Assembly (NCBI RefSeq): GCF_007197995.1
Contig: NZ_VKKH01000003.1
Location: 186,001 to 250,000, forward strand
Direction: 5' to 3'
DNA length: 64,000 nucleotides
Source of the DNA: Aliiglaciecola sp. M165
GTDB lineage: Bacteria > Pseudomonadota > Gammaproteobacteria > Enterobacterales > Alteromonadaceae
Shown here in pieces: positions 1 to 64,000 of the stretch. The stretch's first letter is position 1. Each line of letters begins with the position of its first letter. The translations under genes were made by a program, and so were the position numbers. The notes beneath the pieces were generated by a model. That model searched no databases. It saw nothing but the letters and a program-made list of their open reading frames with translations, and was not told the origin of the DNA.

Positions 1-199
1 ATTCTGAAATATTTAACATTTCGAAAAAACGCTTTAGCGTTGGAGTGGATCCTTCCCCTACCCCCACAATACCGATTTCAGGGGATTCAACCAAGGTGAC
101 ATGAACGTTTTTATCGGCCCATTTATTAGCGAATAAATTTGCGGCCATCCAACCTGCGGTGCCACCACCCAAAATTACTATCCGTTTAAACTGCTTCAA
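1..199 (-). CDS. Flavin-dependent tryptophan halogenase-like protein, N-terminal part (continues past window edge)
   Basis: Reading the minus strand from a TTG at 199 gives 66 codons open to the window edge. The peptide opens with a dinucleotide-binding motif GGGTAGW followed by GIVGVGEGSTP, the same pair of motifs that starts the next gene, so this is a second member of the tryptophan halogenase family (PF04820). Family members use reduced FAD, oxygen and halide to halogenate indole-type substrates, although many marine members have unknown substrates. The start lies one base after the stop of the upstream halogenase gene and is preceded by AAGGTG, so the two are almost certainly translated from one message. 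Only the FAD-binding N-terminus is visible; the catalytic lysine and the WxWxIP motif would lie outside the window. Confidence 0.8.
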   Translation of the reverse strand, partial: MKQFKRIVILGGGTAGWMAANLFANKWADKNVHVTLVESPEIGIVGVGEGSTPTLKRFFEMLNISE

Positions 200-200
200 A

Positions 201-1691
201 CTACACCTTACAATAATGCTTTAGAAACTCATCATGAGTAGGCAACTGAGGAATCGGTTGTTGCTTAACATTTTTAACCGTATTTAGCATACTAAACAGA
301 CGCTCTTTGTCCAGATTGTTTGCAATAGGATGGTAATCCTTCGGCTCAATACCCTGCCCCAACATCACTTGTAACCAAGAACTCTCCAAAAACAGATCGT
401 TCTGCTCTCTGAATAGCTTCCCTGTTTCGCGGAACAATTCGATTTTGTGCGTCAGACTATCTGGGATTTGCATGTCGCGCATATTACGCCAAAACTGACT
501 GTCATCTCGTTCGTTGACGTGGTAATGCAAAATCAGAAAATCTCTGATTTGTTCATATTCCAATTCAGATTGCTGGTTGTATTCGTTAACGTTAACTGGG
601 TCGATGCCATTGTGTGGGAACAAGTGGATTAATCGCACTATCCCAGATTGAATAAGATGAATACTAGTTGACTCTAAAGGCTCCAAGAATCCACTAGACA
701 ATCCCACCGAGACCACATTTTTATTCCATTGTTTGCGGCGCCTACCGGTTTTAAAGTGAATCACTCTAGGTTCATCAAGGGCTTGTGTATCAAGGTTTCC
801 CATCAATGTGCTGGCAGCTTCATCATCCGAACAGTGATCACTACAATATACCAATCCATTGCCATTTCGGTGCTGCAAAGGTATACGCCATTGCCAACCG
901 GCTTTGTGAGCAATGGAACGGGTGTAAGGTAAGGTCTTTTCTAGTCGCTCAGATGGCACTGCAACGGCTCGGTCACAGGGCAACCAATGACTCCAATCTT
1001 CATACCCAGTGCCCAAGGTTTTCTGGATGAGCAGACCACGAAAACCTGAGCAATCAATAAACAAGTCACCAGAAATGATTTTGCCGTCATTTAATTGTAA
1101 TTGTGTCACAAATCCTGTTTGCGGATCTTGTTTTACATGTTCTACCAGGCCTTCCGTGCGGACCACTCCCATTTTCTCACTGAACGTGCGTAGAAATTTA
1201 GCATATAAAGACGCGTCAAAATGATAGGCATAAGGCAATTCTAAAATGGGATCTTTACTGTTGATATGCGCAAATTTACCTTCTAAACAGCATAAATAAT
1301 TTAAATCGTAATCCCACAGGTTAGAATCAAAACCCAGTGTTTTGGCTCTTTTCCAGAAGTGATGAAATTGACAAAACGCCATGCTTTTGCCTGGCGCACC
1401 GAAGGTATGAAAATAGCCCTCTCCCTGCACTCGCCAGTTTTCAAATTTAATGGCCAATTTAAGGGTAGCGTTTGTTTCTCGTAGAAACTCTGCTTCGTTA
1501 ATCCCCAAGACATTGTTGACCAGGCGAATTGGAGGAATGGTGGCTTCCCCAACGCCAACAGTGCCAATACTTTCAGACTCGACCAGCTCGATTTCAACGG
1601 GGCCACCGACAACTTTTTTAAGCAATGCAGCAGACAACCATCCGGCCGTTCCGCCACCAACCACTACAACTTTTTTAATGGCTTTGTTCAT
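201..1691 (-). CDS. Flavin-dependent tryptophan halogenase family protein
   Basis: A 496-residue protein of the PF04820 family. Visible signatures are the FAD-binding GGGTAGW near residue 12, GVGEATIPP near 46, a lysine (about K78) in the ATLKLAIKF segment matching the catalytic lysine of PrnA, the WQWRIP motif (WxWxIP) that keeps the enzyme from acting as a monooxygenase, and the SGFLEPLESTSIH segment holding the conserved glutamate. Length is about normal for the family. It would halogenate an indole or other aromatic with FADH2 supplied by a separate reductase; the substrate cannot be inferred. It sits downstream of a TonB receptor on the same strand behind a terminator-like hairpin and directly before a second paralogue. 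Such receptor/halogenase pairs are common in Alteromonadales, often without any natural-product cluster. Confidence 0.9.
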   Translation of the reverse strand: MNKAIKKVVVVGGGTAGWLSAALLKKVVGGPVEIELVESESIGTVGVGEATIPPIRLVNNVLGINEAEFLRETNATLKLAIKFENWRVQGEGYFHTFGAPGKSMAFCQFHHFWKRAKTLGFDSNLWDYDLNYLCCLEGKFAHINSKDPILELPYAYHFDASLYAKFLRTFSEKMGVVRTEGLVEHVKQDPQTGFVTQLQLNDGKIISGDLFIDCSGFRGLLIQKTLGTGYEDWSHWLPCDRAVAVPSERLEKTLPYTRSIAHKAGWQWRIPLQHRNGNGLVYCSDHCSDDEAASTLMGNLDTQALDEPRVIHFKTGRRRKQWNKNVVSVGLSSGFLEPLESTSIHLIQSGIVRLIHLFPHNGIDPVNVNEYNQQSELEYEQIRDFLILHYHVNERDDSQFWRNMRDMQIPDSLTHKIELFRETGKLFREQNDLFLESSWLQVMLGQGIEPKDYHPIANNLDKERLFSMLNTVKNVKQQPIPQLPTHDEFLKHYCKV

Positions 1692-1712
1692 TTTTTACCA
1701 TATTGAAAAACA

Positions 1713-1744
1713 AAAACCCCATCAGTATAAACGGACGGGGTTTT
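1713..1744 (-). terminator. Hairpin with T-tail between TonB receptor and halogenase genes
   Basis: On the minus strand AAAACCCC and GGGGTTTT pair around a 16-base loop and are followed by a T-rich run, the form of a rho-independent terminator. It lies just after the receptor stop and 22 bases before the halogenase start, so it probably lowers expression of the halogenases relative to the receptor. Confidence 0.6.
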
Positions 1745-1775
1745 GATTAATATTAAACTTCAATGTTATTGGAGA

Positions 1776-4664
1776 TTAGAACTTATAGTTCAAGCCCAAT
1801 AAGAAGTTACGACCATAAGTTTGGTACTGCGTGATTTGACGAGGATCATTACCATTTGATTGGATAGTCGCTTCGTCAGTCAAGTTTTGACCTTGAAGTG
1901 TCACACGCAATCCGTCAAGTGCATCGATACCTGACTCAGAGAAATCATAACCAATCTGAGCATCCCACTGTTCGCCACCTTGGTCAGTCGCATTAACAAG
2001 TGATAGACTTAAACCACGTGTTTCAGATAGGAACTGGTCGCGCTTTGTGCCAGAAATACGGATTTCAAAGCCACTGTTTTCGTAGTATGCCGTGAAGCTG
2101 TATGCTTCTTCAGACAAACCAGGAATACGCGAACCGTCATCAAAATCACCGTCCAGGAAGGTTGCACTAGCGACAACACCAAAACCGTCAAGTACATCTA
2201 CAACGTTGCCCAAAGGCAGGTTACCTTGTAATTCCCAACCTTTAACAGATCCTTCTAAGCCATCTTGACGAGAGCTATTGAATCCTTGGAAGGTTGCAGG
2301 CGCCTGGAACGGAGGATCCGTTTGGTCAGAAGACTGATGGAATCCCGGAATATAGAATTCAGTGAAGTCAATCTGAACATTCGACGACTCGTGCCAGTTT
2401 TTAATGTCTTTGTAGAAGTAACTGATTGCAAAGAAACCATCATCCGAGAAATAGTTCTCATAAGCGAGGTCAATCTGGTTTGCTTCAATCGGCTTCAGGA
2501 ATGGGTTACCTGAAGAAGATGACCAGGGTCCTTGACGGGGATCAGCGTTAAGAATTTGGTTGTCATTGAATGCAAAGCTAACTCGATTATTAGGTCGCAT
2601 GTCATCCATACGTGGACGAGTTAATACTTTAGCAAAAGCTGTTCTGATGAACTGATTTTCCGCGACTTCTAACGTTAAGTTTAAGCTTGGAAGTACATCT
2701 GTATACGAATCGCCTGCACTTACTTCCGTTGCATTAACAAAGCCTTCTGCGTTATTAACAGAGTCGAAACCACTTGAGCTCTGATCCGCATCAACGATTT
2801 GAACGCCAATGTTACCGCGTAGGAACATATCACCCACTTCAGTATCGATGGTCAATTTAGAGTATATAGTGGTTAGCTCCTCTTCAACTTTGTAGGTATC
2901 ACCTAAACGGTTAGTATCTAACAATTGAGCGTCTGTTGAGGTGTAAAAACCACTATTAAACAGCGACAAACTGTCGTAGGCCAAAACGCCGTTGATGCCA
3001 ATAAAACTCAGATCAGCAACACCCAATACTTCCGGAATAGGACCATCATCAGGCCATGTTGGCGCAGTTAAGAAGAAACCATTGTTGATTTTGGTTTTAG
3101 AGCGATCTGAATAAACAATACCTGCTTCAAATTCTGTGAAGATACTGAATTCAACCGCACCTTGTACTTGCAAACGGATGCTATCCAAACTTTCATCAAA
3201 CACAGATTGGTTAACAAAACCGTCTTGCGCGGTTGCTGGACCAAAATCGTCATTTCCTTGGAATTGTTGAATCGGCGCTAACGCACCACCCCAAGCTTGA
3301 GGACCCGCCAAACGAATAAGTGAAGGATCAGTCAAATCAACAGGTGCTATAGTAGGGTGATCTGAATACATCACTCCCGTCGAAGTCATTTCCCATGAAC
3401 GTGCAGTTTGAGGACGGTCAGCGATGCCGGCACGACCTACACCTGAGTAACTCTCGATATCTGTGATGTCTTTATCCACTTCACCTGTAGACAAATCAAA
3501 CTCTAGCGTCCAATCATCATTTAATTGATATTCAACATTCAAACCGAACGTGGTTAGTTCAGACGTCTGGCTACGTGCATCGTTACGCACTACTGAGAAG
3601 AAACCATCGTAATAACCTGAAGTTACCAAGCCATTTTCAACACCAGTTATGTTGTATGCGCTAGTTCCCCACTCGGCGCCACCCTCTTCCAGGCCACGGC
3701 GAACATCGTTTTCTTCGAAGTCGATATATAGAGCATCTAACTGAACTTTAAGATTGTCTGAAGGTGCCCACTCGATAACGGCAGCTACAGAAGTACGCTC
3801 TAGCAACGCTGATCGAGTGAAGGAATCGTGACCACCTAGAACCACAGAACCATCAGGAACAGCTACCGTGTCATTTCCATCAAAGCGACGAGGGTTCCAC
3901 TGAGGGTTACCATTTTCATCAAAGGTATTTTCAGGTGTTGTATTGACCCCTGCATAACCCCAACCACGGAATTGATTTTCCTGACGAGGAGATTCTAACG
4001 ATGCAACAACCAATGCCAAACCCAGTGTGTCGTCTGCAAATGAATCTACGTAGTTGAAAGATAAACGATGACCGTTGTTGTCAAAATCCGGGTTACCTGA
4101 ATCTGTTTGGTTCTTTTCGTATGATCCGTTTAGCGTGATAGTTCTTTCTTCACCTAGCGGGCTTATAGTCTGCAAATCAACAGTACCACCGATACCTTGG
4201 GTGATCATGCCTGCTTCAGGTGTTTTATAGACTAAGATGTTAGACACTATCTCTGAAGGATATAAATCAAACTCAACTCCGCGGTTGTCACCCATACCGA
4301 GCAATTCACGACCGTTTAGTGATGTACCCACGTAGTTTTCATTAAAACCACGAACAGATAAACCGCTTGTACGACCGTTACGACGCTCACCGGCAAGGCC
4401 AGGTAGACGGGCTAGAGATTCTGCAACACTGGTATCTGGCAATTTACCTATGTCTTCTGCTGAAATCGCTTCAACGATAGACGTGTTGTCCATTTTGATA
4501 GCTTGCGCTCGCATTAGACTGCCGCGAATACCGGTAACTTGGATAACTTCGGTGTCATCGCCAGCCTGCGCCTCTTGCGCAAAAGCCATTGGTGAAGTGG
4601 CACCAAAAGCAAAACCACTAGTGATCAAGGCAGCCTTGATCAAGTTAGGCTTGAAATTTTTCAT
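1776..4664 (-). CDS. TonB-dependent outer-membrane receptor
   Basis: A 962-residue outer-membrane receptor. It begins with a signal peptide ending near FAQEA, then a TonB-box-like segment (EVIQVTGIRGSL), a plug domain (LPDTSVAESLARLPGL, SVRGFNENY, GTVDLQT) and a long beta-barrel of alternating residues ending in NYKF with the terminal phenylalanine needed for barrel assembly. Size and plug wording fit the large Xanthomonas/Caulobacter-type receptors (TIGR01782), which import carbohydrates and other organic molecules with TonB energy. The ligand is not readable from sequence. It is first in a minus-strand group with two tryptophan-halogenase-like genes and divergent from a JmjC-like gene. The 5' region has a LacI-like palindrome that may control it. 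Confidence 0.92.
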   Translation of the reverse strand: MKNFKPNLIKAALITSGFAFGATSPMAFAQEAQAGDDTEVIQVTGIRGSLMRAQAIKMDNTSIVEAISAEDIGKLPDTSVAESLARLPGLAGERRNGRTSGLSVRGFNENYVGTSLNGRELLGMGDNRGVEFDLYPSEIVSNILVYKTPEAGMITQGIGGTVDLQTISPLGEERTITLNGSYEKNQTDSGNPDFDNNGHRLSFNYVDSFADDTLGLALVVASLESPRQENQFRGWGYAGVNTTPENTFDENGNPQWNPRRFDGNDTVAVPDGSVVLGGHDSFTRSALLERTSVAAVIEWAPSDNLKVQLDALYIDFEENDVRRGLEEGGAEWGTSAYNITGVENGLVTSGYYDGFFSVVRNDARSQTSELTTFGLNVEYQLNDDWTLEFDLSTGEVDKDITDIESYSGVGRAGIADRPQTARSWEMTSTGVMYSDHPTIAPVDLTDPSLIRLAGPQAWGGALAPIQQFQGNDDFGPATAQDGFVNQSVFDESLDSIRLQVQGAVEFSIFTEFEAGIVYSDRSKTKINNGFFLTAPTWPDDGPIPEVLGVADLSFIGINGVLAYDSLSLFNSGFYTSTDAQLLDTNRLGDTYKVEEELTTIYSKLTIDTEVGDMFLRGNIGVQIVDADQSSSGFDSVNNAEGFVNATEVSAGDSYTDVLPSLNLTLEVAENQFIRTAFAKVLTRPRMDDMRPNNRVSFAFNDNQILNADPRQGPWSSSSGNPFLKPIEANQIDLAYENYFSDDGFFAISYFYKDIKNWHESSNVQIDFTEFYIPGFHQSSDQTDPPFQAPATFQGFNSSRQDGLEGSVKGWELQGNLPLGNVVDVLDGFGVVASATFLDGDFDDGSRIPGLSEEAYSFTAYYENSGFEIRISGTKRDQFLSETRGLSLSLVNATDQGGEQWDAQIGYDFSESGIDALDGLRVTLQGQNLTDEATIQSNGNDPRQITQYQTYGRNFLLGLNYKF

Positions 4665-4746
4665 GTATGTGTCCCGTGTGTTGTTGAATAAGTGTTAAAT
4701 ACGTTTGTTAGTTTTTTGAAACATGAATTAACACTAATTTAAATTC

Positions 4747-4765
4747 ATGGCGATATTACCGCCAT
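4747..4765. promoter_or_regulatory. Inverted repeat ATGGCG-N7-CGCCAT upstream of TonB receptor
   Basis: A perfect 6-base inverted repeat with a 7-base spacer, about 85 bases upstream of the receptor start. This could be a regulator site or a short stem in the leader; nothing else in the window repeats it. Confidence 0.35.
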
Positions 4766-4787
4766 CACTGGCTTTGGCTCAATCTTA

Positions 4788-4801
4788 TGCATACGTATTC
4801 A
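4788..4801. promoter_or_regulatory. LacI-family-like operator
   Basis: TGCATACGTATTCA is a 14-base palindrome with one mismatched pair and a central CG, the geometry of LacI-family operators. It lies about 125 bases upstream of the TonB receptor. Many sugar-uptake TonB receptors in Alteromonadales are repressed by LacI-type regulators, but no such regulator is encoded in this window. Confidence 0.4.
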
Positions 4802-5198
4802 AAAATATGCAAAACATTTTTTTTACATAAAGTATATAAAAGCTTCGTCACTAAAAATCATTATGTCTTTGTTTATATTATCTTTTTATCTCTAAACCAT
4901 GATATTCGACGAAACAAAAAAATTGTGTAATTTGATTACATATATCAAATGTTAATAATGCGTGAACCAAATTAAAGGTAATATATTTACTCCAACATTG
5001 TTATTTTAAGATACTTTTTAAAATATTGAGACGTTTTTGACGCAAAGATAAATGTTATTTAATTACACTTTGTTAACGAATTAGAATTCTTGGGGTTAAT
5101 CTGGGTTAAACATTGTGTGTCTGTCACACTCTTTTTGAGAAGGTCATGTCATGCTACTCTTCTTAATCGTTACATATAAAAGTTAGGGATTGAACGTT

Positions 5199-6212
5199 TT
5201 GAACAAGCCTTTTGATTTACGAACCAGACCGGCACCAGAAACGATTGATTCAATCGACTCGGGTAAACTGCTTCAACGAGTATCAGAAAATAGACAACCG
5301 CTAGTGATTAAAAACTTTGCGTCACATTGGCCAATGGTGAAACAAGCGCAGGAGTCGACAAAAGACGTAGCAAAACATTTAAGCACTTTTCAAACTGGCA
5401 AAAACCTAAAGCTCGTTCGCTTGCCTAGTGAAACATCTGGCAGAATGTTTTATAGGGACGATCTTCGCGGCATGAATTTCGACGTGTCTGCACAACCAAT
5501 TCAGCAATGCATAGACAAAATGCTTGATGAGCAAGATACCGCTCGCTACTGCGTTCAATGCGTTGACGTGAAAACCGCCTTCCCGACTCTTGAGAAATAT
5601 TTTGATAATCCTCTTTTACCTAATATTTCGCCGTTTATTTGGATTGGTAATGGGATTAGAGTTGCAGCACATTTTGATGAAGCCGACAACATTGCAGTCG
5701 TTGCAGCAGGAAACCGACGCTTTACTTTATTCCCTCCAGAGCAGATCCATAACCTTTATATAGGGCCATTAGATTACACCCCGGCAGGTCAGGCGATCAG
5801 CCTGGTAGACATGCACCAACCAGATTTGGTGAAGCATCCAAAATATGAAGAGGCTTTTAACCACGCACTATCTGTCGAGCTTGAACCTGGCGATGCCATC
5901 TTTATTCCTACTCCATGGTGGCATCATGTTGAGTCGCTTTCTACATTTAATGTGTTAGTAAATTACTGGTGGAGCAATAATCAAACAACCAGCCAATTGC
6001 CGTTTCCGATGTTAATGCATGGCCTTCAAGCATTAAAGAACATGCACCCACAGGAAAAGCACGCATGGCAGCATATGATCAAACATTATTTGCTTGAAGA
6101 GTTTGGCGACCCTGCCGAGCACATTCCTGAGCAGGCAAAAGGCATTATGGGGCAACCCAATGCTAAAATCTCTCAGATGATACATCAGTGGTTGGCGAGC
6201 CAGATTAAATAA
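5199..6212 (+). CDS. JmjC/cupin-like domain protein (Cupin_8 type)
   Basis: A protein of about 337 residues of the cupin-like / JmjC family (PF13621), whose members are Fe(II)- and 2-oxoglutarate-dependent oxygenases. The metal site is visible as HFDEADN (HxD) in the middle and the distal histidine in PTPWWHHVESL near residue 240. The FTLFPPEQ segment after the HxD motif is also typical. I prefer the TTG at 5199 because TAGGGA at 5184-5189 is at normal distance from it; the upstream in-frame TTG at 5190 sits immediately on that ribosome site. The gene is divergent from the TonB receptor and its halogenases; this trio recurs in marine gammaproteobacteria. The substrate, whether a protein side chain or a small molecule, is unknown. 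Confidence 0.8.
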   Translation: MNKPFDLRTRPAPETIDSIDSGKLLQRVSENRQPLVIKNFASHWPMVKQAQESTKDVAKHLSTFQTGKNLKLVRLPSETSGRMFYRDDLRGMNFDVSAQPIQQCIDKMLDEQDTARYCVQCVDVKTAFPTLEKYFDNPLLPNISPFIWIGNGIRVAAHFDEADNIAVVAAGNRRFTLFPPEQIHNLYIGPLDYTPAGQAISLVDMHQPDLVKHPKYEEAFNHALSVELEPGDAIFIPTPWWHHVESLSTFNVLVNYWWSNNQTTSQLPFPMLMHGLQALKNMHPQEKHAWQHMIKHYLLEEFGDPAEHIPEQAKGIMGQPNAKISQMIHQWLASQIK

Positions 6213-6235
6213 CCTCAACGCAAAATAAAGTCATT

Positions 6236-6262
6236 AAAAAACCGCCAATTAAGGCGGTTTTT
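6236..6262. terminator. Bidirectional terminator between JmjC-like gene and sucD
   Basis: AAAAACCGCC, a six-base loop and GGCGGTTTTT form a near-perfect hairpin with T-runs on both strands, lying between converging genes. It should end both transcripts. Confidence 0.85.
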
Positions 6263-6294
6263 AATGCTAATTTGTTGTTAAAGCGTTTTTGCGC

Positions 6295-7167
6295 TTACCA
6301 ACCGGTAATTTCGCGTAAACCTTTACCAATTTCGGCCAACGAGCGAACAGTTTTTACACCCGCTGCTTCAAGTGCTTTAAATTTATCATCAGCAGTACCT
6401 TTACCACCTGCGATAATGGCACCGGCATGGCCCATGCGTTTACCTTCAGGAGCCGTAACACCTGCGATGTAGGAAACAACAGGTTTGGTGACATTGTCTT
6501 TGATAAATTCAGCGGCTTCTTCTTCAGCCGTACCACCGATTTCACCGATCATTACAATGGCTTCTGTCGCTGGATCATCTTGGAACAATTTTAAGATGTC
6601 GATGAAGTTAGAACCTGGAATCGGATCACCACCGATACCTACACAGGTTGATTGGCCAAAACCTTCGTCAGTCGTTTGTTTAACCGCTTCATACGTCAAA
6701 GTACCAGAGCGAGAAACAATACCCACTTTACCTGCTTTGTGAATGTGACCAGGCATAATACCAATCTTACATTCGTCTGGTGTGATAACACCTGGGCAGT
6801 TAGGACCAATCATACGCACGCCTTTTTGCGTGATGTATTCTTTCACGTAAAGCATATCGATAGTTGGAATGCCTTCAGTGATACATACGATCAGTTCGAT
6901 CCCTGCGTCAGCGGCTTCAACAATTGAGTCTTTGCAAAATGGTGCTGGTACGTAAATTACAGATGCCGTTGCGCCGGTGGCTTCAACGGCTTCACGCACT
7001 GTATTAAATACTGGAAGACCTAAGTGCTCAGAGCCACCTTTACCCGGTGTAACACCACCGACCATTTGCGTGCCATAAGCGATTGCTTGTTCTGAGTGGA
7101 AGGTACCTTGACCACCAGTGAAACCCTGACAAATGACTTTCGTGTTTTTGTCGATTAGTACACTCAT
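6295..7167 (-). CDS. sucD: Succinate-CoA ligase (ADP-forming), alpha subunit
   Basis: A 290-residue protein matching SucD in length and sequence throughout. It carries the CoA-binding N-terminal Rossmann domain ([15 protein letters not shown]), the IGPNCPGVI segment, and the phosphohistidine region near GHAGAII. With SucC it converts succinyl-CoA, ADP and phosphate to succinate, CoA and ATP in the TCA cycle, in the cytoplasm. Its start overlaps the sucC stop by four bases, so the two are translationally coupled. It is the last gene of the suc group and is followed by a bidirectional terminator. Confidence 0.97.
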
Positions 7168-8333
7168 GCTGCACCTCCAGCTGCTGCAACAACTTTCTGA
7201 GCACCGTCAGTTAAGCTCGTTGCTGCAATAATATTTAAATCACACTCTTGCAATGTTTTCACACCTAGCTCAGCGTTGTTACCTTCAAGGCGAACAACGA
7301 CAGGAACGTTAACACCAACCTCTTCAACAGCACCAATGATGCCTTCAGCGATCATGTCACAACGAACAATTCCACCAAAAATGTTAACAAACACAGCTTG
7401 AACATTTGAATCAGACAGGATGATTTTGAATGCTTCAGTAACGCGTTCTTTAGTCGCGCCGCCACCAACATCAAGGAAGTTAGCCGGGTTTCCGCCGTGA
7501 AGTTTAACGATGTCCATCGTGCCCATCGCCAAGCCTGCACCGTTAACCATACAACCAATGTTTCCATCAAGTGCTACATAGTTAAGTTCCCACTTAGCCG
7601 CCTGTGCTTCACGGGCATCTTCTTGAGATGGATCGTGCATATCTTGTAATTTAGGTTGGCGATACATGGCATTGCTGTCGATAGCCACTTTTGCATCTAG
7701 GCAATGCAAATTACCGTCATCTTTGATCACTAGAGGATTGATTTCGATAAGTGCCACATCTAGTTCTTCAAACATTTTCGCTAAACCCATGAAGATTTTA
7801 GTGAATTGTCTGATTTGTACGCCTTCAAGACCTAATTTGAATGCAATTTCACGGGCCTGATAAGGTTGAGCGCCAACAAGTGGATCCACTTCGGCTTTCA
7901 AGATTTTTTCAGGAGTTTCTTCTGCTACTTTCTCGATTTCAACACCGCCTTCAGTTGAGGCCATGAATACGATACGACGCGAAGCACGATCAACAACAGC
8001 ACCAAGATAAAGCTCTTGGTCGATGTCTGTACAAGATTCGACAAGAATACGGCTAACGGGTTGGCCGTTTTCATCTGTCTGATAGGTCACCAAATTTTTG
8101 CCTAACCAATTTTGGGCGAATTGTTTGATTTCATCTTTTGTTTTAACCAGCTTAACGCCGCCAGCTTTACCACGTCCACCTGCGTGAACCTGACATTTAA
8201 CAACCCACTCGCTACCACCAATACGGTCAGCAGCTTCGACTGCTGCGTGAGGAGTATCCGCAGCAAAACCCTCAGAAACAGGTAAACCGTATTCTTTGAA
8301 TAACTGTTTACCCTGATATTCATGCAAATTCAT
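7164..8333 (-). CDS. sucC: Succinate-CoA ligase (ADP-forming), beta subunit
   Basis: A 389-residue protein that matches SucC along its length: the ATP-grasp N-terminus ([19 protein letters not shown]), the glycine-rich [14 protein letters not shown] segment, and the C-terminal ligase domain with [10 protein letters not shown]. It forms the nucleotide-binding half of succinyl-CoA synthetase. It overlaps sucD by four bases. Unlike the tightly packed sucA-sucB pair, it is separated from sucB by 143 bases holding two hairpins and a TATAAT box, so sucCD may be expressed partly from its own signals. Confidence 0.97.
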
Positions 8334-8362
8334 GGTGTTTCTATCCGTTTTATTTAAGACAA

Positions 8363-8384
8363 AAGCCGCGTGAAAACGCAGCTT
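8363..8384 (-). terminator. Attenuator-like hairpin in the sucC leader
   Basis: On the minus strand AAGCTGCG and CGCGGCTT pair (one G-U) around a six-base loop and are followed by TTGTCTT. It lies 30 bases before the sucC start, downstream of a possible -10 box, so it could attenuate sucCD or stabilise the message. Confidence 0.4.
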
Positions 8385-8400
8385 GATTTAAGGTGCACGT

Positions 8401-8406
8401 ATTATA
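8401..8406 (-). promoter_or_regulatory. Possible -10 box (TATAAT) for sucCD
   Basis: A perfect TATAAT on the minus strand, 68 bases before the sucC start. No good -35 box stands 16-18 bases upstream, so this is a weak or activator-dependent promoter at best. Confidence 0.3.
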
Positions 8407-8425
8407 GGCTAAATACATGCAATCG

Positions 8426-8454
8426 GATAGATGATAACGCAGTTATCATCTATC
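8426..8454. other. Perfect 13-base-pair intercistronic hairpin between sucB and sucC
   Basis: GATAGATGATAAC and its exact complement flank a three-base loop, 22 bases after the sucB stop. On the coding strand it has no T-run after it (the T-run is on the other strand), so it is more likely a processing or 3'-stability element than a terminator of the suc message. Confidence 0.6.
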
Positions 8455-8476
8455 TTTTTCGTTGCAGACCAAAGTC

Positions 8477-9961
8477 TTACACATCCAACAATAGACGTGT
8501 TGGATCTTCGAGCATTTCTTTGACCGTTACCAGGAAGCCAACAGACTCCTTGCCATCGATAATACGGTGGTCATAAGACAAAGCTAGATACATCATAGGT
8601 AAAATTTCTACTTTGCCATTCACCGCCATAGGGCGATCTTGAATTTTATGCATGCCCAGAATCGCACTTTGCGGTGGATTTATAATAGGTGTCGACATCA
8701 ATGAACCAAATACGCCGCCATTGGTAATGGTGAAGTTACCGCCTTGCAGTTCGTCCATTGAGAGCTTACCGTCACGACCTTTAATGGCGAGTGATTTAAT
8801 ACCGGCCTCAACACCTGCCATGCCTAACGAATCTGTATCACGAAGCACAGGTGTTACCAATCCGCGTGGTGTGGATACCGCAATCGAGATATCGAAGTAG
8901 TTATGATAAACAATATCATCACCGTCAATAGAAGCGTTTACTTCAGGGAAGCGTTTTAGTGCTTCGGTTACCGCTTTTACATAAAAAGACATGAAACCTA
9001 AACGAATACCATGACGCTTTTCAAAACTTTCTTGGTATTGCTTACGCAAATCCATGATGGGCTTCATGTTAATTTCATTAAATGTTGTCAACATGGCCGT
9101 AGAGTTTTTCGCTTCAAGTAAACGGTTAGCAATGGTTTTACGCAGACGTGTCATAGGTACACGTTTTTCAGTGCGCTCACCCGCAGGCACAACAGGCGCA
9201 GCTGCTGCAGGAGCTGCCGCGGCAGGTTGTGAACCGCCTTTAAGATGTTTTTCAACATCTTCTTTAGTGATACGACCGCCCTTACCGGTTCCTTTAATGT
9301 TTGATGCGTCGACACCCTTTTCTGCAAGCAAACGTCTTACGGAAGGGCTTAATGCATCGTTATCTTCTGCACTTTCTTCTGCATCAGTTGCTGTAGCGGC
9401 AGGCGCTGCGCCTGCACCTTCAACAAAGTTTGCAATGGCTTGCTCTGCGGTAACAGTGTCACCTTCTTGTGCAAGGATTTCACTTAATGAGCCGTCTGCT
9501 GGTGCAACAACTTCTAAAACCACTTTATCGGTTTCGATATCAACCAAATTTTGGTCGCGAGAAACAGCCTCTCCAGGCTTAACATGCCATGTTGCGATTG
9601 TTGCGTCTGCTACCGACTCCGGCAGCACAGGAACTTTTATTTCCACTGATTTACCCTTTGAACTTGAAGTAGTAGGTTGGCTAGCAGCAGGAGCAGGTTT
9701 TCCTGTTCCACCGGTAGAACCATTACCTTTTTCTAATTTTGCTATGATCTGCTCGCCGAGTACGGTATCGCCCTCAGCATCTAGAATTTCCGTTATCACG
9801 CCTTCTTCTGGAGAAACCACTTCCAACACCACTTTATCGGTTTCGATATCGACCAGGTTTTGATCTCGGCTGACTTTATCACCGACTTTGACGTGCCATG
9901 AAGCAATCGAAGCATCTGCAACAGATTCAGGCAACACCGGTACTTTTATTTCTATTGTCAT
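8477..9961 (-). CDS. sucB: 2-oxoglutarate dehydrogenase E2, dihydrolipoyl succinyltransferase with two lipoyl domains
   Basis: A 494-residue E2 of the 2-oxoglutarate dehydrogenase complex. It has two lipoyl domains, residues 1-76 and about 105-180, each with the lipoylation motif ETDKVVLEV (lysines 43 and 146), joined by a Ser/Thr/Gly-rich linker. An Ala-rich linker, a peripheral-subunit-binding domain ([14 protein letters not shown], about 220-255), another Ala/Pro linker and the catalytic domain with the SYDHRIIDG active-site motif follow. E. coli SucB is about 405 residues with a single lipoyl domain, so the extra domain is a real difference. The gene follows sucA by 12 bases and is followed by a strong hairpin. 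No E3 (lpd) gene is present nearby. Confidence 0.96.
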
Positions 9962-9973
9962 ACAGGTTCCTAA

Positions 9974-12793
9974 TTATAAAGTAAGTGCATCGTCAACCAA
10001 TGCTTTTTGTTGTTGGTTATGGACTGCGGTGTAACCCACGGCAGGTGAAGCTGCAGCAGTTCTGCCAGCATAAGTCAATGTGGCACTTTTGGGAATTGAA
10101 GTCCAAAAGTGATGCTGGCTGCAATACCATGCACCTTGGTTTTGTGGTTCTTCTTGACACCAAACCCAGTCTTTAACGTTCTTGTACTTGGTCGCCACTA
10201 ACTCGTCTAACTCTTTATGAGGGAACGGATACAATTGTTCAATACGAACAATGGCGACATCGTTTTGTTCGTTCTTACGACGTTGCTCTAACAAATCATA
10301 ATAAACTTTGCCTGAACACATCACTACACGTTTAACATCCGATGCTTTAATGTCGTCTATCTCGTCAATCACATTATGAAAGACACCATCAGTTAGCTCT
10401 TCTAAGCTCGATACCGCTAACGGATGACGTAACAACGACTTAGGTGACATGACAATCAACGGGCGACGCATCGGACGGATGGCCTGACGTCTGATCATAT
10501 TGTAAACCTGCGCCGGTGTAGAAGGTACGCAAACCTGCCAATTATGATCTGCACATAACTGCAAGAATCGCTCAAGTCTGGCTGAACTATGCTCTGGGCC
10601 TTGGCCTTCGTATCCGTGAGGGAGCAACAATGTTAGGCCACAAAGCCTACCCCATTTTGCTTCCCCTGAACTTAAAAACTGATCGATAACCACTTGGGCA
10701 CCGTTGGCAAAGTCACCGAATTGCGCTTCCCAAATGGTTAACGTCCCAGGTTCTGCGGTTGCATAGCCAAATTCAAACGCCATGACTGCTGCTTCAGACA
10801 ACACTGAATCGTATATTTCCATACGACCTTGTTTGTCATGGATATGCTGCAACGGCATATAATCACTGCCATCAGCTTGATTGTGAAGCACAGCATGCCT
10901 GTGGAAAAACGTACCACGACCAGAATCTTGACCGGTCATACGGATCCCTGTACCAATATCAACGATGCTTGCATAGGCCAGGTTTTCAGCCATTCCCCAA
11001 TCTAGCAGCTTGTCGCCGTTAATCATGGCTTCACGATCACCATAAAGCTTTTTAACGCGAGATTGAAGTTTGTGATCTTCTGGGTAAGTTAAAATACTTT
11101 TACCTAGTTCAACGAGTTTGTCTTTGGTTATCGACGCATCATATTCCACATCCCAGTCGTGACCTAAGTAAGGTGTCCAGTCAACCGAATGTTCGGTCAT
11201 CGGTCTCCATTCCTCTACTACGCACGCGCCGTGGTCCAGCGCTGCACGATACTCAGTAATCAACTTTTCAACTTCATGCTCGTCAATTGTCCCTTCAGAG
11301 GTTAATTGGTCTGCATAAATTTGACGTGGCACGGAGTGCTTTTTGATTTTTTGATACATCAAGGGCTGAGTTGCATTTGGCTCATCCGCTTCGTTATGGC
11401 CATGGCGACGATAACAAACCAAGTCAATGACCACATCTCGCTTAAATGTATTGCGATAATCCAACGCTAATTTTGTCACAAACATCACCGCTTCAGGATC
11501 ATCTGAGTTGACGTGGAATATAGGCGCCTGAACCATCTTGGCAATATCAGTACAATATTGTGTCGAGCGTGTATCTTCGGTCTTAGACGTAGTGAAACCA
11601 ACTTGGTTGTTGATAACGATACGAACGGTCCCTCCCACTTTAAAACCACGGGTTTGAGACATGTTAAATGTTTCTTGCACAACACCCTGACCAGCAATCG
11701 CTGAGTCACCATGAATGGTAATAGGCAATACTGCAGAGCCATCTTCACAATCACGTCGGTCCAGACGTGCGCGCACCGACCCCATCACCACAGGGTTAAC
11801 GATTTCAAGGTGAGAGGGGTTAAAAGCAAGTGCTAAGTGAACATTTCCACCCGGCGTAGCAAAATCAGAAGAGAAGCCCGCGTGATACTTAACATCACCT
11901 GCTCCAAGACTTTCGTCATGTTTACCCGAGAACTCATCAAAAAGCACAGAAGGGTTTTTGCCAAGAACATTCACTAAGACATTTAATCTGCCTCGGTGCG
12001 CCATACCAACAACGACTTCTTTGGTACCGTTTGCTCCGGCGTGACTGATTAATCCCTTTAACATCGGAACTAATGCATCACCACCTTCAAGGGAAAAACG
12101 CTTTGCTCCGGGGAATTTCGCACCTAGGTATTTTTCCATCCCGTCAGCGGCGATAAGCCCTTTTAAAATATTAACTTTTTCGTCACGACTAATTTCAGGT
12201 TTGGCTTGAACCGATTCAATACGCTGTTGTAACCAACGCTTTTGTTCCGTGTCGGTAATATGCATGTATTCTGCGCCAATAGAACCACAGTAGGTGCGGT
12301 TGAGTGACGCAAATAGCTCTTTAAGACTCATTGAGTCCTGACCAATTGCATAAGAGCCCACGTTATATCGCGTATCGAAGTCTTTTTCGCTGAGCGTATG
12401 ATGTGACAACTCTAAATCGCGAACTCGTTCCTGTTTCCATAAACCAAGCGGATCTAAGTTGGCGTGTTGGTGCCCTCTGAATCGATAAGCATTGATCAAT
12501 TGCAGCACTTTAACTTGTTTCTCGTCACCACCGGCTTGTGGTGCCGCAGTCGCTCCGGCTCGAGCAGCTGGGCCTAAAGCTGCCATAGCTCTAAATTGTT
12601 CTCGAATGACCGTATGGTTCGAATCGAGCTCAACTCCGTCTAATTTGGGCAGACTATCAAAGATGGTGCGCCACTGCGCTGAAACACTATTTGGATCATC
12701 CAAATACATTTCGTAGAGCTCTTCTACGTAAGCAGCGTTGCCGCCAGCCATGTGGGAAGAATCCCACCACGCTTTCATTACGCTTTGTTGCAT
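9974..12793 (-). CDS. sucA: 2-oxoglutarate dehydrogenase E1 component
   Basis: A 939-residue thiamine-diphosphate enzyme, the usual length for SucA. Recognisable parts are the N-terminal helix (VEELYEMYLDDPNSV) that docks E2, the GMAHRGRLNVLVNVLGK segment, the ThDP/Mg motif region GDSAIAGQGVVQE, and the C-terminal transketolase-like domain (EAQFGDFANGAQVVIDQF). It decarboxylates 2-oxoglutarate and passes the succinyl group to the lipoyl arms of SucB. Start ATG is preceded by AAGGGACAATA. It is separated from sdhB by 172 bases containing a strong terminator, so it likely has its own promoter there as well as partial readthrough from sdh. Confidence 0.97.
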   Translation of the reverse strand: MQQSVMKAWWDSSHMAGGNAAYVEELYEMYLDDPNSVSAQWRTIFDSLPKLDGVELDSNHTVIREQFRAMAALGPAARAGATAAPQAGGDEKQVKVLQLINAYRFRGHQHANLDPLGLWKQERVRDLELSHHTLSEKDFDTRYNVGSYAIGQDSMSLKELFASLNRTYCGSIGAEYMHITDTEQKRWLQQRIESVQAKPEISRDEKVNILKGLIAADGMEKYLGAKFPGAKRFSLEGGDALVPMLKGLISHAGANGTKEVVVGMAHRGRLNVLVNVLGKNPSVLFDEFSGKHDESLGAGDVKYHAGFSSDFATPGGNVHLALAFNPSHLEIVNPVVMGSVRARLDRRDCEDGSAVLPITIHGDSAIAGQGVVQETFNMSQTRGFKVGGTVRIVINNQVGFTTSKTEDTRSTQYCTDIAKMVQAPIFHVNSDDPEAVMFVTKLALDYRNTFKRDVVIDLVCYRRHGHNEADEPNATQPLMYQKIKKHSVPRQIYADQLTSEGTIDEHEVEKLITEYRAALDHGACVVEEWRPMTEHSVDWTPYLGHDWDVEYDASITKDKLVELGKSILTYPEDHKLQSRVKKLYGDREAMINGDKLLDWGMAENLAYASIVDIGTGIRMTGQDSGRGTFFHRHAVLHNQADGSDYMPLQHIHDKQGRMEIYDSVLSEAAVMAFEFGYATAEPGTLTIWEAQFGDFANGAQVVIDQFLSSGEAKWGRLCGLTLLLPHGYEGQGPEHSSARLERFLQLCADHNWQVCVPSTPAQVYNMIRRQAIRPMRRPLIVMSPKSLLRHPLAVSSLEELTDGVFHNVIDEIDDIKASDVKRVVMCSGKVYYDLLEQRRKNEQNDVAIVRIEQLYPFPHKELDELVATKYKNVKDWVWCQEEPQNQGAWYCSQHHFWTSIPKSATLTYAGRTAAASPAVGYTAVHNQQQKALVDDALTL

Positions 12794-12892
12794 TATTGTC
12801 CCTTGTTTAATTAAGGCTCATTTCCGGTATCTGCATTCGACAGAAAACCATTAGTTATTTTACTTTAACCTGTAAGGCTCGAATTTTTAAGC

Positions 12893-12919
12893 AAAAAAGC
12901 CATCCTGAAAAGGATGGCT
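12893..12919 (-). terminator. Rho-independent terminator after sdhB
   Basis: On the minus strand AGCCATCC and GGATGGCT pair around a six-base loop and are followed by TTTTTT. It lies 46 bases after the sdhB stop and separates the sdhCDAB and sucABCD transcripts, fully or in part. Confidence 0.8.
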
Positions 12920-12965
12920 ATTTAGACTTGCAGTCTGTAAAAACATACGTTTTTATTCGACTAAA

Positions 12966-13676
12966 CTAAACAGCCCGTTGCAAAAGCATAGACTTAATCT
13001 GACCAATTGCCTTGGTCGGATTCAATCCTTTGGGGCACACCTGAACACAATTCATGATCCCGTGACATCTGAACACGCTAAATGCATCGTCTAAGTCACT
13101 CAACCTTTCATCAGTCGCTGTGTCTCGGCTATCGATTAAAAAGCGGTAAGCATGAAGCAAACCCGCTGGACCGATAAATTTGTCTGGATTCCACCAAAAT
13201 GATGGGCATGACGTTGAACAACATGCACAGAGTATACACTCATATAATCCGTCTAATTTTGCTCGCTCTTCAGGAGATTGCAAGTGCTCTCTTGCCGGTG
13301 GCTGCTTACCGTCGTTAATTAAAAACGGCTTTATTTTTTCATACTGGGTATAGAACTGTGTCATATCGACAACAAGGTCGCGAACTACTGGTAGCCCAGG
13401 TAATGGACGGACAACGATTTTGCCTTTTCCTAGTGCCGACAATGGTGTTATGCAGGCTAAACCGTTTTTGCCATTCATGTTGAGACCATCTGAGCCACAC
13501 ACACCCTCACGGCAGGAGCGACGGAAAGACAGTGTTGGATCTTGCTCTTTCAGGGCAATCAAGGCATCTAGCACCATCATGTCTTGCCCTTCTTCTACCT
13601 CTAAAGTGTAATCTTGCATGCGAGGTGCGTTATCAACATCCGGGTTGTAACGATATACTGATATATTGAGTTGCAT
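12966..13676 (-). CDS. sdhB: Succinate dehydrogenase iron-sulfur subunit
   Basis: A 236-residue iron-sulfur protein of succinate:quinone oxidoreductase. The [2Fe-2S] ligands appear in CREGVCGSDG and the later NGLAC, the [4Fe-4S] ligands in CILCACCSTSCP, and the [3Fe-4S] ligands in CHGIMNCVQVCPKGLNP. It carries electrons from the SdhA flavin to quinone at the SdhCD membrane anchor. It follows sdhA by 14 bases in the order sdhC-D-A-B and is the last gene of the operon, followed by a terminator. Confidence 0.97.
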   Translation of the reverse strand: MQLNISVYRYNPDVDNAPRMQDYTLEVEEGQDMMVLDALIALKEQDPTLSFRRSCREGVCGSDGLNMNGKNGLACITPLSALGKGKIVVRPLPGLPVVRDLVVDMTQFYTQYEKIKPFLINDGKQPPAREHLQSPEERAKLDGLYECILCACCSTSCPSFWWNPDKFIGPAGLLHAYRFLIDSRDTATDERLSDLDDAFSVFRCHGIMNCVQVCPKGLNPTKAIGQIKSMLLQRAV

Positions 13677-13690
13677 CTTCGTTACTCCTC

Positions 13691-15460
13691 TTAATAAGTT
13701 CTTGCTTTAGGTGGAAACGCTTCACGCAGTTTTGGTGTCATATTGACATCACGACGCGCCATCGATTCTGACTCAGGCAAATACACTGAGTGGCACAACC
13801 AGTTTTCATCATCACGATCTGGGAAGTCAAATCGGCTGTGAGCACCACGGCTTTCCGTTCTGAAGTTCGCAGCAACTGCTGTACTGTATGCTGTTTCCAT
13901 CAAATTATCTAATTCCAGACACTCGATTCGTTGCGTGTTGAAATCACTGCTCTTATCGTCCAAACGCGCATTTTGCAGTCGTTCACGAATTTCTTTCAAT
14001 TCTGCCAAACCCTCTGCCATAGCTTCACCTTCTCTAAATACCGAGAAATTGAGCTGCATGCACTTCTGAAGATCTTTTTTGATCTGAACAGGATCTTCGC
14101 CTTTTCCGACTTCAGAGTTTTCCCAACGGTTGAAGCGCACAAGTGCTTCATCCACGTCGGTTTTGCTTGCATCACGTGCTTCAATCTTATCGATCGCTTT
14201 GCCAAGGTGCAGTCCGGTAGCTCGTCCAAACACAACCAAATCGAGTAGAGAGTTGCCACCCAGTCGATTAGCGCCGTGTACAGATACACAAGCTATCTCA
14301 CCACAGGCAAACAAACCGCCGATTGGCTTCTCGTTGCCGTCTTGGTCAATACCAATCGCTTGACCATCTACATTAGTTGGGATCCCACCCATCATGTAGT
14401 GGCAGGTCGGAATAACAGGGATAGGTTCTTTGACCGGGTCAACGTGAGCAAATGTGCGTGATAGCTCCAGGATCCCAGGCAAACGAGACTCAAGAACTTC
14501 TTTACCTAAGTGATCTAATTTCAATTTGATATGCGTTCCCCACGGACCTTCACATCCGCGGCCTTCTCGAATTTCTGTCATCATTGAACGGGCAACAACG
14601 TCACGTCCGGCCAAGTCTTTGGCATTAGGCGCATAGCGCTCCATGAAACGTTCACCGTCTTTATTGAGTAGATAGCCACCTTCTCCGCGACAACCTTCTG
14701 TTACCAATGTTCCCGCACCGGCGATTCCGGTTGGGTGAAACTGCCACATTTCCATATCTTGCACCGGCACACCAGCGCGAAGTGCCATGCCAACACCGTC
14801 ACCAGTATTGATATGTGCATTAGTCGTTGAGGCATAAATACGCCCTGCACCACCAGTCGCCAAAACAACAGCTTTAGATTTGAAATAAACCACTTCACCG
14901 GTTTCAATATCAATGGCAGTACAGCCGACCACATCGCCGTCTTGGTTTTTCACCAAATCCAACGCGTACCATTCGCTAAAGACTTTGGTTTTATTTTTTA
15001 CATTTTGTTGGTAGAGCAAATGAAGCAAAGCGTGACCTGTTCGGTCGGCTGCGGCTGCAGTTCGAGCGCCCTGCTCTCCACCAAAGTTTTGTGATTGTCC
15101 ACCGAAAGGACGTTGATAAATTTTACCGTTTTCGAAACGTGAGAAAGGAAGTCCCATATTCTCCATTTCGATAATGGCTTCAGGGCCTGTTTTACACATG
15201 TATTCGATCGCATCTTGGTCGCCAATGTAATCGGAGCCCTTGACCGTGTCGTACATGTGCCATTCCCAATTATCTTCATGGGCGTTACCTAAAGCGACCG
15301 TGATACCACCTTGGGCAGACACCGTGTGTGAACGGGTTGGAAATACCTTCGAAAGCAATGCGCAAGATCTACCTGACTGAGAAATTTGCAAAGCCGCACG
15401 CATTCCAGCGCCGCCTGCACCAACTACTACCGCATCGAACTCATGAACTGGAATCGTCAC
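13691..15460 (-). CDS. sdhA: Succinate dehydrogenase flavoprotein subunit
   Basis: A 589-residue flavoprotein that oxidises succinate to fumarate. The FAD-binding [13 protein letters not shown] is near residue 12, the covalent-flavin histidine is H45 in [12 protein letters not shown], and the active-site segments [21 protein letters not shown] and [11 protein letters not shown] are present. Length and motifs match E. coli SdhA. It starts directly after the sdhD stop and is followed 14 bases later by sdhB. Confidence 0.97.
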
Positions 15461-15808
15461 TTAAACACCCCACAAAACAAATAAACCAACTGCTACATAT
15501 ACGAACGCAATAATATTCAACACATACTGAATCGTTGCTCTTAATCCAGGAGCCTTCACATAATCTGTTAGCACCTGCCATAGCCCAATGCGGACATGAA
15601 ACATGATTGCCACTAGCGTTGCTAAGGTAAACACCTTCATAAACATGCCGTCAAACAGTCCTTTCCATATTTCGAAAGTCACAACAGGTGTTGTGACAAA
15701 GAAGTAGGCCATGTACACAGTAAACAATGTGATGATCAGTGCTGTCGCTCTAAGCGTGACATAATCCTGAACGCCATCTCGTTTCAGGCTTGCTTGATTC
15801 GTTACCAT
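15461..15808 (-). CDS. sdhD: Succinate dehydrogenase membrane anchor subunit (cytochrome b556)
   Basis: A 115-residue integral membrane protein with three hydrophobic helices. I start it at ATG 15808 because the protein then opens MVTNQASLKRDGVQDYV, matching the SdhD N-terminus and length, and AGGAG precedes it; a longer reading to 15844 adds an unrelated polar extension. The heme-b histidine is in the IMFHVRIGLWQVLTDYVK segment. With SdhC it binds heme and quinone. It overlaps the end of sdhC by seven bases and abuts sdhA. Confidence 0.92.
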   Translation of the reverse strand: MVTNQASLKRDGVQDYVTLRATALIITLFTVYMAYFFVTTPVVTFEIWKGLFDGMFMKVFTLATLVAIMFHVRIGLWQVLTDYVKAPGLRATIQYVLNIIAFVYVAVGLFVLWGV

Positions 15809-16176
15809 AATACAACTCCTATCACGACCGTTAGAAGTATCCACAAGCCAATAGTTGCTTGGGCACTTACATTTCCTGATTTAATTTCTTCCCAGTGTCC
15901 CATGTCCATAATGACATGACGGATACCGCCCAAGATGTGGTACGTCAATGCTGACAAGGTGCCAATTGCAATGAATTTGCCAAGTGGGCCAGAAGAAACT
16001 TCTTTTACAGTGTTAAAGCCATCTAAAGATGATACTGACACTGCCCAGGCCCAGATCACAAAGATCAAAGCAAAAAACATGGCAACGCCGGTAACACGGT
16101 GTAGGATAGAAACGATAGCCGAAGGAGGGAAACTGATTGTATTCAGTTGTAGATTTACTGGTCTTTGTTTTTTCAC
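15802..16176 (-). CDS. sdhC: Succinate dehydrogenase cytochrome b556 subunit
   Basis: A 124-residue membrane protein with three hydrophobic segments. The SIVSILHRVTGVAMF motif, with the quinone-site serine and arginine, and the heme-ligand histidine in TYHILGGIRHVIMD are those of SdhC. It starts with GTG at 16176 and is the first gene of sdhCDAB; a good promoter lies about 80 bases upstream. It anchors the SdhAB dimer to the inner membrane with SdhD. Confidence 0.95.
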   Translation of the reverse strand: MKKQRPVNLQLNTISFPPSAIVSILHRVTGVAMFFALIFVIWAWAVSVSSLDGFNTVKEVSSGPLGKFIAIGTLSALTYHILGGIRHVIMDMGHWEEIKSGNVSAQATIGLWILLTVVIGVVLW

Positions 16177-16254
16177 GTTATATGCCTGTAATCATCGTAG
16201 GGATAATTCGCCTTATGTTGCAAGTAGTTCACTTTCAACGTGTTTAAATGGAAT

Positions 16255-16284
16255 ATTATCAATAAGCTGTGCAAATATTGTCAA
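16255..16284 (-). promoter_or_regulatory. sdhCDAB promoter candidate
   Basis: On the minus strand TTGACA (16284-16279), an 18-base spacer and GATAAT (16260-16255) form a near-consensus sigma-70 promoter about 80 bases upstream of sdhC. Confidence 0.65.
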
Positions 16285-16304
16285 TTTGTGCAAATGTTGT
16301 TAAT
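16268..16304. repeat. Two tandem 18-base repeats at the sdh promoter
   Basis: TGTGCAAATATTGTCAAT at 16268-16285 and TGTGCAAATGTTGTTAAT at 16287-16304 differ at two positions and repeat with a 19-base period. The first copy covers the -35 box and part of the spacer of the sdh promoter, so a dimeric regulator bound here would affect transcription. ArcA, which uses direct repeats and controls sdh in enterics, is a candidate but the match to its usual motif is only partial. Confidence 0.55.
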
Positions 16305-16485
16305 TTTTTTTTAAACCTTTAACAACTAAGCAATTTTTTTCCATTTAGTGCGTCAAAGTATATCCAGCGTTTTGCTTAATTACAATTTTTGTTCTTTATT
16401 AAAAGAAGATAAATCGAAGTTACGATTTTTTACGTATACGGATTGTCCATAATCAGAATATATATTAAGCATTCATGCATTAAAA

Positions 16486-16514
16486 TTGACTTGAAGGGAC
16501 TTTATCAGTACAAA
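16486..16514 (+). promoter_or_regulatory. gltA promoter candidate
   Basis: TTGACT, a 17-base spacer and TACAAA, about 75 bases upstream of the gltA start. The -35 is close to consensus and the -10 matches four of six positions. Confidence 0.45.
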
Positions 16515-16589
16515 TAGCGACACTTTTTTTCAAGGTCGTTAATACAAATTTCGTTAACGTCTACAGAACTAGTCTGAGGAGAACATCTT

Positions 16590-17870
16590 ATGGCAGAACA
16601 GAACGCCATTTTAAAAGTAGGTGATAAAGAAGTAGAACTGCCAATTTTGTCAGGAACTGCTGGACATGATGTGATTGATGTTCGCGCTTTGGGCGCCAGT
16701 GGATACTTTACTTTTGACCCTGGTTTTATGGCTACTGGTTCTTGCGAATCATCCATCACCTTTATTGATGGTGCCAAAGGTATTTTGTTGCATAGAGGCT
16801 ACTCGATTGAAGATCTGGCAAGAGATGCTGATTATATCGAAGTCTGTTACATGCTATTACATGACAAAACACCGACGTCAGAAGAATATGCAGATTTTAA
16901 GCACACGATCACTAACCACACATTGGTTCACGATCAAGTCACTAACTTTTTCCGTGGTTTTAGAAGAGATGCCCACCCTATGGCAATGCTTTGTGGAACC
17001 GTGGGAGCTTTAGCCAGCTTTTACCATGATGACCTAGACATTTCCGACCCAGAGCAGCGCTTGCGCAGCGCCTATCGCCTAGTGGCTAAAATGCCTACTT
17101 TGGTGGCTATGTGTTACAAGTACAGTATTGGTCAACCGTTTGTCTATCCAAAGAATTCATTAAGCTATGCAGAAAACTTCCTTAACATGATGTTCTCTGT
17201 ACCTGCTGAAGACTATCAAATTAGTCCAGCGGTTGCTCGTGCAATGGATAGGATCTTTACGTTGCATGCAGACCATGAGCAAAACGCGTCGACATCAACA
17301 GTTAGATTGGCAGGTTCGTCTGGTGCGAATCCCTACGCATGTATTGCGGCAGGTGTTGCATCACTTTGGGGCCCAGCTCATGGTGGTGCTAATGAAGCCT
17401 GTTTAAATATGTTAGAAGAAATTGGCAGTGTTGATCGCATACCAGAGTTCATCGCCCGTGCTAAAGATAAAGCGGACCCGTTCCGTTTGATGGGCTTTGG
17501 ACATCGTGTCTATAAAAACTTCGACCCTCGCGCGACCGTTATGCGCGAAAGCTGTCACGAAGTTTTAAATGAATTAAACATCGATGATCCCTTGCTCAAT
17601 GTTGCCATGGAGTTGGAAAAAATCGCGCTAAACGACCCGTACTTTGCAGAGAAAAAATTATTCCCGAATGTTGATTTTTATTCAGGAATTATTCTCAAAG
17701 CCATTGGTATTCCTACCAATATGTTTACATGTATTTTTGCATTGGCACGAACTGTAGGTTGGGTTTCACACTGGCATGAAATGTTAAGTCAGAAAGGCCA
17801 AAAAATTGGCCGCCCTCGCCAGTTATATACCGGTGAAGCGCAACGTCAGTACACACCAATCAAAAAGTAG
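16590..17870 (+). CDS. gltA: Citrate synthase (type II, hexameric class)
   Basis: A 426-residue citrate synthase that condenses acetyl-CoA and oxaloacetate. The active-site histidines are visible in [25 protein letters not shown] and [14 protein letters not shown], and the N-terminal beta domain ([15 protein letters not shown]) is that of the NADH-regulated gammaproteobacterial type. A strong ribosome site (GAGGAG) precedes the ATG. It is divergent from sdhCDAB, the same arrangement as in E. coli, and is followed by a clear terminator. Confidence 0.97.
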
Positions 17871-17891
17871 CCCTTTGGTTGATTTGAAAAG

Positions 17892-17916
17892 TAGCGCCTC
17901 TTGGCGCTATTTTTTT
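17892..17916 (+). terminator. Rho-independent terminator of gltA
   Basis: TAGCGCC and GGCGCTA pair around TCTT and are followed by seven T. Confidence 0.9.
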
Positions 17917-17976
17917 CATTGTTGAAAACGAATACCAATTTCACTTTTTACATCACCCATACCTAGAAGGAAAATT

Positions 17977-18387
17977 ATGATCCATACTCATGCAAAACTG
18001 CTTGGTTATCTCGGACTCATTCCCTTTATTGTTATGCCGTTTTGGATAACTTGGGGCACGGTTTCGTTTTTCGAAGGTTTTAGCTTTTTTTCACAATATT
18101 CTGCCATTATTTTGTCTTTCCTAGGCGGGGTTATCTGGTTAGACGCAATTCGTCATGAAAAGCCAATTTCTCAACTTTATATAGCAATGCTGCCGAGTAT
18201 TACTGCCTGGTTAAGTATTTCATTGTTACCCGCACTCAGCGGATTAATTGTCTTGTTCTTTTCATATCTTTTGTTGATCCTGTACGAATTTAAAGTCATG
18301 CCCATGGCGAGTTGGTACCGTTCACTAAGAATTCGGTTAACAACCATTGCAATGGGTACGCACCTAATGATGATGTGGTTGGCTTGA
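17977..18387 (+). CDS. DUF3429-type small membrane protein
   Basis: A 136-residue protein with about four hydrophobic helices, starting after AGAAGGAAAATT. The N-terminal LLGYLGLIPF and the central FLGGVIWLDAIRHEK segment resemble DUF3429 proteins, inner-membrane proteins of unknown function. It sits alone between the gltA terminator and an acetyltransferase gene 18 bases downstream, with which it may be co-transcribed. No catalytic motif is visible. Confidence 0.6.
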   Translation: MIHTHAKLLGYLGLIPFIVMPFWITWGTVSFFEGFSFFSQYSAIILSFLGGVIWLDAIRHEKPISQLYIAMLPSITAWLSISLLPALSGLIVLFFSYLLLILYEFKVMPMASWYRSLRIRLTTIAMGTHLMMMWLA

Positions 18388-18405
18388 ACCAGCAGAGAAT
18401 GGAAA

Positions 18406-18879
18406 ATGAATGAAATGAAATTCCTAATTCGTAATGCGACCGCAGCAGATCTACCAATACTTATGCAGTTTGAACAAGGCATTGTGAATGCCGAACGCCC
18501 TTTTGATGATACCTTGAAGGATGGCCAGATTCACTACTACGATCTCGCTGAAAAAATTGAATCTCCAACATGCTGTGTAAAAGTTATTGAGGTCAACACG
18601 GTAGTGGTCGCCTCGGGATTTGCAGAAATACGTGCGGCCAAAGATTATTACAAACACAATCAATACGGACATTTGGGGTTTATGTATGTCTTACCAGAAT
18701 ATAGAGGAAAAGGGCTAAATCAACTTTTACTCGATGCGTTGATCCAATGGTGTAAAGAACGTGAAGTAAATGAAATTAGGTTAGAAGTTTACCCTGACAA
18801 TCTCGGCGCCATAAAAGCCTATAAAAAAGTCGGCTTTGAACCACAGTTGCTTCAAATGAGATTACATCAAGAAAAATAG
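18406..18879 (+). CDS. GNAT-family N-acetyltransferase
   Basis: A 157-residue GCN5-related acetyltransferase. The acetyl-CoA-binding motif A is GFMYVLPEYRGKGLNQLLLDAL (given here as the central VLPEYRGKGL segment), followed by EIRLEVYPDNLGAIKAYKKVGF, the usual end of the fold. The substrate is unknown. It follows the DUF3429 gene closely and ends in a hairpin shared with the converging manB gene. Confidence 0.85.
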   Translation: MNEMKFLIRNATAADLPILMQFEQGIVNAERPFDDTLKDGQIHYYDLAEKIESPTCCVKVIEVNTVVVASGFAEIRAAKDYYKHNQYGHLGFMYVLPEYRGKGLNQLLLDALIQWCKEREVNEIRLEVYPDNLGAIKAYKKVGFEPQLLQMRLHQEK

Positions 18880-18907
18880 GTCAGCGTGCAAATCTTGTCG
18901 CTGACCT
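18878..18907. terminator. Hairpin between converging GNAT and manB genes
   Basis: AGGTCAGCG and CGCTGACCT form a nine-base-pair stem with a 12-base loop. It starts inside the GNAT stop codon. The T-run is poor on both sides, so termination strength is uncertain. Confidence 0.5.
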
Positions 18908-18926
18908 TATCCAGGATTGGGGTTAA

Positions 18927-20375
18927 TTACGCTCGAATAACCGCCAACAACTCTTGGGTCTTTTGCTCCATCAAAGCAATATCACCCTTAGATTCGACGT
19001 TTAACCGAATGACAGGTTCAGTGTTAGATTTACGCAAATTAAAGCGCCAATTATCAAACTCCAAACCAACTCCATCTGTATCATCTATGACGATTGCATC
19101 AGGCTGATACTTGTCTACGACCCTTTGCAATGCGGCGTCGGCATCTTTCAACAAACTATTGATTTCGCCAGAAGACGGAAAAGCCGCGATTCGCTGCCTA
19201 ACCAGTTCAGACAATGGCAAGCCCGAGGTACATAGCAGTTCAGCGACCAAAAGCCATGGGATCATACCCGAATCACAGTAGGCAAAATCTCTGAAATAAT
19301 GATGAGCACTCATTTCACCACCATAGACAGCGTCATCAGCTCGCATGCGTTCTTTAATAAACGCGTGCCCGGTTTTACTTTTGATCGGCGTACCACCGGC
19401 CGTTTTAACGATATCTTCGGTGTTCCAATACACGCGTGGATCATAAATTATTTTATTATCAGATTCTTTGTCGAGAAACGCCTTAGCCAATAATCCAACT
19501 ATATAGTAGCCTTCAACAAATTGACCTTTTTCATCAAATAAGAAACATCGGTCAAAATCACCGTCCCAAGCAATACCCATATCGGCACCATTGGCCAATA
19601 CAGCATCCGCAGTATCAGCCCGACTTTCTGGTAACAATGGATTCGGGATACCATTTGGAAAGTCTCCATCGGCATTGTGATGCACTTTGATAAATTCTAT
19701 GGGTACGCGCAATTCTTGTAGTCGGGCTTCGATGGCATCCAGCGCAGGACCTGCTGAACCATTACCTGCATTTACCACAAGTTTAAGCGGCTTGAGTTTA
19801 TCTGCATCAATGTAGGACAACATATGCTTTACGTACTCATCCATACACGAAACTAATTCATATTTGCCTGACGCCAGTAATTTATCTGTTTGCACGCTGC
19901 CATTACCAGACAAAAACGCCTCTTCACTTGCAAAAGCTGATACATATTGAGCGAGGCTTTTATCAACCTCTTGTGGCGCATAAGATTGGGCAATATCCCG
20001 AATAGCAAAGAGTCCGGTATCACCGCTGATTGGACGCGATCCGGCTTTGACCAATTTCATGCCGTTATAATCAATGGGGTTGTGGCTGGCAGTCACTTCT
20101 ATGCCACCATCGACATTGAGGTGTTTAGTGGCAAAGTAAATTTCTTCGGTTCCTGTCATTCCCAAATCAAGGACTTTTGCCCCACCATCAATAATGCCAG
20201 CACTTAACGCAAGTTTCAGCGGCGCAGAAGTATGTCTGACATCGCCACCTACCACTACCGTTTTTGCTTTCAGGTATTCGGCGAATGCTCTGCCGATACG
20301 ATAAGCCACATTCTCGTCGAGTTGTTCAATTAATTTGCCACGAATATCGTAAGCTTTGAAACAGCTGATTTGCAT
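18927..20375 (-). CDS. manB: Phosphomannomutase / phosphoglucomutase
   Basis: A 482-residue alpha-D-phosphohexomutase. The phosphoserine loop is [15 protein letters not shown], the metal site is WDGDFDRC, the sugar-binding loop is [12 protein letters not shown], and the phosphate-binding loop [11 protein letters not shown] is near the C-terminus. It converts mannose-6-phosphate to mannose-1-phosphate for GDP-mannose synthesis. Its start lies three bases after the manC stop on the same strand, so the two form an operon. The neighbours give no glycosyltransferases, so the final product (exopolysaccharide, O-antigen or storage) is not shown. Confidence 0.93.
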
Positions 20376-20378
20376 TAA

Positions 20379-21806
20379 CTACCCTTCTTTGTCTTCAGTG
20401 CGACCGTAACGATCTGAGAAACGCACAATATCATCCTCACCCAAGTAGCTACCTGACTGCACCTCAATTAACTCAAGAGGAACTTTTCCGGGATTTTCCA
20501 GTGCATGGATGACACCGATTGGAATATATGTCGATTCATTTTCGGTAACTAAAAAAGTTTCTTCACCATTTGTCACTTTGGCTGTGCCTGAGACAACAAT
20601 CCAGTGCTCGGCGCGATGGTGGTGCATTTGTACGGATAATTTCTCGCCTGGATTAACGGTGATCCGCTTGACTTGAAAACGCTCACCATTGTCAATCGAA
20701 TCGTAGCTTCCCCAAGGACGGAAAACCTCTCGATGAAATTCAAACTCTGGGCGATGTGTGCGTTTCAATTCATTAACAATGGTTTTAATGTCTTGGACTT
20801 TGTTTTTGTTCGCCACCAAAATAGCGTCTTTGGTTTCAACCACTACAACATCGTCTAAGCCCACCACCGCAATCAGACGCTGTTCGGCATTTATATAACT
20901 ATTATTTACATTGGTTAACATCACATCACCAAATGCTACATTGCCTTGAGCATCTTTATTATCTGCTGTTTCCCAAAGTGAAGACCAACTGCCTACATCA
21001 TTCCAGCCGGCATCAAGTGGCACCATCGCCGCGTCTTGAGTTTTCTCCATCACCGCATAATCAACCGAATCATCTGGGCAGGTCGCAAATACGTCCGCAT
21101 CGACGCGCACAAAATCCAGGTCTTTAGCTTCGGTAGAAATGGCTTTTTTGCAGATTTCCAACATTTCTGGTGCAAATTTTTGCAACTCCTGCAAATAGCG
21201 ACTGGCTTTAAACATAAACATGCCACTGTTCCAGAAATAATCTCCATTTGCTAAATACGATTTTGCTGTGTCCAAGTCCGGTTTCTCAACAAATTGCGAG
21301 ACGGCAAAACCAGTTTCAGCCTGGTTTAATTGTTCTCCTTTGCGAATATAACCGTAGCCTGTATGTGCGCAATCCGGCACGATCCCAAAGGTCACTAGCT
21401 TTCCTTGCTCAGCCAACTCGTTTGCATGCTGGATTGCTTTATGAAAGGCCTTGTTTTCCTTTATTAAATGGTCTGCAGCAAGCACCAGTAAAACCGGATC
21501 TTCACCATTAAGTTGTGCATGAAGTGCTGCCAATGCGATGGCCGGAGCTGTATTGCGACCAACTGGTTCGAGGAGTATGCCACCATGGGTTCTATCCTGC
21601 TGTCGAAGTTGCTCAGCCACCAAAAATCGATGAGCCTCATTACAGATAAATATTGCCGGTTCGACATCCAGACTATCTAACCTTGCTATAGTATTTTGCA
21701 ACATTGTGTTTTCATCCGTGAGGGCTAAAAACTGTTTTGGTAACGCTGCACGAGATTTTGGCCATAAGCGACTTCCAGAGCCACCGGCTAACACAACTGG
21801 TTTCAT
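20379..21806 (-). CDS. manC: Mannose-1-phosphate guanylyltransferase / mannose-6-phosphate isomerase
   Basis: A 475-residue bifunctional type II enzyme. The N-terminal nucleotidyltransferase has [21 protein letters not shown] and the FVEKPD motif; the C-terminal cupin isomerase domain has the metal-binding [10 protein letters not shown] near residue 410. It makes GDP-mannose from mannose-1-phosphate, and the cupin half can interconvert fructose-6-phosphate and mannose-6-phosphate. It is directly upstream of manB, giving a compact GDP-mannose operon. Confidence 0.94.
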
Positions 21807-22001
21807 AATATTCCTTAGTGATCGTCAACTCTCGACGACATCCATCAACAATTGAATGGCATGCTATAAAAGCTTTCATCACATATCAATGAATCAAAGC
21901 TTAAAATTATAAATTTTTGTCTATTACTGAGGCAATTAATCCCAATCCCAGATATACACCGCCTGCAAGCACCGACATTTTTTATCCGGGGTTGAGGTGT
22001 A

Positions 22002-23198
22002 TTAACAATAATTTTCGTAACGATCAACAATTTCATTTGCGATTGGCATTGCCGAAGTCGCGGCAGGTGAAGGCGCATTACATACGTGCAAACTAAATTC
22101 ATTATTAATGAATTTAAAATCATGTATTAAATCGCCTTGTAGACTAACCGCTTGAGCGCGAATGCCACTACGATAAGGTAATAGATCTGAAGACTTCACT
22201 GTAGGACAGTATTTTTGCACGGCTTTTAGATAGCGCTCTTTTGAAACTGAGGTTCTTAACTCTTCCAACACACTGCGTTTATGAGCGTTAAGAAGTCTCC
22301 AAAACCCCTTGAATGCAAACATCTCCATACAATCTTTGATATTCACATCAAACTTTCCATAGCTCTCTTTACCGGCGGCCAAAACAGCATTGGGCCCCAC
22401 CGTCACACTCCCATCAATCATCTTGGTTAGATGCACACCTAAAAACGGTAAGTCTGGATCAGGAACTGGATAAATCAAGTGGGGAAGCCGAGTGTTAAAC
22501 CGCTCGGGCAGAACAAAATACTCCCCCTTAAAAGGAATGATTTTATAATCAATATCCAAGCCACATGACTTACTGATGTTATCCGTCATAACACCAGAAC
22601 AATTGATCAAATACCGAGCAGAAATTCGTTTTTCACCATCAGATAAAACTATGCCCTTGCTGCCAATCTCAATATCTGAAACCTTAAACCCGAGATATCG
22701 TTGTCCACCAAGCAAAGTGAACTCGTCTATAAGTGCCTTGGTTATTCGTTGATAATCTGTGATCCCAGTCTGATTAATTAGTATGGCTTCCAGCCCCTGA
22801 ATGTCTGGAGATATGGTTGAAAGCTCTCGTTGGCTGACTCTCTTTGGAGTTAGGTCGTTGCGCTCACATCGGTCGTACAACTTCTGTAATCTTTCCACTT
22901 CCAGTTTGTTGGTTGCGACGATTAACTTTCCACATTGTTCGTAAGGCAATGAATTTTTCTGACAATACGCAATGGTTTTTTGCAAGCCTTCTTTACAAAA
23001 ACGGGCCTTTAAACTGCCGGGTTGATAATAGACGCCTGCATGGATCACCCCGGAATTGCGTCCAGTTTGATGGGTCGCGGCAGCCAATTCCTTTTCTAAT
23101 ATCACCACGTTTTTATTCGGAAATCGCTTTTTTAATTCTAAAGCAGTCGCAGCACCGACAATTCCAGCTCCTACAATAGCGACATCATAATTATTCAT
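22002..23198 (-). CDS. lhgO: L-2-hydroxyglutarate oxidase
   Basis: A 398-residue FAD-dependent oxidoreductase of the DAO fold. It opens with VAIVGAGIVGAATALEL, then HQTGRNSGVIHAGVYYQPGSLKARFC, a signature of LhgO (YgaF), and ends with VCNAPSPAATSAMPIA. It oxidises L-2-hydroxyglutarate to 2-oxoglutarate and passes electrons to the membrane quinone pool, which repairs a side product of TCA enzymes. It is divergent from tcdA by about 80 bases and separated from manC by 195 bases with no clear terminator. Confidence 0.9.
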   Translation of the reverse strand: MNNYDVAIVGAGIVGAATALELKKRFPNKNVVILEKELAAATHQTGRNSGVIHAGVYYQPGSLKARFCKEGLQKTIAYCQKNSLPYEQCGKLIVATNKLEVERLQKLYDRCERNDLTPKRVSQRELSTISPDIQGLEAILINQTGITDYQRITKALIDEFTLLGGQRYLGFKVSDIEIGSKGIVLSDGEKRISARYLINCSGVMTDNISKSCGLDIDYKIIPFKGEYFVLPERFNTRLPHLIYPVPDPDLPFLGVHLTKMIDGSVTVGPNAVLAAGKESYGKFDVNIKDCMEMFAFKGFWRLLNAHKRSVLEELRTSVSKERYLKAVQKYCPTVKSSDLLPYRSGIRAQAVSLQGDLIHDFKFINNEFSLHVCNAPSPAATSAMPIANEIVDRYENYC

Positions 23199-23282
23199 GC
23201 TTCGACATTCTTTTGTTTCATCTGTCTATATTGATATACTTCGCGCCAATTTATAACCCCTAAGAACGGAACTTTGGCATTT

Positions 23283-24059
23283 ATGGCCCCACAGAAACAG
23301 CGATTTGGTGGAACACAACGATTGTACGGCGTTGAGCAAACTGAAAAACTCAAACAAGCACATTTTTGTGTCGTTGGAATCGGAGGAGTGGGTTCCTGGG
23401 CTGCAGAGTGCCTTGCCCGAACAGCAGTCGGTCAAATCACCCTGATTGACTTGGATGACATTTGTACAACGAACATTAATCGTCAAATCCACGCCGATCA
23501 ACAAACCGTAGGCGAAGCAAAAGTGGACGTAATGGCGGCAAGAATTAGCGCAATTAATCCTGAATGCAAGGTGCATTGTATCGAAGACTTCGTTACACAA
23601 GAAAATCTAAAGGAATACATCACGCAGAACTTTGACTATGTGATCGACGCGATTGACAGTGTGCCGGCCAAAGCAGCGTTAATTGCATATTGTAAACGAA
23701 ACAAAATTCGTATCATCACCACAGGTGGTGCCGGCGGCCAAGTCGATCCCAGTAAAATCACTTACACAGATCTATCAAAAACAATCCAAGATCCCCTTGC
23801 AGCGAAGCTTCGCAGCCAGTTGAGGCGCTTTCATAACTTCAGCCAGAATAGTCAACGTAGGTTTGGCGTTGAATGTGTATTTTCGACTGAACAATTGCGA
23901 TACCCTCAAGCCGATGGCGAAGTATCATTTCAAAAACCCAAAGACATTGGTTCAACGAAACTAGATTGCAGCAGTGGATTTGGTGCTTCAGTAGCAGTGA
24001 CAGCTTCTTTTGGATTTATCGCGGCGTCTAGGGCAATCAACAAATTTTTAGCTTTGTAG
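23283..24059 (+). CDS. tcdA: tRNA threonylcarbamoyladenosine dehydratase
   Basis: About 258 residues, an E1-like ATP-dependent enzyme (TcdA, formerly CsdL/YgdL) that cyclises t6A at position 37 of ANN-decoding tRNAs to ct6A. It shows the family opening QRFGGTQRLYG, the nucleotide-binding GIGGVGSWAAECLARTAVG, and LIDLDDICTTNINRQIHA. I use the ATG at 23283; an in-frame TTG at 23274 is possible and neither has an ideal ribosome site. Its last 12 bases overlap the end of the convergent DedA-like gene. Confidence 0.92.
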   Translation: MAPQKQRFGGTQRLYGVEQTEKLKQAHFCVVGIGGVGSWAAECLARTAVGQITLIDLDDICTTNINRQIHADQQTVGEAKVDVMAARISAINPECKVHCIEDFVTQENLKEYITQNFDYVIDAIDSVPAKAALIAYCKRNKIRIITTGGAGGQVDPSKITYTDLSKTIQDPLAAKLRSQLRRFHNFSQNSQRRFGVECVFSTEQLRYPQADGEVSFQKPKDIGSTKLDCSSGFGASVAVTASFGFIAASRAINKFLAL

Positions 24060-24689
24060 CCCTTGCTTCTGATACTTTTTCACGTCCAAGAAAACAGCAA
24101 TAGCGAGCCAGACAGAAATTATTGATGCGAGCAACCAGGTACTTTCGGCAACTTGCATGATTTCCTCACTCAACACTGCCGTCGTTGCTATAAGCACTAA
24201 GTAATAGGGTAAATTCAAAACACCAGCAAGCCAGACCGTCTTGAATGGCTTGTTGTTTGCTCCAGCAGAAAACATAAAAAACGCCAATGAATTGATATGT
24301 ATCATTGCAAGCAAAAGTGACTTAATACTCAACTTCTCCGTCGTATTCTTTTGTTTTTGATTGAGTCTTCCAAGATAAAAATTAGTCATGGAACCTAAAG
24401 TGGCCGCCAATACCATGGCGATGGTTAGATAAATGACGTCACTGACCGAAGGGTTGCTGAGAATAACCAACACGACAGCAAAAAATTGGCCTGGAAAGTA
24501 AAAACCTACATAGACGATCGATTCAAGCAATATGATGGTAAATATCAGCACGTAAAAATACTCACCAAAAACGCCTTTCAAATCTTCTAGAATCGCCATA
24601 CCAGGCGGGATCACCTGCATATCGACAAGTGCAGTGATTAACAGCACTGCAAATAACGCGCTGGCGGGTAAGATAAAGTTGTATTTCAT
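24048..24689 (-). CDS. DedA-like integral membrane protein
   Basis: A 213-residue protein with about five or six hydrophobic helices. The segment ESIVYVGFYFPGQFF resembles the glutamate-plus-proline-glycine motif of the DedA/SNARE-associated family, whose members are lipid-carrier flippases, but the second family arginine motif is not obvious. A function in membrane lipid transport is therefore only an inference. It converges on tcdA with a 12-base overlap of coding ends. Confidence 0.55.
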   Translation of the reverse strand: MKYNFILPASALFAVLLITALVDMQVIPPGMAILEDLKGVFGEYFYVLIFTIILLESIVYVGFYFPGQFFAVVLVILSNPSVSDVIYLTIAMVLAATLGSMTNFYLGRLNQKQKNTTEKLSIKSLLLAMIHINSLAFFMFSAGANNKPFKTVWLAGVLNLPYYLVLIATTAVLSEEIMQVAESTWLLASIISVWLAIAVFLDVKKYQKQGLQS

Positions 24690-24914
24690 AGTGCAACAAA
24701 TAGATTGAGTTTGTTGATATTACGTACCTAAACATTTGGCAGATCAACCCGATACCTATAATACGCGCCAGGGCCAGCCGTTCTTTAATATAAAATTAAC
24801 AACGTAGCTCGATAGGTTTTCAAAATTGCGGCTAAAAATAGAGCGGTTCGATTCGACAAAGGCAAGAATTACATTCACAATCTAAATATATAGTGAAAAT
24901 CAGTAGGAAATACT

Positions 24915-25328
24915 ATGCGAATGACTCAAGAAGAGCTTGACCACTTGATGGCAGATAGCGCTCAGAATGCGATTGAAACCACCCTCGAAGAATTTAAGGT
25001 CGAACTTGATGGAACAGCCGATAGTATTACGCTGGTCGATGACGTTATCTTAAGTTGGGTAGAAAAGTATAAAGACAAAGCGCTGGAAGATAGCGCTGTT
25101 TTTACCATCTGCAATATCTACGGGGCTTACGTTGGTGAGATTTTTAAAAGTACTATCGGTGGACATTGGCGCTATGATGAGTCTGACCAGGACGCCCCCT
25201 ATGTGGTCTTAGAATATGCGGGGAAATCTTATGCATTTGCCGGTATCTGCTATCAACGCTTAGTTAACGATAGTCAAATCAGCGTGAAGAATTATTTTGA
25301 CAAGGCGCTTGAAAACAACGTGCAATAA
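24915..25328 (+). CDS. Conserved hypothetical protein, 137 residues
   Basis: An acidic, soluble 137-residue protein without signal peptide. The second half contains GAYVGEIFKSTIGGHW and YVVLEYAGKSYAFAG, a pattern seen in DUF3806-like proteins, but I am not certain of the family. AGTAGGAAATACT precedes the ATG. It converges on a membrane protein gene 24 bases away. No function can be assigned. Confidence 0.65.
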   Translation: MRMTQEELDHLMADSAQNAIETTLEEFKVELDGTADSITLVDDVILSWVEKYKDKALEDSAVFTICNIYGAYVGEIFKSTIGGHWRYDESDQDAPYVVLEYAGKSYAFAGICYQRLVNDSQISVKNYFDKALENNVQ

Positions 25329-25352
25329 AAGAGAGCTGCTCATCTAAACACT

Positions 25353-25832
25353 TTAGCGTGTCTCCAAGCGCGCCCAGTCTGACACCATGTAACGTAGATG
25401 GCGACTTTTTATCAACCAATACAGAATAATAAAATCGATAAGAAGAAATGTGGCAACGTGCCACAAATATTGCCAATCCGCGTTCGCTGCCAATTGCAGT
25501 TGGTGCAAAACATCAAGACCTACTGCAATAAACAATAACGGTTTCACCCAAAGTCGAAGTTGATGCCATGGTGTATCCCACCATTTTTCCCTGTAAGCCA
25601 CAATTGCCATTGCTAGACAGGCCCACAACCCTATTGCAAAACCGAAATACAATTCATTTTGATCAGGATAAAAGATCTCAAGGAGCTGATCCGAGTCACG
25701 AAAGTTACTCAAAGATAATACAAATATGAAATAGCTTTTGGCCAAAAACAAACTGCCCCACCAAAAAAACCTGGGAGGTTTTATTCTTCCTGATTCATCG
25801 TAATGATTCAGTGGCAACAACAATTTTGCCAT
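25353..25832 (-). CDS. DUF2919-type (YfeZ-like) inner-membrane protein
   Basis: About 159 residues with four hydrophobic segments. The N-terminus MAKLLLPLNHYDESG followed by KPPRFFW is like the DUF2919 family (E. coli YfeZ), membrane proteins of unknown function. I use the ATG at 25832, four bases after the upstream TPR/GGDEF stop; an in-frame TTG at 25865 would overlap that gene. Neither has a strong ribosome site, so translation is probably coupled to the upstream gene. Confidence 0.65.
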   Translation of the reverse strand: MAKLLLPLNHYDESGRIKPPRFFWWGSLFLAKSYFIFVLSLSNFRDSDQLLEIFYPDQNELYFGFAIGLWACLAMAIVAYREKWWDTPWHQLRLWVKPLLFIAVGLDVLHQLQLAANADWQYLWHVATFLLIDFIILYWLIKSRHLRYMVSDWARLETR

Positions 25833-25836
25833 TACA

Positions 25837-27651
25837 CTAGTGCGCAACCTGTTGCTCTGAGCCAAGGTTTAACGAGAGCTGCATATCGTCCAGAATGTCA
25901 TCTAAATCGTCAAAAGTGCCAGTAGATACATAGATACTCATGCTCGAGCGAATGCTGACGTTTTGATTTTCTTCGTCACCTAAAATGGTATTTTCCAATG
26001 CAAACTGCATTCGTTCAAAAAACGATTTAGCAGAATCTTCTTCAATATCGGTTAAACAGACGATAAATTGTTCCGGCGCAAACCGTCCAACAATATCTCT
26101 ATCCCTTGTCACCTGACTTAGCGTACTGGCAATTTGGTTTAATGCTGTATCACTTTTTGTGGCGCCTAGTTGGCGATTAACATCACGGAAGTTTCCTAAA
26201 TCAAATAAAGCCAAAGCGTTGGTGCGTCCTCTAGAGGGCGACGGAACGCGGCGAATTTCGTTCAATGCGGTTTTTGCGTTTAAAAGCTGTGTAACAGAAT
26301 CATAACTTTGCCCGCTGACATAACGTCTCCGCAACCAATAAAGCAAGATAGCCAGAAGCGACAGCGATACTGCCGATACAAGTATAATAGAGCGTTTTCG
26401 GTCCGCTTCTGTTGCCTGTAAATTTGACTCAAGGGTGCTGATCTGGCTATGCAAATTCGCAACGCCAAGTACTTTTCCGGAAACTTGTTGTTGCATAAAC
26501 TTGGCTAGCATTAGCTCCGCAAACTGATTAAAGGCCAATTCCGCATTCTCAAAATCACCTAACATCAAATATACGTCGACTTTAAATTTGGAGTAATCTT
26601 TGTTCCGATTTATAAACGCCTTATAACCTGAACTTGCCTTATCTTCCTCGTCTAAAAACGCTATCAGACATTGGCGATCTTCATTAGCTAAGCACAGCAC
26701 TGCACTGTACCAACGAAAAAGTCCAGTATAAATCTGACTGTTAATTTCTGACGAGTAGACTTTCCATTTCGCCAAACTACGACTTAATTGTTCCATATTG
26801 CCTGTACGGTAGTGGTAGCCAGCTTCTGAAAGATGCAACCAGACATTCGATATGGGCGTATTGACTGACTCGTTAACTTTCTTAAATTCCTCAATTGTTT
26901 TGGCGGCTTGATCAAAGTCACCAGAGGCCATGTTAGAGGAAATAACACTGATTAATGTGGCAAGCAAATTGGAACTGGTATAGGTTTGCAAACCCAGCTC
27001 GTATGACTTTTGATATTGTTCTGCCGCCAATGCATGCTGACCCAGCTCTGCGTATAAAAGGCCAATATTGTTGTGAATGTGCGCTAGCGCTGCAAGATCA
27101 TCAGATGACGAATACTGTTCAACTAATTCGTACATTTTCCCTAGTTTAATCCCTTCATCATTTTGGGCCTCACACATTGTGATAAGTCCAAGTTGGGCAC
27201 TAAGGCTGACATCAGTAAACTTATTCTGCGCAAGTGAAAATGCTTTTTGATACCACTCACAACGTTCTGGAGACTCTTGTACATCATTGATAAAGCCCAG
27301 CTGATAGGTAGCTTCTGCGAAGTATTCATGGGATTGCTGGGCGTTTTCAGCGCTTATTAGTTCAAGTAACTGTTCTTTTGCATCATCATGTTTCCCCTGA
27401 CAAATTTGCCAGTGAGTTTTTTTGACTATTAATTGTTGTTTTTGCAATTGATTAATCCCAGGTAACTGCAAAAATTGTTCTATGTCATTAATGGCATCAG
27501 TTTCGGGACAGTCGTAGGTTTTGACATCGGTTTGTTGAATAAAGGCATCAACTTCTGCACGTCCGTTGGCGATTACTTGCAAACAGACAAATAAAAAACA
27601 GATAACTAAAACATGAAGATAACGAAACTTAAATTGCGGATAATTCATCAT
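25837..27651 (-). CDS. TPR-repeat membrane protein with degenerate GGDEF domain
   Basis: A 604-residue protein. A signal peptide or N-terminal helix (VLVICFLFVCLQVIANG) leads into a periplasmic region of TPR-like helical repeats (about 50-400), a coiled stretch, one transmembrane helix (VSAVSLSLLAILLYWL, near 430), then a C-terminal domain like GGDEF (YDSVTQLLNAKTALNEI onward). The signature GGDEF/GGEEF is replaced by RFAPEQF, so diguanylate cyclase activity is unlikely. It may bind nucleotides or act as a non-catalytic signal partner. It is upstream of the DUF2919 gene and divergent from rimO. Confidence 0.82.
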   Translation of the reverse strand: MMNYPQFKFRYLHVLVICFLFVCLQVIANGRAEVDAFIQQTDVKTYDCPETDAINDIEQFLQLPGINQLQKQQLIVKKTHWQICQGKHDDAKEQLLELISAENAQQSHEYFAEATYQLGFINDVQESPERCEWYQKAFSLAQNKFTDVSLSAQLGLITMCEAQNDEGIKLGKMYELVEQYSSSDDLAALAHIHNNIGLLYAELGQHALAAEQYQKSYELGLQTYTSSNLLATLISVISSNMASGDFDQAAKTIEEFKKVNESVNTPISNVWLHLSEAGYHYRTGNMEQLSRSLAKWKVYSSEINSQIYTGLFRWYSAVLCLANEDRQCLIAFLDEEDKASSGYKAFINRNKDYSKFKVDVYLMLGDFENAELAFNQFAELMLAKFMQQQVSGKVLGVANLHSQISTLESNLQATEADRKRSIILVSAVSLSLLAILLYWLRRRYVSGQSYDSVTQLLNAKTALNEIRRVPSPSRGRTNALALFDLGNFRDVNRQLGATKSDTALNQIASTLSQVTRDRDIVGRFAPEQFIVCLTDIEEDSAKSFFERMQFALENTILGDEENQNVSIRSSMSIYVSTGTFDDLDDILDDMQLSLNLGSEQQVAH

Positions 27652-27968
27652 TACTATCGATAAATGGCACCAATGACTAGAAAGTATTTATCGTAACGAT
27701 TTTGGTGCATTACAAGTTCCTGAAGTGTAATAGGTTAACTAGTCATGTACAAGATCAACCCGTATTGAAAAGCTGTGAAGGCTAAAATTGTTGGCTTTTC
27801 TCCTTGAGTATTCATTTTGCTAGTAAGCCTTTCCAGATTAGAATTACGACCTTTTCAGATATAACCTCTACAGTAGTGGCTGGAAAAGCGGACTAACTAC
27901 TGTATAATCCAGCCGCGTAAATTTTCAGTTCATTTTTTCAGCAATATTCGGCAACAAAAAGGCACCTC
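27652..27968. promoter_or_regulatory. Divergent spacer with rimO promoter (TATAAT at 27903-27908)
   Basis: The 317 bases between the TPR/GGDEF gene and rimO contain no gene. A perfect TATAAT at 27903-27908 lies 60 bases before the rimO ATG; the hexamer 17 bases upstream, CTGGAA, is a poor -35. Nothing else stands out. Confidence 0.5.
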
Positions 27969-29384
27969 ATGACGGTTAATCAATTTGATCCTAGCCAAAC
28001 AACGACTATGGAATCACCTAAAAAAGTCTTACAGCACGACGCTAAGCATTCTTCCAAGGTGTCTGATAAAGCCGCAAAAATTGGTTTTGTATCTCTGGGT
28101 TGTCCAAAAAATCTAGTGGACTCAGAGCGTATTCTCACGCAATTACGCACTGAAGGGTATGACGTCGTACCTACATACAATGATGCTGAACTGGTGATTG
28201 TTAACACCTGTGGCTTTATCGATTCCGCCGTTGAGGAATCGTTAGACACCATCGGCGAAGCCTTGGCGGAAAATGGCAAAGTGATAGTTACCGGTTGCCT
28301 TGGTGTAAAGGAAAACGAAATTCGTGAAGTACACCCTAATGTGTTGGCAATAACGGGTCCTCATGCCTATGAAACCGTTGTTGAGCAAGTTCACCAACAT
28401 TTGCCGAAACCTCAACACGACCCATTCATTCAGCTAGTTCCCGATCACGGTATCAAATTGACACCAAAACACTATGCATACTTAAAAATTTCTGAAGGCT
28501 GCAATCATCGCTGTACGTTTTGTATTATCCCATCCATGCGTGGCGATTTGGTCAGCCGTCCTATCGGCGAAATACTCGATGAAGCACAGCGTTTGAAAAA
28601 CGCCGGAGTCAGAGAGTTGCTGGTAATTTCTCAAGATACCAGCGCCTATGGCGTAGATGTTAAAAACAAAACCGGTTTCTGGAACGGCATGCCAGTGAAA
28701 ACAGGTATGACAGAATTATGTGAAAAACTGGGAGAAATGGGTATTTGGGTGCGCCTTCACTATGTTTATCCTTACCCTTCCGTTGATAAAGTAATACCGC
28801 TGATGGCACAAGGTAAAGTTCTTCCCTACTTGGATATTCCTTTCCAGCATGCCAACACTCGGATCCTCAAACTCATGAAGCGCCCTGCTGCCGCTGAACG
28901 AACACTAGAACGAATCAAAAAGTGGCGCGAAATGTGTCCAGAATTAATTATTCGTTCCACTTTTATTGTTGGCTTTCCAGGCGAAACCGAGGAAGAGTTT
29001 GAAGAGCTGCTTGAGTTTTTAAAAGAAGCTCAGCTCGACCGAGTAGGTTGTTTTAAGTACTCCGAAGTTGAAGGTGCTAAAGCCAACGAGTTGCCCGATC
29101 ATGTGTCAGAAGAGGTAAAACAGCAACGTTTCGAGAGATTCATGGCTGTCCAATCGCAAATTAGTGCGCAAAAATTACAACAAAAAATTGGACTTGAATA
29201 TCAAATTCTCATTGACGAAGTCACAAGTGAAGGCGCAGTAGGACGTTGCTTCGCTGATGCGCCAGAAATTGATGGCAATGTCCACTTAACCGACGAATTT
29301 GACGTCAAGCCTGGCGATCTAATCTGGGGGCAGATTATCCATGCTGATGAACATGATATGTGGGCAGTAAAAGTCGAGGACTAA
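27969..29384 (+). CDS. rimO: Ribosomal protein S12 methylthiotransferase
   Basis: A 471-residue radical SAM methylthiotransferase that adds a methylthio group to aspartate 88 (E. coli numbering) of ribosomal protein S12. The N-terminal domain has the three cluster cysteines in [22 protein letters not shown] and TGCLG; the radical SAM CxxxCxxC is CNHRCTFC; a C-terminal TRAM domain follows. The first 35 or so residues are a polar extension before the conserved [25 protein letters not shown] precedes the ATG. Its last bases overlap the convergent rmuC stop by four. Confidence 0.96.
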
Positions 29385-30931
29385 TCAGTCTTCGACGCTT
29401 CTTTTACGTCGTTCTTGTCTATAACATCGCTCATAGCGGCTTCATCGTCGCTAGGTAACACTGCGCTTTGCTCATCAATGGCCCGTTCTAATAGCGCACT
29501 ATCGAGCCGTTTATTACTTTGCACACCTAACACTCTGAACTGCTCGACTTGACGCACTAAATTACCCTTCCCTTCAGATAACTTGTTCATCGCTGCAAGA
29601 AAGTGTTTTTCACTGGTCTCAATGCTCTTGCCGACTTTTTCCATGTCAGCAATAAAACCATGAAACTTGTCGTATAACTTGCCTGCATTCACGGCAATTT
29701 TTTGTGCATTTTGGTTTTGATATTCGTACTGCCAAATATTGTTAATTGTGCGCAATGCAACCAATAAGTTGGTTGGACTGACTAACATAATATTGTTATC
29801 CAATGCGGTTTTTACCAATTCAGGGGAATGTTCAATGGCTAGCAAGAACGCCGATTCAATGGGTACAAACATCAAAACGTAATCAAGCGTACGCAAGCCT
29901 TTTAAGTCTTGATAATCCTTTTTTCCTAAATCTTTAATATGCTGTTTGACCGATGCAACATGGGCATTTAAATGCTGTTTCCGGGCATCATCATCATCTT
30001 GCTGATTAAAATAACGTTCGTAGTGGGCCAGTGAGACCTTCGAATCTATGACAATATCTTTGTCATTGGGAAGATGCACAACCACATCTGGTTGATAGCT
30101 TTTGCCTGCCTCGTTTTTCAACGAAACCTGGGTTTCAAACTCATGCCCATCTCGCAATCCTGATTCAGTCAGGATCCGTTCAAGCACAACCTCCCCCCAA
30201 TTTCCTTGCTGTTTGTTATCACCTTTTAAGGCTTTGGTTAGTGCGGAAGCTTCCTGAGTAATTTGCTGGTTAAGCTCTTTTAATCCTAATATTTCGGTTT
30301 TTAATGACGCCCGTTCCTGCCCTTCTTTCACATATTGATCGGTGACTTGTTTTTTAAAGCCCTCAATTTGGTCTTTGAGCGGTGTCAATAACGCATCAAG
30401 ACCCGCTTTGCTAGTTTGGGTAAACTTCTCATGTTTTTGTTCGAATATTTTGTTGGCTAAATTTTCAAATTGCTCTTGCAAACGCTGTTCAGAAGTCGTC
30501 AATAACTCGAGTTTCTCCTGTAAAGAAATACGTTCTTGCGCAAAACCCGCTGATTGCGATTCAAGCTGAGCGTAATATTGATTGGCTTTGTCTTGCGCTT
30601 GTTGAGCTTTATTTTGCCAATTTTCAACTTGTTGCTGAATTTGCTTAATTTGAAGATTCTTTTGTTCTAACTCGCCAAGTTGTTTTTGCGCGAGTAATTG
30701 CTGTTGATGTGCGTCTTCAACTTTTTGTTGTAATACAGCACTATGTTCTTTGAGTTCGTTCGCCTGTTCCAATAAGAGCTGAATCTTTTGCTCAAACTCT
30801 TCATTTAATTGCTTGGTTTGTTCTGCCATTTTTTTGCGGCTGAACACTCCGTTCACCAGCATCCCGACAAAAAAAGCAGCCATGCCTATAGCGATTAAAG
30901 CAAACAGCTGTTCGTTACTCAGTTCTAACAT
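29381..30931 (-). CDS. rmuC: DNA recombination protein RmuC
   Basis: A 516-residue protein with an N-terminal membrane helix ([18 protein letters not shown]), a long glutamine-rich coiled coil to about residue 210, and the conserved C-terminal nuclease-like domain ([42 protein letters not shown]). RmuC limits inversions at short inverted repeats in E. coli, probably by trimming DNA structures. It converges on rimO with a four-base overlap and lies downstream of fumarase on the same strand, after a hairpin. Confidence 0.93.
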
Positions 30932-30969
30932 TTAGTCTTCTTATTTTAATAGGGTTTGTTAAGCGTGAC

Positions 30970-30994
30970 GGCATCGCAAACGCTTTGCGATGCC
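30970..30994. other. 11-base-pair hairpin between fumarase and rmuC
   Basis: GGCATCGCAAA and its exact complement flank a three-base loop. There is no T-run on either strand, so it may be a message-stability or processing element rather than an intrinsic terminator. Confidence 0.5.
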
Positions 30995-31010
30995 ATCGAA
31001 AATCGAGCGA

Positions 31011-32543
31011 TTAAGACGGTTGCAACGCCTTGTTTAAATCTTCGATTTTGGCTTTCCATATGGCAGGACCGGTCTGATGCGCGTTAGCGCCAGTGCTGTC
31101 AACCGCGACAGTGACAGGCATATCTTCAACTTCAAATTCATAAATTGCTTCCATACCTAAGTCTTCAAAGGCCACAACTTTGGATTTTTTAATGGCTTTG
31201 GAAACCAAATACGCCGCGCCGCCTACCGCCATTAAATATACGGCTTTATGCTTAGCAATGCTTTCAACCGTAGCGGGACCGCGCTCAGCTTTACCGATCA
31301 TGCCAATCAATCCTGTTTGCTCGAGCATCATATCAGTGAATTTATCCATTCGTGTTGCCGTTGTTGGACCAGCAGGCCCTACAACTTCATCACCAACAGC
31401 ATCAACCGGACCAACGTAATAGATGAATCGATTGGTTAAATCGACACCTTCAGGCATGCCTTCACCATTGGCGAGCATAGATTGAATGCGCTTGTGTGCA
31501 GCGTCGCGCCCTGTCAGCATCTTGCCTGACAACAGAACAGTTTCGCCGACTTTCCACTCTTGAATATCTTCTTTACTAAGCGTATCGAGGTTAACTCTGC
31601 GAGTATCCGCACCGACTTCCCATGTGATATCGGGCCAGTCTTCTAATTTAGGTGGCGCAAATTCAGCAGGCCCAGAGCCGTCTAAATGAAAATGTGCATG
31701 ACGCGTAGCCGCACAATTAGGGATCATTGCCACAGGTTTAGATGCGGCGTGGGTGGGAACAGATTTGATTTTCACATCAACAACGGTGGTGAGCCCACCT
31801 AACCCCTGAGCACCAATACCCAAATCGTTAACTTTTTTGAAAATGTCTAAGCGCAATTTCTCTTCAGTGGTTTGTGCACCGCGCTCCATCAACTCTTGAA
31901 TATCGACCGGATCCATCAAACTTTCTTTAGCTAGCACTGCAGCTTTTTCCGCCGTACCACCTATGCCTAACCCCAACATTCCAGGTGGGCACCAACCAGC
32001 TCCCATGGTAGGTAGTGTCTTGACTACCCATTCAGCAATATCATCGCTGGGATTTAACATCACCATTTTTGATTTATTTTCAGAACCGCCACCCTTAGCG
32101 GCTATCATGACTTCAATCTGATCACCTGCAACGGTGTCGATGTGCACAACGGCAGGCGTATTATCTTTAGTATTTGTGCGGCTACCCGCGGGATCAGAAA
32201 CAATTGATGCCCTAAGCGGATTATCTGGATTCAGGTAAGCACGACGTGTGCCTTCATCGACCATTTGCTGAACCGTCATATCGGTTTTATCCCACTGCAC
32301 TGCCATACCAATTTTAACGAAGCAGGTGACAATACCAGTGTCCTGACAAAGCGGACGTTTCCCTTCCGCTGACATCCTTGAATTGATTAAGATTTGTGCC
32401 ATGGCGTCTTTGGCTGCCTGACTTTGCTCTTGATTGTATGCTTTCTCTACGGCTTTGACGTAATCAAGCGGGTGATAATAAGAAATAAACTGCAATGCAT
32501 CTTCAATGCTATCGATAAAATCTTGCTGGCGAATGAGTGCCAT
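31011..32543 (-). CDS. fumA: Fumarate hydratase, class I (iron-sulfur)
   Basis: A 510-residue [4Fe-4S] fumarase/hydro-lyase, interconverting fumarate and malate. The cluster-region motifs include CQDTGIVTCFV near the N-terminus and CAATRHAHFHLDGSG in the middle; the C-terminal beta domain includes GPAGPTTATRMDKFTD. I start at ATG 32543, preceded by GAGG at normal distance, rather than an in-frame TTG at 32558. Class I enzymes are oxygen-sensitive; a class II FumC is not in this window. The exact paralogue name (fumA or fumB) cannot be settled without comparison. Confidence 0.93.
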   Translation of the reverse strand: MALIRQQDFIDSIEDALQFISYYHPLDYVKAVEKAYNQEQSQAAKDAMAQILINSRMSAEGKRPLCQDTGIVTCFVKIGMAVQWDKTDMTVQQMVDEGTRRAYLNPDNPLRASIVSDPAGSRTNTKDNTPAVVHIDTVAGDQIEVMIAAKGGGSENKSKMVMLNPSDDIAEWVVKTLPTMGAGWCPPGMLGLGIGGTAEKAAVLAKESLMDPVDIQELMERGAQTTEEKLRLDIFKKVNDLGIGAQGLGGLTTVVDVKIKSVPTHAASKPVAMIPNCAATRHAHFHLDGSGPAEFAPPKLEDWPDITWEVGADTRRVNLDTLSKEDIQEWKVGETVLLSGKMLTGRDAAHKRIQSMLANGEGMPEGVDLTNRFIYYVGPVDAVGDEVVGPAGPTTATRMDKFTDMMLEQTGLIGMIGKAERGPATVESIAKHKAVYLMAVGGAAYLVSKAIKKSKVVAFEDLGMEAIYEFEVEDMPVTVAVDSTGANAHQTGPAIWKAKIEDLNKALQPS

Positions 32544-32656
32544 AGGTGCCTCTTTCAATTATTTGTGTCGTTAGAATAACGACATTATGATACCCTCATG
32601 TTAACAATTGCTCCATCGTAAAACACTGCTAATTTTCGTATGTTGGTCAAATTTTA

Positions 32657-34078
32657 ATGCGAGATACTGTGAGTAAAAGCGTCCAAATCCAAACACTTGC
32701 TATACCCAAAGAAACTGATATCACCGAATTGTTCGCCGTTTACGCTAATAGACCCTGGTCTATGTTGCTTGATTCTGCCAATAGTTCCCACGTTAACGCG
32801 CGATTTGATTTTTTTGTTGCTGCGCCAATGGCAACAATCGTTGCCTTTGGAACAGATTGTCAAATTTCAGAGAACGGCCAACAAGACATCCGCTGCCAAG
32901 GTAACCCGCTGAGTATAGTAAGGTCACTTATGAAGCGGGTATTAGGCGACAGTGATTCGCTCCCTTTACAGGATAACAACCCTGGCATTCACTTACCTTT
33001 TCATTGCGGTGCGGCCGGCTATTTTGGGTATGATTTGGGACGATGCTTTGAAAACTTGCCCGATTCATCTGAACATAGCTATTCAACGCCAGACATGGCC
33101 ATTGGTTTGTACACGTGGTGTGTTGTAAAAGACAATGTAAAAGGCGTTTTTTATTTGGTTGAATTACCCGGTTTTGATAACCCAAGCGCAGACGATATCG
33201 AAAGCCTGGTTAATGCAAAGTTGCACTATTCGGATTCAAATTTTTGTTTGTCGACCAGTTGGCAAGCAAACATGGACAAAACACGCTATCAACAAAGCCT
33301 CGACAAAGTGCATAAATATTTGCGCGCTGGTGATTGTTATCAGGTTAATTTTGCGCAACGCTTTAGCGCTCAATATCAGGGCAGCGAATGGTCGGCCTAT
33401 TTGTCTTTGCGAAAAGCAAATCAAGCGCCTTTCTCGGCATTCATTCGACTTGATGAAAGTGTGATACTGAGCATTTCTCCTGAGCGATTCATCTCATTGA
33501 ATGACAAAAAGGTCAAAACTCAGCCTATTAAGGGCACACGACCACGCTTTGTTGACAATAAAGTAAAAGATCAGGAGCAAATAACCCTTCTTCAGTCGTC
33601 TCCCAAGGACAAAGCTGAAAATTTAATGATTGTCGACTTGCTAAGAAATGATCTAAGCCGGAGCTGTGCACCAGGAACCATTGATGTTCCGCAACTATTC
33701 GAAGTCGAGAGTTTCGAAGCTGTTCACCATTTGGTGAGCACAGTTACCGGGCAATTAGATGATAATTTTGATGCCTATGACCTTTTGCAAGGTGCTTTCC
33801 CCGGTGGATCAATAACAGGTGCGCCCAAAGTTCGTGCAATGGAAATTATCGATGAATTAGAGCCAAATAGGCGCAACATATACTGTGGTAGCATTGGTTA
33901 TATTGATGTGTTGGGCAATATGGATACCAATATATGTATACGTACACTGTTATGCGAAAACGATACAATGTATTGCTGGGCTGGTGGAGGCATTGTACTG
34001 GATTCGACATCGGAAGATGAATACCAGGAATCGCTGGATAAAGTCTCAAAAATTTTACCCATTCTGGAACGGTTGTAA
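32657..34078 (+). CDS. pabB: Aminodeoxychorismate synthase component I
   Basis: A 473-residue chorismate-utilising enzyme that, with PabA, aminates chorismate to 4-amino-4-deoxychorismate for folate synthesis. The chorismate-binding domain has QPIKGTRPR, the PIKGT motif typical of PabB rather than TrpE, and GGSITGAPKVRAMEIIDELE followed by GSIGYID. The N-terminal third is the less conserved lid domain. ATG at 32657 is used; GTG at 32669 is an alternative with a slightly better context. It overlaps nudL by one base and is divergent from fumarase. Confidence 0.92.
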   Translation: MRDTVSKSVQIQTLAIPKETDITELFAVYANRPWSMLLDSANSSHVNARFDFFVAAPMATIVAFGTDCQISENGQQDIRCQGNPLSIVRSLMKRVLGDSDSLPLQDNNPGIHLPFHCGAAGYFGYDLGRCFENLPDSSEHSYSTPDMAIGLYTWCVVKDNVKGVFYLVELPGFDNPSADDIESLVNAKLHYSDSNFCLSTSWQANMDKTRYQQSLDKVHKYLRAGDCYQVNFAQRFSAQYQGSEWSAYLSLRKANQAPFSAFIRLDESVILSISPERFISLNDKKVKTQPIKGTRPRFVDNKVKDQEQITLLQSSPKDKAENLMIVDLLRNDLSRSCAPGTIDVPQLFEVESFEAVHHLVSTVTGQLDDNFDAYDLLQGAFPGGSITGAPKVRAMEIIDELEPNRRNIYCGSIGYIDVLGNMDTNICIRTLLCENDTMYCWAGGGIVLDSTSEDEYQESLDKVSKILPILERL

Positions 34079-34647
34079 TGGATAGGCAGACCTTTCTTGG
34101 CCGCTTTCAACATGCCAGGCAAGTAAGTGCTGCAAAAGATTTTCCACTAAAGGAAGCAGGTAAACCTGCTGCGGTATTGATCCCAATCATTGAGCGAGCC
34201 GATGAACTGACAGTGTTATTCACCCAACGGGCAAAACATTTAAAACATCATCCTGGACAAGTGAGTTTTCCTGGTGGCAAACAAGAAAAATCCGATCACA
34301 ATTTACTCCATACCGCTTTACGCGAAACCGAAGAAGAAATTGGAATTTCCTCGCAACTCATAGACGTCGTAGGAAGGTTACCGAAATTTCGCACCATTAG
34401 CCGGTTTGAGGTGACGCCTTTTGTTAGCTTTGTCACGCCACAATTTACCTTGAAGTTAGATAAAAACGAGGTCGATAATGTTTTTGAAGTTCCCTTGTCA
34501 CATTTGCTTGATAAAAATCAGCATTTAATTCATTGGGTAAAGCGCGGCGGCCACCGTCATCCGGTCTACTTTATACCATGGCAGGACAAAACGATTTGGG
34601 GAGCGACTGCGGCATTTGTGCGGCTTCTTTCAGATCATATCAATTGA
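34078..34647 (+). CDS. nudL: CoA pyrophosphatase, NUDIX hydrolase
   Basis: A 189-residue NUDIX protein. The NUDIX box is visible as GGKQEKSDHNLLHTALRETEEEIGI (key residues GG at its start and RETEEEIG at its end) and is preceded by HHPGQVSFPGG, the UPF0035 signature of CoA/acyl-CoA pyrophosphatases (YeaB/NudL). It would hydrolyse CoA or its derivatives to phosphopantetheine and 3',5'-ADP. Its ATG shares one base with the pabB stop, a coupling also found in E. coli (pabB-nudL). Confidence 0.93.
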   Translation: MDRQTFLGRFQHARQVSAAKDFPLKEAGKPAAVLIPIIERADELTVLFTQRAKHLKHHPGQVSFPGGKQEKSDHNLLHTALRETEEEIGISSQLIDVVGRLPKFRTISRFEVTPFVSFVTPQFTLKLDKNEVDNVFEVPLSHLLDKNQHLIHWVKRGGHRHPVYFIPWQDKTIWGATAAFVRLLSDHIN

Positions 34648-34787
34648 ACTAGAAGGTCAGAGCAACTATCAAGTTTTCTTTACGCTCTGCCCCCACTAAT
34701 TTTTTCATTCACAGCGACTTTTCCTTGCCCAAGGATTTAACTATGCTCATAGTAGCGCCCTACTTTAAAACTTAATGAGAAACTTCA

Positions 34788-36161
34788 GTGATAAGCGTAT
34801 TTGACATGTTCAGTATCGGTATTGGTCCATCCAGCTCACACACGGTTGGGCCAATGCGTGCGGCGAAATCATTTTGCGATCATTTAGAATTGAATCATCA
34901 ACTGAACACTGTAGATCGGGTCACTGTAGAATTGTTTGGGTCACTTGGACAAACAGGTAAAGGTCATGGAACGGGTAAAGCCGTTATTCTTGGCTTACTA
35001 GGTTTGGAACCGGAAACCATCGACGTCAGTTTGGTAGAAGGTTATTTGACACAAATAGAGTCAACGCAAAAAATCGATCTTAATCAACAACACAGGGTTG
35101 CATTTCCTAAACAAGGCGCAATTGTCTTTCACCGTCGGAAAACCTTACCACTGCATTCCAATGGAATGACGCTGCATGCATTCAAGCAAGAAGAACTAGT
35201 GCTTTCGCAAACTTACTACTCCATTGGTGGCGGTTTTATTGTTAAAGAAGAAGATTTTCAGTCAGTTAAAAACCGTTCATTGGAAAAAGAACAAAAACCT
35301 TTGCCTTACTCTTTTTCAACTGCCAATGAATTGGTTCAAAAGTGCAAAGAACACGGGCTTAGTATCAGCGCGTTGATGTTAGAAAACGAAGCCACGGTGC
35401 AACCCAAAAGTGAAGTAGTAGAAAAATTGTGGGAGATTTGGCAGGTGATGCTGGAATCGGTTAACAACGGAATTCACACCGAGGGGATTTTACCTGGTGG
35501 ATTAAAAGTTACCCGCAGAGCGCCAGCTCTCTATCGTCGACTTGAGACGGAACAAACTGCAGACCCAATGCAGGCTATGGATTGGGTTAATTTGTTTGCA
35601 TTAGCGGTGAACGAAGAAAATGCCGCAGGTGGGAGAGTGGTTACCGCTCCTACCAATGGCGCAGCAGGGATCATTCCTGCCGTGTTGTGCTATTTCGATA
35701 AATTCGTGAGAAAAGTTGAAAAACATACCGCCGCCAGATATTTACTAACCGCTGCGGCCATAGGCATTTTGTACAAAAAGAATGCGTCAATTTCAGGTGC
35801 AGAAGTCGGTTGTCAGGGCGAAGTGGGCGTTGCCTGCTCAATGGCCGCAGGCGCATTAACTGAAATTATCGGGGGCTCAGTTGACGCTGTTGAAAATGCA
35901 GCTGAAATTGGCATGGAACATAATTTAGGACTCACCTGTGATCCTGTTGGCGGACTAGTCCAAGTTCCTTGCATCGAAAGAAACGCAATGGGAGCGATTA
36001 AAGCGATCAATGCATCTCGATTAGCACTGAGAGGATCGGGTCAGCATAAGGTGTCCTTGGATAAAGTAATAAAAACCATGTGGGATACTGGCAACGACAT
36101 GAAGTCTAAATACAAAGAGACCGCACGAGGCGGTCTAGCTGTAAACATTATTGAATGCTAA
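34788..36161 (+). CDS. sdaA: L-serine ammonia-lyase (iron-sulfur)
   Basis: A 457-residue iron-sulfur serine deaminase that makes pyruvate and ammonia from L-serine. The N-terminal beta domain has [16 protein letters not shown], and the alpha domain has [17 protein letters not shown] and [20 protein letters not shown], which carry the conserved cysteines for the [4Fe-4S] cluster. Single-chain layout and length match E. coli SdaA. It lies 140 bases after nudL and converges on cysB over a shared hairpin. Confidence 0.95.
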
Positions 36162-36189
36162 AAAATCAGGCAAAATCTTATAATTTCCC

Positions 36190-38055
<1,866 letters not shown>

Positions 38056-38106
38056 CATAAGGCGTTTTTTCAATTGCGAGTCGATAGAACAGGACTGTAT
38101 GGTTAG

Positions 38107-38874
38107 ATGATTTTTCCTATAATTATAATTTTAATTGTTTCTTTGGTTGTCGTGGCGATTGTTGTCAACGCTTTGCAGCAACACCGAGAAAAAATTGAAG
38201 CGGAAAGACGAACTGAAATCGCGAAACAAAAGTCGGTGATTGATGAAACAGAGAACGTATTGATGACTATTGATACAATCCCTGTGTCGCAAAAACTTAT
38301 TGCTATTCTGCACACCCGAGTGCTCAATGCGTTGAAGGTTATTTTTGAATTAAACCCCTCAATACCAGAGATTCGTCAGCGAATAAAACAGTCCCAAGAA
38401 CGCATTAAAATGATAAATATTAATGCGCAATCCCCTTCTCAGGATTCTTTTAGCCTGCCCGACAGCGATAAAATGGTTATCCAATATATTCAGGCAGTAA
38501 AAAAATTTAGAGTCTTATTGCGCTCAGAACACGCTAAAGGAAAAGTAGATACGCAGACTTTTACCCACGAAGACCGTGCGTTAGCATCGTTACAATTAAG
38601 AGTAAATGTTGAAACCTTGGCCAAAAGAGGCAATGCGGCTTTACAGTCAAATATGCTGGGCTCAGCGCGGCAATATTTCGAGAAGGCTATTGCGGCGCTT
38701 GAAGGACAAACTCAGCCTGACCAATACAATATCGAACGCAAAGCACAACTAGACGAGCAACTCAGAACTATTCAAGACAATCTTAAAAATGCAAATGCTC
38801 AAGATCGCGCGAAAAAACAAGAAGAAGAACGTGACGAGCTGGACGAATTATTTGCACCAAAGAAAAAATGGTAA
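38107..38874 (+). CDS. Membrane-anchored helical protein of unknown function
   Basis: A 255-residue protein with one N-terminal transmembrane helix (IIIILIVSLVVVAIVVNAL) followed by charged, mostly alpha-helical sequence with coiled-coil character and TPR-like text near 180-220 (RGNAALQSNMLGSARQYFEKAI). The C-terminus is very charged and ends ELDELFAPKKKW. It follows the orphan kinase on the same strand and may work with it. No catalytic motif is visible and I do not recognise the family. Confidence 0.7.
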   Translation: MIFPIIIILIVSLVVVAIVVNALQQHREKIEAERRTEIAKQKSVIDETENVLMTIDTIPVSQKLIAILHTRVLNALKVIFELNPSIPEIRQRIKQSQERIKMININAQSPSQDSFSLPDSDKMVIQYIQAVKKFRVLLRSEHAKGKVDTQTFTHEDRALASLQLRVNVETLAKRGNAALQSNMLGSARQYFEKAIAALEGQTQPDQYNIERKAQLDEQLRTIQDNLKNANAQDRAKKQEEERDELDELFAPKKKW

Positions 38875-38915
38875 TTTGCTTGGTTTATTTGATTGTTTTT
38901 TGTTGTAACTGGTTA

Positions 38916-39806
38916 TTAATTCCCTAGGTGATTTTCCAAGATACTTTCCCACATTGCTTTTGCAGGAACCGACAAGGATTTTCTGTGGGTTTTTAGCATG
39001 CCTATTTTTCTGCTTAAGTTGACTCCCTCAATTGCTACGCAAGCCAAACCACTTTGAGAAAACTGTTGCTGGCATATTCCAGGAACCACTGACACTCCCA
39101 TGTCAGTCTTAACAAACTCCCCGACTGTCGATAGCTGATTAGCTTCTACTACGATATTTAGCCGTAAATCGTGTTGTCGAGTAAACTGTTCAATCCAAAG
39201 TCTAATACTGGAACCTCTATTCATTGCCACAAAGTGATACTGAGCTATTTCGTGCCAACTAACGGTGTCTCTTTGTGCAAGTGGATGCTGCGGGGCAAAA
39301 ACAGCGATGAACTCATTGGTCATTAAGGTTTTAAACACCAGGCCGTCCAGTTGCTCTGTTTCAAAAGAAAATCCAATCTCTGCCCGCCCTACTCTCACTA
39401 AGTTGATCACATCCTCCATGACCACATCTCTGATCGTTAAGTTAATTCCGTGCCACTGCTGATGGAAGGATTTAACAATTTTTGGCAATATACTATTGGC
39501 AAAAGAAGGCATTGCCGCGAGCGTAAGTTTCCCTCGTTGCATAGCAAATAAGTCACGCATATCCGCTAAAGAAGAATCCCAATCATGAATTAGCCGCATT
39601 GCTACGGGCACAAACTCAGCCCCTTCTTTACTCAGTGCGACCTTTCTGGTGGTGCGAGAGAATAGCTCTCCACCAAGTTGCTGTTCGAGTTTTTTAATCG
39701 AACTGGACAACGCGGGTTGTGACAAATGAATTTTTTCAGCCGCTTCAGCGAAAGTATTGGATTGGGCAAGCGTCACAAAAGCTTGTAATTGTTTGTATGA
39801 GAGCAA
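38916..39806 (-). CDS. LysR-family transcriptional regulator
   Basis: A 296-residue LysR regulator. The helix-turn-helix is TFAEAAEKIHLSQPALSSSIKKLEQ (recognition part LSQPALSSSIKKLE), and a periplasmic-binding-like effector domain follows (GKLTLAAMPSFANSILP). It is divergent, by about 120 bases, from the CoA-transferase pair scoA-scoB, the usual position for a LysR regulator of its target. The effector may be a keto acid or its CoA ester, but this is inference. Confidence 0.88.
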   Translation of the reverse strand: MLSYKQLQAFVTLAQSNTFAEAAEKIHLSQPALSSSIKKLEQQLGGELFSRTTRKVALSKEGAEFVPVAMRLIHDWDSSLADMRDLFAMQRGKLTLAAMPSFANSILPKIVKSFHQQWHGINLTIRDVVMEDVINLVRVGRAEIGFSFETEQLDGLVFKTLMTNEFIAVFAPQHPLAQRDTVSWHEIAQYHFVAMNRGSSIRLWIEQFTRQHDLRLNIVVEANQLSTVGEFVKTDMGVSVVPGICQQQFSQSGLACVAIEGVNLSRKIGMLKTHRKSLSVPAKAMWESILENHLGN

Positions 39807-39926
39807 AATATACCTTTCATCGTTTGTTGCTATTTATTAATTATTTTTATTAATAATGACATTAAATCAATTTTACTTTAATAACATAAACGTTAATACT
39901 TTGTGAAATTTTACATTGGAGCGAAC

Positions 39927-40640
39927 ATGAGCGGATTTAATAAAATCGTCACCAGTTATGAAGAGGCGATGGCCGGGCTGGAAGATGGAATGACCGTCAT
40001 TGCTGGTGGTTTTGGCTTGTGCGGGATCCCTGAAGGGTTAATCGCGCAAATCAAAAAAATGGCGACTAAAGATCTCACAGTTGTATCGAATAATTGTGGG
40101 GTCGATGGTTTTGGCCTCGGACTGCTTTTGGAAGATAAACAAATTCGCAAAATGATCTCCTCGTATGTTGGCGAAAATGCGTTGTTTGAAAAGCAATTAC
40201 TCAATGGCGAATTAGAGGTTGAGCTTACCCCTCAAGGTACACTTGCTGAAAAAATGCGTGCAGGCGGAGCTGGCATCCCCGGTTTTTACACGGCAACAGG
40301 ATACGGTACACCGGTCGGAGAAGGTAAAGAAGTCAAAGAATTTAATGGGCGCCCGTACATTCTTGAAGAGGCAATCACTGGCGACTTTGCCATCGTTAAA
40401 GCCTATAAAGCTGATGTATTTGGTAATTGTATCTACCGTCATACCGCACAAAATTTCAACCCTATGGCGGCAACCGCAGGGAAAATTACCGTTGTAGAGG
40501 TTGAAGAAATCGTGCCTCCTGGCGCCATTCCGCCTAGCCAAATTCATACGCCTGGCATCTACGTGGACCGTATCATTCAAGGTCAGTTTGAAAAGCGCAT
40601 AGAGCGTCGAGTTTTGTCTAAATCAGAAGGAGACAAATAA
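39927..40640 (+). CDS. scoA: 3-oxoacid CoA-transferase subunit A
   Basis: A 237-residue alpha subunit of a family I CoA-transferase. It contains [19 protein letters not shown] and [19 protein letters not shown], as in succinyl-CoA:3-ketoacid CoA-transferase. I start at ATG 39927 because GGAG lies six bases upstream; a GTG at 39903 would add eight residues. With subunit B it transfers CoA from succinyl-CoA to acetoacetate, feeding ketone-body or leucine breakdown into the TCA cycle. It overlaps scoB by one base. Confidence 0.9.
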
Positions 40641-41296
40641 TGGCTTTAACAAGAGACCAAATCGCCATGCGCGTAGCTAAAGAATTCAAAGATGGCGATT
40701 ATGTGAATCTGGGCATAGGCATCCCAACATTGGCTGCGAACTTTGTCCCTGAAGATATTTCAGTTATGTTGCAATCTGAAAATGGCTTACTCGGTATGGG
40801 ACCTTATCCAACAGAAGAGCAACTTGATGCTGACATGATCAATGCGGGTAAAGAAACGGTCACGTCTGTGACGGGTGCGTCAATATTCAGCTCAGCCGAG
40901 AGTTTTGCCATGATCCGTGGCGGTCACGTAGATTTTACCGTACTTGGCGCCTTTGAGGTGGACGTTAACGGTAGTATTGCGTCATGGATGATCCCCGGAA
41001 AGTTAGTCAAAGGCATGGGCGGTGCAATGGATCTTGTCGCAGGTGCTAAAAACATTATCGTCACCATGACTCACGCAGACAAACACGGAAATTCGAAGCT
41101 TCTTGAAGCTTGTACATTGCCCCTGACCGGCGTGAACTGCATCAATAAAATTATCACTGATTTAGCGGTTGTAGAAGTCAAGGACGGTGCCTTCCATTTA
41201 CTGGAGCTTGCCCCTGGAGTCACGGTTGATGAAGTCGCTAGCAAGACCGCGGGCAAACTGATTGTCAATGACAATGTAAAAGAAATGACCTTTTAA
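40640..41296 (+). CDS. scoB: 3-oxoacid CoA-transferase subunit B
   Basis: A 218-residue beta subunit. The catalytic glutamate that forms the CoA thioester is E47 in [11 protein letters not shown], and [15 protein letters not shown] is the other family signature. It is translationally coupled to subunit A (the ATG shares a base with the stop) behind AAGGAG. The pair most resembles succinyl-CoA:acetoacetate transferases; acetate-acetoacetate transferases (AtoDA) are the main alternative. No other ketone-body gene is adjacent. Confidence 0.92.
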
Positions 41297-41381
41297 ACTA
41301 AAAATTAGACTTTAGTTTAGTTTTCATTCTTCAAAAGCTGTTTTAAAATGCTCCGGTAACAATATGTTGACCGGAGCTGTT

Positions 41382-42476
41382 TTGAAAAAAGGATTTCTCT
41401 TACTTTCGCTGATCGGGATGATTAGTGTCAATTCTCACTCGCATTATCAAGATGTTTCGTCCATCGATCGAATAGAACACGTTATTAATGAAGCAGAGGA
41501 TCATTTACGGGTTCTACCTGAGAAAACCATTTCTTTGTTAGAAAACAACAGTCCATTATTGGCAATCGCTACACCTGAGCAGGCATCAGCATGGCACCTC
41601 ACTGCAATGTTGTCTGCGATTCAAGTATCCGATCTTGATTTGCTCAACCAATCGCTCTATGCCTTATCAGAATTAAAAGAAACGGAGTATTTTAATCAAC
41701 ATTTGGCCAAAATTTTGAGAGGACTCGGTGTTTGGATGAGACGCAGCGGACATTTAACTGCGGCTAAAGCTGGCTACCTGTGCAGTATTGATTATAGTGA
41801 CTCACCCAAGGACAAAGTCATAGCGATGATTAATTTAGGTGTTGTAGAACGCAATCTAGGAAACCTTGTTTACTCAAACAACATGTATACTGCGGCAAAA
41901 GAACTGGCAGTTGAATTAGAAGAGTATGAGTTTTTAGCCATCATTGAAAACAACTTGGGTACCCTTGCAATAACAGAACAACGATATAAGGATGCGCAAC
42001 AGCACTTTGCCAAGGCACTGGAGATGAATCAATATTTGAACAGGCGCTCTGGTGAAGTACTGACAGCAAATAACTTGTTACTAAGCTTTTTGTATCAAAA
42101 CGAAACACTACTTTTCCAACGCTTACAGTCAAGGGTTAAACGGTTACTTATTCCGGGCAAAGATTCTGCACGTGAAGCATACTTCAAAATATTACAAGCT
42201 GTTCACCAAGTGCAAGTTGCTCCGAGTACGTTGGAAAACGCTCATCAAATCATCGCTGGCAATTTACCATTAGTAAACGACAAAGGCATTCACGGCCTAC
42301 TGCAGCCGCTGTTAGCTGGAATCGAATATCAGATTTCACTCCCCACCAATGCACAGAACCAGCGTTATAATGGAGTACTTGTTCAACAATTTTCGATGTG
42401 CGATTGGCAAAAGTATTCCCAAGATAACTATTTAGCTGTGTTAAAATCAAAAGATAAAGACACCTCAACTAACTAA
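41382..42476 (+). CDS. Exported TPR-repeat protein of unknown function
   Basis: About 364 residues. A signal peptide (KKGFLLLSLIGMISVNSHS) is followed by helical TPR-like repeats; AIMNLGVVERNLGNLVYSN-type text and IENNLGTLAITEQRYKDAQQHF near 190-215 are the clearest. I prefer the TTG at 41382, which has CCGGAG at normal distance and starts right at the signal peptide; ATG at 41364 adds six residues. It looks like the sensor half of TPR-GGDEF proteins such as the one at 25.8 kb, but has no membrane helix or output domain. Confidence 0.7.
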   Translation: MKKGFLLLSLIGMISVNSHSHYQDVSSIDRIEHVINEAEDHLRVLPEKTISLLENNSPLLAIATPEQASAWHLTAMLSAIQVSDLDLLNQSLYALSELKETEYFNQHLAKILRGLGVWMRRSGHLTAAKAGYLCSIDYSDSPKDKVIAMINLGVVERNLGNLVYSNNMYTAAKELAVELEEYEFLAIIENNLGTLAITEQRYKDAQQHFAKALEMNQYLNRRSGEVLTANNLLLSFLYQNETLLFQRLQSRVKRLLIPGKDSAREAYFKILQAVHQVQVAPSTLENAHQIIAGNLPLVNDKGIHGLLQPLLAGIEYQISLPTNAQNQRYNGVLVQQFSMCDWQKYSQDNYLAVLKSKDKDTSTN

Positions 42477-42486
42477 GTAGTGAATA

Positions 42487-43794
42487 TTGCTTTTTAATGA
42501 TTTTGCCCTTGATCACCGGATCATCAAAGCCCTAACGCTAAAGAACTTTACTGAGCCAACTGAGATCCAGGCGCTTGCCATTGGGCACGCGTTAATGGGT
42601 AAAGATTTGCTGGCCTCGTCAAAAACAGGTTCGGGAAAGACCCTTGCATTTCTTATTCCTGCTCTGCATCGAGTATTAAAAACAAAACCACTAAGTTCTA
42701 AAGATGCGAGAGTATTGATCCTGGCGCCCACTAGAGAGTTAGCCAAGCAAGTATTTATGCAGCTTAAGTGGCTGATTTCAGGGCTTCCCGTGTCTGCAAC
42801 CCTTATTCTTGGTGGTGAAAACTTTAATGATCAGGTAAAAGCATTAAAACGTCGCCCTCAATTTGTTGTTGGCACAGCTGGTCGAGTGGCTGACCATATA
42901 AAAGACAAAAGCCTGTTCCTCAATGGTTTAGAGTTACTCATCTTTGATGAAGCCGATAGAATGCTTGATCTCGGATTCGCAGAACAACTTCGTATGATCG
43001 ACCGCTTTGCCGATCACCGGAAACGTCAAACTATGATGTTTTCAGCCACATTAGATTCGGCGTCGCTGCATTCTTTGACACAACAGATCCTCAAAGCCCC
43101 CATGCGTATAAGCGTTGGTAAAGGCAATGAGCAGCACAAAGATATTAATCAAACCTTCTATTTTTCAGATCATCTCGATCACAAAATCAAGCAGTTACTG
43201 GCGGTGTTAAACACCACACAAAATAAACAAGTCATCGTTTTTACTGCAACACGAGAAGACACTGAAAAACTCTCTACACACATTAACGAGCAGGGTTTTG
43301 ACAGCGTTGCACTCAGTGCAGAATTAACTCAATCGCAGCGCAGTAATATAATGAATGCGTTTAGCCGCGGACAACACCAAGTGTTGGTGACAACAGATGT
43401 AGCCTCGAGAGGCTTAGACTTACTTAAAGTAGCTTGGGTGATTAACTTTGATCTACCTAAACTAGCGGATGAATATGTACACCGGATCGGTCGAACGGGT
43501 CGAGCCGGTAATCAAGGAAGTGCGATTTCTTTCGTCGGCCCTAAAGATTGGAATAGCTTTAAAGCGATTAAGCGCTTCTTACAGCAATCGATTGAATTTA
43601 GTGAATTGGAAGGCCTTGAAGCTAAATTTAAAGGGTTAAAAGAACGCACCAGTTCACCAGCAAACCCTAAAGGGTCCAAGCCCAAGAAAAAGCGTAAGCC
43701 GCAAAATAGCGAAAAACCCGCCAAACGAGTTCGAATGCAAGAAGGTGTCGAGGTCGGTCATGTGCCGCTAAAGCGTAAGAGAAGTGAGAATTGA
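42487..43794 (+). CDS. DEAD-box ATP-dependent RNA helicase
   Basis: A 435-residue DEAD-box helicase starting with TTG. All motifs are visible: Q motif (EPTEIQALAI), I (SSKTGSGKT), Ia (PTRELA), II (DEAD), III (SAT), and VI (HRIGRTGRAG). A lysine-rich tail of about 50 residues (KPKKKRKPQNSEKPAKRVR) probably contacts RNA. It is likely to act in ribosome assembly or RNA decay; the tail does not identify it as DbpA, RhlE or SrmB with confidence. The TTG has a weak ribosome site; the upstream TPR gene ends 10 bases before it. Confidence 0.9.
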   Translation: MLFNDFALDHRIIKALTLKNFTEPTEIQALAIGHALMGKDLLASSKTGSGKTLAFLIPALHRVLKTKPLSSKDARVLILAPTRELAKQVFMQLKWLISGLPVSATLILGGENFNDQVKALKRRPQFVVGTAGRVADHIKDKSLFLNGLELLIFDEADRMLDLGFAEQLRMIDRFADHRKRQTMMFSATLDSASLHSLTQQILKAPMRISVGKGNEQHKDINQTFYFSDHLDHKIKQLLAVLNTTQNKQVIVFTATREDTEKLSTHINEQGFDSVALSAELTQSQRSNIMNAFSRGQHQVLVTTDVASRGLDLLKVAWVINFDLPKLADEYVHRIGRTGRAGNQGSAISFVGPKDWNSFKAIKRFLQQSIEFSELEGLEAKFKGLKERTSSPANPKGSKPKKKRKPQNSEKPAKRVRMQEGVEVGHVPLKRKRSEN

Positions 43795-43869
43795 CAATAG
43801 CGGCTAAATGCATAATCATTTTTAATGTAAAGTCACACCAAACATCAATAAAACTAATGGAGAAGCGCG

Positions 43870-44304
43870 TTGTTTGACATTAAAGTATCTCGAGTCGTTA
43901 AAAAAGATATTTCGTTTGTGTTTGAGCAACTCGCCAATCATAGCGAATACAAGCAATTCCCCGGTGTGAAAGGCTCCAAATTATTGGAAAAAGGGAACTC
44001 AGAAGACAATGGGTTGGGCGCGTTACGAATGATCGATACAGGCTCAGTTGTATTGCACGAACGGATAGTGAGTTTTGAACGCCCTACTAAGCTTGGTTAC
44101 CTCATTGAATACTCTACCCCCTTGCCCTTTGCTCATGATTTGGGCGAGATCATCCTTTCTGAACAAGAAGACGGTACTCTGGTTGAATGGCACTCAAAAG
44201 GACGAATCAATATTCCTCTTATTGGTGGAATGTTTGACAGTCGTTTTCAAAAAATGGGTGGCAAATCATTTGGCGCGATATTGAAGTTTATCGAAAATAT
44301 CTAG
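43870..44304 (+). CDS. SRPBCC-fold protein
   Basis: A 144-residue protein of the START/SRPBCC type. VFEQLANHSEYKQFPGVKGSKLLEKG at the start and a C-terminal helix (GGKSFGAILKFIENI) are typical of polyketide-cyclase/dehydrase-like lipid or ligand-binding folds. The start is TTG with GGAG eight bases upstream. It stands alone and ends before a strong terminator. The ligand is unknown. Confidence 0.75.
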   Translation: MFDIKVSRVVKKDISFVFEQLANHSEYKQFPGVKGSKLLEKGNSEDNGLGALRMIDTGSVVLHERIVSFERPTKLGYLIEYSTPLPFAHDLGEIILSEQEDGTLVEWHSKGRINIPLIGGMFDSRFQKMGGKSFGAILKFIENI

Positions 44305-44378
44305 TAAACACCCAATAAACAAAGGGGTCGACTATTTTTGCAGATGCAAATATTGACTAGCAAAGTGTCTTGGCAGTT

Positions 44379-44406
44379 AAAAAACGCTCCAGAAGGAGCG
44401 TTTTTT
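44379..44406. terminator. Bidirectional terminator
   Basis: AAAAAACGCTCC, AGAA, GGAGCGTTTTTT: a 12-base-pair stem with T-runs on both strands between converging SRPBCC and EF-hand genes. Confidence 0.92.
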
Positions 44407-44421
44407 AATTTAAGTTAGAAG

Positions 44422-44670
44422 CTAATATTCCCACCAAGCTTCTTGCCACCAATCTAAAAACTCTTCAAAGTCGATAAAACCGTCATTGTTTTCATCGATC
44501 AATTGAAAGCCTTCTTGCACATGACTTGCTTTAGTCTTTGGCGAAAGAATCGTCAGCAGTTCAATAAATTCAGGCAGGTCGATTTGCCCATTATTATCTT
44601 TATCAAAATAGTCAAACTCTTTACGGATCTCGGCAACTTTGCTTTCATCCATGGGCGTACTCTGTGTCAT
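44422..44670 (-). CDS. EF-hand calcium-binding protein
   Basis: An 82-residue acidic protein with two complete EF-hand loops, residues 23-34 (DKDNNGQIDLPE) and 59-70 (DENNDGFIDFEE), separated as in calmodulin lobes. Both loops have the 1-3-5-12 ligands intact. No signal peptide, so it is probably a cytoplasmic calcium sensor or buffer. It is followed by a strong bidirectional terminator and preceded by trhO on the same strand 56 bases upstream. Two-hand proteins of this kind occur in several marine gammaproteobacteria. Confidence 0.88.
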   Translation of the reverse strand: MTQSTPMDESKVAEIRKEFDYFDKDNNGQIDLPEFIELLTILSPKTKASHVQEGFQLIDENNDGFIDFEEFLDWWQEAWWEY

Positions 44671-44726
44671 AAATAACCTTACTCAGTCACTGTACAGGAA
44701 TAGTATCTTTTATTACCCGCCTATGT

Positions 44727-45719
44727 CTATGCCGATTTACCTGCAGCGACCCTTCTTTCTCGTCTCTCAGCCGCTTTGAGTTGACGACGAAGCTTTGTGG
44801 CTTTGCGTGCTTCACTGCCAACGTGCTCTTCGTTTCGTTGCTTGGCAAGATTAACCTGTTTTTCTCTTTCTCTAAATCTCGCTATTTGTTCCTCAGAGTG
44901 CGTTCCATGGCATTTGGGGCAGCTAACGCCTGGCTCATATAACTCACTTTCTTTGTCATTTGCAGTTATAGGTAAGCGACAAGCATAACAAGCTTCGTAA
45001 TGGCTCTTTTGTAAATCATGATCGACCGCAACGCGATTGTCGAATACAAAACAGTCCCCTTTCCACATCGTGTCTTCTTTAGGCACTTCTTCCAAATACT
45101 TTAAAATGCCCCCCTCTAAATGAAAGACTTCGTCAAAACCCTGTTCTTTCATATAGGCGGTGGATTTTTCGCAGCGAATTCCACCGGTACAAAACATGGC
45201 AACTTTTTTGTGGACCTTAGGATCCAGGTTATCTTTCACATACTGGGGGAATTCTCTAAATGTATCAGTTTTAGGGTTCACCGCATTTTCGAAGGTGCCT
45301 ATTTCAATCTCATAGTCGTTGCGTGTATCGATTAACAACACCTCCGGATCAGAAATCAACGCATTCCAATCTGCGGGTTTGACATAAGTCCCGACGGTTT
45401 GTTTTGGATCGATACCCTCAACACCCATTGTCACAATTTCTTTTTTGAGTTTAACTTTTGTGCGGTAAAAAGGCTGGGTGTCATCAAGAGATTCTTTAAA
45501 AGAAATGGGGTTAATTCTTTCGTCTTGATTTAAATATGAAATCAAGGCGTCTATGCCTTCCCTACTCCCTGAAATCGTGCCATTGACACCTTCATGGGCA
45601 AGTAAAAGAGTACCCTTGATCTGATTGGATTCCATGACGTCAAGGAGTGGTTGACGCATTTCTTTATAATTTTCAAGCGTGACGAATTTGTACATCGCGC
45701 AAACAATGAATTTAGACAT
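44727..45719 (-). CDS. trhO: tRNA uridine(34) hydroxylase, rhodanese family
   Basis: A 330-residue protein of the TrhO (YceA) family, which hydroxylates uridine 34 of some tRNAs as the first step towards cmo5U/mcmo5U in an oxygen-dependent route. The N-terminal acylphosphatase-like part ([17 protein letters not shown]) precedes the rhodanese domain with the active-site loop [10 protein letters not shown]. The C-terminus carries cysteine pairs ([14 protein letters not shown]) that may bind zinc and a basic tail. Length fits the family. Confidence 0.93.
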
Positions 45720-45802
45720 ATCTTTTCCTATTGCGAATTGGAACGTAAAACCAAAGCAAATTTTTGCGGCGCGGAGTATAACAAGATTGTTTGAACAATC
45801 AA

Positions 45803-45829
45803 AATACCCTCAGCATAAACAGGGGTATT
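45803..45829 (-). terminator. Terminator of the VC2046-like gene
   Basis: AATACCC and GGGTATT pair directly after the stop codon; TTTTG follows on the minus strand. Confidence 0.55.
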
Positions 45830-45831
45830 AT

Positions 45832-46296
45832 TTAAGCGTGAATGGACTCTAACACGTCATAAAGTATTGTTTCGTCTACTTCGATGGTGTTGTCACTTGC
45901 GGCCTTATAACGTTGTTGGGTAACGTGGCTGCAATTGGCGATAATCTCAGCGTCAAGTCGTTTGTCGTCATCAAACATGGCCAGCGGCTGAGGATTCAAA
46001 ACACACCATAGACGACCATCAGACACATTGTTATGAAATGCAAAATTCGCCTGATTCATTTTTTCCCAATCGACTTGCTCTGCGCTTAACGGGTTGCGCC
46101 GATAATGATTTTGGACGTCTAAATTATAAGATTCGTCTGGTTCAGTTTTTTCTATGGCAGGACGCAATAAAACGTTATCAGATAGCATGGCTATTAGTAA
46201 CGCGAACTTTTCGCCTTGAGCCGTCGACCGATTTATCGATCCGGACCATTCAAGATCAGATTGCACAATTGCATCAAGTGCTTGGGTATTAGACAA
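45832..46296 (-). CDS. VC2046/SO_2500-type conserved protein
   Basis: A 154-residue acidic protein, no signal peptide or membrane helix. The text NHYRRNPLSAEQVDWEKMNQ and NVSDGRLWCVLNPQPLAMFDD is what I recall for the uncharacterised VC2046/SO_2500 family of Vibrio and Shewanella, though I cannot confirm by search. Function unknown. It is divergent from the tRNA-Tyr gene and ends in its own terminator. Confidence 0.65.
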   Translation of the reverse strand: MSNTQALDAIVQSDLEWSGSINRSTAQGEKFALLIAMLSDNVLLRPAIEKTEPDESYNLDVQNHYRRNPLSAEQVDWEKMNQANFAFHNNVSDGRLWCVLNPQPLAMFDDDKRLDAEIIANCSHVTQQRYKAASDNTIEVDETILYDVLESIHA

Positions 46297-46358
46297 GGCA
46301 GAAACTCAAAAGATTGATTACTTTTTTATCGAATAGATCGGATATTTCTTTAACGCTA

Positions 46359-46386
46359 TTTACAGTGTGTGTTTTTCTGATAGTAT
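46359..46386 (+). promoter_or_regulatory. Promoter of tRNA-Tyr
   Basis: TTTACA, a 16-base spacer and TAGTAT followed by the GC-rich discriminator ACGCGCC, the usual stable-RNA layout. The predicted transcript would start about seven bases before the tRNA. Confidence 0.65.
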
Positions 46387-46399
46387 ACGCGCCTCTTTC

Positions 46400-46484
46400 G
46401 GAGGGGTACCCAAGCGGTCAACGGGAGCAGACTGTAAATCTGCCGGCTCAGCCTTCGCAGGTTCGAATCCTGCCCCCTCCACCA
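46400..46484 (+). tRNA. tRNA-Tyr (anticodon GTA)
   Basis: An 85-base class II tRNA. The acceptor stem GGAGGGG pairs with CCCCTCC, the anticodon stem-loop GCAGA-CTGTAAA-TCTGC gives GTA (46434-46436), a long variable arm follows, the T arm is GCAGG-TTCGAAT-CCTGC, and the 3' CCA is encoded. The last 12 bases and the next 10 are repeated exactly 268 bases downstream. Confidence 0.97.
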
Positions 46485-46762
46485 TCTTTTCTAAATACCT
46501 AGAAATCCAATTCACACAAAATCAAATAAATTAGTCCTTGAAGGGGCTGGACGAGAAGCTGCGACACGCAGTTCGACTAACTTGTCGGGAACAAGTTAAA
46601 ACATGCGAAGCATGGCCCGAAGGGCGCCAATTGAATACTTGGGAGTAGAGGCAATAACACATCCATGTGGCTTAATTCCAGCCCAGCATCCCTGCTGGTC
46701 GTTCAAGCAGAAGGCGCAGTGCGCCTAAACTCTGCTTTCACCCCCTCCACCATCTTTTCTAA
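46473..46762 (+). repeat. tRNA-Tyr 3'-end duplication enclosing a structured spacer
   Basis: The 22 bases at 46473-46494 (tRNA acceptor 3' strand, CCA and 10 downstream bases) recur exactly at 46741-46762. The 246 bases between contain a run of hairpins: CTGCG-ACA-CGCAG near 46559-46571, AACTTGT-CGGGA-ACAAGTT at 46579-46597, ATGC-GAA-GCAT at 46602-46612, GCCC-GAA-GGGC at 46614-46624, CCAGC...GCTGG near 46678-46698, and GGCGCA-G-TGCGCC at 46712-46724 inside a GCAGA/TCTGC stem. No protein-coding reading is convincing. The layout recalls the rtT repeats behind E. coli tyrT, where units end with a copy of the tRNA-Tyr 3' end, but sequence homology is not implied. Confidence 0.8.
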
Positions 46763-46771
46763 CTTCGTATG

Positions 46772-47137
46772 CTATTTTGATTCATGTTTAATTTTATCCA
46801 ATATGGCGAGGTTTTCAGGGGATATAGGCATAGACTTAAAAGCGCTAACATTCGCACCTCCCGTATTCCCTCTAGGAAGTAAACCCAAAGAGGTTTTTGT
46901 TATCGCACCTATAATCCTCAAGATCTGACCGAATACTTCATTGGTATCACCCTGTCTAAATCCGTATTTCAGCATTTCAAAATGCACACGAGTATGGAAA
47001 TACGTAGAGTGCTGGCCGAGTACATGAGCATTTTCAAGGTGTCGAAATCCCTCTTTACTTTGGTCGTTTAAAAATGCACTTTTTGCCATGTGCAATCTTT
47101 CCACAACGTAAGGTTTTACTGCTTGCCTGATATTCAT
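46772..47137 (-). CDS. DUF3703 protein
   Basis: A 121-residue protein with the DUF3703 pattern: RHLENAHVLGQHSTYFHTRVHFEML and LGLLPRGNTGGANVSAFKSMPI. The histidines in the first half could bind metal. DUF3703 genes are often found beside MerR-type regulators of heavy-metal resistance, as here: the divergent gene is a CadR/PbrR-like regulator and a MerR-type promoter lies upstream. The biochemical role is unknown. No cation transporter accompanies it in this window. Confidence 0.75.
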   Translation of the reverse strand: MNIRQAVKPYVVERLHMAKSAFLNDQSKEGFRHLENAHVLGQHSTYFHTRVHFEMLKYGFRQGDTNEVFGQILRIIGAITKTSLGLLPRGNTGGANVSAFKSMPISPENLAILDKIKHESK

Positions 47138-47257
47138 TTTTTTCTCCTTTAAAGCGCTATAGGTAGCATAAACAATACTTAAAATTTAGTACTGGTTTAA
47201 GACCAATCACTGTGTAGTTTGCTATTCACGAGATTGGCTTTACGAACTTACCAAGCA

Positions 47258-47288
47258 AGTGTAATGTCTATACCAAGTATAGGGTCAA
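47258..47288 (-). promoter_or_regulatory. MerR-type promoter/operator for DUF3703 gene
   Basis: On the minus strand TTGACC (47288-47283), a 19-base spacer and TACACT (47263-47258). The overlong spacer contains the dyad CTATACTTGGTATAG (47282-47268), the classic architecture that MerR-family activators untwist when metal binds. It points towards the DUF3703 gene, about 120 bases downstream. Confidence 0.85.
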
Positions 47289-47306
47289 CACGGAAATTCT
47301 AGATTT

Positions 47307-47714
47307 ATGAAAATTGGCGCCTTGGCTCAAAAGACTGGGTTGAGCATTCAAACAATTCGATTTTACGAACGTCGCGGCCTTTTGCCCAGACCCGAACGCA
47401 CACAAAGCAACTACCGCATTTACTGTGCCAGCGCACTAAAGCAATTATTATTCATAAAACAGTGCCGCTCATTGGACATGTCAATAGCCGAAATCGATCA
47501 ACTATTGGTGACAAAAGCGAAACCAGAAAACAGCTGTTCTAGTGTTAATGAAACCATTGAACGGCATATTGAGGATGTGAACAACCGCATTGATGAACTC
47601 ACCGCCCTACAACATTCACTGCTTTCAATTAAATCAGCATGTGCTGACAACGTAAAAGTCAAAGATTGTGGTGTATTAAATGAATTGGAAAACGTTGCCA
47701 ATTCTGAAGATTGA
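47307..47714 (+). CDS. MerR-family metal-responsive regulator (CadR/PbrR-like)
   Basis: A 135-residue MerR regulator. The winged helix opens MKIGALAQKTGLSIQTIRFYERRGLLP; a long dimerisation helix follows. Three cysteines lie where CadR/PbrR bind Cd or Pb: one in ENSCSSVNE and two in SACADNVKVKDCGVLNEL. It should activate the divergent 19-base-spacer promoter when metal is present and may repress its own gene. The metal (cadmium, lead or zinc) is inference from the cysteine layout. Confidence 0.88.
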   Translation: MKIGALAQKTGLSIQTIRFYERRGLLPRPERTQSNYRIYCASALKQLLFIKQCRSLDMSIAEIDQLLVTKAKPENSCSSVNETIERHIEDVNNRIDELTALQHSLLSIKSACADNVKVKDCGVLNELENVANSED

Positions 47715-47742
47715 GAATTAGCTAGCCGCCTTTTTACAAGTT

Positions 47743-48984
47743 TCAGACGTTGTTATAACTAAAAAAATTATCCCACTGTGTATCTAATTTTTGTTTGGCA
47801 ACGGTTAAACACAATGGCAGATATAAATCGCCTTTCGATGCGATCAATTGCATTCGCTCAAGTTTTCCTAAGGCATCAGATATTTCAAAATCCAACGTGC
47901 ACTGATAGGTTTGCGCGAACCAACGTTCAATCTCCTGATCTAATGCTTGTGCACTTAACCCCTCAGGCGATTTTAGTAAAAAGGTATAAGCTAAAAGTGC
48001 TTCTTTAAAATCCTCTTCTTCGGCCGCATCAATCAGCGTGTGAAAAACACCTGCGTTATTGTCCAAGTTTTTAAAATACAAATTATCCGAAAGGGCTTTC
48101 ATAAATTTAATTTTTCGATTTTTAAACTTGCTCCACTCTTTAAACACAAAGCCGCCTAACACCCCTACTCCAATAGCAAAGGACAAAAAATGTTGTTGGG
48201 TCATTTCTACAGATTCGTTGCGCCAGCCAAGCCAAAATGCGACTAAAGCAGCCAGCAGTATAATGGATGCCCCTAACTTAGTGACTAACACCACAGCACC
48301 GCCAACAATTGCAGACGCGCTGATGATCACTTTGTCGATTCGCCGCATTCTGACTTCGCTGTTGGGAAACAACATCTCTAGATCGGCTTTTGGCACATTC
48401 TGAAAAAGTTTAATGATGGTAGAGCCTGGCTCAAAACCAATTGGTAGCTTTTTCTTGCGTTCAAAATGGGTTTTGTCTTTTAGGGTGATAAACACCGCAA
48501 CGCGATCGTAGTTGGTAAAATGGATATTTTGTTTTCGCAATCCCCACAATGAGGAGATTGTCTCCGTTTTTTGAGATTCTCCACGACGAAAAAAAACCAC
48601 TTGTTCAAAATCATCAAATTCTACTTCTAGCCTGACTTTAAACAGGGACTCTTCAGTTAAGGCATCTTGCAAATCCTGTTCTGTTATTTTTTCAAAATTT
48701 GCCGCATTAAGCACTTTTGAAAAGTTGTCAGCAAAGGCATTACGAGCATGAATTTTTTGCTGCGAGGTTAACTCGCGTAGCTGACGTGTATCGGCATTGG
48801 GATCAAAAGGCGCATAATCATTTTTTAGTGATTCCAACAAATGGTGATACTCAAAATGAATAAAACTGGCAAGCAATTCGCAGAACTGCTTAAATGAGAC
48901 TTCAGATCCCAGTTGGTCCACTTCTTTAAGACACATTTCTATAATGTCTTGTTTTCTAAAAGGGATAAATCTATCAGCTGCCAT
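47743..48984 (-). CDS. TMEM143/DUF3754-type membrane protein
   Basis: A 413-residue protein. A soluble N-terminal half (RFIPFRKQDIIEMCL, later KDKTHFERKKKLPIGFEPGSTIIKLFQNVPKADLEMLFP) leads into two closely spaced hydrophobic segments around 235-300 and a helical C-terminal region (KFMKALSDNLYFKNLDNNAGVFHTLIDAAEEEDFKEALLAY). This order is that of the DUF3754/TMEM143 family, found in bacteria and mitochondria, function unknown. It converges on the MerR gene. Confidence 0.75.
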   Translation of the reverse strand: MAADRFIPFRKQDIIEMCLKEVDQLGSEVSFKQFCELLASFIHFEYHHLLESLKNDYAPFDPNADTRQLRELTSQQKIHARNAFADNFSKVLNAANFEKITEQDLQDALTEESLFKVRLEVEFDDFEQVVFFRRGESQKTETISSLWGLRKQNIHFTNYDRVAVFITLKDKTHFERKKKLPIGFEPGSTIIKLFQNVPKADLEMLFPNSEVRMRRIDKVIISASAIVGGAVVLVTKLGASIILLAALVAFWLGWRNESVEMTQQHFLSFAIGVGVLGGFVFKEWSKFKNRKIKFMKALSDNLYFKNLDNNAGVFHTLIDAAEEEDFKEALLAYTFLLKSPEGLSAQALDQEIERWFAQTYQCTLDFEISDALGKLERMQLIASKGDLYLPLCLTVAKQKLDTQWDNFFSYNNV

Positions 48985-49218
48985 AAAAAGTGGTTACTTC
49001 CGTTAAGTTTATTCAACGAAAAATACTAACGCTAATTGTCATTACAATAAAGCGCACTTGACCCAACCCCTTGTTAAAAACTGGCATGGAATACTTCAAA
49101 CAGTTGGATTCACCCCAGAAAATTGCCAAATGCTGAAGCACATAAATGCAAATTTCGCGTTGCTAGAGCTTCTCTGCTAAAGTTTTTGCTACGCCTAATC
49201 GACTTAAGCTTTAACATC

Positions 49219-50226
49219 ATGTCTCACTCAAAACCGTTTAGTGCCATTCAGGTAGAAGAAACTGACGATAAACGATACGTTTCAAGTCTGGTGCAAAAGG
49301 CCATGTCAGATTTGCCAGACAATGACCTGCTTATCAACGTTCATTACTCTTCATTGAATTATAAAGATGCGCTATCAGCTAGCGGCAATAAACGAGTGAC
49401 CCGTAATTTTCCTCATACCCCAGGCATCGATGCAGCGGGAGTCGTCGTTGAGGACAAATCAGGCACCTTTGCAGCCGGCGATGAGGTATTGGTCTTTGGT
49501 TATGATCTGGGTATGAACACCCCAGGAGGACTTGGGCAGTATATTTCCATTCCCGCAGATTGGGCGGTAAAGCGTCCTGAAGCCCTGTCATTGAAGGAAG
49601 CCATGATGTATGGAACAGGCGGTGTTACCGCAGCATTATGTGTACAAAAACTTGAGAAAATGGGGGCGACGCCCGACGATGGTCCGGTCGCGGTGACCGG
49701 TGCCACTGGTGGAGTCGGCAGTGTTAGTATCGCAATTCTCAAGCAACTGGGTTACTCCGTCGTGGCTTTTTCAGGCAAACCGGAACAATCTGAAAACCTG
49801 TTAGCCCTGGGCGCAGAACAAGTACTGCACAGAGATACGATCAATGAGGTAGGTGACTTGCCTATGGGCAAAGAGATCTGGGCCCATGGTATTGATACCT
49901 TAGGCGGTGAATACCTGTCTAATCTTTTAAAACAAATCAAATCAGGCGGCGGCGTTGCTGCCTGTGGCCTTGCAGCATCGGGCGAATTTTCATCAACAGT
50001 ATTTCCATTTATTATCCGCGGCGTTTCGTTGTTGGGCGTTGATTCCGTCTACATTCCTTTGCATGAAAAACAACATATCTGGCAACGAGTGGCAACTGAC
50101 ATGAAGTTACCTAATTTAGCTTCGATGTGCGAGGAGATCACCCTAGCCCACGTGCCTGAATATCTCAAACGATTTATGCAAGGTAAGGTTGTAGGGCGTT
50201 ATCTGGTTAACCTAGCTGATTCTTAA
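49219..50226 (+). CDS. acuI: Acryloyl-CoA reductase / YhdH-family quinone oxidoreductase
   Basis: A 335-residue zinc-free medium-chain dehydrogenase. VHYSSLNYKDALSASGNKRVTR and HTPGIDAAGVV are YhdH/AcuI signatures, and VTGATGGVGSVSIAILKQLGY is the NADPH-binding motif. AcuI reduces acryloyl-CoA to propionyl-CoA and protects against acrylate formed from DMSP in marine bacteria. I start at ATG 49219 where homology begins; an upstream in-frame ATG at 49123 adds a basic extension with no resemblance. It is followed closely by an acyl-CoA synthetase gene. Confidence 0.88.
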   Translation: MSHSKPFSAIQVEETDDKRYVSSLVQKAMSDLPDNDLLINVHYSSLNYKDALSASGNKRVTRNFPHTPGIDAAGVVVEDKSGTFAAGDEVLVFGYDLGMNTPGGLGQYISIPADWAVKRPEALSLKEAMMYGTGGVTAALCVQKLEKMGATPDDGPVAVTGATGGVGSVSIAILKQLGYSVVAFSGKPEQSENLLALGAEQVLHRDTINEVGDLPMGKEIWAHGIDTLGGEYLSNLLKQIKSGGGVAACGLAASGEFSSTVFPFIIRGVSLLGVDSVYIPLHEKQHIWQRVATDMKLPNLASMCEEITLAHVPEYLKRFMQGKVVGRYLVNLADS

Positions 50227-50251
50227 TCAGAGAATTCTGACATTCCTGAAC

Positions 50252-50266
50252 AAGGAGAAACTTATC
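50252..50266 (+). promoter_or_regulatory. Ribosome-binding site and ATC start of the acyl-CoA synthetase gene
   Basis: AAGGAG at 50252-50257 is followed, six bases later, by ATC at 50264-50266. This is the best ribosome site near the gene and no ATG, GTG or TTG is in frame at normal distance from it. Confidence 0.6.
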
Positions 50267-51784
50267 AAAGGCAATCTACATTTTTGCGACAAAGCACTTC
50301 ACAGAGAAGATTTTGAACTGCAAGTTAGAAAGATAGCTACCGTACTGAAAAATCAAGGCGTGCAAACTGGAGATACTCTTGCCATTTTAATGCGCAACGC
50401 GCCAGAATATTTGGCGGTGATCGAAGCCTGTCGTTATGTTGAAACCTATTACGTTCCTCTTAATTGGCATGCATCGTCGCAAGAAATTGTGCACATTATT
50501 GAAGATTCCAAAACGGCTGTGTTAATTGGTCACAGTGACTTGATCAATGGGTTGAGCAGTGAGGATTTGAGCCAAATACGAGTGTTACAATTCCCAACGC
50601 CTGACGAGGTTGTACAGCGCTACGCCCTGCCCCCAATGGCATCAAACCCACCATTGGCAGAAGATCTCATTGAGTTATTGCAAAGTACTCAAGCTATCGA
50701 CAGCATGCCAAAACGCTTTCGAGGCATGTTTTCTTATACCTCAGGTAGTACGGGTCGCCCGAAAGGAATAAAACGTGAAGTGGATGAGTCAGCCCCCGAT
50801 AAATACGAGGTGTATCGCGGTTTATCGAAGTCGTTGATGAAGCTTGAGCCTGGCGATCGCTTTTATGTTTCTGCGCCAATGTACCATAGTGCGCCCAATG
50901 CACTTTCGATGAGTTGTATAGCCTCAGGGTATGCGGATATTTACATTGAACCAAAATTTGACGCAGAACAATTTCTCGCCGATATCGATCGGTACAAGAT
51001 CACCCATACTTACATTGTACCCACTATGATGGTGCGCTTGCTTAAATTGCCCGAGCCGGTCAAAAAAGCTTACGACGTATCGTCATTGCGCTTTGCCTTG
51101 TCCACAGGCTCCGCCTGCCCTGCTGACGTTAAACAAGCGATGATTGACTGGTTCGGGCCTATATTTTACGAGTCCTACGGGGCTAGCGAAATTGGCTTCA
51201 TGACTTTGATATCTTCTTCTGAAGCAGCAGATAAACCGGGATCTGTTGGCAAGGTGCTGCCTGGTGGTTCAATCAAGATCCTTGATGATGAGAAACAGCC
51301 TTTACATGCTGGAGAATCCGGTTCAATCTATGTATACCTGCCCATGTTTGGCCCTTTTAAATATACCAATGCAGAAGGCGATTTAGCTGATTTACACGTT
51401 GATGGCCACACCACCGTCGGAGACGTTGGCTATGTGGATGAAGACGGCTACTTGTTTATTAATGATCGAAAGAAAGACATGATCATCTCAGGCGGAGCGA
51501 ATATATTTCCGGCGGAAATTGAAGCCGTATTAATTGATATGCCCGACATTGCAGATTGCGCAGTTTTTGGAGCGCCCCACGCGGAATTTGGCGAAACCAT
51601 AGTTGTGGCGGTGCAATGCGCGGCAGGAAATAGCCTTACCCTCGAACAAATCCATGAATTTCTTGAAGGAAAACTTGCGCGTTTTAAGTTTCCAAGAAAG
51701 CTCGACTTGCACGATGCGCTGCCAAGAGAAGACAGTGGTAAGATCTTCAAGCAGCGGCTAAGGGCACCTTATTGGTCAAAATAA
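50264..51784 (+). CDS. AMP-dependent acyl-CoA synthetase
   Basis: About 506 residues if read from ATC 50264; the first ordinary start is GTG 50360, giving 474. The 32 codons between read KGNLHFCDKALHREDFELQ and then VRKIATVLKNQGVQTGDTLA, exactly the N-terminal fold expected for this family, so the short form would be truncated. ATP-binding motif YTSGSTGRPKGI, ESYGASEIG, DRKKDMIISGGANIFPAEIE and the catalytic lysine in PREDSGKIFKQRLR are present. It activates a carboxylic acid to its CoA ester; the acuI neighbour suggests a short-chain or unsaturated substrate such as acrylate or propionate, by inference only. Confidence 0.85.
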   Translation: MKGNLHFCDKALHREDFELQVRKIATVLKNQGVQTGDTLAILMRNAPEYLAVIEACRYVETYYVPLNWHASSQEIVHIIEDSKTAVLIGHSDLINGLSSEDLSQIRVLQFPTPDEVVQRYALPPMASNPPLAEDLIELLQSTQAIDSMPKRFRGMFSYTSGSTGRPKGIKREVDESAPDKYEVYRGLSKSLMKLEPGDRFYVSAPMYHSAPNALSMSCIASGYADIYIEPKFDAEQFLADIDRYKITHTYIVPTMMVRLLKLPEPVKKAYDVSSLRFALSTGSACPADVKQAMIDWFGPIFYESYGASEIGFMTLISSSEAADKPGSVGKVLPGGSIKILDDEKQPLHAGESGSIYVYLPMFGPFKYTNAEGDLADLHVDGHTTVGDVGYVDEDGYLFINDRKKDMIISGGANIFPAEIEAVLIDMPDIADCAVFGAPHAEFGETIVVAVQCAAGNSLTLEQIHEFLEGKLARFKFPRKLDLHDALPREDSGKIFKQRLRAPYWSK

Positions 51785-51829
51785 CAAGGCATTTAGGCGG
51801 TCACATCTTGATGTTGCACCTCAATGCGA

Positions 51830-53326
51830 TTAATCCAGACGAAACGCAGGTGGCTTAAAGCCACGAACACAAGACATATCGAGGTTGTCCAAACTTGCTG
51901 ATTCGACAAATCCATTTAGAAATTGCGGTAGGCAATGGGTATTTTTCAATGCCGATATGCCATGCGCCGTGTGTGGCAAGGAGATATGCAATACGTTATC
52001 AAAATGCTCTGCATTTATTTCGCCATAGACTGGCGGAGTCACCGGGTCTTGTTCTCCCGTGATGATTAAAGCCGGTGTTGGAAAGCGTTTTTTCGTCATT
52101 GGATGATTCGGACTCAGAGGCAAGCCCCACGCTTCACAGGCTTCAATGTAGTCTTTTGCGATATAATTGCCGACAAATGTGTCCTTTGATGCGACGCTGG
52201 TTATTGCCTGATCAAGCTGCCCTGTTTCTTCTGGGCAAACAACGGAAAAGTAATGACCTTCAGGTTCACTTTGCTGAGGTGATTTTGGCACTGCCAAGTC
52301 GATAAAAGGCGAAAAATCACCTGCTACGGCTTGGCTCAAAATAAACGGCAGTTGACGGGCTTCTCGGGTATCCAAGAGCATTACCCATATCGATTCGGCA
52401 AATATATCTCGGGTTAGGATCCTCGATTCTACTTTGCCGCTGTCAGGATTGAAAAAATCGATTTTGACTGGGTGTTTATCAAGTTTCGTCAATACCGCAT
52501 TTAAGCTTTGACGAACGTTTGGAAAATTGGCGTGACATTGCGCATCCTGCTGGCAATCGAGTTCAAGCCTATCAAATGCCTGTTGACCAAAACGGGCGTA
52601 ATCTAGTGGACGCTGAAAATTCAAAATGGATGGCATTGCTAGGATTACGCTGCGGATACTCTGCGGATAGGTATGTAGGTAGGTCAACATAAATCGCGCA
52701 CCGTATGACCAACCGCCAACGTCCCATTGAGCGTATCCAAGCCATTTGCGGATCTCTTCATAATCATCGATTGCATTTAAGGTTGAATAAGCGCTTAAAT
52801 CTGCTTTGTCTTCCAGCTCTCCACGACATGCTTTTACTGCTTTGGGTGGATAATAGCGTTGCAGGATGCGGGGTTTGCTGAGTGCCTCGCAATAGAGTGG
52901 ACTGGATTCATGTAGGCCCCGAGGGTCGATTAACACAACATCTCGCCGCTGTCTGAAAACCTCAAGATACCCACCTTTAGCAAAATACCTGGCATTGGCA
53001 ATCATTGAATACCGAGGCCCCCCTACATGCTCGATCCAGGCCGAATTTGTGTGTGGCTCGTCTATCGCCGGTATTACCACAAATTTTATGGGAATTTTTG
53101 TGCCACTCATTTTTAAGCGATTTTCGTAGACATCCAGCGTGCCACAAAGAAGTGGTTCTTCGATACCGTCTAATTTGCAAATATCCAATGGAAGTCGATT
53201 GAGCGCACGATAAGCAGGTAATTCATTTGATGTAGTGGGCGCAGTAACACTGCAGGCAGAAACGGCCGCAGTAATAAAAACGACACAGAGGGTACGCGCA
53301 AGGGCTAAGCTACTAGAGTTTTTCAT
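51830..53326 (-). CDS. Lipoprotein alpha/beta hydrolase, TAP-like peptidase type
   Basis: A 498-residue hydrolase with a lipoprotein signal (VVFITAAVSAC, lipobox cysteine near residue 25). The nucleophile elbow is GGWSYGAR, the acid is in TGEQDPVTPP and the histidine in PHTAHGIS near the C-terminus, the layout of tripeptidyl-aminopeptidase / proline iminopeptidase-like enzymes (PF00561 plus the TAP-like C-terminal domain). It probably acts on peptides in the periplasm from a membrane anchor. ATG 53326 is used; a longer in-frame reading to 53398 adds a sequence without signal-peptide character. Confidence 0.85.
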   Translation of the reverse strand: MKNSSSLALARTLCVVFITAAVSACSVTAPTTSNELPAYRALNRLPLDICKLDGIEEPLLCGTLDVYENRLKMSGTKIPIKFVVIPAIDEPHTNSAWIEHVGGPRYSMIANARYFAKGGYLEVFRQRRDVVLIDPRGLHESSPLYCEALSKPRILQRYYPPKAVKACRGELEDKADLSAYSTLNAIDDYEEIRKWLGYAQWDVGGWSYGARFMLTYLHTYPQSIRSVILAMPSILNFQRPLDYARFGQQAFDRLELDCQQDAQCHANFPNVRQSLNAVLTKLDKHPVKIDFFNPDSGKVESRILTRDIFAESIWVMLLDTREARQLPFILSQAVAGDFSPFIDLAVPKSPQQSEPEGHYFSVVCPEETGQLDQAITSVASKDTFVGNYIAKDYIEACEAWGLPLSPNHPMTKKRFPTPALIITGEQDPVTPPVYGEINAEHFDNVLHISLPHTAHGISALKNTHCLPQFLNGFVESASLDNLDMSCVRGFKPPAFRLD

Positions 53327-53467
53327 ACCTACCAGTATAGGTAATATCCGTTTAAAGACGTAATGGGAAAAAAGATCAAATGGGACAAATAGGTTCAAAA
53401 CCTATGCTGAAAGTAATTTAATTAGCTCCTATTTTTCACTTAAACCCAATTTTTGTCAGTTAGCAGG

Positions 53468-54394
53468 CTAGTGCCCATGTCGCTCTGCTTCGCTTAGATT
53501 GAGAAAATTAGCCGCATTGTCATAAAGGATTGCCGCTCGCTGTTTTTTGCTAATACTTTTTATACTGTTAAGCCGCTTCAGGATAATGTCGAGAGGCACA
53601 TTATCTGAACCCAACATGATTCGGTTGCCAAATCCAGACGCTACTAACCGCACTAAGGCTTTCTCATAGTCTTCAATGGGCAAAATACTATTAGTGATGG
53701 ATAAATCGACATAAACGTTGGGATAGTCTTCAAGCAAACTCAAAGTCTCAGTCCAGAGTTCAGGTATTGAATCACCATCGGAACCAACATGTTGCAGCCA
53801 AATTTTAAGACCCGGATGCCTGTCCAGTACAACACGTAAGTGTTTTGGGTTTCCGATATCGCCATTATAATTAGGACAACAGTTGGGATCTTTGCGAATC
53901 GATTTGCCAGGCGGTGGTCCGCTCCACTAATGCACACCAACAGGTAAATTAAATTCCGCGGCAAGCGCCCAAAAAGGCGCCAATTTCGCGTCTCCGGGCA
54001 ATGAACCATCATAGTTAAACATCATCTCGTGAAACGCACCCACTGCACCAGATTGTACCCTGCCTCGAAGCCATTGCAGATTCGGCACCCCTTGTGTCTG
54101 AGGAAAACAATAGTACCAAGGTGAGCCAAGGTTTCGAGGGCACGGCATCATTGCCCCCAGAACAAAGCGGTCAGACTTGTCCTGCCATGCTAGCGCTTGT
54201 TCTGGAGAAGTAATTGCCACAACAGAAACCACAACATTATGTTGTTTAAGGACATCTATCATGGCATCAATCGACTCACTATCTGTTGAGCCTGAAAGTG
54301 GCGCATGACGATGTATATCGATGATCGGTTGGGAGGCCGCTGTTGCGTGACCAGTTAGCAATAGCCAAATGCCTAAATAGAAAATAGTTCGCAC
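53468..54394 (-). pseudogene. Amidohydrolase family protein interrupted by one in-frame amber codon
   Basis: Minus-strand reading from GTG 54394 (AAGGTGAG upstream) gives a signal peptide (RTIFYLGIWLLLTGHATAAS), the metal motif IIDIHRHAP, and amidohydrolase 2-like sequence up to EFNLPVGVH. A TAG at 53929-53927 follows, and the same frame then resumes with WSGPPPGKSIRKDPNCCPNY, LKIWLQHVGSDGDSIPELW and VYVDLSITNS to a natural stop at 53468. Both halves are collinear with one TIM-barrel hydrolase of about 308 codons, so a single nonsense change has split an otherwise intact gene. It may be a recent pseudogene or may be read through at low level. Confidence 0.85.
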
Positions 54395-54686
54395 GACTCT
54401 CACCTTCAGATGACTTAGAAAAAGTATAGGAAAAAACTCTCCCCTAAGCAGTTTTTTACCTCGTTGCTTAAAAAGAACTCTCAAAACGGGAGCGTAATCC
54501 TTGTGGAGTGATTCTGATTAACTCCCTCCCTGATCACGAATTAATAATTCCCTTCCCACATTTCCGAGGTTTATTGCATCATGATTATTATGCCGCTAGT
54601 CTTAATTCTGGTTAGTTTTTATCCTGTTATTGGCTAAAGTAAAAAGAAAAAGGCGTTCTGGCTTACATTAAGTGGGGAGTAAAGTT

Positions 54687-57053
54687 GTGCTAGATTGGGC
54701 AAAAATCACAGGGCTCGCAGAGCATGCACTAACATTCAATACCAAAGAACTAACCGAATTCCTTAATGCCCTTCCCGACTCAGAAAATTCTAAAGAAATC
54801 TCCAAACTACTACACCGTTTACGTCCTACATCTGATTTTTTAGCGACGTCAGTCAGCGATGCGACAACTGATGAGGCAAGTTTAGCTAGCGGCACACTTA
54901 TTGGCCCATGGAAGATTGACAAAATGATAGGCCGAGGCGGCATGGGCGAAGTGTACCTCGCCTTTCGCGCAGACGGCTTGTACGAGCAACGAGTCGCTCT
55001 AAAACTGATCAGCGGCCTTTCGGTCAATCGAGACATGCTCTTTGAAATTGAACGTCGCCGTTTAGCGCAAATGGACCATCCAAATATTGCCAGAATTATA
55101 GATGGCGGTAATACAGATGATGGTCGACCCTATATGGTGATGGAATATGTCGACGGTGAACCTATTTGTCGCTATGCAGCAAACCTTCAACTTGACTTAA
55201 AACAACGACTGAAACTTTTTATTGCTGTCTGTAATGCCGTTGACTACGCCCATAACAAACTTGTACTGCATCAAGATATAAAATCTAGCAATATCATCAT
55301 CGGTGCTAATGGCACGCCTCGCTTAATTGATTTTGGCATAGCCTCGGATCTTCATGAAGAGACAGGCTCAACAGCGGCGCTCACCCTGGCCAGCGCCGCT
55401 CCAGAACAACTGAAAGGTCAACCGCTAAGCGTTCAGACAGACATATTCGCTTTGGGGATTTTGTTACACGAATTGGTGAGTAAAGAGCGCCCTACCAGAC
55501 TCAGTAACGGCGGTATGGAAACCGACACTTCCGCAATTAAAGACCAGGATCTAAACGCCATTATCAGTCATGCTTTGTCGTATGAGCCATCCAATCGCTA
55601 TGCGTCTGCCGCACTTTTTGCTGAGGACGTAAAAGCCATACTAGACAAGCGTCCGGTCAGTGTGAGACCGGGGAAATTCACCTACAAGGCGAGTCGATTT
55701 TTAAAGCGGAATCCATTTTCTACTGCCCTTGCTGTCACCACCGTTTCTGCATTGATTATTGGCATACTCGTTAGTCTAAAGTATGCCAACGATGCTAATC
55801 ATCAGGGTAACCTGGCAACACTTGCGTTGGAAAAAGCCAACTGGCAATTTCAACGCACTGAAGCAACATTAGCCGCGCAGCAAGCATACTCTGATGTGTT
55901 GCAACGCGCATTTGGCGGCGAAGAAGATGTGGAGCGCCTCAGTCAATTATTGAAGCAGCGATGGCAAACTGCATTTGACAACAGAGAAAACGATCCTAAT
56001 ACCGCTGCCGCACTCAGTTATGCCATCGGCAGAAACTTTTATTTTCGGGGTGATACTGCCTCAGGTATTGAAATATTTGACGCTTGGATGGCATCAGAAA
56101 GTGGCTCAGAGGCATTGCGAGCATTGGGTGAAGAAGCCTACGCGTTGATGCTTTATGACACGGGTCGCTTCGAAGAATCCATAGAGATTTTGCGTGGGTT
56201 AGTTGCCTTTTTTGGTGATGGTAGTCAAACCAGCGAGGCAGACGCATCAAACTATGCCAATCGACTAGCAAGATCAACACGAGCACCTGAAGATATAGCG
56301 CGCTCTGTGGACTTACTTGAGAATCGCTTAGCCACAACAGAAGCTCCATTTGAGCGACTATTTGCCTATAGTCAATTGGCGGGTATGCGAACCTTGCAGG
56401 CAAATTTTGAGGAAGCAACATTCGCCTACGGACAAACCTTACAAATTTTTTTAGATAACCCTGGGTTTGCTGCCTACGGCAGAGATATATCGCGATTCAA
56501 CTATGCCAGTATTTTGTTAGCATGGCAAAATGATTACGATGCCGCCTACCGTCTTGTCAACGACATCCTTGAGGAAGATGTTCCACTCAAAGGTGAAAGC
56601 ATTCAACAAGCCAGAGCCCTGATGTTAAAAGCCTGTGTTGAAGCTAACAAAGGTAATAGTGAGCAGGCCATCGCACTCATTGATGATGCTCTGCCGTTGT
56701 TTGAGCGTTTTGCCGGAGAAAACAGTGCACTGCACTTTTTGGCAAAAGGTATGCAAGCCTATGTGCTTCTGCTCACTGGAAAAAGCGAGACCGCACTTGC
56801 ATACACAGAAGATTTGCAAGCAAAAGCGCTTGCCGCCGATTCCAATGGGCGAACAATGAATTTTTTAAAGTTGATGCATGTCTATGTGCTATCTGAGCGC
56901 TCTGAGGTATCGCAAGCCGACCTGGAATGGTTAGAAACACCCGATGTCCACAATGATGCAAGTTCAAATATGTTGATGCTATATATCTACAAACGTTTAG
57001 CAGATAAGCAACTAGCACCTGCATTTTGGGAAGATTCGAATCAACCCAGCTAA
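54687..57053 (+). CDS. Membrane-anchored Ser/Thr protein kinase with TPR-type C-terminal domain
   Basis: A 788-residue Hanks-type kinase. A short N-terminal helical region precedes the kinase domain (about 75-340): P-loop IGRGGMGEVY, lysine in VALKLISG, catalytic loop HQDIKSSN, DFGIA and APEQ. HQD replaces the usual HRD. One transmembrane helix (TALAVTTVSALIIGILVSL) follows, then about 400 residues of helical TPR-like repeats that would lie outside the cytoplasm. GTG 54687 has GGGGAG at seven bases; an earlier GTG at 54672 is less likely. Its end overlaps the end of the converging ECF sigma factor gene by four bases. Confidence 0.9.
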   Translation: MLDWAKITGLAEHALTFNTKELTEFLNALPDSENSKEISKLLHRLRPTSDFLATSVSDATTDEASLASGTLIGPWKIDKMIGRGGMGEVYLAFRADGLYEQRVALKLISGLSVNRDMLFEIERRRLAQMDHPNIARIIDGGNTDDGRPYMVMEYVDGEPICRYAANLQLDLKQRLKLFIAVCNAVDYAHNKLVLHQDIKSSNIIIGANGTPRLIDFGIASDLHEETGSTAALTLASAAPEQLKGQPLSVQTDIFALGILLHELVSKERPTRLSNGGMETDTSAIKDQDLNAIISHALSYEPSNRYASAALFAEDVKAILDKRPVSVRPGKFTYKASRFLKRNPFSTALAVTTVSALIIGILVSLKYANDANHQGNLATLALEKANWQFQRTEATLAAQQAYSDVLQRAFGGEEDVERLSQLLKQRWQTAFDNRENDPNTAAALSYAIGRNFYFRGDTASGIEIFDAWMASESGSEALRALGEEAYALMLYDTGRFEESIEILRGLVAFFGDGSQTSEADASNYANRLARSTRAPEDIARSVDLLENRLATTEAPFERLFAYSQLAGMRTLQANFEEATFAYGQTLQIFLDNPGFAAYGRDISRFNYASILLAWQNDYDAAYRLVNDILEEDVPLKGESIQQARALMLKACVEANKGNSEQAIALIDDALPLFERFAGENSALHFLAKGMQAYVLLLTGKSETALAYTEDLQAKALAADSNGRTMNFLKLMHVYVLSERSEVSQADLEWLETPDVHNDASSNMLMLYIYKRLADKQLAPAFWEDSNQPS

Positions 57054-57610
57054 GCCATCTTTTTAGCTAACCAAGCCCGAGCAGTCACCCAATCACGGCG
57101 TACTGTGCGCTCCGACATGCCAAGAGCGGTCGCTGTTTCAGCCTCAGTCAACGATGCAAAATACCGGGCGTTCACTATCAATGAGAGTCTTGGCTGCTTT
57201 TGCTCCAACTGCTCCAACAATTCATTCAGCATGACAATTTCTTCAGGTGATTCTTTGTATTCAGGCAACAGGGTTTCGCCCTCTTTGTACTCTTGGTTGT
57301 CTTGGCTACCGCCACGTTTTTTCGCTAATCGCTGGCGCGCGTGGTCTACCACTACTTGGCGGATAGCCAAGCACATCAGACGACTAAAATGCTGCTGTGA
57401 TTGCCACACGGTTTGCCCTGTAATTTTAAGAAATGCAGTGTTAAGCACATCATCGGTCATCATGGTGTCATTAAATCTGGCACGCCGACGGTGCACTCGC
57501 GCCACATTAAGCAAGCTATGATACGCGTCTTTTACAAGCTCATTGGCAAGCAATTTGTCTTGTTCAGTATCCACTTGGTAGTTCAATGTTTCACAGGCGC
57601 TATCAGTCAT
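57050..57610 (-). CDS. ECF-type RNA polymerase sigma factor (TIGR02999-like)
   Basis: A 186-residue sigma factor. Region 2 is visible in NTAFLKITGQTVWQSQQHFSRLMCLAIRQVVVDHARQRLAKKRGG (key part CLAIRQVVVDHARQRLAKKRGG), and region 4 in LTEAETATALGMSERTVRRDWVTARAWL. This matches the ECF subgroup (TIGR02999) that is usually encoded next to a Ser/Thr kinase and not next to an anti-sigma factor. Here the kinase gene is convergent and shares four bases of coding end. The kinase may phosphorylate this sigma factor; likely targets include the nearby exported proteins. Confidence 0.88.
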   Translation of the reverse strand: MTDSACETLNYQVDTEQDKLLANELVKDAYHSLLNVARVHRRRARFNDTMMTDDVLNTAFLKITGQTVWQSQQHFSRLMCLAIRQVVVDHARQRLAKKRGGSQDNQEYKEGETLLPEYKESPEEIVMLNELLEQLEQKQPRLSLIVNARYFASLTEAETATALGMSERTVRRDWVTARAWLAKKMA

Positions 57611-57887
57611 AGTCTCATCGTATTCAATGCAGGTTTATAAACTCATTTTTAGAATAATGAAAAAAGATGTCCGCATTTTTGTCTCTTTCTCGTTTTTAAT
57701 CATAGCGGTGCAATTTACACGGTGCAAGATAGGGCAATATTTGCTCTCTTTCGTTCCGTTTAATCCAATTGTGTTCACTCACGCAGGTTTTTTAATAGTA
57801 GCTTTCATCGCACAATAACAACATCAAAATAACTGTCGTGTTGATGGGCCTACCTGCCATACGACTAGACATAAAAAGGAATTATTT

Positions 57888-58898
57888 ATGATTAACAACA
57901 TTAAAAAAACGGCTGTTTGTGCTTTGCTGCTATTAGGCACAGTATCGACGTCATATGCGTCTTTGGTTATCTCTTCAAGTCAAAGCGCCAATGTCTCTGG
58001 AAAATATATCCCCCCAATGTCATTCGATTTAGTAGACATGTCTAATTCATATAATGGCAACAATCAGGGAGGTATTTCTTTATTTGATTTTGACCTGGCT
58101 GATAAAGGTATTCAAAACGGGAGTGTTGGTTGGGATATTGGCATTGAGCCAGGTACCGTGAAAAGTTTTTCCGACCTACGGCTCACCCATAATTTTGGAA
58201 ATGGCTCTGATTTTAGTGACCTACATATCGATGTCAGCAGCAGAATTTCTTACGGTGATACTGTAACCATAAGAGATTTATTGCCAAATCAATCCCCCGT
58301 ACCAAACAATCTATTTGTTCGATTTGAAGTCGCACTAAGTGGTAATTTATTTAATATAGTCAACTATAATGACCCCAGTGTTGATGGTGCTTCGTTGGCA
58401 AATTACTTTAGCAGTGCGAGTTTTGGTTCGACGATTGGTAATTCAGCGGGTCAAGCCAACCAAGATGTCACCATGAGCCAAACTAGCAGCACGCATTCAA
58501 ATGGCGTCTTCAACAATAACGTGAACGAGTTCTCAGTATTGAATTCAAGTGTTATTTTCGAGGACCTATTGTGGAGCCATCAGGCAATATTTGTCGATTG
58601 GTCATACAGCGAATTGTTTGATATTGACATCGAAAGTATTGATGCTGGTTCCATCGACATCCATATGCAAAATGATCTGGGTAGCACATTAATTACCCGT
58701 GCAAGTGTGTTTGATGAAAATGGAAATTGGCTACCGAATTATGTGGTGGAATCAAGCGGAGGGTTTGACTACGACAATATTTCTAATTTGGTGGCACCAA
58801 ATCCAACCCCTCGACCTGTCAACTCCCCCGGCACTATGAGCTTATTCGTCTTGCCGCTGCTTGGCATGTTTGCGAGACGCGCTTTCTTAGCGGCGTAA
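57888..58898 (+). CDS. Exported protein with PEP-CTERM-like (PGT-type) sorting signal
   Basis: A 336-residue secreted protein rich in Ser, Asn, Asp and Gly. Signal peptide MINNIKKTAVCALLLLGTVS, then beta-rich sequence, and a C-terminal tripartite tail: SPGTM, hydrophobic helix (SLFVLPLLGMF), and basic ARR. This is the PEP-CTERM layout with PGT instead of PEP, a variant common in Alteromonadales. Such proteins are cut by an exosortase and placed on the cell surface or in the matrix. AAAAGGAATTATTT precedes the ATG. Divergent from the ECF sigma gene by 277 bases. Confidence 0.75.
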   Translation: MINNIKKTAVCALLLLGTVSTSYASLVISSSQSANVSGKYIPPMSFDLVDMSNSYNGNNQGGISLFDFDLADKGIQNGSVGWDIGIEPGTVKSFSDLRLTHNFGNGSDFSDLHIDVSSRISYGDTVTIRDLLPNQSPVPNNLFVRFEVALSGNLFNIVNYNDPSVDGASLANYFSSASFGSTIGNSAGQANQDVTMSQTSSTHSNGVFNNNVNEFSVLNSSVIFEDLLWSHQAIFVDWSYSELFDIDIESIDAGSIDIHMQNDLGSTLITRASVFDENGNWLPNYVVESSGGFDYDNISNLVAPNPTPRPVNSPGTMSLFVLPLLGMFARRAFLAA

Positions 58899-58910
58899 AA
58901 TGGAAAAAGG

Positions 58911-58966
58911 GAAAAAGGGGTCGTAAACCTTTGTTGAAAGAATTGAATCAACACCGGCCCCTTTTC
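58911..58966 (+). terminator. Hairpin after the PGT-tailed protein gene
   Basis: GAAAAAGGGG pairs with CCCCTTTTC across about 36 bases that hold an inner GTTGA/TCAAC stem. It probably ends the message. The left arm is also the first copy of a repeat seen again at 62678. Confidence 0.55.
58912..58932 (+). repeat. 21-base repeat, copy 1
   Basis: AAAAAGGGGTCGTA followed by AACCTTT. It matches 20 of 21 bases with copy 2 at 62678-62698, in the same orientation 3.77 kb away. A shorter match (AAAGGGGTCG) is at 44321-44330. Confidence 0.65.
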
Positions 58967-59067
58967 TCACACACAAGTACGCTTTGCCCTCTCATCGCTA
59001 GAATGTATGATGCTCCCTAGTCAGCAGTATTAAACCTAGTAACCCCAAAAAATTAAAATAGGCATCA

Positions 59068-59907
59068 ATGTTACGTTCCTCTCGAGTAAGACCGCACAAT
59101 TGGCGTTTACTATCTCTTTTGATGGTTTTTACATTAGCGCATGTAAAAACCGTTATGGCGTATGAAATCGTTATTGATGGCTCTACGGGCGTCAAACCAC
59201 TGGTAATTTCCCTTGCAAACACCTATCGAGAATTGCAGCCAGCAATCCAGATTGAGATTGGAGCAGGCTTAGATCCTCGGGCAAGAATTCAAGCCTTAAC
59301 TCATAAGAAAATAGATATTGCCATGGCTAGCCATGGCATCGACAGTCAACAAATATCCAAACTTGGCTTGCAGGTGCATCGAATCGCCAAAATCGCCGTG
59401 GTCATGGGTGTGCACCATGGTGTTGATGTTCCTTCAATCTCTCACCAACAATTGTGCGATATTTACAGTGGAAAAATAAATAATTGGAAAAGTCTCGGCG
59501 GGGAGTCTGGGCCAATCATTCCATTTATTAGACCTAATAATGAAGTAGACACGGAGGTGATCATTGAGCATGTCCCCTGCTTTGCTGAATTGCACCTTGC
59601 TGCCGATATTCAGGTCAAAAACAAATCCGGACAAATGGCTACTGCTCTTGCGCAAACCCCAGGCGCAATTGGCATGACAACGTTAGTGAGAGTGGCGCAA
59701 AGTAATCAACACATCATCCCTTTAGCGCTTAACGGTATTCCACCTACCCCAAGTAATCTTATGAGCGATGTTTATCCACTCAGCCGTGATGTATTTTTGA
59801 TCACCGCGTCTCAACCTTCGCCTCCAGTGGAGGAGTTTCTGGCGTTTGTGCGCAGTGAATCAGGGGCAAATATTATTCGTGCAAATAATGCGGTACCTGC
59901 AAAATAA
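59068..59907 (+). CDS. PstS-like periplasmic substrate-binding protein
   Basis: A 279-residue solute-binding protein (PBP_like_2, PF12849). After a signal peptide (LLSLLMVFTLAHVKTVMA) it has VIDGSTGVKPLVISLANTY, DIAMASHGID and LCDIYSGKINNWKSLGG, all typical of the PstS group that binds phosphate. No ABC permease or ATPase is next to it, so it may be a sensor or a matrix protein rather than part of a transporter. An AGG six bases before the ATG serves as ribosome site. Confidence 0.8.
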   Translation: MLRSSRVRPHNWRLLSLLMVFTLAHVKTVMAYEIVIDGSTGVKPLVISLANTYRELQPAIQIEIGAGLDPRARIQALTHKKIDIAMASHGIDSQQISKLGLQVHRIAKIAVVMGVHHGVDVPSISHQQLCDIYSGKINNWKSLGGESGPIIPFIRPNNEVDTEVIIEHVPCFAELHLAADIQVKNKSGQMATALAQTPGAIGMTTLVRVAQSNQHIIPLALNGIPPTPSNLMSDVYPLSRDVFLITASQPSPPVEEFLAFVRSESGANIIRANNAVPAK

Positions 59908-60001
59908 AGATGATGAAATCAGAGATTCGGTTTATCAAGATTCGCTCGGCAACTAGAGTGAAATTAACTCTGTTCTCTTCATCGATTTCACCCTTTTAGC
60001 T

Positions 60002-61132
60002 TCATTCATCGAGCCTTTGCAATAGTCTGGTTGCCAGTGAATAGTCGGGGTCAATTACCAATGCTTTTTTAAACAATGCTCTGGCAGGTTCAAGCTGTTT
60101 CTGGTCTCTGCGTACAACTCCCATTCCAACATAAGACTGCTTCCCATCAGGATACACCTGCAAGGAATATTCAAAGATCTTTTCTGCTGCAACTAAATCT
60201 TTAGCTCTTATTGCGTCAGCGCCCAAGCTAAATATTGTCGATATTGGCGGCAGGATTTTGTGTCCATAGCGTTTGGACAAGCTATCAAAATGCCCTGTCA
60301 CTTTATCCAAGGTGTCCAAGTTCTCAATGGGGTTAAAATCAGGGTAAAGCGCGAGAAGAAACTTGGTGAAATCTATCGCTGGTACATGCCCCTGATTCAC
60401 TAATTCATCCACTTTATAGATAAAATTCTTAGGTTTATGCTCTTCTACAACACTTGAGAATTCAGAAACAAGTTCAGGTAGCCTACCCTCATCATCGCTA
60501 TAAATGATGTGCAGAGATCTGTTTTCCCCATGGGTTTTAAACGGACCCAATTTTATTTTTTTTTGAATCACTTCGGGTATGACAGAAAGTGATGGGCTGC
60601 TCGCAAAGTAGCTATTAAACAGATTGGGGGCATTTAGCATGGTATAAACAGTAAAAAACCCACTGTTAGACGCACCATAGAGCGCTGAAAAACTTGCAGT
60701 CCGGTACTTAGCATCAACGTGCGGCATCAGTTCTGTCTCAAAGAATTTGATGTAGTTGTCGGGGATGGTGGTGTCTAGTTCTTCTCGCGTTGGCAACAAA
60801 ATCCGATTACCTTCAGGTAAATCTATACCAATAAGAATCATCTGAGGAATTTGTCCCTCCCCCATGTAATCCAGTGTAGACGCCAACATGCCAAAACGCG
60901 CTCGGTAGTGGGAACCCAGCATATAGAGCACCGGATAGGTCTTGTTGGAACTGTCGTAGTTTTCCGGTAGATGGATAGATAGCGGTACAGTTTTATTTAA
61001 CACCTTCGACGAAAGTGAAGATATCTGGCCTAAACTCACTGCCGGATTTTCCTTGTCAGCAAACGCCTTGAAACAGCCAAAGCAACCAAGCAGAAAAATT
61101 AAAATCGTTTTATATGAGATAACCATAAACAC
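60002..61132 (-). CDS. Esterase D/IroE-like hydrolase with C-terminal TPR repeats
   Basis: A 376-residue exported esterase (PF00756). Signal peptide (TILIFLLGCFGCFKAFA), then PLSIHLPENYDSSNKTYPVLYMLGS and the nucleophile elbow YGASNSGFF (serine near 157). The last 90 or so residues form TPR-like repeats (AAEKIFEYSLQVYPDGKQSYVGMG, ALFKKALVIDPDYSLA). It converges on the PstS-like gene. Substrate unknown; siderophore esters and polysaccharide acyl groups are options for this family. Confidence 0.85.
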   Translation of the reverse strand: MFMVISYKTILIFLLGCFGCFKAFADKENPAVSLGQISSLSSKVLNKTVPLSIHLPENYDSSNKTYPVLYMLGSHYRARFGMLASTLDYMGEGQIPQMILIGIDLPEGNRILLPTREELDTTIPDNYIKFFETELMPHVDAKYRTASFSALYGASNSGFFTVYTMLNAPNLFNSYFASSPSLSVIPEVIQKKIKLGPFKTHGENRSLHIIYSDDEGRLPELVSEFSSVVEEHKPKNFIYKVDELVNQGHVPAIDFTKFLLALYPDFNPIENLDTLDKVTGHFDSLSKRYGHKILPPISTIFSLGADAIRAKDLVAAEKIFEYSLQVYPDGKQSYVGMGVVRRDQKQLEPARALFKKALVIDPDYSLATRLLQRLDE

Positions 61133-61528
61133 CCCCTCAATTATTCAAAACCCTTTTAAAGTAAAGGACTGAGGGGAATGTAAGGAAGTCAATGTCAAAA
61201 CACTTGACGCCCCAGTGAATTCTTTCTGATTTCTTGCTGATTTTTGGTTGTTGCGGGCTTACTTAGATTGGTAAATTCAAAAACTTTAATTAACTCTGCC
61301 CCCTTTATCTCAGCTAGAGATATTAAAGATATACAAATCAGTTGGTTAGCTGTCAGTTTAATTTACATGTTAGTTATTAATTGAATAACTATTGACAATT
61401 TATACAATTAATACAATAGGTTAGAGGTTGGCCCGTATTGTGCTTAAAGCTTTATCAACAAAACAATTTGTTAAAACGCTTAAGTTTTTGCTTTATCCGT
61501 AACCAAATAGATGTCCAAGGAATAAAAT
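61133..61528. other. 396-base control region before the PEP-CTERM gene
   Basis: AT-rich spacer without a gene, between divergent esterase and PEP-CTERM genes. It holds a strong sigma-54 promoter candidate (listed separately) and a TTGACA at 61392-61397 without a good -10 partner. Confidence 0.65.
61428..61445 (+). promoter_or_regulatory. Sigma-54 promoter of the PEP-CTERM gene
   Basis: TTGGCCCGTATTGTGCTT has the invariant GG and GC ten bases apart and matches the -24/-12 consensus TGGCACG-N4-TTGC at all but two positions. It would start transcription about 70 bases before the ATG at 61529. In well-studied exosortase systems the response regulator PrsR works with sigma-54 on PEP-CTERM genes. 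Confidence 0.75.
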
Positions 61529-62482
61529 ATGCGTAAACTAATCACAATTGCACTGTTGGGCGCCTTGCCGGTAATAGCCTCAACATCAGCACAAGCTTCA
61601 CTCATATACAGAACAGGTACTAATTCCTCTCAACAAGCCCCAGCGTTTGATGTATATGATACCAATACCAACACTTGGTCCTCCAGAGCAATGCTTCCAG
61701 GTTCAAATACCACGCAATTAGCGTCAAATTCCAATTCTGTATTTGCCCTTACCGAAGATGCGAACATTTACCAATACGACGCAACCTTGGATCAATGGAT
61801 GTTTCACTTAGCGGGTCCCGCTGCATCAATCGGTCGTCACGCAATATCCATGTTTGACATTGATGCCAATGGCGAATTCTACTGGGGAGACGATGGCTCT
61901 TCACAATTGCATTACACAGTAGGTGGCAACTGGAACACTATTGGTACACCAGCGAGAATTTCGTCGGGTTCTGATATCGACATGGTGAATAATCAGCTTC
62001 TTATTCGCACCTATTTCCAGGCTGGTTTTTTTACCTATGATATAGACACTCAGTCTTTTGGTACTGTTTGTAATTCCGCTACCACTGTTGGTGAAAATGG
62101 CCGCGTCGGCGGTTATTATGATGGAAATTTTTATTCAAGCGTATTCTCTGGTGGCAACATGTTGGCGACCAATACCACAACATGCCAACAGGTTGATACT
62201 GGTGCAGCGTTGACCGCCACTCACGCGTCAATGGAAGTCAGCAACGATGGCTTAATATATTTAAATGGTTACAGTGGTACTCAAACTGTATTTGAGGTTT
62301 ATGATATTGCCACAAATACTTTTACAAGTCTGGCAAATGCTCCGACTTGTGCTCCTGGAGACCATTGTTCATTGGCGATTGTTGAAGACATTAACAGAGT
62401 TGAGGTGCCAGAGCCTGCCTCGATAGCGCTAATTCTGGCCGGTTTGTTAGGTTTGAGATCACGAAAAACCCAAGCCGAATAA
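61529..62482 (+). CDS. PEP-CTERM sorted exported protein, beta-propeller-like
   Basis: A 317-residue protein with a signal peptide (LITIALLGALPVIASTSAQA), Kelch-like repeats (FDVYDTNTNTWSSRAMLPG, FEVYDIATNTFTSLANAP) and the full PEP-CTERM tail: VPEPASIALILAGLLGL then RSRK. An exosortase would cleave the tail and send the protein to the surface or biofilm matrix. AAGGAATAAAAT precedes the ATG. A sigma-54 promoter lies upstream. No exosortase (EpsH-like) gene is in this window. Confidence 0.9.
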   Translation: MRKLITIALLGALPVIASTSAQASLIYRTGTNSSQQAPAFDVYDTNTNTWSSRAMLPGSNTTQLASNSNSVFALTEDANIYQYDATLDQWMFHLAGPAASIGRHAISMFDIDANGEFYWGDDGSSQLHYTVGGNWNTIGTPARISSGSDIDMVNNQLLIRTYFQAGFFTYDIDTQSFGTVCNSATTVGENGRVGGYYDGNFYSSVFSGGNMLATNTTTCQQVDTGAALTATHASMEVSNDGLIYLNGYSGTQTVFEVYDIATNTFTSLANAPTCAPGDHCSLAIVEDINRVEVPEPASIALILAGLLGLRSRKTQAE

Positions 62483-62794
62483 TCATGTAAATATGAAAGT
62501 TTGCCTAGCTGGTTAGATTCAGTTAGGCAACCTATTTATACCCCCAACTCGGCATAAGCGAAGCCTCTCAGCAATGCTATTTTTGCGTCTATCGGCGTTG
62601 CGCTTTCCCGCAATAACACCCTTTCAATTGAAAAGACCAACGAACGAAATCGCGCCTTGTTTTCCACATAAATTCCTAAAAAGGGGTCGTACACCTTTTA
62701 ATGCACTTTAATTCTCAAATCGGACGCAAACGGCCAATGGCTGACGTCTCAGAAGTTGGCTCCGATCAAGTGTTTTGACACCTTGATTCGAAGA
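62483..62794. other. Spacer between PEP-CTERM gene and ParE-like gene
   Basis: 312 bases without a gene. A stem TTGCCTAGCTG / CAGTTAGGCAA (62501-62530) sits just after the PEP-CTERM stop and may be its terminator, though the T-run is weak. The second copy of the 21-base repeat lies at 62678-62698. Confidence 0.6.
62678..62698 (+). repeat. 21-base repeat, copy 2
   Basis: AAAAAGGGGTCGTA followed by CACCTTT; one base differs from copy 1 at 58912. Such GGGGTC-containing motifs are reminiscent of remnants around REP-associated transposases, but no transposase is present. Confidence 0.65.
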
Positions 62795-63082
62795 CTAGAG
62801 CCAAAGGTCCGTATCCTGTCCTCCGATAATGGCCATGATCTCAACTCTATTGTTGTGGATTCGGAAATAAATCGAATCTGAACCACACGGACAACGGCGA
62901 TAGCCTGCGCGGATATTGTCTACTGATGGGTAGGCATTTGGGTTATTCACTATGCGCTCAAATGCATCAAAAAACGGATCGTAATATAAGTCAGCTTGCT
63001 GCTCACCGAAGTTCTTAAATCCAAATATGTAAATTCGCCTCAAGTCTTCTTTGGCGTCTGCAGAGAGCTTAAAATTACTCAC
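62795..63082 (-). CDS. RelE/ParE-family toxin
   Basis: A 95-residue protein of the ParE type: KLSADAKEDLRRIYIFGFKNFGEQQADLYYD at the N-terminus and YRIHNNRVEIMAIIGGQD-like text (FRIHNNRVEIMAII) near the end, with the SVDNIRAGYRRCPCGSDSIYF segment typical of gyrase-poisoning ParE toxins. Its start overlaps the antitoxin stop by four bases. It is the toxin half of a type II module. Confidence 0.88.
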   Translation of the reverse strand: MSNFKLSADAKEDLRRIYIFGFKNFGEQQADLYYDPFFDAFERIVNNPNAYPSVDNIRAGYRRCPCGSDSIYFRIHNNRVEIMAIIGGQDTDLWL

Positions 63083-63312
63083 TGAGATTTCAGATCACTT
63101 TTGAATTCGCTTCGTATTTCTTCTTTCGATTGGTCGACGAATCCAGAAGATTCAGCGTCTATTAACTTTTGATTAATGGCTTCATTCCGTCGTGCTTGGC
63201 GGATCAGTTCATTAACCAGCTCACTTTTACTCGCATATTCTTTGGCGTCTTCTACATGATGTTTTAACCAAGCATCATTTTTTTCAGTTAGTGAAATACT
63301 TTGTCTAGGCAT
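63079..63312 (-). CDS. ParD-like ribbon-helix-helix antitoxin
   Basis: A 77-residue protein opening MPRQSISLTEKNDAWLKHHV, the ribbon-helix-helix DNA-binding part, followed by KSELVNELIRQARR and a charged flexible tail that wraps the toxin. It precedes and overlaps the toxin gene, as usual, and should repress the pair's promoter. Confidence 0.88.
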   Translation of the reverse strand: MPRQSISLTEKNDAWLKHHVEDAKEYASKSELVNELIRQARRNEAINQKLIDAESSGFVDQSKEEIRSEFKSDLKSQ

Positions 63313-63571
63313 GACTAATGTCCAACTTATTAGAAGTGGTGCGATTTTACACCAGGCACTCTAAATATACAAAAAATTGGCTTATCAATGGATAGGACTG
63401 ACCATGGAAATACCTATGACCGCTATCTTCCCTTAAGACATATTCCAGTAGGGTTCATTGATGAACCGCTATTCGCTCTAGTTTGTCGATCAAGTTTCGG
63501 CCAAATAGCGGACAATAGAAAAGTGACTACCACCCCAACTTCGCTTTTTTAATGCAATTAAATCAAGCGGC

Positions 63572-64000
63572 TTAAACTTTTCGCAGAATGATATCGAATT
63601 GCCCGACAGGTGCATCAAATTCGTTGTGTTGGACAAAATCTACAATCAGGCTACTGCGACCTGGTTCAGGTACATTATTCAAAATACCGTCTGTGTTATT
63701 GAGTGCTTCGTTGGCAAAATACATCTGCGTGGTGAGTTCAAAAAAGCCGCGTTTTGACACTTTAAAATGAATATGTGGCGGGCGAGACCAACTTCCACTG
63801 ACACCATAAGCGCCAGGTTTAATTGTTTTAAATCTATACTGACCTGACTCGTCAGTGTTGACTATTCCCCACCCCTGAAAGTCAGGATCCAATGGTGCTG
63901 AATTAGTATCGCCAGGATGTGCATATCGGCCTGCTGCGTTGGCTTGCCAGACATCCACAACAGCGTTTGCCAACGGTTCGCCATTTTCATCAAGCACTTT
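63572..64000 (-). CDS. Intradiol ring-cleavage dioxygenase, C-terminal part (continues past window edge)
   Basis: The visible 142 codons cover the catalytic domain of a protocatechuate 3,4-dioxygenase-like enzyme. KVLDENGEPLANAVVDVWQANAAGRYAH, FKTIKPGAYG and RPPHIHFKVS carry the two tyrosines and two histidines that hold the non-haem Fe(III). It matches the beta subunit (PcaH) best, so it opens an aromatic ring between the hydroxyls. The N-terminus and any alpha subunit lie outside the window. Confidence 0.88.
   Translation of the reverse strand, partial: KVLDENGEPLANAVVDVWQANAAGRYAHPGDTNSAPLDPDFQGWGIVNTDESGQYRFKTIKPGAYGVSGSWSRPPHIHFKVSKRGFFELTTQMYFANEALNNTDGILNNVPEPGRSSLIVDFVQHNEFDAPVGQFDIILRKV

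Follow-up and report, generated by a model that had tools for sequence, protein, structure and literature searches.

An rtT-like hairpin unit behind tRNA-Tyr in Aliiglaciecola sp. M165 holds a core that appears to be an overlooked type of very small insertion element

Anatomy of the unit behind tRNA-Tyr

The window, a 64,000-nucleotide stretch of contig NZ_VKKH01000003.1 (assembly GCF_007197995.1, positions 186,001 to 250,000) from Aliiglaciecola sp. M165, contains an intact tRNA-Tyr gene (GUA; 46400–46484, + strand) recognized by ARAGORN and by Rfam (RF00005, 57 bits). The acceptor 3′ strand of this gene, its CCA, and 10 downstream bases constitute the first copy (46473–46494, + strand) of a 22-bp direct repeat, the second copy of which (46741–46762, + strand) forms the closing end of a hairpin-rich unit. 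The initial annotation had reported this repeat, and it is real: the + strand of the window has exactly two occurrences of the 22-mer CCCCCTCCACCATCTTTTCTAA, starting at 46473 and 46741, which are 268 apart and enclose 246 bases. The repeat of the tRNA-Tyr tail stretches to 29 nt at 90%, and we estimate that the chance expectation for a 22-nt repeat in 1.4 kb is far below one. The dense secondary structure claimed between the copies was borne out as well, with 46485–46765 folding at −80.9 kcal/mol (z = −3.2; equally stable shuffles, 0/200) and the GNA hairpins CATGCGAAGCATG and GCCCGAAGGGC lying in tandem at 46602–46625. Only the tRNA itself reaches its cut-off in an Rfam scan of the window.

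An AT-rich spacer (46495–46539, + strand), in which a + strand scan found no terminator-like site, leads from the tRNA tail to the unit. The unit opens with a 5′ arm and hairpin P0 (46540–46576, + strand), in which the acceptor/T-arm of tRNA-Tyr is repeated in inverted orientation (GAAGGGGCTGGACGAGAAGCTGCGACACGCAGTTCGA); its match to the reverse complement of the tRNA scores 13, a value reached by none of 500 shuffles (best, 10). The last bases of the arm are TTCGA, the sequence of the tRNA T-loop and the flank normally found to the left of the module that follows, an rtT-like 71-nt core with four hairpins (46577–46647, + strand). Hairpin 1 (46577–46599, + strand) carries a CGGGA loop on a perfect 8-bp stem, hairpins 2 (CATGC(GAA)GCATG; 46602–46614, + strand) and 3 (GCCC(GAA)GGGC; 46615–46625, + strand) display GNA triloops, and hairpin 4 (CCAA...TTGG; 46627–46642, + strand) is degenerate in this copy. 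A second, “type 2” hairpin module (ACACATCCATGTGG...CAGCATCCCTGCTG...TTTCA; 46648–46740, + strand) comes between the core and the tail copy. The core’s usual right-hand junction is lost in the window; the inverted T-arm is present, and the part of the tail with which it pairs (TCCTG) is replaced by the second module. We regard the unit as very probably a composite of an inverted T-arm, a core, and a second module with a tail copy. That its 5′ half is an inverted T-arm and that it comprises two hairpin modules had escaped the initial annotation. On the far side of the unit, the − strand encodes a DUF3703 protein (46772–47137) adjoining a MerR regulator (47307–47714).

Units of this type were also found behind tRNA-Tyr in congeners. 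Eight of the nine genus genomes were testable, G008 being left out because its contig stops after tRNA-Tyr, and five of the eight (own genome included) carry a unit there, two of them truncated as judged by eye. G004 possesses three tandem units 178 bp apart, G005 has two with the second truncated, and G001 and G003 retain truncated units; no unit was seen by eye in the 330 nt after the best-matching tRNA-Tyr of G002, G006, and G007. In the loci read first, 19 of the 28 tRNA genes are accompanied by a near copy of their end (at least 14 of the last 18 nt, within 1.5 kb), and some of these copies are second intact tRNA genes; the window copy is unsuited to this test because it is only 12 tail bases long. 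A separate array in the same genome (L040, contig C26, 2067–2980) combines two intact tRNA-Lys genes, a tRNA-Lys copy interrupted in its T-loop by a core, and several units, and may represent a series of intermediates.

Distribution and junctions of the core

A covariance model (R1; 71 positions) was built from 22 aligned cores, with the window copy outside those 22. Compensatory, both-side changes were observed for 18 of the 20 consensus pairs, and the cores mostly start with C(T/A)AA, mostly end with GTA, and hold four hairpins. R1 retrieved 11 copies from the genome of M165 (E ≤ 0.1), the window copy being full-length at 63.2 bits. The initial annotation had held that the lack of a related unit in any relative would count against it; such units were found in 18 of 98 genomes by DNA search (own genome included) and in 218 of 295 family genomes by R1 (E ≤ 0.01). 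R1 further matched 109 of 295 order-set genomes (E ≤ 1e-4), 119 of 321 class-set genomes (E ≤ 1e-6), and 72 of 349 phylum-set genomes (E ≤ 1e-6), and so reaches beyond the class; these four sets overlap, include the own genome, and differ in E limit, and in the large sets at most 14–17 candidates per genome were scored. An exact DNA pattern retrieved 0 stretches from the genome contigs, and a looser one retrieved 9, from Kosakonia, Phytobacter, Hafnia, Vibrio ostreicida, and a gammaproteobacterial MAG. Spread of the core by plasmids or phages was set aside: a single core query matched none of 72,556 plasmid records or 50,697 phages at E ≤ 1e-3, a search that diverged copies could escape.

Over 85 sources, R1 yielded 171 hits, of which the weakest 17 were dropped to leave 154 for analysis, 147 of them distinct; these loci are a biased sample because they were chosen mostly among the best-scoring hits, and tandem or related units among the 147 are not independent. 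The initial annotation had proposed a covariance search for the unit behind other tRNA genes; cores follow many tRNAs, 5S rRNA, and tuf. The nearest upstream gene within 1200 nt is one of these in 103 of the 147 instances, the hosts being tRNA-Arg, Glu, Ser, Pro, Lys, Tyr, Ala, Phe, Gly, and Asp, tuf, and 5S. In a further 10 a tRNA (Ser, Gly, or Leu) starts downstream within 600 nt, and for the remaining 34 no tRNA, rRNA, or tuf gene lies within range. Hosts at the order level comprise Val, Gln, Glu, Lys, Ser, and 5S, and those at the class level and wider Arg, Val, Gln, Pro, and Ser. For 88 of the 147 cores, a same-strand tRNA, rRNA, or tuf gene ends no more than 400 nt upstream, compared with 32 of 415 random positions in the same loci, a control that counts tRNAs only. 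Relative to the nearest tRNA within 400 nt, 86 cores are on the same strand and 4 on the opposite one. Immediately before the core, 147 of the 154 instances have an A.

Sequence following the core is copied upstream in 77 of 147 instances versus 22 of 373 controls. For 72 of the 147 distinct instances, the 3′ flank also exists as a copy with no core before it (75 have no such copy), and this testable set allowed the junctions to be read. In 45 of the 72 the core sits flush inside the gene-end copy, the left flank matching for at least 4 nt, versus 4 of 288 shifted comparisons; these 45 include one (L132, 2339) compared with another core-bearing unit, and the other 27 are not flush. Most flush junctions fall in the T-loop (TTCGA^ATCC or TTCA^AATCC), and others are CCGTGA^A in tuf, ATGTGA^ in 5S, and GCGGGA^ATAG in tRNA-Gly. 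Copies of tRNA-Ser and tRNA-Leu were also seen by eye to carry clean insertions in their D-arm, and a tRNA-Gly copy to carry one near its acceptor. Cores abut one another with 0 nt between in six cases; one locus (L139, 3688–3975) contains four head-to-tail cores of exactly 72 nt each and equal model score. A tRNA intron was considered and rejected, as a tRNA gene was recovered on removal of the core in 3 of 190 instances, no better than the control (9 of 747), and the three restored copies look like pseudogenes because their 3′ ends are changed.

An empty site was identified in the same genome, in which one tuf copy (L048) is filled with a unit and the second (contig C24) is empty. The two agree at 100% (rounded; one difference) over query positions 1–203 and at 97% over 309–609, with the filled copy longer by 203 bp. 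The additional 203 bp run, in order, through an inverted AGTTCTTCCACC-gaa-ACGGATT, a direct TCCGTGA, the core, and the gene end through a terminator-like hairpin. Among congeners, the tuf ends of G001 and G005 are empty and that of G003 is filled. Taken together, the junctions and the empty site display insertion as a pattern.

In many relatives the core sits flush in a second, partial copy of a gene end that adjoins the intact gene, and the sequence 5′ of the core often includes that same end in inverted form; an arm-like stretch is visible by eye in L038, L039, L044, and L045. In 71 units whose core is preceded by a GAGA motif, a set related by descent that includes rows with a non-tail right flank, standard pairs between arm and tail amount to 54.6% against a shuffled mean of 47.4% (0/2000), and at positions 5–10 to 47.9% against 38.9% (0/2000). 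Exact inverted-arm matches of at least 8 nt occur in 17 of 147 instances and 11 of 404 controls; the median match equals that of the control (5 and 5), and by this measure the arm is weak in most units. Some units thus have a distinct arm, and in others it is weak or has decayed. In Kosakonia and Phytobacter (L183–L187, L189), the core adjoins rtT-like sequence behind tRNA-Val/Lys in most loci, and L185 and L187 display an exact inverted T-arm (GATTCGAACCTGC).

Relation to RtT and other structured repeats

The initial annotation compared the locus in layout with the E. coli tyrT rtT repeats, and the parallel extends further than layout. Two G004 units behind tRNA-Tyr score 47.3 and 46.5 bits against RtT (RF00391), above the cut-off of 45, and a tRNA-Lys unit of G002 reaches 42.3 bits, with weaker ones besides. 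The order of parts is the same in E. coli tyrT/tyrV, where an arm complementary to the tRNA tail, GAGAAGC..GGTTCGA, GNA-loop hairpins, GAGTA-ATCC, and a tRNA tail copy succeed one another. Like RtT, the window unit lies behind tRNA-Tyr and closes with a copy of its 3′ end. It gave no match to RF00391 at gathering in the window, or at E ≤ 10 over 46380–46800, and is therefore termed rtT-like rather than a member. The window copy differs from E. coli rtT in its second module, and the core differs from RtT in occurring also behind 5S, behind tuf, and within other repeats. R1 finds no match to E. coli rtT at E ≤ 0.01 and the G004 units pass RF00391, so we treat R1 and RF00391 as overlapping but divergent branches. 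Bridges between them are the G004 units and the Kosakonia and Phytobacter loci, in which the core stands beside rtT-like sequence by eye.

Within the order, RF00391 matched 39 of 197 genomes (E ≤ 0.001, own genome included), 26 of them above the cut-off. Twenty order RtT loci lie behind tRNA-Tyr (6), Ser (10), Pro (1), or a tRNA-Val with a Lys-like tail (1), with no tRNA in view for 2. RtT has already been described beside tRNA-Asn and tRNA-Lys in Actinobacillus pleuropneumoniae and, in E. coli, in many tRNA operons (PMC4986893).

The second module recurs elsewhere, and 46657–46705 matches copies in the own genome and in congeners at 78–85%. In other units its place is occupied by ATCC plus tail (ATCCTG). 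Rfam scans of five second-module loci identified 5S rRNA in two (L006, L032), where the module copies finish, by eye, with CCCC and a 5S-like tail; similar modules finish with a tRNA-Gly tail (L034) or a CRISPR repeat end (G030). In the latter genome, type 2 modules are spaced by ~140–220 bp, adjoin a CRISPR array (RF01317 hits; L022 and L042 on contig C12, with L022 1127–1798 on the − strand), and in some cases finish in copies of the CRISPR repeat 3′ end. The reverse strand of the second module resembles TwoAYGGAY (RF01731) in its ATGGAT- and AGGGAT-like hairpin loops. A match of 46.5 bits (cut-off 43) was obtained for L025, which may carry the same module as the window; unlike L025, the window has no match to RF01731, falling below the 43-bit cut-off and remaining without one even at E 10.

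Hairpin loops of the core point to a further comparison. Of 133 distinct cores, 98 close hairpin 2 with a triloop, which is C(GNA)G in 81, and the hairpin 3/4 region has GNA in 102 of 111 triloops. Within 150 nt of cores, GNA accounts for 78 of 206 triloops and C(GNA)G for 41 of 206; away from cores, in 60 of the loci, the corresponding counts are 17 and 3 of 279. GNA loops are described as extraordinarily stable in DNA (PMC4686876), and their predominance makes us lean toward single-stranded DNA. The likeness to d(GCGAAGC) DNA mini-hairpins lies in the C(GNA)G triloops that dominate hairpin 2; the difference is that these are a physical motif rather than a genetic family. A strand test counted 57 G·T against 18 A·C (p = 7e-6) and settles neither RNA nor DNA because the signal rests on one pair, the counts being 22 and 15 without it.

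Insertion, processing, and slippage as origins

The reading that we judge best overall, and to which we give about an even chance, is that of a small hairpin element that inserts where GA^A sites are single-stranded, the gene end being copied by template switching. The core would be an insertion module without genes that invades single-stranded DNA at (G/C)A^A, probably on the exposed sense strand, and makes no target duplication. For an essential target, the cases that survive would be those in which a template switch during replication fused an intact gene end with the one bearing the core, an event that would leave the fold-back arm and the tail copy. Tandem units could then multiply through unequal exchange between tail copies, and in the window the second hairpin module would later have replaced the right flank of the core. 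Neither an enzyme nor any movement of a core was observed, and this course of insertion, survival, and multiplication is put forward tentatively as a whole, its chances falling somewhat short of even. With its units at tRNA, 5S rRNA, and other gene ends, the core looks like an overlooked, rtT-related kind of tiny insertion element, and no description of it as an insertion was found in the open-access literature (titles and abstract openings). Bolder, and in our view doubtful at perhaps a third of full confidence, is the proposal of a new class of mobile element: a ~71-nt gene-free DNA hairpin cluster with GNA loops that makes no target duplication, occupies single-stranded GA^A sites of tRNA T-/D-loops, 5S, tuf, and hairpin repeats in the sense orientation, occurs in many lineages of the phylum, and has left E. 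coli rtT as one fossil.

In several genomes, many identical cores ride inside larger unrelated dispersed repeats. Spread by hitch-hiking is thus also possible, and copy number is no proof of the core’s own mobility because dispersed identical copies travel in other repeats. In the 13 copies read in one genome (L266–L278, G811), which differ slightly, the core occupies the tip of a dispersed repeat of the form CCCTCTCCCTCTGGGA..GGGTGAGGG.

Of the three origins offered in the initial annotation, the small mobile repeat is the one we favor; slippage or template switching may account for the inverted arm and tail copy, and a tRNA-processed structured RNA is unlikely as a general explanation. In the last account, the unit would be cotranscribed with tRNA-Tyr, cut out during tRNA processing like the E. 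coli rtT RNA, and act as an sRNA, with the arm/tail stem mimicking an acceptor/T minihelix. Sibling units are homologous to RtT, whose RNAs are reported to be released from tRNA transcripts and to modulate the stringent response (PMC4986893); the structure is conserved, and the + strand between tRNA-Tyr and the unit is free of terminator-like sites. However, homologous units stand behind 5S rRNA and tuf, after a terminator-like site in L021 (5S, by scan) and after a terminator read by eye in tuf, which argues against a general role in tRNA processing. The scan found no terminator on the sense strand of tuf in L048 and L031, where the hairpin’s own A/T pairs may absorb the T run. The presence of cores within unrelated dispersed repeats and of units in only five of eight testable genus genomes, two truncated by eye, also speaks against processing, and we consider it unlikely for the unit as a whole.

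Neutral slippage, in which gene ends duplicate by replication slippage and hairpins grow by quasi-palindrome correction with no insertion module at all, appears rather improbable. Tandem units, tail copies, and inverted arms are products of slippage and template switching, and rtT copy number is itself variable (tabulated as a 175-bp VNTR in PMC2658671), but the core recurs with constant ends in unrelated genes and sites throughout the phylum and sits flush at different sites, which slippage at a single gene would not produce. Even if it fails for the core, this account survives for the arms and tail copies.

Movement of a REP-like element by a Y1/RAYT transposase would fit a short, structured, intergenic, strand-specific repeat that lacks a target duplication, features reminiscent of the short structured extragenic repeats of the REP/BIME type. 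REPs are described as having a GT(A/G)G head and an imperfect palindrome (PMC2817692), whereas the core lacks that head and possesses four hairpins and a gene-end copy. The Y1 transposase family (PF01797) is present in 64 of 118 family genomes and absent from 54; none was found in the genome of M165 at E ≤ 1e-5 despite its 11 cores, and among 20 listed Y1-less genomes, 16 have cores, 6 of these with 13–17. A Y1/RAYT-driven REP as a requirement is ruled out by these genomes, and the reading as such is very unlikely. The direct repeat of the tRNA 3′ end would suit attL/attR of a tRNA-directed integrative remnant, but the unit spans only 246 bp, the repeat differs with the host gene, and the nine neighboring ORFs (42.5–50.2 kb) contain, as the initial annotation had stated for integrase, no integrase or transposase by Pfam, leaving an integrase island dismissed and the remnant with a negligible chance.

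Should the core be an insertion module at tRNA, 5S, tuf, and repeats, the family will have to be viewed anew, as something mobile or as a structure at the DNA level, and attention turns to the enzyme or replication process that moves it. The filled and empty tuf pair and the flush junctions render insertion directly testable. The unit also supplies copies of tRNA tails, which can be taken in error for the att sites of an integrase. On the reverse strand of the window, core hairpin 2 with a T-rich stretch (46614–46602, − strand) is terminator-like, as is its counterpart in L048 (975–963, − strand).
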